Part shown: positions 1 to 30,605 of the stretch, one piece after another
Position numbering within the stretch: position 1 is the first letter of the stretch
Layout: every line of letters starts with the position of its first letter
Made by a program: the position numbers and the translations under genes
Source: a virus
Virus record (IMG/VR): IMGVR_UViG_3300042511_000079
Coordinates: 1-30,605 of that record
Direction: 5' to 3' (one strand)
Length of the DNA stretch: 30,605 nt
Notes under the pieces: model-generated
Told to the model about the DNA's origin: nothing
Database searches by the model: none
What the model saw: only the letters and a program-made list of their open reading frames with translations

Positions 1-87
1 ATGGCAATGTTCATACTTGTCTCTCCAATAGTCTAGATTAATTCCTAGTTCATTTAGTTTATTGTCTTGTGTTAATGCGTGTCTCAT
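1..87 (-). CDS. Small hypothetical protein running off the window start
   Basis: The reading frame opens at ATG 87 (an in-frame ATG also lies at 99) and runs off the left edge after 29 residues (begins MRHALTQDNK). If position 1 joins position 30605, it continues as SNYYNKCLYIIIF and stops, giving about 42 residues. It starts just after the stop of the 77-residue gene at 89-322, as expected for the last gene of a short operon. Its 3' part would overlap the start of the junction-spanning membrane protein in another frame. I do not recognise a family, and no function is proposed. Confidence 0.45.
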   Translation of the reverse strand, partial: MRHALTQDNKLNELGINLDYWRDKYEHCH

Positions 88-88
88 A

Positions 89-322
89 TTATAATTCATT
101 ATAGTTTTCAACTAAACAATCCCAAGCCACATTAGTTCTTTTATTAAATGCTCTCCAATATAAACTTTGAATATCTAAAATAGCAAAGTATTTTAAATCA
201 TTAATGTAGTAAGTACTTGTTAATTCATTGATTAAAATTTTTGTACTGTTTGGATACTCAATTAAATCTTCATTAAGAAGTTGTAAAATTTCAGGTCTTA
301 ATTTTTTTAATAAATTTGTCAT
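89..322 (-). CDS. Hypothetical protein, 77 aa
   Basis: No recognised family. The product is a mixed-charge, probably helical small protein (begins MTNLLKKLRP, ends LVENYNEL) with no signal peptide or membrane segment. The leader, ATAAACAAACACAAAAACTATG, is of the A/C-rich '...CTATG' kind shared with the genes starting at 14790 and 25687, which also lie 80-95 bp from a CGGTAA-type tandem element. Here the element is at 405-436. It is therefore probably the first gene of an early or middle transcription unit that continues across position 1. Confidence 0.6.
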   Translation of the reverse strand: MTNLLKKLRPEILQLLNEDLIEYPNSTKILINELTSTYYINDLKYFAILDIQSLYWRAFNKRTNVAWDCLVENYNEL

Positions 323-404
323 AGTTTTTGTGTTTGTTTATAAAGCAAATCTACAGGCTTTAAACTATATATCCTAATATTATACCCACTATTTTTGCCA
401 ATTT

Positions 405-436
405 TATAAACGGTAAATATCAATGATAAGCGGTAA
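405..436 (+). promoter_or_regulatory. Tandem CGGTAA element, copy A
   Basis: Two CGGTAA boxes start at 411 and 431, exactly 20 bp apart, in the context TATAAACGGTAA then GATAAGCGGTAA. The same pair with the same 20 bp period occurs at 25771-25802 and, on the other strand, at 14665-14696. In each case the element lies 80-95 bp upstream of a start codon, and the CGGTAA strand is opposite to the gene. Here the downstream gene starts at 322. A period of two helical turns fits a protein binding both boxes on one DNA face. Operator or activator site is an inference. Confidence 0.55.
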
Positions 437-451
437 TACTAAAGAATTTAG

Positions 452-727
452 TTATTTACTTCCATCTTGCAATGGTAAAGACTTTGAATTATCTACCCTT
501 CGGTAGTGTTCCCCCCATATTGTATTGGTAAGGATAATAGCTTTAGATTCTATTTCTTCTTCTTCCGCTTCAGGAAAAAGTATGTGCATTGATTCGTGAA
601 TAATCAACTCTAAATGCTTTTTAGATTTAACCCTGCTATCTATTTCTATTTCATTAAAGCCACAATGAGCAAAGCCATAGACCTTTTCTCTACCCAATTT
701 TCTATATATGACTTTAATCTTTTTCAC
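452..727 (-). CDS. Small HExxH putative metallopeptidase
   Basis: A 91-residue protein carries H44-E45-S-M-H48, the HExxH zinc-binding motif of zincin proteases, followed by an acidic run (EAEEEEIES) that could supply the third ligand. Small stand-alone HExxH proteins are common in phages of many hosts, with unknown substrates. The start is a GTG at 727 that overlaps the TGA stop of the upstream gene (GTGA), which implies translational coupling. It ends a short series of small genes downstream of the exonuclease. The enzyme class is supported by the motif only; substrate and role are unknown. Confidence 0.6.
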   Translation of the reverse strand: MKKIKVIYRKLGREKVYGFAHCGFNEIEIDSRVKSKKHLELIIHESMHILFPEAEEEEIESKAIILTNTIWGEHYRRVDNSKSLPLQDGSK

Positions 728-909
728 GACTTTAGCAATGCTTCATCAGGTCTGTCAATTTCTTTAACTTCTATTTTTTGCCCACCTCTTATTTTGGCTA
801 ACATCTTTGATATATGACTTTCAACTGCATAGTATTCCTGCAATCTTACAACTAGCCACGATTCTTGTTCGCTTAATGTCCATTTATTAAAACCCTTTGG
901 CATTTTCAT
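724..909 (-). CDS. Hypothetical protein, 61 aa
   Basis: No recognised family. The product is short, begins MKMPKGFNKWTLSEQESWL and looks helical and soluble. The N-terminal 'KWTLSEQE' pattern recalls other small phage ORFs, but I cannot name one. It overlaps the preceding MazG-like gene by 23 bp and the following HExxH gene by 4 bp. It is thus tightly packed in one operon with them, which supports its being a real gene. Confidence 0.55.
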   Translation of the reverse strand: MKMPKGFNKWTLSEQESWLVVRLQEYYAVESHISKMLAKIRGGQKIEVKEIDRPDEALLKS

Positions 910-1090
910 CTTGTTTAGTTTTTATAATTTTTTTGAGATAAATACTTAAATCTAAAGCCTCCTCGTATGCGTGTTGCAACCATTCCTGTTCAGTTAAATC
1001 CTTTCTGTCCATAGTTGTTCCATACTCCATACGACCTTTCTCCTCTCTATATAGCAAATCATCTATAATTGAATATAATAGTTTACTCAT
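887..1090 (-). CDS. Small MazG-like (all-alpha NTP pyrophosphohydrolase-type) protein
   Basis: In 67 residues there is the pattern EYGTTMDRKDLTEQEWLQHAYEEALD. E43-E44-x-x-D47 resembles the metal-binding EExxD/E element of MazG-type NTP pyrophosphatases, and the 'R.DL...eWL.ha.EEalD...YL' arrangement is frequent in small phage proteins. It is much shorter than active MazG enzymes and may lack the second metal motif, so activity is uncertain. It begins at the stop of the exonuclease gene (shared base at 1090). A nucleotide-pool role would fit that neighbour but is inference. Confidence 0.5.
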   Translation of the reverse strand: MSKLLYSIIDDLLYREEKGRMEYGTTMDRKDLTEQEWLQHAYEEALDLSIYLKKIIKTKQDENAKGF

Positions 1091-1824
1091 TATTTATCTG
1101 TTTTTGAATGTATTTTATTACAGGTTTTACAAATGTATTGTATCTTCTTAACCCCTGATGCAGTTGTTCTCCTATTATTTATAATAAGGTCATCACTTCC
1201 ACATTCAGGGCAGCTACCTTTATCCTGCCCAAAGATAACACCATAATGGGTTTTAGCAGGGATGTGATTGTTTAATGCCTTGTGTACTTTCTCTAGTAGT
1301 ACTACATCCTGAATACAATAGTCTATCATTGTGTTCATAGCAGTCTTATCATTCTTTAGCATTATATCCTTCCACAAATCAAAGTTGGTATGGTTCTTTT
1401 GACCTAGACCTAAAAATTTACCTATGTAATCAAGCCTGTTTGAATTGAATTTAAATTTAGACCTTGCAACTTTTAAAGTATCTATTGTATTATATGTAGG
1501 AAACATTTGTATATTATGGAATAAACATCTAGTTCTAATCCACGATAAATCAAACTTGTCGCCATTGTGACCTACTAATTCATCTGCAGTATTTGCAACT
1601 GCAATAAAATCCTGTAGAAGTTTTTTGTCGCATTGTTTCTTATCCCATTGCAAATAGTAAACATCTTTATCTTCTTCCCATTTATAGCAGATACAAATAA
1701 CTGCCCTTTCTTTTATAATGTTTTCTGTACCTATTTGTAATTTGTAACCTGACTGCCAAAATAAACCAATGTTTGCAGATACTTCAATATCAAAGTATAG
1801 CCTTCTCCGTTTTGTTTGTAGCAT
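1090..1824 (-). CDS. DEDDy 3'-5' exonuclease with C-terminal zinc ribbon
   Basis: A 244-residue RNase H-fold exonuclease. Exo I is FDIE (D12, E14), exo II lies in GHNGDKFDLSWI (D92), and exo III is DYCIQDVV (Y169, D173), so all four DEDD residues and the DEDDy tyrosine are present. This resembles the proofreading domain of family B polymerases without the polymerase. A zinc ribbon follows: CPEC at 205-208 and CKTC at 232-235. The start overlaps the endolysin gene by 35 bp, so it is co-transcribed with lysis genes, an unusual place for a nuclease. Likely roles are processing DNA ends or degrading nucleic acid. It is the most replication-like protein seen in the window. Confidence 0.82.
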   Translation of the reverse strand: MLQTKRRRLYFDIEVSANIGLFWQSGYKLQIGTENIIKERAVICICYKWEEDKDVYYLQWDKKQCDKKLLQDFIAVANTADELVGHNGDKFDLSWIRTRCLFHNIQMFPTYNTIDTLKVARSKFKFNSNRLDYIGKFLGLGQKNHTNFDLWKDIMLKNDKTAMNTMIDYCIQDVVLLEKVHKALNNHIPAKTHYGVIFGQDKGSCPECGSDDLIINNRRTTASGVKKIQYICKTCNKIHSKTDK

Positions 1825-2281
1825 AATATTTTTTGTAGTGTGTAGTTCCTAATGTTTTATATGCTATTAAAACCTCTTTTCTGAACCTATTTGAATAAGA
1901 ACAATGAACCCAATCAGGGTTTGTATCATTGCCTAATTCCCAAATAAGTTGGTCAAATGGAAGTTTGTCTTTTATGAAATGAAATATCTCTGCATTGGTT
2001 ACACCATAGTTAGTGCCATCCATATCTATATCAATAGCCTGTCCAAAAGAGTGCTGCGAAGTATTAGCACCCCCAATTTTAGCGTTTAATTCTTTAGACC
2101 TATATCCACTTGAAATAAGTATAGGGCATCTAAAATTTGCTCTAATAGGCTCAAAGATGTTTTCAGCTAGTTCTTTTAGGTTAGCTATGTGTTCAGGTGT
2201 TGGCATATTGGTAATGCCATTACGTTTTGCAGATTCACTACGAATTAATTCTGCTAATGTAAGATGTTCAGATATGACCAT
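1790..2281 (-). CDS. Peptidase M15-family endolysin (D,D-peptidase type)
   Basis: 163 residues with the full zinc peptidase signature: SSGYRS at 57-62, SQHSFGQAIDID with H77 and D84 as zinc ligands, and DWVHCSY with H126 as the third ligand. This is the M15_3-type carboxypeptidase/endopeptidase fold used by many phages to cut peptidoglycan cross-links. There is no signal peptide, so release depends on a holin. It follows the spanin-like gene (28 bp overlap) and two holin-like genes, completing a lysis cassette. The product ends with a basic tail, and its last codons overlap the exonuclease start. Confidence 0.88.
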   Translation of the reverse strand: MVISEHLTLAELIRSESAKRNGITNMPTPEHIANLKELAENIFEPIRANFRCPILISSGYRSKELNAKIGGANTSQHSFGQAIDIDMDGTNYGVTNAEIFHFIKDKLPFDQLIWELGNDTNPDWVHCSYSNRFRKEVLIAYKTLGTTHYKKYYATNKTEKAIL

Positions 2282-2745
2282 AAAAATCGTTTAATTAATA
2301 TGTATCCAATTAAAATGCCTAATAGTGCCCAAAAACGCCACATCCACTTATTGCTAGTCTCTTTATTGATTTGGGAATTAACCTTGTAAAAACGCACAGA
2401 ATCAAGCAATATGCCTAATCTACGAGTATCTACTATATAACCTGTGTGAATTTGGTGAACCTTAATAGTCTTAACTATGGTTTTACCTGCCTCTTTAATG
2501 GTTATGTATTCTTTGTCGTTAAGAGTAATTGTATCTCTTTGATAGTTAGTAAAGGTATCAACAAGTAGGGTAGTGTCATATTTTGTAATTATGGTAGTAT
2601 CATTTGCACAGGGTCTAGTTTTTTCTAATTCCCTAAACACTCGTTCGCTACTTTCAAGATTATTAAGTACAGTTCTTTCAGCCTTCTTAATTGGGTTGCA
2701 CCCTAGCATAAATAATGCCAAGATTATGATTATCTTATTTGCCAT
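2254..2745 (-). CDS. Probable unimolecular spanin (lipoprotein with C-terminal membrane segment)
   Basis: The N-terminus MANKIIIILALFMLGC is a lipoprotein signal with the acylated cysteine predicted at C16. The middle is a charged, periplasm-type segment rich in Thr, Asp and Lys. A single hydrophobic helix near the C-terminus (about residues 136-152, FWALLGILIGYILI) is followed by basic residues. A lipobox plus a C-terminal transmembrane segment in one protein is the layout of u-spanins such as T1 gp11, which join outer and inner membranes for the last step of lysis. It sits between holin-like genes and the M15 endolysin. The call rests on layout and context, as spanins share little sequence. 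Confidence 0.68.
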   Translation of the reverse strand: MANKIIIILALFMLGCNPIKKAERTVLNNLESSERVFRELEKTRPCANDTTIITKYDTTLLVDTFTNYQRDTITLNDKEYITIKEAGKTIVKTIKVHQIHTGYIVDTRRLGILLDSVRFYKVNSQINKETSNKWMWRFWALLGILIGYILIKRFLWSYLNILH

Positions 2746-2923
2746 ATCTTTTGTCGTGTGGATTTAAGTAGTTTATAATAATAGGCAAAATTGAGATTAT
2801 TCCTGCGTTTAAACAATCTTTTAATGTTATTAAATAAATATTCCCTTTCATTACAATCATTGTAAGTATTGCTGAAACAAAGACTTTTAACCACGAACCA
2901 TAAATACTATTTAGGAATTTCAT
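2735..2923 (-). CDS. Holin-like small membrane protein, 62 aa
   Basis: Two hydrophobic segments (about residues 11-25, WLKVFVSAILTMIVM, and 38-53, LNAGIISILPIIINYL) are joined by a short loop, and the tail HDKRYGK is charged. Size, topology and the position directly before spanin and endolysin fit a class II-like holin. It overlaps the preceding small membrane gene by 17 bp and the spanin by 11 bp. Either this or the neighbour at 2907-3098 could be holin, and the other antiholin. Confidence 0.55.
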   Translation of the reverse strand: MKFLNSIYGSWLKVFVSAILTMIVMKGNIYLITLKDCLNAGIISILPIIINYLNPHDKRYGK

Positions 2924-3098
2924 CTTTCTTTATCTTTTTAGTTGCGTTGTAATAATAACGAATGGCAAAGATACCTGAAATAATAGCAGTGAACCCTGCT
3001 AATAAAGTAACAAAGGGTTGTACCTGTGTTAGCGTTAAGGATGCAGCGGTTAAGCTAATCCCTGTATTAATGAGTGCACTGCTACTATCTTGTGTCAT
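2907..3098 (-). CDS. Holin-like small membrane protein, 63 aa
   Basis: The start is taken at ATG 3098, which shares one base with the TAA stop of the preceding gene (TAATG). A longer frame to 3146 exists but would add an arginine run read out of the Glu-rich end of the upstream gene. The 63-residue product (MTQDSSSALINTGISL...) has a clear hydrophobic helix (PFVTLLAGFTAIISGIFAI) then a basic tail with NATKKIKKDE. A weaker N-terminal hydrophobic stretch may be a second helix. Its position at the head of the lysis genes suggests a holin or antiholin. Confidence 0.5.
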   Translation of the reverse strand: MTQDSSSALINTGISLTAASLTLTQVQPFVTLLAGFTAIISGIFAIRYYYNATKKIKKDEIPK

Positions 3099-3484
3099 TA
3101 CAATTCTTCTTCTTCTTCTGTTATAAATGCGATACCTGTTGTCCAATCTTGAAGGAATGTAAATTCTTTAAGTCCTGAAGAATTAACCACTTCAATAGGC
3201 TTAAACTCAAACTCCTTTTCTCCTAGTTCTTTAACTTGAGCAGTTAGTTTCTTAATTGATTCTTTAGTAAATTTATAAGAACCTTTCTCATCTAAAAGCA
3301 AGACATCTTTTTCGCCTACTGCTGCATTGTCAAGTCTTAATTCCTCAACTTTTGCTTGGTAATCTTCGTGATGGGCTTTAACCTTCTCGTAGATTTTAAA
3401 TAGCTTCTTTTGAGTTTTTGTTTCCTGTGAACCTATAACCGCATTAATTGATGCGACTAGGGTGTTTAGTTGTTGATATTTCAT
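3098..3484 (-). CDS. Hypothetical helical protein, 128 aa
   Basis: No confident family. The N-terminal half is helical and charged (TKTQKKLFKIYEKVKAHHED), resembling the small coiled-coil proteins that phages often encode between tail and lysis genes. The C-terminal part is more beta-like and ends in an acidic run (ITEEEEEL). An exact TAnnTTTG box lies 16 bp before the start, so it may head the lysis transcript. The stop overlaps the first holin-like start. Confidence 0.6.
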   Translation of the reverse strand: MKYQQLNTLVASINAVIGSQETKTQKKLFKIYEKVKAHHEDYQAKVEELRLDNAAVGEKDVLLLDEKGSYKFTKESIKKLTAQVKELGEKEFEFKPIEVVNSSGLKEFTFLQDWTTGIAFITEEEEEL

Positions 3485-3499
3485 TTGATTGATTTTTTA

Positions 3500-3507
3500 C
3501 AAATATA
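3500..3507 (-). promoter_or_regulatory. Putative -7 promoter box TATATTTG
   Basis: On the minus strand, TATATTTG matches the Bacteroidota -7 consensus TAnnTTTG exactly, in the 31 bp gap before the gene starting at 3484. I see no TTG at the expected -33 distance. If used, it would drive the 128-residue gene and the lysis cassette. Confidence 0.4.
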
Positions 3508-3515
3508 GTTAATTG

Positions 3516-3746
3516 TTATAGGTTTTCTATCTCTCGTTTTACTTCATCCCAATATTCTAATTCCATTTCGTGCATATTCCTTCTTAATGTTACTATATGC
3601 TTTAAATCTAATATTTCCTCTACTGCTATTAATGCACATTGTTTAGCATCTGCCATTGAAATCATCATATATGAATTTTCACTTGTTCTAATTTCAAGTA
3701 ATCTAAATTTATGTGCTAATTCAAATGCTTTTTCTTTTGGTGTCAT
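3516..3746 (-). CDS. Hypothetical protein, 76 aa
   Basis: A small helical protein (MTPKEKAFELAHKFRLLE...) with the pattern DAKQCALIAVEEIL...YWDEVKREIENL. This pattern is familiar to me from uncharacterised proteins in Bacteroidota phages and prophages, usually close to tail or lysis genes. Function is unknown. A promoter-like TTG-N20-TAATTTTG lies immediately upstream (3761-3791), so this gene may start its own transcript. Confidence 0.65.
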   Translation of the reverse strand: MTPKEKAFELAHKFRLLEIRTSENSYMMISMADAKQCALIAVEEILDLKHIVTLRRNMHEMELEYWDEVKREIENL

Positions 3747-3760
3747 AATATTGGTTTTGC

Positions 3761-3791
3761 CAAAATTAGTACTATTCGGTTACTTCAGCAA
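3761..3791 (-). promoter_or_regulatory. Putative Bacteroidota-type promoter
   Basis: On the minus strand, TTG (3791-3789), a 20 bp spacer and TAATTTTG (3768-3761) fit the TTG-N17-23-TAnnTTTG consensus described for Flavobacterium. It ends 15 bp before the ATG at 3746 and overlaps the end of the preceding gene. Position and match support a promoter for the gene at 3516-3746 and perhaps the downstream lysis genes. Confidence 0.5.
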
Positions 3792-4092
3792 CTACTTCAG
3801 GAACTATTGGTTCAGGCACAGGTGGAACATAATCCCCTATGATTGTAAGGTTAAGTTGGTCAGTAGATGCTGCCCAATTCCAACAATACTCATCATCATT
3901 ACCCCAAGCAGCGTAGGCTTCCCCACTCATTGTTAAGTTGCCTTGTGCTACATTAGCTAAATCACTATCTAATAAAGAATAGTAAAACGATGCAGATGAA
4001 CCTAGCACCCCACCGATTACATACATATTAAAGATTGTTGCAGTTACTGATTTTCCGTTTATCCAACTTTGGATAGGAGAAATTTGTTTCAT
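3772..4092 (-). CDS. Putative small virion/tail-associated protein
   Basis: 106 residues beginning MKQISPIQSWINGKSVTATI, with the segment FYYSLLD...AQGNLTMSGEAYAAWG and a Pro/Val/Glu-rich C-terminus (PPVPEPIVPEVVAEVTE). I recognise this general pattern from small proteins next to tail fibre genes in Bacteroidota phages. Their function is not known to me. It lies 18 bp downstream of another probable virion protein and the tail fibre, so a fibre accessory or structural role is likely but inferred from position. Confidence 0.6.
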   Translation of the reverse strand: MKQISPIQSWINGKSVTATIFNMYVIGGVLGSSASFYYSLLDSDLANVAQGNLTMSGEAYAAWGNDDEYCWNWAASTDQLNLTIIGDYVPPVPEPIVPEVVAEVTE

Positions 4093-4110
4093 ATTTTATA
4101 TTTTATTTTT

Positions 4111-4599
4111 TTAACAAGAAACAATTGATAAAATTACTCCCGATGTGTTAACTTGCAATGATAACGCACCATAAGAATAGTTATATATCCATCTACTTGA
4201 ACTAAATGTTTTAGCCGTTGTTAATGCTCTATTAGTATATAATTGAGCACCAACTGCAAAAGTTGATGAATATAATATTTGGTCTTCTAACCCCATAGGA
4301 AGACAACTTGTTACATTGGTAGAACTTATATCAAAACTAGCTTGTAATATAAAGTCTAATTTAGTTAGGCATTTTGAATTAGATACACCTGTAAAAGTAT
4401 CATAAAGATTCATTGTGCCATCATTAACATAAAAGTAAATGCCATAAGTATTTAAGTCTCCAACAGTCATTACCTCTCTTGTATTTGATGGAGCGGTTGG
4501 ATAATAACTTCCGTAAAAGCCACCTGTTGTAACTCCATCTAAAAATGCCTTAAAGGTTACTAATTGATTGTTAGCGTTACCCGCCCAAGTATCTGCCAT
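4111..4599 (-). CDS. Putative structural protein downstream of tail fibre
   Basis: 162 residues, rich in Ser, Thr, Tyr and Gly with few charges, consistent with a beta-rich virion protein (MADTWAGNANNQLVTFKAFL...). Three or four cysteines, including the terminal SIVSC, are unusual for the neighbourhood. The gene starts 1 bp after the fibre stop, so translation is probably coupled. A fibre tip or receptor-binding role is possible, but I recognise no domain. Confidence 0.55.
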   Translation of the reverse strand: MADTWAGNANNQLVTFKAFLDGVTTGGFYGSYYPTAPSNTREVMTVGDLNTYGIYFYVNDGTMNLYDTFTGVSNSKCLTKLDFILQASFDISSTNVTSCLPMGLEDQILYSSTFAVGAQLYTNRALTTAKTFSSSRWIYNYSYGALSLQVNTSGVILSIVSC

Positions 4600-4600
4600 A

Positions 4601-7600
4601 TTAATTAATTTTAGCTTTTAGTTCTTTAATCTCTTGCTCTAATTGTGCAATTTTCCAAGTATGTGCTTCGTTATAATTAACAGTCATCATACCATCTTTA
4701 TTTGTTTCTATTGCATCCGGAATATATTTTAAAACATCTTGTGCTGAATATCCCCAATGCGTTTTATTATCTCTAGCATCTTTCCAATTAAACGATATAG
4801 CACCAAAGTTATTTGATTGACTTGTAGTTAAAATATTTTTTAATCTAATATCCGAACTTTCATAATAAGCAGAAGCTAAAACGCTACCATTTACTTGTAA
4901 TAAATAAGCACCTTGGTCAGTAGTATAACCCATCCATATCTCACCTCCACTTGTAATACTCATTCTTATTGTAGAAGCATCATTTGTTGCAAAATATAAA
5001 CCACTAGCACTTGCTAATGTTGGAGTATAATCACTACCACTACCTAACCAAGTAGCATAAGGATATAAACCACCTAAAAATGTAGTAGAATTAAATAATT
5101 GGAATACACCACCTGTTGTTCTAAAAGTACCCCCTGCCGTTACACTACTAGAGAATGTAGCTGCTCCTGTGGATGCTGCAAATCCTAAAACTTGAGTATT
5201 ATTTGCATATAATTGTAAAGCACCTGTTGAGTTATTACCACTCATTCCAACAAAACTAGAAGTAGGACCAAAGTTTAATAATGCAGTAGTTCCAACAATT
5301 ACGCTACCACTAAATGTAGCACTTGTTCCACTCAATGCCCCACTAAACCTTCCTGTACCATTAACATCTAGCTTGTATAAATTTGCAACTGCTGAATTAC
5401 CAATTTCAACATTCCCACTTGTAGTTATTACAAGGTCTATATAATTTTCTCTACCTGATAAAGCCAATGGATTATAAACACCACCACTAATGTAATTTGA
5501 ACTTATTAAATTATAGCCACTATTATTAGGCCTTACATATACTGCGTGTACATTTGCGTATTCAATCATTTCTAATGCTAAAGGTCTTGCATTAGCAGCA
5601 TTAATTACAAATGTTCTACTTCCTAATCCTGTACTATTAAATCCACCAAATCCACCACCATCATAAAACGCACTATTCCCTATTGTACTTGCACCTGTAA
5701 ATTTAGGTAGGTAGTTGGTAGTTCCTGTTCCTGTTACAGGATTAGTTAAAGCACTTTGCTTATTATTGAATGTTGTCCAATCCGCACTTGATAAAGCACC
5801 TCTATTCGCTGCACTTGCAGTTGGTACATTTAAAGTAATTACAGGAGTTGTAGTTGAATTAGCTACACTTGAACTTAAATCCGTTCCACTTGTACCTATT
5901 GTTAAAGCAGCTACGCTTGTAACTGTTCCTACACCACTGCCGCCTACTAATGCTATTGTTCCTGTTGCAGCAGGGAATGTGTATTGATAAGGTAAAGTTC
6001 CACTAAAATAAAAACTATTTGAATATGTATCAAAGTCAATATTTATACCCTTATTTCCCGAAGCTGAATAAGCAGAAAGTCCAACATAACCTGCTAAACT
6101 TGCTGAAACATTATTTTTTAATATTACCCCACCATCAAACTTTGTAAAAGTAGAAAATGTTTTTGCACCTGTGATTGTTTGCGTACCTGCTAAAGTAACA
6201 TAGCCACTTAATGCAGAACTTGTAATATATCCTGCACCATTTGCTATTTGACTATTGTCAGTTGGTATTGTTATTACCCCTGTCGTTGAATTATAAGCAC
6301 CACTACCTGCAACGAATGATAAAGCTAATCTTGCCCTTGAATCCGTAAAGTAAAGGTTACCACTTTCAGTAACTTGTGCAGTTGTATAATCTCCACTTGT
6401 TGCAACTACTGCTCCTGTTCTACCGAATACCGAAGTAACAGGATAAGATATGTCGCTAGTTAAAGCTAAAGTTCCTGTTGCATTAGGAAAAGTAAAAGTA
6501 TATCCTGTTGCACTTGGTAAAGTAAAAGTATTACTAATACCACCACCACTTGTGAACTTAACCCCATTGGTTAATCCACCTATATTCATATAACCTGCTA
6601 ATGAGTTACTTGAAGCATTTTGTAAAAATATGCCTCCGTTGTTTTTAGTAGCATCAGAAAAAGTCTTTGTTCCACCTATTGTTTCATTGCCTGTATTATG
6701 AACTACTGCACTATCTAAAGCGTAAGTGTTTGAATCAACTGTGCCATCAGCCTTTAAGAATTGACTTGAAGTTCCACCACTTTTTACTAAAGTAGTTGCT
6801 TCTAAAGTACCTACAATCGTTGCTGCGTTTCCGCTACCACTTGTCTTGTTTATGTATAATCCTTCGCCTGCTCCACCTTTTGTGATATTTAAAGCAATAC
6901 CCCCACCGCTTGAATGGTTAATAGCAAAAGTATCACTACCACCACTTGATGCAAAAGAACCTGTTGCACCTGTAATCAAATCAGCAGTTAAATCATAAAC
7001 ACCTAAATCTACATTTGCAGTTGCTCCTGTATATGGAACATACCCTGTTAAAGTAGGGAATGTTGTCAAGTTTCCTGCTCCGTTTACATATTGAAGATTT
7101 GTACCGTTGAATCCTATGTTAATCGTTCCGCTTGTAGTAATTGGTGAGCCTGTAATATTTAAACTATCTCCGCTTTCGGTAACCGCAACACTCGTAACTG
7201 TTCCTACTGCACCGCTTGACCTTTGCCATATTGAACCGCTATAAATAACATAATCACCTACTGCAAAAGTAATTGCACCTGCTCCAAAGTTTACAGAACC
7301 TGCTGCGTTACAAATATAAACATCACCTGTATCACCTGTTCCATTAGCTAATGTAGGAGTATTTGTTGCTGCACTCCACATACCTTTGTATTCCATTATA
7401 GAACTAGGTAATTGAGATACAGGAACTTTACCTGCACTATCCAATGATGCGTAACCATTAGATGCACCTTTTTCACTTCTTAACTGATAAGTATCTAATA
7501 AGGCTTGACTAGGAAAAGTTTGTACATAAGCACTACCACTCCATAAATAAAGTTTATTAGTATCCTTTGCACAATATATAGTATCAATAGTTCCTGTTAC

Positions 7601-7771
7601 AGGAAACGCTGCCAAGTTAGCATAAAAAGAAACTGACCCTGCAAATAAAGAAGCAATCTGTTCAAGTGTAATCTTCTTTGAAACACCTGTTATTGGGTCG
7701 CCTATTATTGTTAAGTCAGTTGATGCAGGTGACATCTCTGTCGCCAATTGATTTATTTTTTTAGATTCCAT
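4601..7771 (-). CDS. Tail fibre with C-terminal S74 intramolecular chaperone
   Basis: 1056 residues. The N-terminus ([15 protein letters not shown]...TDLTIIGDP...[12 protein letters not shown]) matches the attachment segment common to Bacteroidota phage fibres. The long middle is low-charge and Gly/Ser/Thr-rich with recurring motifs: GTVTSVA near 190 and again later, [14 protein letters not shown] versus [14 protein letters not shown], and TIGGTKTF versus TITGAKTF. These fit trimeric beta-structured shaft repeats. The last 85 residues are a peptidase S74-type chaperone, SSDIRLKN (S973 and K978 as the self-cleaving pair) with WGYSAQDV, ending in a helix ([14 protein letters not shown]). It should fold the trimer and then be released. 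It overlaps the upstream tail completion gene by 11 bp. Role: host recognition. Confidence 0.9.
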
Positions 7772-8195
7772 TTGAAGGTATTTGACAAGTGTCGTTTAAT
7801 GAAGATAATGTTAAAGAAAAATCTATTTTAATACCTGCTAAATAATCAGGGTCGCTTTCAGTATAAAAGGTTATTGGCATATTATCACTTGCTATCCAAT
7901 TATAAATTGGGTCTCTTAAACTAGCAACCATATCCTGACCTACTAAAGTCATATCACTTAATACTTCTGTTTCGTTTGTTTCTTCCATTAGCATCCTATC
8001 CATTACATAGATAGAAAAATTGTATTGTATTTGCTTTGCTAATATTTGAGCATCAGTTAAAGTAAAAAACATAGCAGGGTAAGTTACCTCACCATTACTT
8101 AAACGTTCCCAAACATCACCAAAATAAACAAACTTAATTTGCTCGTGATTGTTTCCGAATGTTGTTATTTGCTTTACTATTTGATTTAAGGTCAT
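7761..8195 (-). CDS. Putative tail completion/neck protein
   Basis: 144 residues ([20 protein letters not shown]...). The layout, including a '[22 protein letters not shown]' type segment and the C-terminal [19 protein letters not shown], is familiar from head-tail joining proteins of Bacteroidota phages. Comparable-size proteins in this spot act as tail terminators or stoppers. It lies between the probable connector (8264-8836) and the fibre, overlapping the fibre start. The assignment is by position and general resemblance and not by a decisive motif. Confidence 0.5.
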
Positions 8196-8262
8196 TCTTT
8201 TTTGTTTTTTCTAAATAAACTTTTAGCTTATTTTGATTCTTAATGTTTGCTTCTTTGCTCAT
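8134..8262 (-). CDS. Possible tiny basic ORF, 42 aa
   Basis: ATG at 8262 begins 1 bp after the stop of the connector gene and reads MSKEANIKNQNKLKVYLEKT, continuing to 42 residues, very Lys/Asn-rich. It fills the only gap in this part of the operon, but its second half overlaps the next gene by 62 bp in another frame, where the residues look like frame noise. The tight spacing to the upstream stop supports translation. The composition could also be chance in AT-rich spacer. Confidence 0.3.
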   Translation of the reverse strand: MSKEANIKNQNKLKVYLEKTKKNDLKSNSKANNNIRKQSRAN

Positions 8263-8263
8263 A

Positions 8264-8836
8264 TTAACATCCTATTTTACCCTGATACTTTTCGGCTAGG
8301 TTTTTATTCTCATAACAACTGCCATCTTCCAAATATAAAGATGAAGTGTATCCTTCTAAATCAGGTACTATGGTATCAATACCACTTGTAAAGTTTAAAT
8401 ATTCAGGGAACAAAGTATTATTCTGTCTTAAATATTTAATTACTCTTTGTTTGTAAAATTCTGCTCGTGTTCTATATCTATTAGCTACGTCAATCATATC
8501 CTGCATTGAAGGATTTTCTGTATTATCCCCCGACTTTCTTAATAGACCTTTGTTATAAAATTGATATGATAACCCCATTGGAAGTTCACTCATAACATAA
8601 TAAATTAAGCAATCTGCTAAATAATTATTTAAAAGTATTACTTCGTTAGCGTTTAAATCGTTTGCAGTTATACCTGCTTGTAATCTATTATATAATGTAC
8701 TTCCTAAAGTAGGTAATATATACATATCCTGTGCAGTCTTTATTTCAGGCAATACTAATTTCTCATCTACATTAGCGTGTAATCCTGTTCTATCTTTTAT
8801 ACCTTGTACAGATATGAATAATGTATTTAATGACAT
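8264..8836 (-). CDS. Putative head-tail connector/adaptor
   Basis: 190 residues with an N-terminal helical bundle segment containing LPTLGSTLYNRLQ and later ADCLIYYVMSELP and NRYRTRAEFYKQRVIKYLR. This combination, with a C-terminal tail of about 40 residues, resembles an uncharacterised Bacteroidota phage family (DUF6712-type, from memory) that sits after the portal and looks like gp6/gp15-type adaptors. Its start lies only 3 bp after the portal stop. A neck ring role between portal and tail completion protein is likely. Confidence 0.6.
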   Translation of the reverse strand: MSLNTLFISVQGIKDRTGLHANVDEKLVLPEIKTAQDMYILPTLGSTLYNRLQAGITANDLNANEVILLNNYLADCLIYYVMSELPMGLSYQFYNKGLLRKSGDNTENPSMQDMIDVANRYRTRAEFYKQRVIKYLRQNNTLFPEYLNFTSGIDTIVPDLEGYTSSLYLEDGSCYENKNLAEKYQGKIGC

Positions 8837-8839
8837 TTC

Positions 8840-10822
8840 TTATTTTTTTCTTGTTACTACATTTGTTTTCCACTCGTGGCGACAAGATTCACTTGCTACC
8901 CCATTGTCATTCCACCATCCGCCTCTCCTATCCCAAACTGAATATCCTAATCTTGCACTCATTGATTCAATATCACTTCTACTATATAGTTTATTTGCAC
9001 CTAATAAAGCCTTACAAAAAGGTCTACTATTAGTTATATCTGAATCATTAAATCCTGCAATCCAATCATAAGAATAACGAACTAAAATTTCAGTTGTTTG
9101 TGGCTTTGTATCACCTACTGCCTTGCTCAATGGTTGTGTTAACTCTCTAGATACTTCAATATTACTATTGATTCCTTTACCTATTTTAGTTTCTTTAACC
9201 TTTAATATTTTTCTATCTTCTAAATCTTTTAATATACTTTTTATATTATTTACATCTTCATCTAAAACTTCTGATAAAACTTCAGGAGTAATGTTCTTTT
9301 GTTTAGCTATTTGGTCAAGTATATCTGATTCTAATTGAGTAACATCTGCAAACATATAAAAATCTGTTTCATCATTAAAACGCTTTTTAGATTTCCAAAT
9401 GTTATAACTTTCTTTATCCTCACCAAACTCCATAAATACTCCAAAGTCTTGTGCTGCAAATTGTGCATCTAATTCTTCTGAACCTAGCCAAGTATTTACT
9501 TCTTCATCACTTAAAGCATATCCTGTTTTAAGCATTGCTACTGCCTGTTCTCTATTAATCTTACCTTTTGTAAACTCACGAATAATACGCTGCATATTCT
9601 GCCACTCACGACCTTTTAAACCTTTGATATGTTCATTAACAGATAAGGTTTGTGCAGGTGCACTTGCATCTTGTACAGGTGCATATTTGGTCATATCAAT
9701 TCCTATCTTTTCTAATACCCATTCTTTTGGAGCAACTGAAACTATTGTTTGCTCACTAAAATCTATTCCTAATGGTTCAGTAGGTATAATCTTAATCTCA
9801 CTTGTAACACCTTTTAATTTAGCTAACATATTAAATACACTTTCTAGGTGCATCTGTTTAGCATTAACATAAGTGTTTTTAAATATTTCATAGCCATCTC
9901 TCATTTCAGTTCTAGTTCCTAATGAACCTGCTTGAGCAATACCCATAATGGAAGGGGTAGTAACTTGATGCCCACTAAAAATATTAGTTTGTATTAATTC
10001 ATCAACTCTGCTAAAATCTTCTTTGGTTAAATCACTTGTTCCTAAATCATCTACGACAGGCTTCCTAGATATGTCATTAACAAAAGCAATCATATATTTT
10101 TTGCCATCAGCACCACTATAAGTCTTTCTTAATCTATTATCTACATTTCTTTTTTCTTCATCATTAGGCTCACCATTTGGTAAGGTAATAAGTTTACTAG
10201 CAGAAAACCCTGTTTGAGCATTACCTAAAATATGTTTAGAAACCTCAATATCTGATTCAATATAATTTAAAGCAGCAAAGTAACTAGGCAATCCATAAAT
10301 ACCTATGTTTGGTCTATACTCTTTTATGTATAGAATTTGTTTACCTATTGGTTGTTTAGGATTAAAAGCAGCAATAACATCAGGCTTAACTTTGTTATCC
10401 TTCCAATCTTCTTTATACCAATACTGCGTATTATCTTTATTCGTGCGTATCTTAACATAATCACAATGCCAAATCTCTGCTAAATTACCTGACATATCCC
10501 AAATAACTTCCATATAAGCACCACCAAATATCTCAATGTCTAAAGATATCTTTCTAGTTAAATCATCTAAAGATTCAACTCTATTTGCTTTATCAATAAA
10601 CGCTTGAGCATCAGCCTCACCACTCCAACCATTACCTGTAATGTAGTGAACCTTGCTTTTAATAATTGCACTATGCTTTGATGACTTATTGTATAAATCA
10701 ACTATATATTCAGGGTAATCATTATTTTCCCCATATTTTATGTAGCCGCCATCAATACCTTTCTTCTCTTTGAATTCAGGCTGCCTAGCTTCTGCGAATG
10801 TTAATACTCTTAAATCTATCAT
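8840..10822 (-). CDS. Portal protein with appended winged-helix-like and Cys/His C-terminal domains
   Basis: 660 residues. About 1-370 is a portal: YIKYGENNDYPEYIVDLY at the N-terminus, YITGNGW, IEIFGGAYMEVIWD, and the clip/wing region GLPSYFAALNYIESD through SIMGIAQAGSLGTRTEM. About 395-450 is a helical linker. About 493-545 (VTQLESDILDQIAKQKNITPEV...ILKDLEDRKILKV) reads like a winged helix. About 578-655 is a separate domain: SRPFCKALLG, KLYSRSDIESMS, WDRRGGWWND and SCRHEWKTNVV. This resembles MuF/minor head-type C-termini, with C603, C647 and H649 as possible metal ligands. Size is well above a plain portal. The start overlaps the upstream gene by 4 bp (ATGA-like coupling). Confidence 0.82.
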   Translation of the reverse strand: MIDLRVLTFAEARQPEFKEKKGIDGGYIKYGENNDYPEYIVDLYNKSSKHSAIIKSKVHYITGNGWSGEADAQAFIDKANRVESLDDLTRKISLDIEIFGGAYMEVIWDMSGNLAEIWHCDYVKIRTNKDNTQYWYKEDWKDNKVKPDVIAAFNPKQPIGKQILYIKEYRPNIGIYGLPSYFAALNYIESDIEVSKHILGNAQTGFSASKLITLPNGEPNDEEKRNVDNRLRKTYSGADGKKYMIAFVNDISRKPVVDDLGTSDLTKEDFSRVDELIQTNIFSGHQVTTPSIMGIAQAGSLGTRTEMRDGYEIFKNTYVNAKQMHLESVFNMLAKLKGVTSEIKIIPTEPLGIDFSEQTIVSVAPKEWVLEKIGIDMTKYAPVQDASAPAQTLSVNEHIKGLKGREWQNMQRIIREFTKGKINREQAVAMLKTGYALSDEEVNTWLGSEELDAQFAAQDFGVFMEFGEDKESYNIWKSKKRFNDETDFYMFADVTQLESDILDQIAKQKNITPEVLSEVLDEDVNNIKSILKDLEDRKILKVKETKIGKGINSNIEVSRELTQPLSKAVGDTKPQTTEILVRYSYDWIAGFNDSDITNSRPFCKALLGANKLYSRSDIESMSARLGYSVWDRRGGWWNDNGVASESCRHEWKTNVVTRKK

Positions 10823-11193
10823 TGTCTAATTGTATAAGTGTCTGTTGTTGTAAATTGATTATATGTTAAGGTACTACCTGAAAGCCACATAATGCCTGTT
10901 TCTAGCTTATTTAAGCCACTAGGATTTGTGTTGCTAGTACTTGCTTGTTCATATATCTCGTATGTGTATTGCCCTTCTAAAGCAGTATTAAAATTAGTAT
11001 TAGTTACAATGCTAAATTCATTATATCTATCCTTATATAAACTTGTATCTGTTGCGTTTAATTTAACAAAACTAATAACTACATTGCTACTTCTATTAGT
11101 AAACACGAATAGATAGTTTGGATTAGTCAATAACTGCTTTTCAGTTAATGTTAACACAATAGTATTTGTTTCACCTTTTGTCAAATGTATCAT
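10819..11193 (-). CDS. Putative neck/structural protein of the KGETN type
   Basis: The start is taken at ATG 11193, giving 124 residues that begin MIHLTKGETNTIVLTLTEK. The frame is open up to 11274, but the extra residues read as upstream noise and lie beyond a plausible leader. The conserved-looking start and the segment LLTNPNYLFVFTNRS, followed by beta-strand-rich sequence and an EGQYTYEIYEQ segment, recur in Bacteroidota phages close to portal and head-tail genes. Function is unknown; a virion decoration or neck role is possible. It is the first minus-strand gene after the 11194-11573 gap. Confidence 0.6.
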   Translation of the reverse strand: MIHLTKGETNTIVLTLTEKQLLTNPNYLFVFTNRSSNVVISFVKLNATDTSLYKDRYNEFSIVTNTNFNTALEGQYTYEIYEQASTSNTNPSGLNKLETGIMWLSGSTLTYNQFTTTDTYTIRQ

Positions 11194-11573
11194 TACTAAT
11201 ATATAGGGAAATAATGAATGTTTGCAAAATAGTAATCTAGTTCTAATTTGCATGAAATATTCGGAAAAATTCATGCAGATTTGCTAAATTCGGAAGTGGA
11301 ACTCGGACAATATCCGAATTAGTGTCACCAATTTATCTAATTATGTAACAAAGTGATGGGTAATTCGGTTAATTGTTGTAACATTATTAGGGCATATATG
11401 TTACTGATTTATATGGACTTGTAGCAAAATTTGTTAATTGTTTAAATTGGGCTTGTTAAATGTCGGTAGTAATACTACCCTATTAGCAAAAAATGTAAAC
11501 TATGCAAATTTTGATAGTGTTCATTAATTTCGGTAAAATAACTTATATTTGTAATGAACAAAATATTAAAATT
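11194..11573. promoter_or_regulatory. Divergent intergenic region with inverted repeats
   Basis: This 380 bp stretch has no convincing gene between the minus-strand neck genes and the plus-strand endonuclease island. It holds a perfect 8 bp inverted repeat AATTCGGA/TCCGAATT (11287-11294 and 11313-11320), a perfect 7 bp repeat GTAACAT/ATGTTAC (11378-11384 and 11398-11404), and GGTAGT-aat-ACTACC (11465-11479). TTCGG also recurs near 11244, 11290, 11365 and 11529. The left end should carry the promoter for the portal genes, but I see no exact TAnnTTTG facing that way. Confidence 0.55.
11544..11551 (+). promoter_or_regulatory. Putative -7 promoter box TATATTTG (plus strand)
   Basis: An exact TAnnTTTG match 23 bp before the ATG at 11574. 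No TTG lies at the usual -33 spacing (the nearest is 30 bp upstream). It supports 11574, not 11502, as the start of the next gene, because the longer frame would begin upstream of this promoter. Confidence 0.45.
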
Positions 11574-11711
11574 ATGATTAAGTTACTTGAGTTTATTAAG
11601 CAAAATAAATTTGTTCTATACAAAGATGGTAAATGGTATAGTACAAAAGATTTTCCTGCAATCTTTTATGATGAAATTGAATTAATTAAACTATTTAACG
11701 ACAGTCTATGA
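11574..11711 (+). CDS. Hypothetical protein, 45 aa
   Basis: The start is placed at ATG 11574 (MIKLLEFIKQNKFVLYKDGK...), after the TATATTTG box. The frame is open back to 11502 but that part would precede the promoter. No family is recognised. The product looks like a compact alpha/beta peptide with a GKWYST turn. The stop overlaps the endonuclease VII start (ATGA), so the two genes form a small plus-strand operon opposed to the late genes. Confidence 0.5.
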   Translation: MIKLLEFIKQNKFVLYKDGKWYSTKDFPAIFYDEIELIKLFNDSL

Positions 11712-12154
11712 TATGTACTAAATGTAAAATTGAAAAAGACAATTCTTTATTTAGGATTAGACTTAATTCAAAATCAGGTTTTCAATATTGGTGTAAAGGT
11801 TGCGAATATCAGGCTAACAAAAAACGGTATATTGCAAAACCAAAGCGTATTGTAATACCAAAAGAAAAAGATTCAATAAAACTAGATGCATTAAAAAGGA
11901 TGTTAAAATTTAGGTATAATATTACCCATCAAGAATATACTGAAATGTACCACCTACAAAACCATTCTTGCAAGATATGTAATACATCTAAATCTTTAGG
12001 AGGGGGAAATGGATTGCAAGTTGACCATTGTCATAGAACAGGAAAGGTAAGAGCCTTATTATGTCCTAATTGTAATACATTATTAGGTAGTTGTAATGAT
12101 AATATAGATATATTAGAATCTTCTATTTTATATTTAAAAGAACATAGCCAATAA
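11708..12154 (+). CDS. Endonuclease VII-type nuclease
   Basis: 148 residues. The core is the T4 gp49/endonuclease VII motif: zinc ligands CKIC (88-91) and CPNC (119-122), catalytic LQVDHCHRTGKVRALLC with D106-H107-C108-H109, and N-terminal-half helices. An extra N-terminal zinc knuckle is formed by C3, C6, C29 and C32 (CTKC...WCKGC). True endonuclease VII cuts branched DNA before packaging. Many phage relatives behave as stand-alone HNH mobile nucleases. Its plus orientation inside the minus-strand structural genes, with its own promoter and structured DNA on both sides, suits either a late insertion or a separately timed gene. Confidence 0.82.
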   Translation: MICTKCKIEKDNSLFRIRLNSKSGFQYWCKGCEYQANKKRYIAKPKRIVIPKEKDSIKLDALKRMLKFRYNITHQEYTEMYHLQNHSCKICNTSKSLGGGNGLQVDHCHRTGKVRALLCPNCNTLLGSCNDNIDILESSILYLKEHSQ

Positions 12155-12430
12155 ATGAACTGTCCGATTTTTTAGGATAGTTGTATTATAAAATCTTGTT
12201 GTACCTAAATTATAAAGTCAAGCTATTAGTTGACAACACCCCCCCCTGTTGTCAAGTTATTACTTTACTCAATGGAGTGAGTAATTTTACTCAATGCACT
12301 TCATAATGTGCAATTAATGACACATATTGCCATCATTAGTGTCATAAAAAGGACTTTATGGTTGATGTTACCGACATTAATGTCGGAGACATACGCATAT
12401 AGATACAGATATATAGAGATATTTACGCAT
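12155..12430. repeat. Intergenic array of five inverted repeats
   Basis: No gene is convincing here. In order: TTGACAACA-(C)8-TGTTGTCAA (12230-12255, arms as listed in its own entry); TTACTC-n8-GAGTAA (12265-12284); TGCAC-n8-GTGCA (12295-12312); ATGACAC-n15-GTGTCAT (12317-12345); and the 16 bp perfect palindrome CCGACATTAATGTCGG (12371-12386). After them TACGCATA is directly repeated (12392-12399, 12424-12431), with AGATA-rich sequence between. Three of the repeats share GACA...TGTC cores. Such density is not needed for simple termination between convergent genes. An origin, a recombination site or a structured RNA are all possible. Confidence 0.6.
12229..12256. repeat. Perfect hairpin with an eight-cytosine loop
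   Basis: The arms TTGACAACA (12230-12238) and TGTTGTCAA (12247-12255) are fully complementary, and the loop is exactly eight C residues (12239-12246; eight G on the other strand). C or G runs are rare in this AT-rich sequence. No T-run follows on either strand, so it is a poor terminator. Loop length could vary by slippage. Confidence 0.7.
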
Positions 12431-12462
12431 AAAAAACCCCCACCTATAAAAATAGGCAGGGG
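12431..12462 (-). terminator. Rho-independent terminator after the tail tube gene
   Basis: On the minus strand, CCCCTGCCTAT-TTTT-ATAGGTGGGG forms a strong stem-loop followed directly by TTTTTT (12436-12431). It begins 25 bp after the stop of the gene at 12487-13005, and should end the transcript carrying the capsid and tail tube genes before the intergenic hairpin array. Confidence 0.8.
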
Positions 12463-12486
12463 AACTAACTATGAAAAACTACAAAC

Positions 12487-13005
12487 CTAACCTGCGGTTG
12501 TTAGAGCAGCAGCTACTGTACTATTTACTTCAGGAGATAAGCTAGGCTCTGCTCCTGTAAATGTTAATGTATATCCACTTCTATCACCTTCAGCAGTACC
12601 TGTTCCTGCACTACCTGCAGTTAAGTCTAATGCTCTTGATTTTCCTACATACCAATACTTACCATTGTTGTCTTTAGCAACTGCGACAAGTCTATTCTGT
12701 GCCAATAACAAGATTTCATTTCTTGTATTCGCTTGTAACTTATTTAAAATTATTGTCAATTCAGGGGTAAAATATAAAGTACCATTTTGAACATTTGATG
12801 CTACATTCTCTGTAAGCATTGAAGTTCCTTTGGTTAACTCATATTTATAAAACCTCTTACCTGTTGCTTTTACTAAAGCGGTAATTACACCACTAGCTTC
12901 GGTTGTTGAAGTTACATCTGAACTTGCAATAAAATAAACCTCCGTAATTCCACCTAAAGAATCACGACAATCTAGGGTATACCCCTGTGTTAATGCACAC
13001 GCCAT
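12487..13005 (-). CDS. Probable major tail tube protein
   Basis: 172 residues beginning MACALTQGYTLDCRDSLGGI, with a beta-rich body, KLQANTRNEILLLAQNRLVAVAKDNNGKYWYVG and a C-terminal SGYTLTFTGAEPSLSPEV. This pattern (a CRDS start and a 'GYTLTFTG.EP' end) is what I recall from highly expressed tail tube-like proteins of Bacteroidota phages. It is bracketed by terminators at 13027-13055 and 12431-12462, as expected for a separately dosed structural protein after the major capsid gene. A head decoration protein is the main alternative. Confidence 0.6.
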   Translation of the reverse strand: MACALTQGYTLDCRDSLGGITEVYFIASSDVTSTTEASGVITALVKATGKRFYKYELTKGTSMLTENVASNVQNGTLYFTPELTIILNKLQANTRNEILLLAQNRLVAVAKDNNGKYWYVGKSRALDLTAGSAGTGTAEGDRSGYTLTFTGAEPSLSPEVNSTVAAALTTAG

Positions 13006-13026
13006 TTTTGTTTATTTTATCTTATT

Positions 13027-13055
13027 AAAAAATGGGGAGTATATTTCAACTCCCC
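13027..13055 (-). terminator. Terminator immediately after the major capsid gene
   Basis: On the minus strand, GGGGAG (13055-13050) and CTCCCC (13039-13034) pair around a 10-nt loop, followed by AT and a TTTTTT run (13032-13027). It lies in the 56 bp between the capsid stop and the tail tube start. It is probably partial, tuning the ratio of capsid to tail tube messages. Confidence 0.75.
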
Positions 13056-13061
13056 TTATAA

Positions 13062-14012
13062 TTAAATTGCTACCTTAACGATTTCATCAGGGAAAGCTAC
13101 ATTCACACCCATTTTGAACTCTGCTGCAAAACGAACTTCATCAGCCTCTTTTGCGAAGAAAATTTCAAACTTTTCTTCTTCGTTCAATAAATCTGTACCC
13201 AAGAACAAGTTGCTTAAACGCATTGCATAAACATCATTTGTTCCGTTTAATCCTTGTAAAGCTACTACTTTAATAGAAGTACCCGGAAGTACAAATTCAG
13301 AATCTGCTTTAACATCAATTGAATATTGGAACATATTAGCGTTCTTCAATGCAATAGTGTAAGTTCTAAAAGTATCTTGACCACAAACGATAACCATATC
13401 ATCAGCAGCTACTACTTTAGCAGGGATTGCTTTGTAAACACCATCAAATAAGCTAACGACATTAGCTGCAGTGATAGAACTCAAAGGAGCACCTGAAATA
13501 AATCCTGATACATTCGCATCAACTACACCACTTGCAGCACCGATTAATTTGATGAAACCATCAAACTTATTTAAGTTACCATTAGCAGAAGCAGTATCAC
13601 CTTGCCATAAAGCAGTCTCTAATTGAGAAGCAATTGTTTTAGCTTTTCTATCAGAATAGTCTTGCTCAAAAGGAATTGAATCATAAGTTGAACCTGTTGG
13701 TAAAGCCTTTTGTAAGTATTTAGCTTCTAATGCTTTAGGGCATAATGCTTCTTGTACTTTGATTTTACCTACTGTTACAGTTCTTTGTGTAAAAGAAGTT
13801 GTACCTGATGCGTTCCATCCGCAAGTACCACCTGCTTGAAAGAAAGCATCTGTATCCATAATGTTGATAGTTTCTGCTGATTTAACACCGACCATAACAT
13901 TACCTACACTTTTAATAAGGGCAGCAGTTTTTGCACCTAATACAGATGAAGTCACTAACTGTGCTTCGTTTTCTTTTGTATAGTTGCTTAATGTACTAAT
14001 TGAAAATGACAT
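13062..14012 (-). CDS. Major capsid protein (HK97 fold)
   Basis: 316 residues. Features fit an HK97-type capsid: an N-terminal helical segment, the E-loop-like stretch with GGTCGWNASGTTSFTQRTV, QDYSDRKAKTIASQLETALWQGD (spine helix region), the A-domain core VVAADDMVIVCGQDTFRTY, and a C-terminal beta region (EVRFAAEFKMGVNVAFPDEIVKVAI). It follows the scaffold gene by 11 bp and is followed by a strong terminator, the normal arrangement for the most abundant virion protein. There is no long N-terminal delta domain, which agrees with a separate scaffold gene upstream. Confidence 0.85.
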   Translation of the reverse strand: MSFSISTLSNYTKENEAQLVTSSVLGAKTAALIKSVGNVMVGVKSAETINIMDTDAFFQAGGTCGWNASGTTSFTQRTVTVGKIKVQEALCPKALEAKYLQKALPTGSTYDSIPFEQDYSDRKAKTIASQLETALWQGDTASANGNLNKFDGFIKLIGAASGVVDANVSGFISGAPLSSITAANVVSLFDGVYKAIPAKVVAADDMVIVCGQDTFRTYTIALKNANMFQYSIDVKADSEFVLPGTSIKVVALQGLNGTNDVYAMRLSNLFLGTDLLNEEEKFEIFFAKEADEVRFAAEFKMGVNVAFPDEIVKVAI

Positions 14013-14023
14013 TTTTTATAAAT

Positions 14024-14620
14024 TTATTTGTTTAAAATTGCGTTTCTATATTTTTCTAATCTTTCATACTTGCTATCTTTTGTAGCTACATATGATTGAA
14101 AAGCGTTTGCTGCTTTTTGAGTTGGTTCAGCAGTTGGAGTGTTGGAAAGTGCCTCTACTAATTGTGCTACTTGTTCAAACCCTTGCTTTACTTTACTCTC
14201 TAATTCAGCAATTTTTGTTTCTAATTGACTTTTTTGCTCTGCAAATTCTGCCTTTAATTCTTCTGCCATAGCAGTAGTATCTTGTGCAGGTGCAACAGGT
14301 GCAGCAGGTGCAACAGGTTCTTCTTCTACAATATCTTCTTTTGGTGAAGCTATTTCAATGATTGTTCCTGTTTCATCAACTTGGATAGAAGTGCCATCCA
14401 TTAATTGATGTTCGCCTTGTGGAGCAGGTGTGCCATCAGCCATCTCTACTTTACCACCGATTTCCAAAGCGGAAATCATAACCTTTGTGCCATCAGCCAA
14501 AGAATATTCAGCCATTTCTACCTTTGTAACTTCTTCAGTAACAGGTGCTTGTGGCTCAACAACTTGTGGCATATCTTCAAATAAGGCTCTTATTTGTTGT
14601 AATGCTTCTTTTGGGTTCAT
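14024..14620 (-). CDS. Capsid scaffolding-like protein
   Basis: 198 acidic residues. Part one (about 35-95) has two beta repeats of the kind 'LADGTKVMIS.LEIGGKVEMADGT' and 'LMDGTSIQVDETGTI'. Then comes an Ala/Pro/Val-rich linker (EEEPVAPAAPVAPAQ), a coiled coil (about 115-160, ELKAEFAEQKSQLETKIAELESKV) and a basic C-terminus (SKYERLEKYRNAILNK) that could bind the capsid. Position directly upstream of the capsid gene, charge and coiled coil fit a scaffold removed during maturation, probably by the protease encoded upstream. A plus-strand gene island separates it from that protease. Confidence 0.72.
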   Translation of the reverse strand: MNPKEALQQIRALFEDMPQVVEPQAPVTEEVTKVEMAEYSLADGTKVMISALEIGGKVEMADGTPAPQGEHQLMDGTSIQVDETGTIIEIASPKEDIVEEEPVAPAAPVAPAQDTTAMAEELKAEFAEQKSQLETKIAELESKVKQGFEQVAQLVEALSNTPTAEPTQKAANAFQSYVATKDSKYERLEKYRNAILNK

Positions 14621-14663
14621 CTTTATTTTTCTTTAAATGTTAATAAAGCATATAGTTTATCAC

Positions 14664-14696
14664 TTAACCGTTCATCCCTAATATTTACCGTTCATC
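14664..14696 (-). promoter_or_regulatory. Tandem CGGTAA element, copy B
   Basis: On the minus strand, GATGAACGGTAA is followed after 8 bp by GATGAACGGTTAA, giving CGGT boxes 20 bp apart (first C at 14690 and 14670). The second box has TTAA in place of TAA. It lies between the divergent scaffold gene (14620) and the plus-strand island (14790). Geometry relative to 14790 mirrors copies A and C. Confidence 0.6.
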
Positions 14697-14724
14697 AAAT
14701 TAATCAAAAAAAGTGGGGCAAATG

Positions 14725-14756
14725 TTTGGAATGTGTTTAAAACCTGTGTACTTTTA
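14725..14756 (+). promoter_or_regulatory. Putative promoter of the 14790 island
   Basis: TTTG (14725-14728), a 20 bp spacer, then TACTTTTA (14749-14756), one base off TAnnTTTG. The block ATGTTTGGAA here (14722-14731) recurs upstream of the gene at 25687, at nearly the same distance (24-25 bp) from the CGGTAA boxes, in both cases preceded by GGCAA. This supports a shared promoter design. Confidence 0.5.
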
Positions 14757-14789
14757 CTATGTCATTGAGAGACACAAAAAACAAACACT

Positions 14790-14891
14790 ATGAAACACAA
14801 AACACTCCCTGCTCCAATTGAAGTTAAGTTATTCCTTACTTTAATTATTTCAGCTATTGCTTCAGTTTTAATCCAATTTTTAATCAAATAA
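14790..14891 (+). CDS. Tiny membrane protein, 33 aa
   Basis: ATG 14790 reads MKHKTLPAPIEVKLFLTLII and continues to a single hydrophobic helix ending ...SVLIQFLIK, then TAA. The leader AAAAAACAAACACTATG matches those of the other CGGTAA-linked genes. It is followed 10 bp later by the 90-residue gene. Two similarly tiny one-helix proteins lie in the accessory cluster at 23940-24065 and 24767-24850. Its role is unknown; a membrane-acting peptide is likely from sequence alone. Confidence 0.55.
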   Translation: MKHKTLPAPIEVKLFLTLIISAIASVLIQFLIK

Positions 14892-14901
14892 AATAACAAC
14901 T

Positions 14902-15174
14902 ATGAAAAGAGTTCGTTTTTACAATCTAGGTTACATCGGTCACAATGCCGAACCATTTCAACAATTATTTAGTGAGTATTCAAAAATGCCAAATCAGTAT
15001 GGAAATTTTCTTGAGTTTGAAAATGTTACTGAAGGAATTAATGAAGGAGTTGCAGTTGTTTCCAATTGCTTTGAAAGTGAATCTCATTTTAATGAAGTTT
15101 TAATGAACAAATTAAAATGGTTCTATCTTGAATCAAAAATGAAAAGTTCTGAATTATATAAACAAATTATCTAA
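14902..15174 (+). CDS. Hypothetical protein, 90 aa
   Basis: No family recognised. Begins MKRVRFYNLGYIGHNAEPFQ; soluble, with an acidic centre (EFENVTEGINEGVAVVSNCF) and a basic helical C-terminus. It belongs to the plus-strand island inserted between scaffold and protease, preceded by the 33-residue membrane peptide and followed 19 bp later by the 192-residue gene. All three have A-rich '...AACTATGAAAA' starts, indicating one operon. Confidence 0.6.
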   Translation: MKRVRFYNLGYIGHNAEPFQQLFSEYSKMPNQYGNFLEFENVTEGINEGVAVVSNCFESESHFNEVLMNKLKWFYLESKMKSSELYKQII

Positions 15175-15193
15175 ATTATAAAAACTAAAAACT

Positions 15194-15772
15194 ATGAAAA
15201 ATTTAATTGAAAAGTATGAAAGTCTAGGTTATGTACTAACCGTTAAAGAAGAATTAAACATTGCCCTGTGTATGAAAGCTAAAAGCAAAGCTAGATTCCC
15301 TAAAGCATTATTTAATTACAGGTTCAAAAGTCCTGAAAGAATGGCTGAATATTGTTCTGAATGGATTGAAAGAATTGAAAGAAGAATACAAGAAGCAAAT
15401 GTTTTATTAGCCATCAAAAAAGAAGCACAAAAGAATATGAACCACAATTTTGTAGAAGGTTCAATCATTTACAATTCTTGGGGATATGACCAAACTAATA
15501 TTGACTTCTATCAAATTGTAGAAGTTAAAACAAAGTCAGTAATTATAAGAAGAATAGAAAGTTGCTATGTTTCAGGAACTGAAGGTTTTATGTGTGCTAA
15601 TGTTAAGCCTATCAAAGATTGTTTTTTAGGTGAACCGATTCTTAAAAAGATTGTAACTTCAGTTAATTATAGCGGAAATATAAGTTATCACATAAAAGCA
15701 AAATATGGATGTTTCTGCAATTTCATTGAAAGCAAAGAAGAAAAAGGAGTTTATTCTAGTTGGTATGCTTAA
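15194..15772 (+). CDS. Conserved hypothetical protein of accessory type, 192 aa
   Basis: The N-terminal third is helical and basic (RMAEYCSEWIERIERRIQEA). The C-terminal two thirds is beta-rich, with the recognisable stretch GSIIYNSWGYDQTNIDFYQIVEV followed by KSVIIRRI. I know this stretch from uncharacterised proteins spread across plasmids and phages of several phyla. The function is not known. The 161-residue gene at 25205 has the same general layout (basic helix, then 'SDVAAYEVVRQV...VEVRAL'), so the two may be distant relatives. Both are linked to a CGGTAA element. Confidence 0.62.
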   Translation: MKNLIEKYESLGYVLTVKEELNIALCMKAKSKARFPKALFNYRFKSPERMAEYCSEWIERIERRIQEANVLLAIKKEAQKNMNHNFVEGSIIYNSWGYDQTNIDFYQIVEVKTKSVIIRRIESCYVSGTEGFMCANVKPIKDCFLGEPILKKIVTSVNYSGNISYHIKAKYGCFCNFIESKEEKGVYSSWYA

Positions 15773-15817
15773 TAAACTAAATTTTGCTATTTATAATAAA
15801 TACATTAAATTACATAT

Positions 15818-15988
15818 ATGGAAATAATAATAGACAACAAGCCTGTAGAGATTGAACCAAAAGAAAGGATTCTAATGGAATTAATCAATGGCAGACCACC
15901 TGCTAATGAAGTTGAAAAACAATTGGCAGCACAAATAGAAGAAATGAAAAAACAAGGATTTACTCCATACATTCCTTCTAACCTTTAG
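15818..15988 (+). CDS. Small acidic ORF, 56 aa
   Basis: ATG 15818 reads MEIIIDNKPVEIEPKERILM and ends GFTPYIPSNL before TAG. Codon content is protein-like, with a helical, Glu/Lys-rich middle (VEKQLAAQIEEMKKQ). It ends 11 bp inside the 3' end of the convergent protease-kinase gene. It closes the plus-strand island, 45 bp after the 192-residue gene. No family recognised. Because it lies tail-to-tail with a zeta-like kinase it is tempting to suspect an antitoxin, but nothing in the sequence shows that. Confidence 0.5.
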   Translation: MEIIIDNKPVEIEPKERILMELINGRPPANEVEKQLAAQIEEMKKQGFTPYIPSNL

Positions 15989-17435
15989 ACTTATCTAAAA
16001 ATTTCTTATAAGAAGTTTTATCATAGATAGTCTCTTTACCATTAGCCTTGCTATATATAAGTTTAGGAGTTGAACCATTATTATCATATAAATGCAATTC
16101 ATTGAATACATTATTAGCAGCTAATTTTGGAAATATATTTGAAATTTCTCTGTGCATTTCTTTATTATAATCAGGTGGAACATATCTACCTGATGATACT
16201 GCTCGTTCTTGTGCTCTATTTAATGATGTTTGTACATCTGTAGTTACATAATGTGCTATAACATTTTTACCTGCATCTCTTTGCATTTGCACTTTATCAA
16301 CTACACTTTGATAGCTACCATCACCTACTGCATCTATTACAGTATCAAATTTTTTATTAATTGCATTCTTAACTAAATCTTTTGAAAGTTTTGAACTTTC
16401 TTCGTGAACTTTAGATGCTGCTTGAAAATTTTTAGTTTCAAGCATTTTATTATATTCAGGTAATTCTTCTTTGATTTTATCAGGGTCTACTCTTAAAATT
16501 CCTTCAGGATATGTTACCTGACCTGATTTTTCTAGTGAACTTTTACCTGTTGCAGGTGCACCACCTAAAAAAAATGTAGTACCTAAATTGGTAGAACCTG
16601 CAGCCATTTGTTTACTTACTATGTCTTTTTGAAATGCAACCCTTTCTTCATTAAAATTACCATCCTTATCTGAATATAATTTTAATGTATCAATATCACC
16701 TTTTATTAATTTATCTACACTTGCTTGAGCATCTTTTTGATATTTAGCTGCTATTTCTGCAGGTGTCATTCCATTTACTTTACCACCACCTGTTGATTCT
16801 TTACCACCACCGCCTTCAGGTCTCCTACCACTTCCCGGTCCACCTAATTCTACTTCGTTTAATATTTTATATATCTCACTCATTACCTGTTGTTCTTTAG
16901 GTATCTTTGGAGTATAATTAAATATTCCTTCAATAGAGAATCCATTAATCATACCTTCCTTAACCTTCTGCCATACTGCATCATTCTCAACTAACATAGA
17001 TACAAACCAACTACCATCAGGTGCATCTTCAAATCCTTTCATTGGTTGAATACCCCTAGACTTATCACTAATAAAACTTTCAAACATTGTAACCCCTGTT
17101 TCAATTTGGTTAGGGTCGTGCATTAAGTTTACATTGTTTTGGTAACCCTTTTTAAAGTACTTCTGTACAATCTTAACAATAGTATCCTTTGAGAATGCCA
17201 CATAATAATCACCGAAATTAGCATCACTTCTAAAAATAGGAGTGTCAGCCAACATAGCACAACCACTAATGATGTGCTTATCTTCACTAATGATTTGAAA
17301 CTTTTGTTCATTTTTAAAAGCATTCCAATTCTTTTGAATAGCAGGTCTATCAACTAAAGCGACAAACTGAACTTCAGCATCATCGTTTAAGTCATCTGAT
17401 ATTTCCAACATATATAATGGTAATTCCATACTCAT
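15978..17435 (-). CDS. XkdF-like head maturation protease fused to a zeta-toxin-type kinase
   Basis: 485 residues in three parts. Residues 1-175 are an XkdF-type serine protease domain: VALVDRPAIQKNW at the start, then H106 in NVNLMHDPN and S167 in INGFSIEG as likely catalytic residues. Residues 198-219 are a flexible linker, GGPGSGRRPEGGGG. Residues 230-465 are a zeta/UNAG kinase-like P-loop domain: Walker A GGAPATGKSS at 291-300, D317 in RVDPDKIKEELPEY, VIDAVGDGS at 367-373, and an arginine-rich lid region with NRAQERAVSSGRYVPP, then LHLYDNNG. Zeta toxins phosphorylate UDP-GlcNAc-type sugars. The gene follows the tape measure and precedes the scaffold, so the protein should enter the prohead. 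No epsilon-type antitoxin is seen. Confidence 0.8.
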   Translation of the reverse strand: MSMELPLYMLEISDDLNDDAEVQFVALVDRPAIQKNWNAFKNEQKFQIISEDKHIISGCAMLADTPIFRSDANFGDYYVAFSKDTIVKIVQKYFKKGYQNNVNLMHDPNQIETGVTMFESFISDKSRGIQPMKGFEDAPDGSWFVSMLVENDAVWQKVKEGMINGFSIEGIFNYTPKIPKEQQVMSEIYKILNEVELGGPGSGRRPEGGGGKESTGGGKVNGMTPAEIAAKYQKDAQASVDKLIKGDIDTLKLYSDKDGNFNEERVAFQKDIVSKQMAAGSTNLGTTFFLGGAPATGKSSLEKSGQVTYPEGILRVDPDKIKEELPEYNKMLETKNFQAASKVHEESSKLSKDLVKNAINKKFDTVIDAVGDGSYQSVVDKVQMQRDAGKNVIAHYVTTDVQTSLNRAQERAVSSGRYVPPDYNKEMHREISNIFPKLAANNVFNELHLYDNNGSTPKLIYSKANGKETIYDKTSYKKFLDKSKG

Positions 17436-17455
17436 AAATATCTAATTTTAAAATA

Positions 17456-19138
17456 TTAACTAAATCTTGCTCTCTGTCTTATTGCAGCTATTCTTTGTTG
17501 GTTGCTAGTTACATCACTCTCAATTACATATGCTCTTACTGCTTGATTGCCTATATCGTTAATTGATTGTTGATTTAATTGCGTTACCTGTGCAGTTGGT
17601 ATTTGTGGCATCATAGGTGCTTGTCCTGACATTGAAGGTATACCACCACCTGCTCCACCACCTTTAGGAACATTTACTGATGATATTTGTTTTACCCTAG
17701 CTATACCTGCTAATACTGCAGGTGCTGCCATTAAATAAGGATATGCAGGATTTGCAATTGATATAGGATTTTTAGCTGCTTGTTTAAATATTGTTGATGC
17801 ACTTAAGTATGTATCAATTGTAGCAGAAGAAATAGCTATGGCTTTACCTACTGCAGTTTCTTGACCTATAATACTAGATAAACCTGCAGTAATATCTGCA
17901 ATAGCATTAGCTGAATCTTCTTTATATTTAACCTTTTCATCTTCTAATATTTTTGCAGCATCAGCATTAGCTTTGTCTAATTCATACCCTTTTTGTATTG
18001 ATTCAGTTTTAGCTATTAAAAACTTACCTAATACACTTTTTTGGTTTTCTTCTATTTGGTCTTGTTCATTTTTTTCATCTTCTTTTTGTTGTTCCTTTTG
18101 CCCTTCTTTTAATTTTTTATTATCTATATATTCTTGCTTACCTAATTTTTCTCTAATCTTTTTTAATACTTCATATTTTTCAATTTCACCATCATAAGCA
18201 ATTTTTATTTCAGATTCTACTCTTTCAAGTTCTGCTTGTATTGCAGCATTTTCTTTATCATTATAATAATTAGTTTCTAAAATTTTTAATTCAGAATATA
18301 AATCTGCTTTCTTTTGTAATTCTTCATCACTAGAACCTTTTATTAAACTTATTTGTTTTTCAATTCTATCTTTTTTGAGTTTATATATTTCATCTTCTTT
18401 ACCACCTTGTGCTTCTAATTCTTTAATTGCCCTGTCTAATGATTTAATATAAGCATTAGTTCCTTTAGTTAAATCTTCTGTATCTCTTTTGGCTTGACTT
18501 GTTATACCTGCCCAATCAGTAATACCTTGAATAATACCTTTTATTTTATTACCAAATTCAGCTAGTGATGGGAATAGATTAAGTAAAGTTGTTTTAACTT
18601 GTTCAAAATTAGCAATTAATAAACCTAATCCAACTGCTAATGCACCTACACCTGTTGCAATTATTGCTCCTCTTAAAGTACTAAATGCACCAACTACCTG
18701 TGTCCTAATAACTGCACCTAATTGTTTAAAAGAATCTATACTTTCTCCAACTGCTTGTAATCCTTGAGACAATGCCATTGCTGACTGAACCTTTAATAAG
18801 GTCTTTTGTACATTCTCACTTTCAGAACCAAATAAAGCCATTGCACCTTGTACTGCACCAAAGCCACCTGCAACACCTGATAAAGATGCAGTTAATGCTT
18901 TAAACTTTGCATCAGGATTAAAAGCATCTGTTAATGCTTTTGCATCACCTATCCTATCTCTTAACTCTGCTGCCTTCTTTGCTGCGTTTACTGCTTCTTT
19001 TGAAGTAGCACCAAACTTTTCAGATAATGATAATACTTCATTCTGTGCTTCACGAAGTTGCTTTTTAAGTGAACCTATTGAACCTTCAGCACCTGAAGTT
19101 TTCACATTAATATTAAAATCTAAATTTTCTTGTGCCAT
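17456..19138 (-). CDS. Tail tape measure protein
   Basis: 560 residues, mostly helical. The N-terminus (MAQENLDFNINVKTSGAEGS) and a coiled-coil-like first 70 residues (SIGSLKKQLREAQNEVLSLSEKF) are followed by an Ala/Gly-rich stretch (ASLSGVAGGFGAVQGAMALFG), a hydrophobic segment about 157-178 (GAIIATGVGALAVGLGLLIANF), a long charged coiled coil (about 225-400), and a second Ala/Gly/Pro-rich hydrophobic region near 440-520. This is the usual tape measure layout. It is on the short side, predicting a short siphovirus tail. It overlaps the preceding tail gene (TAATG) and lies after, not before, the large tail proteins. Confidence 0.82.
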   Translation of the reverse strand: MAQENLDFNINVKTSGAEGSIGSLKKQLREAQNEVLSLSEKFGATSKEAVNAAKKAAELRDRIGDAKALTDAFNPDAKFKALTASLSGVAGGFGAVQGAMALFGSESENVQKTLLKVQSAMALSQGLQAVGESIDSFKQLGAVIRTQVVGAFSTLRGAIIATGVGALAVGLGLLIANFEQVKTTLLNLFPSLAEFGNKIKGIIQGITDWAGITSQAKRDTEDLTKGTNAYIKSLDRAIKELEAQGGKEDEIYKLKKDRIEKQISLIKGSSDEELQKKADLYSELKILETNYYNDKENAAIQAELERVESEIKIAYDGEIEKYEVLKKIREKLGKQEYIDNKKLKEGQKEQQKEDEKNEQDQIEENQKSVLGKFLIAKTESIQKGYELDKANADAAKILEDEKVKYKEDSANAIADITAGLSSIIGQETAVGKAIAISSATIDTYLSASTIFKQAAKNPISIANPAYPYLMAAPAVLAGIARVKQISSVNVPKGGGAGGGIPSMSGQAPMMPQIPTAQVTQLNQQSINDIGNQAVRAYVIESDVTSNQQRIAAIRQRARFS

Positions 19139-21207
19139 TAGTATGTTGTTTCAATTACTTTTAATAAACTTATTTTCGTAGTGTTGTATTCCATTGGATT
19201 AAATCCATCAACTTTATTTAACCTGAATAGTACACCATCTATCCAAATGTATTTGCTAAAATCTAAATTCAATATATCAAGCGTGTTAAGCAAAGCAGAA
19301 CAGGTTAATAGTTTACTATTCTTATCTGTTATCTCTGCTATATAATTACTATGATATGCGTTAAATAGATTTGTAGTTGGGTATGTTGTTGGAGTAAATG
19401 ATAATTCTTTAGGTACTCCAAAGTTAATATCGTTATTAGGTGTATTAGGGTCATCTAAATGACCTGCATAACCATAAGTTGTTTGACTACTTAAAACAGT
19501 AGCTGCATTCATTATGCTCCAACTTGCTACACCTGTTTTCTTTTTAACTTGCATAATCCTTATAACACTATCCATAACATCCTCTTTTGTATTGTTGTTA
19601 GATAACTTATAAATAGCAGGATATATTTTATCAGTTCCTGTATGTTGAAATAAAACGCTAGGTGCAAATATTATATCTGTTGTTTCTGTATCTTTTGCAA
19701 AGTCAAATTCTGTATCATAAATCCTATCTGCGTATCCTTCACTATATTTCTTCGTGTAGTTTTCATTATAAAAATCGTTATCTGTCTTATATTTATATTG
19801 AAAGTATCTTGCATTAAGTTCACTCATTGGCTTTATGCTTAATGGCTTTGACCTATCAACTTTATTAGACCAATCTTCTGCATTATCACTAACTGAAGGA
19901 TAAAAGTTTATATAAGGTTTTATAATTATCTTTTTATCATCCCACTTATCATCATATACATACAGGTTAAACATCTTACATATACTCAAAAAGAAATCTC
20001 TTTGAAATATACCTTTAGGAATTACATTATTAATTTTAATATTTTCACCATAATTAATAGGAACTATTTCTACTGAAGTAGTTGTCATATTAAATCCTGA
20101 AGAACTTAAACTATTAAACTCATAAGGCTGACTCCCTAATGACCAAGTAATATGTAACTGAAAATAATCACTTGGATTAATTGTTACCCCTGTTAAATTA
20201 AAGTTTACTTGAAAAAAGTTACCACTGAATCCGCTACCCATACTATATGAAGCAATAGCAGTTCCATTTTTCTTTAAATACATTGTAGCATTTTGACCTA
20301 TTGCCCATTCTGCGTTTACATTAAAATCTATATTGACTACCTTTGAAGTAGCACCTGTAAAAGTAAATTTAGTATTGCTTTCTGTTAAAGTAAAGTTCCC
20401 TAATGTAAATGTTCCAAATTGCAAATATAATTCAACTGCAGTTCCACTATATGTTTGGTCTATAGGGTATGCTTTTAATTGAACATTACTTGAACTAGAT
20501 AAAACCTTTTGATTATGTGGTATTATAAGTCTATTATATAATTCTAAATCACCTGCTTCTAAATCTAAAGTATATGTGTAATCAGTTCCTGCAAATATTT
20601 TATCTATATATTCAGCTACAAATAAAGCAGGTCTAAATGTACTTACTTGAAAATCCTTTTTAAATGTTCCATAAGTTCCTGTGCTTACATTGCCAAAGTC
20701 AATCAATGGGTAATAATAACCTGCACCTGTTATGCTATTCCAACTGCTTGTAATATTTGAAACATTATAAGTATGGTCATATGCACTAAAATCTAAATCT
20801 TCTATTCTTGAATTTCCTAATGCAGTTATAAATCCGCCTAACTCACCAAACACAGAACATTGATATTCTATTGTTTTGCCATCTACAACTATCTCAAGTA
20901 TTCTTAATGTACCCTTAAATATTTGTACCTTATCAATAAATATCTTGCATTGTGCTGCTTTACTAGCATTGAAGTTATAGTTTACATTAGGCAAAGTATT
21001 ATCAAAGAAATTAGCATTACCCAAATCAAATACAAATCCAAATATTTGGTTATTTATAGCAGTACCTGATAATGATATTGTTTTGCTGAAGGAAGTATTT
21101 TTACTACCAAAATCTGTAATATCATCAATGGCATAAGTAAACTCTGTACTTATATCTTGCAATAAATCTAGTTTATAATCTTCTACATATATCTCTGTAC
21201 TAATCAT
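19138..21207 (-). CDS. Large tail/baseplate protein, 689 aa
   Basis: Begins MISTEIYVEDYKLDLLQDIS with SFSKTISLSGTAINNQIFG, then long beta-rich sequence rich in Tyr, Asn and Thr, and a C-terminus with LDFSKYIWIDGVLFRLNKVDGF. This start (an 'iyV.~~~lDL..d' opening with 'SKTI.lpGT..N...FG') is familiar from tail proteins of Bacteroidota phages and resembles tail-tip hub proteins in position and size. It is coupled by TAATG to genes on both sides. A role at the tail tip, contacting the tape measure, is inferred. Confidence 0.6.
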   Translation of the reverse strand: MISTEIYVEDYKLDLLQDISTEFTYAIDDITDFGSKNTSFSKTISLSGTAINNQIFGFVFDLGNANFFDNTLPNVNYNFNASKAAQCKIFIDKVQIFKGTLRILEIVVDGKTIEYQCSVFGELGGFITALGNSRIEDLDFSAYDHTYNVSNITSSWNSITGAGYYYPLIDFGNVSTGTYGTFKKDFQVSTFRPALFVAEYIDKIFAGTDYTYTLDLEAGDLELYNRLIIPHNQKVLSSSSNVQLKAYPIDQTYSGTAVELYLQFGTFTLGNFTLTESNTKFTFTGATSKVVNIDFNVNAEWAIGQNATMYLKKNGTAIASYSMGSGFSGNFFQVNFNLTGVTINPSDYFQLHITWSLGSQPYEFNSLSSSGFNMTTTSVEIVPINYGENIKINNVIPKGIFQRDFFLSICKMFNLYVYDDKWDDKKIIIKPYINFYPSVSDNAEDWSNKVDRSKPLSIKPMSELNARYFQYKYKTDNDFYNENYTKKYSEGYADRIYDTEFDFAKDTETTDIIFAPSVLFQHTGTDKIYPAIYKLSNNNTKEDVMDSVIRIMQVKKKTGVASWSIMNAATVLSSQTTYGYAGHLDDPNTPNNDINFGVPKELSFTPTTYPTTNLFNAYHSNYIAEITDKNSKLLTCSALLNTLDILNLDFSKYIWIDGVLFRLNKVDGFNPMEYNTTKISLLKVIETTY

Positions 21208-22433
21208 TATCTAAATTGGCTTGTTAAATATTTACCTACTTCAATATCAATTTCAAAGTTAAATAACTTATCACTACTTTCTAACTTGTACTCATAATTT
21301 GTGCTGCTAATTGTAACAGGGAAGTAAGCACCTTGCACTTCCATATATGTAATAGTACTTGCAAATAACTGTGCTAACCATTCATAGTCTTGCTCACTAA
21401 CCCAATCAGATATAAGATGAAACTTATCTTTATGCTGAATAGCATAGTTCAAAGTTGTTTCATTATACTTATTATAAGAATCTATATTGGTCATAGTATT
21501 TCCACTTAACTGCCAATCATTTCTTCTATATGATGCTCTTTCTAATTCAGTTGACCTTTTATTAACTAAAGCAAACTTCATAGTATCCCAACCGCCTAAA
21601 CGATTAAGGAAATGAAGATTATATTGTTTGTATTTAGGATAACACTTTTGTATGAATTGTAACTTCCTAGATATTGCCACACCTCTTTTAAGATAAACAT
21701 TATATCCATATGTATCTTCTGTAATAAGTGTTCTACCTGCAAAAGTATTAATATGTCCTGCTTGACAATTAAATAAGTTCATTTCACCATTAAAGGTAAT
21801 GCTGCCACTTGCAGTATCTACTACTGAACCTGATTCATTTACAACATCAATCCAAGCCGAATAAGTACCGCTAGTAATCTTAAAATAAGTTGCATAAAAA
21901 TTATCCCCATATTCAATCGTAATATTGTCATTGTCTCTTTCCGTAATCCAATCATCTGTAAAGTTTTCTAAAAGTAAATTTTCGTAATAATCAGATAATA
22001 CTAATGGAGTATTGTTATTAGTAAATAGAATATCTGCAAATAATGGTGGGTAATAATTGTAAGAACTTAATGCACCTGATGCAAGGTTTAAACTTGTAAC
22101 TAAATTACCACCGCTTATGTATTCTTCACCTATTTTAATTTCTGATGCTACCTTTATCTTGTCATTAGATGCTACTAATATAGATGAACCTGAAGGCTCA
22201 AAATAATTAGTTACATAAGACCTTACCATTGGTGATGCGTTAAATACTCCATAGCTACCTTCTGCTGAAGGTGATGGATATACTTTTGTCCTACTTACCT
22301 GTGCTCCATTTACATAAACATCATACACAAACTTAAATGCTAGTTCACCTACATTAGTTGAACTTGAAACGAACCATAAGTCATCGTGCATACTACTATA
22401 AGGTGCAGGACTACTTTGTATTGTTATTGCCAT
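21207..22433 (-). CDS. Tail protein, 408 aa (possible distal tail component)
   Basis: Beta-rich protein beginning MAITIQSSPAPYSSMHDDLW, with FKFVYDVYVNGAQVSRTKVYPSP and a C-terminal half containing KRGVAISRKLQFIQKCYPKYKQYNLHFLNRLGGWD and DWVSEQDYEWLAQLFASTITYM. The last segments ('LhFlNrlGgWD', 'W....e..WL..L..S..v') are what I recall from baseplate or distal tail proteins in Bacteroidota phages. It overlaps the gp10-like gene by 23 bp and is coupled to the 689-residue gene. The distal-tail assignment is by context. Confidence 0.58.
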   Translation of the reverse strand: MAITIQSSPAPYSSMHDDLWFVSSSTNVGELAFKFVYDVYVNGAQVSRTKVYPSPSAEGSYGVFNASPMVRSYVTNYFEPSGSSILVASNDKIKVASEIKIGEEYISGGNLVTSLNLASGALSSYNYYPPLFADILFTNNNTPLVLSDYYENLLLENFTDDWITERDNDNITIEYGDNFYATYFKITSGTYSAWIDVVNESGSVVDTASGSITFNGEMNLFNCQAGHINTFAGRTLITEDTYGYNVYLKRGVAISRKLQFIQKCYPKYKQYNLHFLNRLGGWDTMKFALVNKRSTELERASYRRNDWQLSGNTMTNIDSYNKYNETTLNYAIQHKDKFHLISDWVSEQDYEWLAQLFASTITYMEVQGAYFPVTISSTNYEYKLESSDKLFNFEIDIEVGKYLTSQFR

Positions 22434-23121
22434 TGCTTATTTCTTTACCTATTTGTTTTATCTTAATTTGAATGTCTTTACCTAATGCTACTTCCATTAC
22501 ATCATAAAAGTTCTTACCGAATGTTTGCTTTGCAGCATTATCAAAGTAATGAGTTGCTTTTAAACCATCTCTTTTAATTTTGCTTGAAATAGCATAAGCT
22601 AACTTTCTTTTGTTATCTGCTTCTGATAATATCTTTTTTAATGCTAAATTCTTTTTTCTACCTGTAGTTTCAGTTACAGTATATTTATCACTTCTAATAG
22701 ACTTTCTTGCTCTATTAAGCCAACTGAATATAGAAGATGCCATTGCCCTATTTGGGTAAGGGGTCTTATATTTATATTGACTATCTGTATTATTTGGCTT
22801 TGCATTCTTACCGCCATATCCTTGAACACCCTTATTTACAAATTTCCAATACTTTGAAGCAGGTTCATCTTTAGGATAACCTAATGATAAATTATATGAA
22901 TTACCAAACTTTGTAAACTGAAGCCTTATGTCATTAATATTACCACTAGATATTGAACCACTTTTTTCTAAATTGTTTTGTGCCTGTTTAATAAAATCAG
23001 CACCAAAGTCTTTTAGCAATTGTTCAATTACAGGCAATTCCCCTTCCTTCATACGCTGCTCACCTAGTGTATTTAGAAAACCATCCCCTATTGCCTTTGC
23101 CTGTGCTTTACTAATGCTCAT
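22411..23121 (-). CDS. Putative HK97 gp10-like head-tail/tail completion protein
   Basis: 236 residues, basic. The opening helix (QAKAIGDGFLNTLGE), the strand block IRLQFTKFGNSYNLSLGYPKDEPASKYWKFVNKGVQGYGG and a C-terminal helix (NAAKQTFGKNFYDVMEVALGKDI) resemble gp10/minor tail completion proteins. The 'KYWKFVNKGVQG' segment is typical of that group. The central part (KPNNTDSQYKYKTPYPNRAMASSIFSW plus RARKSIRS) makes it longer than HK97 gp10. It starts 35 bp after a strong hairpin, so it may begin a new transcript or lie beyond an attenuator. Confidence 0.5.
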   Translation of the reverse strand: MSISKAQAKAIGDGFLNTLGEQRMKEGELPVIEQLLKDFGADFIKQAQNNLEKSGSISSGNINDIRLQFTKFGNSYNLSLGYPKDEPASKYWKFVNKGVQGYGGKNAKPNNTDSQYKYKTPYPNRAMASSIFSWLNRARKSIRSDKYTVTETTGRKKNLALKKILSEADNKRKLAYAISSKIKRDGLKATHYFDNAAKQTFGKNFYDVMEVALGKDIQIKIKQIGKEISNGNNNTK

Positions 23122-23139
23122 ACAAATAAATAGGGTAAT

Positions 23140-23178
23140 GCCTAAAAATAACTAACCCCACCTTTTTTAAGGATGGGG
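23140..23178 (-). terminator. Hairpin terminator/attenuator after the tail chaperones
   Basis: On the minus strand, CCCCATCCTT (23178-23169), an AAAAAA loop region and GGTGGGG (23162-23156) form a strong stem with a one-base bulge. It is followed by TTAGTTATTTTT. Extra TAAC/GTTA pairing extends it. It lies between the chaperone frameshift stop (23201) and the gp10-like start (23121), suiting partial termination that lowers downstream tail expression. Confidence 0.6.
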
Positions 23179-23200
23179 CAGTTAACCAAAAACTAAAAAA

Positions 23201-23955
23201 CTATCTAACCTTCTTTATTTGCTCATTGTCATAATCTGTCTTTGCTTTTAGATATGACAGTATATTAAGACATTCTATTGTTGTGAGTTCATATGCTTCC
23301 GTAACTGTGCAATTTTCGTACTCTGCAATAAGTTTGGTACTATACTGCCATCCAAAATATTCAATAAATTTACTACCACCTCTGTCGCTTCCTGCTCCTT
23401 CATCCCTGCCTTTGTTAACTTGTTCGCCATATAATCCTGTGAAACTTCTATCCAATTTCTGTATACTTGATAAAAAAAAACCAACGAGTGATAAACATCT
23501 ACAAACTTTGCTTCTAACATATCGTTGGCATATTCCTGATGACTACTTGCATCATAGGGTAAGTCTACCCAAAAGCCTAGCTTTTTCTTCTGTGGAATAA
23601 CCATTGTTGCTGCCAACTTGTGAAGGTTGCCATATAAATCTTCACTAAATACCTTGCTCTCAATATACCTTGCAAATGGCATCTTGCTGACATCATAGTT
23701 TATTCTATACCTTTTGCTATTAGAAGTGCGTATAAACTTCACAGGCTTACCATTAATAGGCTCATTTAAGAAAGTAATACTTTTACTCAACTCTGCATAT
23801 TCATCCAAAGGAAGGCTATCTACCTGCATTTCTGTAAGGTTATTGACTATTGCTACTAATCTTACATTTATATCTAGGTCAGTATCATTCTTATCCTTTG
23901 AGTTAAGAACATTGTAAATCTGTTGGTATTGCCAAACGCTTATTTTTTCCCACAT
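23201..23955 (-). CDS. Tail assembly chaperone, frameshifted long form (GT-type)
   Basis: Predicted from a -1 shift at the slippery site 23371-23365. The first 197 codons are shared with the short form; then ribosomes move to the -1 frame for 54 more residues (IEYFGWQYSTKLIAEYENCT...YDNEQIKKVR), stopping at 23201, for 251 residues in total. The extension looks like a real folded domain (W, 'LTTIECLNILSYLKAK') while the upstream part of the same frame reads as noise. A shift exactly at this site joins the two cleanly (VVVNL-IEYFGWQ). In lambda-type phages the G and GT forms coat the tape measure and recruit tail tube subunits, matching its location before the tail genes. Confidence 0.75.
23275..23955 (-). 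CDS. Tail assembly chaperone, short form (G-type)
   Basis: 226 residues without frameshift. Mostly helical, beginning MWEKISVWQYQQIYNVLNSK, with a conserved-looking LTEMQVDSLPLDEYAEL and a middle segment KLGFWVDLPYDAS. This is a familiar form for chaperones of Bacteroidota phages. After the slippery site the zero frame continues for 29 residues (LNILDGSIVPN...KHMNSQQ). The start overlaps the stop of the tiny membrane gene at 23940-24065. Role: tail assembly, not part of the mature virion. Confidence 0.68.
   Translation of the reverse strand: MWEKISVWQYQQIYNVLNSKDKNDTDLDINVRLVAIVNNLTEMQVDSLPLDEYAELSKSITFLNEPINGKPVKFIRTSNSKRYRINYDVSKMPFARYIESKVFSEDLYGNLHKLAATMVIPQKKKLGFWVDLPYDASSHQEYANDMLEAKFVDVYHSLVFFYQVYRNWIEVSQDYMANKLTKAGMKEQEATEVVVNLLNILDGSIVPNLLQSTKIAQLRKHMNSQQ
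23333..23371 (-). promoter_or_regulatory. Predicted programmed -1 ribosomal frameshift signal
   Basis: The heptamer A_AAT_TTA (23371-23365) is in the right phase for the zero frame (GTA AAT TTA). It is identical in form to the Rous sarcoma virus gag-pol site. After an 8-nt spacer a stem TTTGG (23356-23352) pairs with CCAAA (23337-23333) across a 14-nt loop. The stem is weak; a pseudoknot is possible. A T9 run at 23480-23472 is a second theoretical slip site, but it would insert noise-like residues. Confidence 0.7.
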
Positions 23956-24065
23956 AGTTCCTTAAATTTACATAAAGATACAACAATTGTTAATAGCACC
24001 ATACCTAATAATGTACCTAATATTAATCTTGTTAGTTCCATTGTAATTCCTAGTATAGCTTTCAT
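23940..24065 (-). CDS. Tiny membrane protein, 41 aa
   Basis: ATG 24065 reads MKAILGITMELTRLILGTLL with one long hydrophobic helix (LGTLLGMVLLTIVVSL) then a Cys-containing, basic tail (CKFKELCGKK). It overlaps the tail chaperone start by 16 bp, so it may couple translation into the tail module. The leader AAAACAAATAACCTATGAAA nearly repeats that of the gene at 24399. No family recognised. Confidence 0.5.
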   Translation of the reverse strand: MKAILGITMELTRLILGTLLGMVLLTIVVSLCKFKELCGKK

Positions 24066-24087
24066 AGGTTATTTGTTTTGATTATAG

Positions 24088-24399
24088 TTAGTTGTTTTGG
24101 TTTAAAACTTGATAATATTTACCCATCCATTCTTGTCTTTTACGTTTATTTTCACGATTCCTAATTTTTAAATCATCAAATTGCTTAAGTATTGTTTTCA
24201 AATATTCATCGTGCTTATTAATAACATTTGGCTTTTTTAATATTTTTATTTCATCTTCAAGTTCAGCAACTTGACTTTCTAATACACCAACTTTAAAATT
24301 AGATTCTTTTAATTGCCTATTTAATTCAGTAATTATTTCATCTTTACTATAAATTCTTTTTACTTGAAGCAATACCTCTCGTTCAGTAAATGTTTTCAT
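24088..24399 (-). CDS. Coiled-coil hypothetical protein, 103 aa
   Basis: Entirely helical and charged, with heptad-like hydrophobic spacing (ELNRQLKESNFKVGVLESQVAELEDEIKILK), ending QVLNQNN. Its leader (CAAAACAAATAACATATGAAA) nearly repeats that of the following gene. The C-terminus resembles the end of the neighbouring 73-residue protein (NQNK), partly because both stops fall in the same repeated leader sequence. A local duplication of the leader region is likely. Function unknown. Confidence 0.6.
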   Translation of the reverse strand: MKTFTEREVLLQVKRIYSKDEIITELNRQLKESNFKVGVLESQVAELEDEIKILKKPNVINKHDEYLKTILKQFDDLKIRNRENKRKRQEWMGKYYQVLNQNN

Positions 24400-24402
24400 A
24401 TG

Positions 24403-24624
24403 TTATTTGTTTTGGTTATAAAAATTAGCTATCATTTGAGAAAGTTTTAAATCTATTGAATCACGCTTTTCTAAATATTCTTTGCGTTTATTTACTTCTA
24501 ATAAAAATGGTTGTAATTGCTTTTTAAGTTGTTCATTTTCTATTTCTAGTTTTTTAATCTTTTCAGTTAAGGTTTCTATTTCCATTCTATCTAATAGACT
24601 TTGTTTTAGTTCGTATGCTTTCAT
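24403..24624 (-). CDS. Coiled-coil hypothetical protein, 73 aa
   Basis: Helical with a clear leucine/isoleucine heptad pattern (METLTEK-like start, IKKLEIENEQLKKQLQPFLLE). Ends MIANFYNQNK, 3 bp before the start of the second coiled-coil gene. The two may form a heteromer; that is speculation from their pairing. It is the first gene after a 140 bp gap holding a long-range inverted repeat. Confidence 0.6.
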   Translation of the reverse strand: MKAYELKQSLLDRMEIETLTEKIKKLEIENEQLKKQLQPFLLEVNKRKEYLEKRDSIDLKLSQMIANFYNQNK

Positions 24625-24702
24625 AGTTTAGTTTTAAGATACCATTTTTAAGGACACTACCGATTTTATCCAATAGCTTTAAATGGTCAAACCTTTTTAA
24701 AA

Positions 24703-24761
24703 TATCCCTGCCCCCATTGGGATAACCCACTAACGATTATTAATTTAATTAAGCAGGGATA
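24703..24761 (-). terminator. Long-range inverted repeat, possible terminator
   Basis: TATCCCTGC (24703-24711) and GCAGGGATA (24753-24761) are perfectly complementary over 9 bp, with 41 bp between. On the minus strand the 3' arm is followed by TTTT. The interval also holds CCCATTGGG, a small internal hairpin. It lies after the tiny gene at 24767-24850 and could terminate or attenuate the accessory transcript. Confidence 0.45.
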
Positions 24762-24766
24762 GTAAG

Positions 24767-24850
24767 TTAAATATTTTGTAGGTATGCAGTTATTAAGAAT
24801 GCGAAGATAAGGATAATTACTGCTTCTGTATTGTGGTTTTTCTGTTTCAT
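24767..24850 (-). CDS. Tiny membrane protein, 27 aa
   Basis: ATG 24850 reads MKQKNHNTEAVIILIFAFLI and ends TAYLQNI before TAA: a basic N-terminus then one hydrophobic helix. It starts 9 bp after the stop of the zinc-binding protein gene. Similar in style to the peptides at 14790 and 23940. Too short for a family call. Confidence 0.45.
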   Translation of the reverse strand: MKQKNHNTEAVIILIFAFLITAYLQNI

Positions 24851-24858
24851 AAAGTTAA

Positions 24859-25143
24859 TTATTTTATTGTATAAATATATCCTTTTGGAAATTTCTTTTG
24901 GCATTCTGAACCAACTCCCATTACCCAAGAATTATCATATTCATTTGTATCTGTAGATGGATAAGCAGAACCGCCATAAATAGAATTAACAAAATACTGT
25001 GGATTAGTTATTGCTTTGCCACAACAAGGACAATGGTTTAAATTTTTACTATCTGCCTTTTCTCTATTTGATTCAAACATATCTTCATTTGATATTCTCG
25101 GAATGTCAATAATGTTTTTAGGTTCTTTTATTTCTGTTATCAT
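24859..25143 (-). CDS. Small putative zinc-binding protein, 94 aa
   Basis: Contains NHCPCCGKAI (Cys at about 38, 40 and 41) and a distal GVGSECQKKFPKGY, together a plausible treble-clef or ribbon zinc site with a long insertion holding VNSIYGGSAYPSTDT. I recall similar proteins ('..GVGSEC.KK.P.GY') as uncharacterised ORFs on phages and plasmids. The gene follows a GC-rich leader able to form two interacting hairpins (25164-25198) and starts with GCTATG in the accessory style. It may bind nucleic acid; function unknown. Confidence 0.62.
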   Translation of the reverse strand: MITEIKEPKNIIDIPRISNEDMFESNREKADSKNLNHCPCCGKAITNPQYFVNSIYGGSAYPSTDTNEYDNSWVMGVGSECQKKFPKGYIYTIK

Positions 25144-25163
25144 AGCTTTTGGTTTTTAAATTT

Positions 25164-25198
25164 GTGCGTTGGTCAGTCGCACCCCTGACTTCGGGGGT
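25164..25198 (-). ncRNA. GC-rich two-hairpin leader with complementary loops
   Basis: On the minus strand, ACCCC-CGAAGTCA-GGGGT (25198-25181) forms one hairpin, and GTGCG-ACTGACCAA-CGCAC (25182-25164) the next. They share two bases (25182-25181) at the hinge. The loops contain GTCA and TGAC, so they can kiss or form a compact pseudoknot. This is the most GC-rich spot in an AT-rich region, and lies 20 bp before the ATG at 25143, where a translational switch or attenuator would sit. No T-run follows, so it is not an ordinary terminator. Confidence 0.5.
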
Positions 25199-25204
25199 TA
25201 GTAT

Positions 25205-25687
25205 TTAGAAATTATAATCATAGTGCATATAAGGTTTTTCAGTCATTCCCCATCTTCCTTTACCCCAACCTTTGCTTGATAAATGTATTCTTTTTATACC
25301 TGCATTTTCATTACTTGAATATTCATATGCTTGATTGTAATTATCAGAACAATGAGCAGAAAACCCACCAATATGAAATTCTTTTGGAAATACAGTTTGT
25401 TTAGCATTCAATGCTCTAACTTCAACTACAGTAGGACTAACTTGTCTTACAACTTCATAAGCCGCTACATCAGAATACATATAATAACTAATGTACTTTT
25501 TAACAGGATACTTTAATTTTGGTCTAGCATCTAAATACTTCTTTAATCTTTTTTCTGCATTTCTGATAAATTCACGAACTTCAGAAACTTCAGCTAAAGT
25601 ACATTTGCTACCTGCTTCATAAAATTCACCTGAATTAATTAATCCTTTTCTAAATTTGTTTTCCGCTTGTAAAAATTGATTGTTCAT
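25205..25687 (-). CDS. Conserved hypothetical protein of accessory type, 161 aa
   Basis: The start is taken at ATG 25687 (MNNQFLQAENKFRKGLINSG); an open extension to 25753 would run into the promoter area. N-terminal basic helix (VREFIRNAEKRLKKYLDAR), then a beta-rich domain with YMYSDVAAYEVVRQVSPTVVEVRAL, FHIGGFSAHCSDN and a C-terminal KPYMHYDYNF. I recall this pattern from uncharacterised proteins on plasmids and phages in many phyla. The leader CAAAAACAAACAAACTATG and the CGGTAA element C upstream group it with the 14790 and 322 transcripts. Confidence 0.66.
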   Translation of the reverse strand: MNNQFLQAENKFRKGLINSGEFYEAGSKCTLAEVSEVREFIRNAEKRLKKYLDARPKLKYPVKKYISYYMYSDVAAYEVVRQVSPTVVEVRALNAKQTVFPKEFHIGGFSAHCSDNYNQAYEYSSNENAGIKRIHLSSKGWGKGRWGMTEKPYMHYDYNF

Positions 25688-25719
25688 AGTTTGTTTGTTT
25701 TTGATACAGCGAAGATATA

Positions 25720-25753
25720 TAAACTTATATACTACTTCCAAACATATTGCCAA
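25720..25753 (-). promoter_or_regulatory. Putative promoter of the 25687 gene
   Basis: On the minus strand, TAAGTTTA (25727-25720) is one base off TAnnTTTG and lies 33 bp before the start codon. TTGGCAATATGTTTGGAAG begins at 25753, supplying a TTG 23 bp upstream. Its GGCAA and ATGTTTGGAA blocks match the promoter region of 14790. Confidence 0.42.
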
Positions 25754-25770
25754 CTATTTTTAAACTTTGT

Positions 25771-25802
25771 GATGAACGGTAATTATCAAGGATAAGCGGT
25801 AA
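25771..25802 (+). promoter_or_regulatory. Tandem CGGTAA element, copy C
   Basis: GATGAACGGTAA and GATAAGCGGTAA, with CGGTAA boxes at 25777 and 25797, 20 bp apart. The second half-site is identical to that of copy A (GATAAGCGGTAA), while the first is identical to copy B (GATGAACGGTAA). It ends next to the terminase stop and lies 84 bp before the ATG at 25687. Confidence 0.6.
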
Positions 25803-25803
25803 A

Positions 25804-26955
25804 TTACATAAAAGTATACCTTCCATTACCCCTTTTGATGCTAAAATTGTTCCACGCTAAAGCCAATGCCATAACGCAGTCATCGTGAAATCCGCTAGGT
25901 GCAGAGTACTTAACCCCATTTGCAGTGAACTGATATTCAAATACTTCTAGTTCTTTTACTATTACTCCATCAGGGAATCCTATTCTACCCTGTTGTATTG
26001 CATTTGCCAAGCCTTCCATTATCTGTTGCTTACTTGAACTCGTAAACTTTAAACCATCAATGGCTATTCCCTCCCTTTGTAAATCTTCTAGGATAGGGTC
26101 ACCTACACCTGTGCTATCTACTAATATAGGACATCTAGGCAGTCTTTTAATGTTTTCTTTGGTATTATGCCAATCCATTTGATACCTGTCAAAATAAGCC
26201 ACATTACCTGCATTATCTAATCCTATGACTACTGTATGGTCAACTGACTTTGCAAGGTCAATGCCAAATGTAACTACAGGTTGGTTGCTCATAGGTTTAA
26301 TACAATTCTCAATGAATTTGTTACCAAATGGGTTCGCACTATTCTCACTAGGATTCGCCATATATTCCTGCTCAAATACTACATTCGGCAGTTGCATCCT
26401 TGCTTCATCTATTTCCATTGGGTCTATGAATGGATTATCATAGCTAGTAAACTTAAATGATGCCCAATCATTTTCACCTGCCTTCATAAAAAGACTATAG
26501 AAATAATTCTTACCTCTAGGTGTTGAAAGGAATATTGCCTTCCCTTTATAATCTGTCAGGGTTGGTCTTATACTATTTTGCCATCCTGATTCAAGGTCAG
26601 GGATAAAGGATGCTTCATCTATGATTACCAAATGAAATTTGCGACCCCTTAAATTATCTAATCGTTCACCTGTAAAGAATTCAATCTGCCCACCATTGGG
26701 AAAATCTATTTTAAGGTCTGACTTGTTTTTAGGCAATTCTAGGCTCTCTGTTAGTTTACTGAAGAAAACCTTTGCCAACCCATAAGTAGGGGTAATATAA
26801 GCCACTGAATAGCCTTTAACTGCGTATGTTACTGAAAGTATCTGTGACAATTCAGACTTACCAAATCTTCTGCCACACATCACCACTCTAAAACGCTTGT
26901 CGCATTCTAGTATCTTCTGTTGGTTTGCGTGTGGGTTAGGTAAGAATATTTGCAT
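25804..26955 (-). CDS. terL: Terminase large subunit
   Basis: 383 residues with both terminase activities. ATPase: Walker A GRRFGKS (28-34), Walker B HLVIIDEA with D113 and E114, coupling motif STPRG (144-148). Nuclease: GIDLAKSVDH with D233, LVDSTGVGD with D280, and FHDDCVMALALA with D358/D359. It drives ATP-powered packaging into the portal and cuts the concatemer. Length is compact but complete. The start shares a base with the small subunit stop (TAATG). Unlike most phages, the portal gene does not follow; it lies about 15 kb downstream. Confidence 0.93.
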   Translation of the reverse strand: MQIFLPNPHANQQKILECDKRFRVVMCGRRFGKSELSQILSVTYAVKGYSVAYITPTYGLAKVFFSKLTESLELPKNKSDLKIDFPNGGQIEFFTGERLDNLRGRKFHLVIIDEASFIPDLESGWQNSIRPTLTDYKGKAIFLSTPRGKNYFYSLFMKAGENDWASFKFTSYDNPFIDPMEIDEARMQLPNVVFEQEYMANPSENSANPFGNKFIENCIKPMSNQPVVTFGIDLAKSVDHTVVIGLDNAGNVAYFDRYQMDWHNTKENIKRLPRCPILVDSTGVGDPILEDLQREGIAIDGLKFTSSSKQQIMEGLANAIQQGRIGFPDGVIVKELEVFEYQFTANGVKYSAPSGFHDDCVMALALAWNNFSIKRGNGRYTFM

Positions 26956-27314
26956 TATAAAATGGTTTTACCATCTACAAAGATAACCTCAATTTTATTA
27001 TCTGATTTAATATCCATCTGTTCTTTTGGCTTACCATATACCCTAGTCAATAAAGTTTCTATTGAATATAGGCTTCCTTTGCTCATTGAGTTTAAAATAG
27101 CCTTGCATACAGTTCTTTCTAATGCAGTTGCTAAAACATCATCCTGTATAGATTTAAGTTGCTCCTCATTCATTGCCATAAGATTTTGCATTGTATCATT
27201 TACTTCAGATAACTTATATCCCTGCTCAATAAGTAAGCTAACATACTTTTTAGGTCTGCCATTAGGATTACCTGACTGACCCTTTACAAATGGTATTAAA
27301 TGTTCTTTGCTCAT
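26955..27314 (-). CDS. Probable terminase small subunit
   Basis: 119 residues. The N-terminus FVKGQSGNPNGRPKK is the DUF5681-type opening often found on phage proteins near terminase genes. A helical core (EEQLKSIQDDVLATALERTVCKAI) and LYSIETLLTRVYGKPKEQ follow. Position directly before terL, with one-base overlap, supports a DNA-recognition subunit. I see no decisive helix-turn-helix, so the call is mostly context. Confidence 0.68.
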   Translation of the reverse strand: MSKEHLIPFVKGQSGNPNGRPKKYVSLLIEQGYKLSEVNDTMQNLMAMNEEQLKSIQDDVLATALERTVCKAILNSMSKGSLYSIETLLTRVYGKPKEQMDIKSDNKIEVIFVDGKTIL

Positions 27315-27330
27315 TCTGTTATTGTTCTGT

Positions 27331-27684
27331 TTATTTATCTAATTTAGACTTAAAATGCTCACAAAGTTTATCCATCTTGCTAACATAGTATGTCATAAAA
27401 TCTTTGAATCCTTCGTTATCTTGTTGATAGCTAACATACAAAATACCCCTTAATCTTTGTGATGGGGTTTTATTTGTTTCTAGGTCTGTCTTAATGCTAT
27501 CTATGTTATCTAGTTCATCCTGTTGAAATGGTTCTTCTTTGATGGCTATATAACAGAATCTTTGGTTAAGTTGAAATACCTGTGCTGCATCGTTTGGTGA
27601 TAGTTCTTGTGTTCCAAATGTTACCTTAATTGTTTTGTCCTTCCTAGAAGTTAAGCCTTCTATCTGTGCAGGTAGTATTATCAT
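27331..27684 (-). CDS. Hypothetical protein between HNH and terminase, 117 aa
   Basis: A beta-rich N-terminus (ILPAQIEGLTSRKDKTIKVTFGTQEL) and then SPNDAAQVFQLNQRFCYIAIK and TPSQRLRGILYVSYQQD. I have seen this 'psqRLRgvLyv...q...~~f~~fY...m' form in Bacteroidota phages just before terminase genes, always without a function. It overlaps the HNH gene by 4 bp. A packaging or DNA-binding accessory role is possible from location. Confidence 0.6.
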   Translation of the reverse strand: MIILPAQIEGLTSRKDKTIKVTFGTQELSPNDAAQVFQLNQRFCYIAIKEEPFQQDELDNIDSIKTDLETNKTPSQRLRGILYVSYQQDNEGFKDFMTYYVSKMDKLCEHFKSKLDK

Positions 27685-27929
27685 CCTAGTTTTTGTTTAT
27701 GTATGTCTTTTAAAAATTCTATATATTGTTTCTTGTCTCCGTATTCTATATGATGCTCTCTGCATAGTGCCATAAGATTATCTATTGTGTCTGCCTTCTT
27801 TGTTCCGCCCATTCCCCTTGCTTCTATGTGGTGAATGTCAACTGCCCTTGCTCCACAAGTTTCACAAGGTATAAAATCCTCACCTGTGTAACCAAAATGG
27901 TTTAGATACACTTTAGTGTGATTTTTCAT
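27681..27929 (-). CDS. HNH endonuclease
   Basis: 82 residues with a compact HNH site: CETC (C22, C25), VDIHHIEARGMGG (H33, H34), IDNLMALC (N51, C56) and H59-H60. Small HNH proteins next to terminase genes take part in DNA packaging with TerL in several phages (for example HK97 gp74). Its position two genes before the small terminase subunit fits. It overlaps the upstream glycosyltransferase by 17 bp. Confidence 0.85.
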   Translation of the reverse strand: MKNHTKVYLNHFGYTGEDFIPCETCGARAVDIHHIEARGMGGTKKADTIDNLMALCREHHIEYGDKKQYIEFLKDIHKQKLG

Positions 27930-28920
27930 TACCTATAAGTTTATTATAAATAGCGAATCTTTTATTATTTATATCCTCAAAGTTAAACTCCCTATCACAA
28001 AACTCAAATAACTTCTGTCCGTATTCTGTTCTTGCTGCTTCATCAAAGGTCAATAGTTTAATCCATTTGTACCAATCTTGTTGTGTGTTTACATAACATA
28101 CAGGCATATTTTTATAAGGATGGACATTGCTAACTATGGCAGGGTTTTTCTTTGCAGCAGTTTCTAATACCTTTAGATTTGATTTCATTGAACCAAACTT
28201 ATTTTCTACTAAAGGAATTAAACTTATATCACTATCTGCATAAGCACCCATATACTTTGTGATTTCTGCATAGTCATATATGGTAGGGTTTAACTTTAAT
28301 CCGTTTGTAAATACTCCTATCATTCTATCCCACAAATGTTTCTCACCTAGATTATATCCTGCAATAACTGTTCTTACAGGGAAGTTAATTTTTTTCATTG
28401 GTTGTCTTAATATATCTAAATCAGGTGTGTGTGTTCCTGACCCTGACCAAAACAACCTAACCATATCTGATTCAATCTTATTATCTTGAAACTGCTCTTT
28501 ACCATAAGGTAATGCGTTTGGAAGTATTTCTACATTAGGATTGTAGATGGCTATTTCTTCTGCTAATCTTTCGTGTGTGCAGGTGCAAAGGTCAGCAACT
28601 CTAATAAAATCAGTTATTCTTTTAGTTACATCACTATCCCTGTATCTTTCATATAAAATATGTGAAGGTGGTAAAATCCAATAGTCATCATTATCTACTA
28701 CTAACTTAAACTTGTATCTCTTTCGCATAGCTTCAAGCATACTTATTTCTGTGTGTGCTAGAAATCTATTGAATATTACTATGTCATAATTGTTATCAAA
28801 TACTGCTTCGTTGATTGTATCTGTAATTAGACAATAGTCTTTGCGCATATTAACTAAAGGCATCATAATTCTATGATAACCTACACCACTAAACTTGCTT
28901 GTTATTGCTAGGATTCTCAT
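27913..28920 (-). CDS. GT4-like glycosyltransferase
   Basis: 335 residues with two Rossmann-like halves. N-half: MRILAITSKFSGVGYHRIMMPL, with YDIVIFNRF and KLVVDNDDYWILP. C-half: VRLFWSGSGTHTPDLDILR, TVIAGYNLG, and the GT-B donor region SLIPLVENKFGSMKSNLKVLETAAKKNPAIVSNVHPY. This matches GT-B-fold family 4-type transferases. It overlaps the GT2 gene by 4 bp, forming a sugar cassette that ends just before the packaging genes. Possible roles are virion glycosylation or changing the host surface; nothing in the sequence decides. Confidence 0.78.
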   Translation of the reverse strand: MRILAITSKFSGVGYHRIMMPLVNMRKDYCLITDTINEAVFDNNYDIVIFNRFLAHTEISMLEAMRKRYKFKLVVDNDDYWILPPSHILYERYRDSDVTKRITDFIRVADLCTCTHERLAEEIAIYNPNVEILPNALPYGKEQFQDNKIESDMVRLFWSGSGTHTPDLDILRQPMKKINFPVRTVIAGYNLGEKHLWDRMIGVFTNGLKLNPTIYDYAEITKYMGAYADSDISLIPLVENKFGSMKSNLKVLETAAKKNPAIVSNVHPYKNMPVCYVNTQQDWYKWIKLLTFDEAARTEYGQKLFEFCDREFNFEDINNKRFAIYNKLIGNEKSH

Positions 28921-29504
28921 AATGGAAGGTAATATGTTTTGCTGCCATTTGAATAGTTAGCCACATTACTTGTATGTAATTCCCAAGTACTTTTAACTAA
29001 TTCATTTTTATTATAACCATAAGCATCTATGCCATTCTGTTCTATGTGAGTAGCATAACCACTACGAACATATTTAGTATATAAACCTGCTGCCCTAACT
29101 CGTGTGCAATAGTCTAGGTCAATAGCACCATAAGGGTCAAGTGCAGTATTGAACGCACCTACATTTTTTATAACCTCTTTGCTTATTGTAAAGTTCCCTA
29201 TTATATCTGTTGTGTCATCAAAGCCTCCAAGTATAGGAAAAGAACAGATACCTATTGTTTTATCCTGCATAAATTCATTTCTACTCTTTAGCCAATTATC
29301 AGGTTCTAATATATCATTAGATAACAAAGTAACATATTGAATGTGGCTAAAGTCTATTTTATTTAAACCTACATTAATAGCATTAGCTATACCCTTTTCT
29401 TTTACTATTACAACTTGTTCAATATCTGTACCTGCATTAGATAAGTTAATGCCTAATGTTTTAACACTATTGTTTTGATAGTTTAAAAATATTACTGCGT
29501 TCAT
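28917..29504 (-). CDS. GT2-like glycosyltransferase
   Basis: 195 residues. GT-A signs: an opening strand MNAVIFLNYQNNSVKTL, KEKGIANAINVGLN (nucleotide-sugar region), VTLLSNDILEPDNWL with S62-N63-D64 in place of DxD, and YGAIDLDYCTRVRAAGL as the acceptor-side ED/DD region, then GYATHIEQNG. It is shorter than typical GT2 enzymes but holds all core blocks. Coupled by 4 bp overlaps to the acyltransferase upstream and the GT4 gene downstream. Confidence 0.78.
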   Translation of the reverse strand: MNAVIFLNYQNNSVKTLGINLSNAGTDIEQVVIVKEKGIANAINVGLNKIDFSHIQYVTLLSNDILEPDNWLKSRNEFMQDKTIGICSFPILGGFDDTTDIIGNFTISKEVIKNVGAFNTALDPYGAIDLDYCTRVRAAGLYTKYVRSGYATHIEQNGIDAYGYNKNELVKSTWELHTSNVANYSNGSKTYYLPL

Positions 29505-30055
29505 TTAATTATATTTTGTCCTAAAGATTTAGCAGGAACACCTGCATATTTTGTATATGGTTCTGATTCACCTTTAAAGAATGCACTTGCTCCTATCATA
29601 CAACCTACTTTAATTTGGCTAAACTGATGCAATACTGCATTCAATCCTATATTAGATTTTTCACCTATTACAGAATGTCCGCCAATTTTAGCACCGCAAC
29701 TGATTGTAACATTTGAATTTATTGTGCAATCGTGACCTATATGTGAATGTTTCATTATAAAACAATTATCACCTATATAAGTAGTTTGTTCTGTTCCTGC
29801 ATCTATTGTAACTAATCCTGTGATTATATTATTATTTCCAATGATAACTTTACCTTTTTTTATACAAGTTTTAATAACTTTTTTTAAAGTTCTATAATCT
29901 TTAGGATTAAAAGTAATACTTTCTTTTTCTTCTTCAATCCAAAACTCTTTATGTTCTGCAGGGTCACCTATAATACAATAAGCACCTATATAATTATTAT
30001 CACCTAATATAACATTATCACCTATGATTGCAGTTGGATGTATATAATTAGCCAT
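29501..30055 (-). CDS. LpxA-like left-handed beta-helix acyltransferase
   Basis: 184 residues of hexapeptide repeats (IHPTAIIGDNVILGDNNYIG..., then IGGHSVIGEKSNIG). The motif HSHIGHDC (H105, H108) corresponds to the catalytic-histidine HxxH of LpxA. The insertion at 31-60 (GDPAEHKEFWIEEE) and the ending KYAGVPAKSLG also match the LpxA style. Length is less than LpxA, with no C-terminal helical domain. Likely moves an acyl group to a nucleotide sugar or sugar. With the two transferases downstream it suggests a decorated glycan. Confidence 0.8.
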   Translation of the reverse strand: MANYIHPTAIIGDNVILGDNNYIGAYCIIGDPAEHKEFWIEEEKESITFNPKDYRTLKKVIKTCIKKGKVIIGNNNIITGLVTIDAGTEQTTYIGDNCFIMKHSHIGHDCTINSNVTISCGAKIGGHSVIGEKSNIGLNAVLHQFSQIKVGCMIGASAFFKGESEPYTKYAGVPAKSLGQNIIK

Positions 30056-30380
30056 TCTTTTTCTTTTTAGTTTTTTTAATAGGTTGTTCTGTTATAAAAC
30101 TAATTATTGTATCTTCCTCAAAATTATCATTAGTTAATTCAATTAAATTTTCTTTCTTTATTTCAGGTAAAGCTATATAGTATGCGTATAATTTTAATAT
30201 CATTTGCATCCTACAATCACCGCACCAAATGGTAAGTATAAAAGTAGGATTAAGATATAACCTGTATATATGCTCATACATTTTAAGTACAGGCAAATCT
30301 AGGTTTCTTACATAACCACTTAAAGCAGTTTCGTAATTGTTATAGTGTTCCTTTAAAAACTCCCTGTGTTCTAGTTCCAT
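30048..30380 (-). CDS. Hypothetical protein with WCGDC motif, 110 aa
   Basis: Contains LKMYEHIYRLYLNPTFILTIWCGDCRMQMILKLYAYY, a form I recall from small uncharacterised Bacteroidota phage proteins, and a lysine-rich tail (KKTKKKKNG). The CxxC could bind metal or act in redox, but it is too short to assign. It begins inside the end of the preceding membrane protein gene (10 bp overlap) and overlaps the acyltransferase start, so it is part of that operon. Confidence 0.62.
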   Translation of the reverse strand: MELEHREFLKEHYNNYETALSGYVRNLDLPVLKMYEHIYRLYLNPTFILTIWCGDCRMQMILKLYAYYIALPEIKKENLIELTNDNFEEDTIISFITEQPIKKTKKKKNG

Positions 30381-30605
30381 ATCTTATACATTAATGTTTC
30401 AATAATTGCACCTAGATAACCTGATATAAACAATACACTTGCTATATCTAAAACTAATTTAGGTGAGAAATATAATATGACCCCAACCCACGCAGCCAAA
30501 CAACTTCCGCAACTGAAAGGCTTGAAGTTGAGTTTCCATTTACGGTGTAGGTTGTGTATAGAATTAAAAAATAATGATGTACAGACACTTGTTATAATAA
30601 TTTGA
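30371..30605 (-). CDS. Small membrane protein with SCGSC motif; continues across the window junction
   Basis: The frame has no start codon inside this end and reads to the edge (first complete codon CAA at 30604). Continuing onto positions 14-1 of the minus strand adds ATG AAC ATT GCC AT, in frame with no stop, giving an 82-residue protein starting MNIAIQIIITSVCTSLFF. GGAGAG lies 7 bp before that ATG. It contains KPFSCGSCLAAWVGVILYF and a second hydrophobic stretch LDIASVLFISGYLGAII. The 'F.C..C...W.G' pattern resembles DUF1360-type small phage/host membrane proteins. Two or three membrane helices are likely. Function unknown. Confidence 0.68.
   Translation of the reverse strand, partial: QIIITSVCTSLFFNSIHNLHRKWKLNFKPFSCGSCLAAWVGVILYFSPKLVLDIASVLFISGYLGAIIETLMYKIWN

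What the first reader, a model, noticed from the sequence alone, without database searches (positions are those of the whole stretch)
15978..17435. Capsid protease fused to a zeta-toxin-type kinase: a candidate virion-packaged effector
The gene joins an XkdF-like head protease domain (H106, S167), a GGPGSGRRPEGGGG linker and a P-loop kinase of the zeta type (Walker A 291-300, RVDPDK, NRAQERAVSSGRYVPP). The protease half should place the protein inside the prohead, so the kinase could be carried in the capsid and delivered with DNA. Known zeta toxins phosphorylate UDP-GlcNAc-type sugars and block wall synthesis. In an infecting phage this could disable host growth, exclude other phages or act on the sugar chemistry encoded at 27.9-30.05 kb. 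MuF-type toxin fusions in phage heads are documented. I do not know of an established XkdF-zeta system, though similar fusions may sit unnoticed in databases. No antitoxin-like epsilon gene is present.
Basis: partly seen in the sequence, partly recalled or inferred. Interest (0 to 1): 0.78.

Follow-up and report, generated by a model that had tools for sequence, protein, structure and literature searches.

The report
Swappable toxins on phage head protease
In a family of freshwater viruses of Bacteroidota bacteria, the protease that matures the virus head carries an exchangeable toxin-like enzyme on its tail end (here a zeta-type kinase, in near-identical viruses a (p)ppApp-making toxin), and each toxin comes with its own neighbouring candidate antidote gene, which suggests that these viruses load toxins into their heads.

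Summary
In detail: window 15978-17435 (-) encodes an XkdF-type head protease joined by GGPGSGRRPEGGGG to a zeta-fold kinase with intact Walker lysine (K298) and catalytic Asp (D319). Near-identical phages carry, behind the same linker, either this kinase, a Tas1/Apk-like (p)ppApp synthetase, or nothing. Between two phages with identical protease cores the DNA is about 98% identical on both sides of a block holding only the effector and its convergent partner. That partner is effector-specific: a 56-aa ORF with zeta (22/22 loci), a small alarmone hydrolase with Apk (28/28), neither without cargo (0/68). A Bacteroidetes-type promoter precedes the antisense operon. MuF-Apk2 prophage toxins are an experimentally proven parallel with the same kind of hydrolase antidote. 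Best reading: a polymorphic toxin-antidote system whose carrier is the head protease, probably packaged in the capsid and injected. Not supported: a UDP-GlcNAc target (three UNAG contacts are replaced; T118 is V370, a change that inactivates PezT) and 'no antitoxin gene'. Virion loading, toxicity and the 56-aa antidote's action are inferred. MuF-zeta and MuF-Apk fusions were known; I found no published XkdF carrier.

The parts
15978..17435 (-). XkdF protease - linker - zeta-type kinase fusion gene (485 aa)
16845..17435 (-). XkdF-type head protease, residues 1-197, ending in a short helix (VMSEIYKILNEVEL); in cargo-free relatives the protein stops here (194-198 aa)
16803..16844 (-). Linker GGPGSGRRPEGGGG (residues 198-211), shared by zeta and Apk cargo; also tags separate effectors and other phage proteins
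15981..16700 (-). Zeta-fold kinase domain (residues 246-485; K298, D319, R407, R417 conserved; V370 and D372 in place of the UNAG contacts T118 and R120)
15780..16787 (.). Swapped block: in the near-identical virus L022 this stretch is replaced by an Apk-like domain + 72-aa ORF + alarmone hydrolase; flanks 97.9% and 91.7% identical
   Evidence: L001, identical to the window over this region, vs L022; also L007 vs L029
15818..15988 (+). 56-aa ORF convergent with and overlapping the kinase 3' end; candidate kinase antidote; median dN/dS 0.19
15194..15772 (+). 192-aa gene of unknown function present with both zeta and Apk cargo (50/50 loci), absent without cargo; median dN/dS 0.23
14902..15174 (+). 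90-aa gene, variable member of the antisense operon; a homologue also follows a MuF-zeta fusion (L106, by eye)
14790..14891 (+). 33-aa predicted membrane peptide MKHKTLPAPIEVKLFLTLIISAIASVLIQFLIK, conserved first ORF of the antisense operon in many cassette loci
14725..14756 (+). Promoter-like site TTTG-N20-TACTTTTA; many relatives have the Bacteroidetes consensus TTTG-N20-TATATTTG at this place
14676..16893 (.). Whole cassette (C-terminal extension + antisense operon) without counterpart in cargo-free relatives, where protease and scaffold genes are about 40 bp apart
   Evidence: L001 vs L048
14024..14620 (-). Scaffold-like head gene next to the cassette (matches the C-terminal part of phrog_24921, whose N-terminal part matches the protease)
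13062..14012 (-). Major capsid protein candidate

Best explanation
The gene is the toxin of a polymorphic toxin-antidote cassette whose carrier is the head maturation protease. Shown: a constant XkdF protease, a constant linker, and a C-terminal enzyme exchanged between near-identical phages as a block with an effector-specific convergent gene; the alternative cargo belongs to a proven toxin family (Tas1/Apk) and its partner to the family of its known enzymatic antidotes. Inferred: the protease half brings the fusion into the prohead; the kinase stays in the head, fused or cut free at the linker, and enters the next cell with the DNA, where it phosphorylates a small metabolite (probably not UDP-GlcNAc) and arrests or reprograms the host or a rival phage. 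The antisense operon, read from a host-type promoter, supplies the 56-aa antidote that protects the producing cell until lysis and may restrain the effector after infection.
For: Same protease with zeta, Apk or no cargo. DNA identity 98.8% then 97.7% flanking a non-homologous block that begins just past the linker and ends at the next gene (L007 vs L029). Perfect pairing: zeta with the 56-aa ORF 22/22, Apk with hydrolase 28/28, none 0/68; tree-independent pairs 6/6 (p=0.031) and 7/7 (p=0.016); at least 22-26 label changes on the protease tree. Apk domain: Tas1 6ox6 E=1.3e-44; model pLDDT 93.6, TM 0.80 to Tas1. Hydrolase: SAH structures E=1.4e-7 with invariant HD and DR..N motifs. The 56-, 72-, 174- and 192-aa genes are under purifying selection (median dN/dS 0.14-0.23). 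Promoter motif in most cassettes. MuF-Apk2 toxins have IapK + Aph1 immunity, tested in E. coli (PMC12226406). The same zeta family is also fused to MuF (L106, PF04233 E=4.8e-12), and a PSS2 minor head protein holds a relative. In L020/L021 the kinase is a separate gene that starts with its own short N-terminal segment and the GGPGSGR tag.
Against: No test of toxicity, neutralisation or virion content. The 56-aa ORF has no known homologue and no detected similarity to epsilon/PezA. Two other extensions, the about 110-aa type and the unidentified one of L156, have no antisense genes, so the slot can hold cargo without an antidote. Most relatives lack any cargo. The protease half was modelled poorly, so nothing is known about cleavage. 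In a phage that kills its host anyway the benefit of a toxin is not obvious.
Confidence: 0.62

Rival explanations
1. The cassette is a selfish toxin-antidote element (moron) that uses the protease gene only as an expression site: the effector acts in the cell where it is made, for example to exclude co-infecting phages without the antidote, and delivery in virions plays no part.
For: Antidote operon has its own host-type promoter motif; frequent gain, loss and swap; in L020/L021 protease and kinase are separate genes.
Against: The fusion to the protease is kept in nearly all carriers; even the separate kinase keeps the linker tag; the related carriers MuF and portal are virion proteins; the tag occurs on several proteins of single other phages (L120, L163).
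Confidence: 0.2
2. Anti-defence injected protein: the kinase and the Apk domain change host nucleotides on entry to disable host nucleotide-signalling defences, as T4 internal proteins counter restriction, and the antidote only limits damage.
For: T4 packages diverse anti-restriction proteins with one targeting sequence (PMC3012670); the high diversity of the slot would fit an arms race.
Against: The tested activity of the Apk family is growth-inhibiting (PMC12226406); no defence target is known.
Confidence: 0.1
3. The kinase is a nucleic-acid or nucleotide kinase (polynucleotide-kinase-like) that serves phage DNA repair or replication and is not a toxin.
For: Weak hits to AAA_33 and to a polynucleotide-kinase PHROG; UNAG contacts are not conserved.
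Against: Zeta, AvrRxo1 and PezT are the closest folds, PNKs are weaker; it occupies the same slot as a (p)ppApp synthetase toxin and has its own strictly paired convergent gene.
Confidence: 0.08

Closest known systems
MuF polymorphic toxins of prophages (PMC5576092; Apk2-IapK-Aph1 PMC12226406; Bxa PMC11699363)
   Same: Constant head-protein N-terminus, variable C-terminal toxin including Apk, adjacent immunity genes, hydrolase immunity for Apk; proposed loading into the virion head
   Different: Carrier is the XkdF protease, not MuF; antidote is convergent on the opposite strand behind its own promoter motif; phages of about 35 kb in which no integrase or resolvase was found
Polyvalent proteins of phages (Iyer 2017, PMC5512222), including MuF-zeta and MuF-RelA/SpoT
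   Same: Zeta-like kinase and RelA/SpoT domains fused to head proteins; predicted injection
   Different: There assemblin-like peptidases are always C-terminal; here the protease is N-terminal and the effector C-terminal; the main text does not mention XkdF fusions
Epsilon/zeta and PezAT toxin-antitoxin systems
   Same: Kinase fold, P-loop, catalytic Asp, LID arginines
   Different: No epsilon/PezA gene recognised; UNAG contacts T118, R120 and E100 replaced; the domain is part of a fusion
Tas1-Tis1 (T6SS) and FaRel with SAH antitoxin
   Same: The alternative cargo is Tas1-like, paired with a small alarmone hydrolase and usually a second small gene
   Different: Carrier is a phage head protease
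T4 internal proteins with capsid targeting sequence
   Same: Analogy only: a common targeting sequence brings diverse proteins into the prohead (compare the tag of L020/L021)
   Different: No sequence relation tested; different protease family

Membership tests
Zeta toxin family (PF06414) | Profile match and kinase fold | tested here: met
   Pfam 2.6e-25; PDB profile 7.6e-9; Foldseek 1gvn 2.3e-10
Zeta toxin family (PF06414) | Walker A Lys, catalytic Asp (D67), LID Arg | tested here: met
   K298, D319, R407, R417 invariant
UNAG-kinase zeta/PezT subgroup | UNAG contacts E100, T118, R120 | tested here: not met
   K352, V370, D372 (contacts from PMC3062530)
Epsilon/zeta TA system | Epsilon/PezA-type antitoxin | tested here: not met
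   No epsilon/PezA match in Pfam for the neighbouring ORFs; a 56-aa gene of unknown family instead
XkdF / Peptidase_S78_2 head proteases | Profile match, His/Ser conserved, head-gene context | tested here: met
   H106 and S167 invariant; next to scaffold-like and MCP genes
MuF polymorphic toxins | N-terminal MuF domain | tested here: not met
   No PF04233 match in the window protein
MuF polymorphic toxins | Encoded by temperate phages | tested here: inconclusive
   No integrase or resolvase in 14 relatives of 29.8-36.3 kb, but records may be incomplete
Polymorphic toxin systems (general) | Constant N-terminal carrier with exchangeable C-terminal toxin domains | tested here: met
Polymorphic toxin systems (general) | Effector-specific adjacent immunity gene | tested here: met
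   Met for presence: strict pairing by position and co-occurrence; hydrolase activity and the action of the 56-aa protein not assayed
Polymorphic toxin systems (general) | Toxicity and delivery to another cell | not testable with these tools
   Needs expression tests and virion proteomics
Tas1/Apk family (alternative cargo) | Homology and fold | tested here: met
   6ox6_A 1.3e-44; model TM 0.80

The most novel reading that the evidence does not exclude
The short segment plus GGPGSGR-type linker is a general plug for loading effectors into phage heads: it couples unrelated carriers (XkdF protease, portal) to unrelated effectors (zeta, Apk, PBECR nucleases), also works as an N-terminal tag on separate proteins, and so makes capsid cargo exchangeable across phages.
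Probability: 0.3. Interest if true: 0.85.

Novelty: new variant of a known kind. Interest (0 to 1): 0.72.

Why it matters
It adds a second head protein, the maturation protease, to MuF as a carrier of exchangeable toxins, in aquatic phages that may be virulent. It gives natural near-isogenic phages differing mainly in cargo (zeta, Apk, none), which makes the open question of what capsid-borne toxins do for a phage directly testable, and it predicts a new zeta antidote family and a zeta substrate other than UDP-GlcNAc.

Tried and rejected
Pfam, NCBIfam and PADLOC gave nothing convincing for the small cassette proteins tested. The 72-aa ORF had no PDB match, so calling it IapK-like rests on position only. 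The L156 extension looks like an ADP-ribosyltransferase by eye, but Pfam does not support it and no relatives were found; it is left unidentified. The link to the sugar genes at 27.9-30 kb was rejected for lack of evidence. The Bacteroides DAC phage zeta genes are separate proteins with no annotated head context and add nothing. Prophage copies of the cassette were not found: none of the 9 genome hits shows a recognised cargo domain.

Full report
OBSERVATION. The ORF at 15978-17435 (-) is real and has the two domains described: XkdF protease (Pfam 7.7e-15) and zeta kinase (2.6e-25). The catalytic residues of both halves are invariant in 13 aligned fusions. The intact fusion recurs in about 25 IMG/VR contigs. 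The kinase matches pSM19035 zeta by profile (7.6e-9) and by predicted fold (zeta, then AvrRxo1 and PezT). The protease half of the model is poor and is not used.

THE SLOT IS POLYMORPHIC. Relatives with the same protease end either at residue ~195 (most of them), or continue through GGPGSGRRPEGGG into the zeta kinase, into a ~200-aa domain, or rarely into other extensions. The ~200-aa domain is a Tas1/Apk-type (p)ppApp synthetase: profile against Tas1 1.3e-44, model pLDDT 93.6 and TM 0.80 to 6ox6. Two further linker variants (GGEGSGC..GDNCGRPKG and VERDE(S/G)GRFAPKGGG) also carry both zeta and Apk, so linker and cargo vary independently.

EFFECTOR AND ANTIDOTE MOVE TOGETHER. Cargo-free relatives have about 40 bp between protease and scaffold-like genes. 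Zeta and Apk carriers have an antisense operon there. Its last gene is effector-specific: a 56-aa ORF with zeta (22/22 loci with enough sequence), a 174-aa HD protein with Apk (28/28), neither in 68 cargo-free loci. The HD protein is a small alarmone hydrolase (1.4e-7 to solved SAHs) with invariant HD..ED and DR..N motifs. L007 (zeta) and L029 (Apk) are 98.8% identical up to base 652 of the gene, share nothing for the next 1.0 or 1.35 kb, and are 97.7% identical again from the end of the 192-aa gene. L001, which is identical to the window over this region, and L022 show the same: 97.9% upstream, 91.7% downstream. The exchanged block is window 15780-16787. A protease tree needs at least 22-26 changes of cargo, and independent pairs support zeta with the 56-aa ORF 6/6 and Apk with hydrolase 7/7. 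The four small genes tested are under purifying selection. The antisense operon starts at a Bacteroidetes-type promoter motif (consensus from my own knowledge), TTTG-N20-TATATTTG in many relatives, degenerate in the window.

KNOWN PARALLEL. MuF-Apk2 toxins of prophages are followed by IapK, which blocks the active site, and Aph1, an HD hydrolase; the Apk2 domains are toxic in E. coli and both immunities neutralise them (PMC12226406). Bacteroidales MuF toxins include Apk with an Aph1-like neighbour (PMC11699363). Here, 23 of the 28 Apk loci have a 72-aa ORF right after the toxin, where IapK sits, plus the hydrolase. MuF-zeta fusions were reported in 2017 (PMC5512222), and one is in our set, of the same zeta family and followed by homologues (by eye) of the 90- and 192-aa genes (L106). 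That paper notes assemblin-like peptidases only at C-termini. I found no paper on XkdF carriers, within an open-access library.

SUBSTRATE. Zeta binds UNAG through D67, E100, T118 and R120, and the T-to-V change at the T118 position in PezT abolishes toxicity (PMC3062530). The alignment, gap-free over this stretch, places K352, V370 and D372 at E100, T118 and R120, all invariant in the 8-sequence alignment A1. UNAG is therefore an unlikely substrate. AvrRxo1, the next closest fold, phosphorylates NAD (PMC5923241), so NAD as well as nucleotide sugars should be tested.

DELIVERY. Inferred. The carrier is a head protease; related carriers are MuF and, in other phages, portal proteins joined by GGPGSGRKPEGG to PBECR1 or DUF4258 domains (L171, L132). 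In L020/L021 the kinase is a separate gene beginning MKREQAIELIRFVRF-GGPGSGR (L020), and single phages such as L120 and L163 have several proteins with this tag. This resembles T4's capsid targeting sequence on diverse internal proteins (PMC3012670), but no homology was tested.

LIFESTYLE AND HOST. Fourteen relatives of 29.8-36.3 kb have no integrase or resolvase match. The nearest cultured phage with a related protease, Nonlabens phage P12024L, has a 35.7-kb genome. Cellular hits are mainly in Chitinophaga, Mucilaginibacter and Flavobacteriaceae. The host of the window phage is therefore probably a Bacteroidota, and the phage may be virulent, unlike MuF carriers.

VERDICT. Confirmed fusion, and a new carrier for a known kind of weapon. 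The strongest shown facts are the block exchange and the strict pairing of effector and candidate antidote. Toxicity, packaging and the action of the 56-aa protein remain to be tested.

Noticed in passing
L171:1516-3387 (-), L132:2773-4542 (-): Portal proteins (Phage_portal_3) joined through GGPGSGRKPEGG to a PBECR1 nuclease domain (L171) or a DUF4258-like domain (L132): the same linker with another carrier and other effectors.
   Followed up: partly
L120, L163, L113, L114, L124: Unrelated phages encode several proteins each carrying one or more GGPGSGR tags, often right after a short N-terminal segment.
   Followed up: no
L020:8887-9801, L021:8575-9489: Protease and zeta kinase are separate adjacent genes; the kinase keeps a 15-aa N-terminal segment and the GGPGSGR tag.
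   Followed up: partly
L156:1638-2768: XkdF protease with a different unidentified C-terminal domain (ADP-ribosyltransferase-like by eye only) and no antisense genes.
   Followed up: partly
L050, L115, L119, L136: A further short (about 110 aa) C-terminal extension behind the linker, without antidote genes; it ends in a helix-like tail as the protease does.
   Followed up: no
window 15194-15772 and 25205-25753: The 192-aa cassette protein and the 182-aa protein near the terminase genes look similar by eye; the 192-aa family occurs with zeta, Apk and MuF-zeta, function unknown.
   Followed up: no
window 14790-14891: 33-aa predicted membrane peptide conserved at the start of the antisense operon.
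   Followed up: partly
L268 (Nonlabens phage P12024L, gene 1, 179-1228): A 349-aa protein whose N-terminus matches this protease and whose length fits phrog_24921 (protease + scaffold-like part); in the window family the two are separate genes and the cassette sits between them.
   Followed up: partly
window 11708-12154 and 27681-27929: Two HNH-type genes by eye, one on the opposite strand within the late region, possibly homing-like.
   Followed up: no
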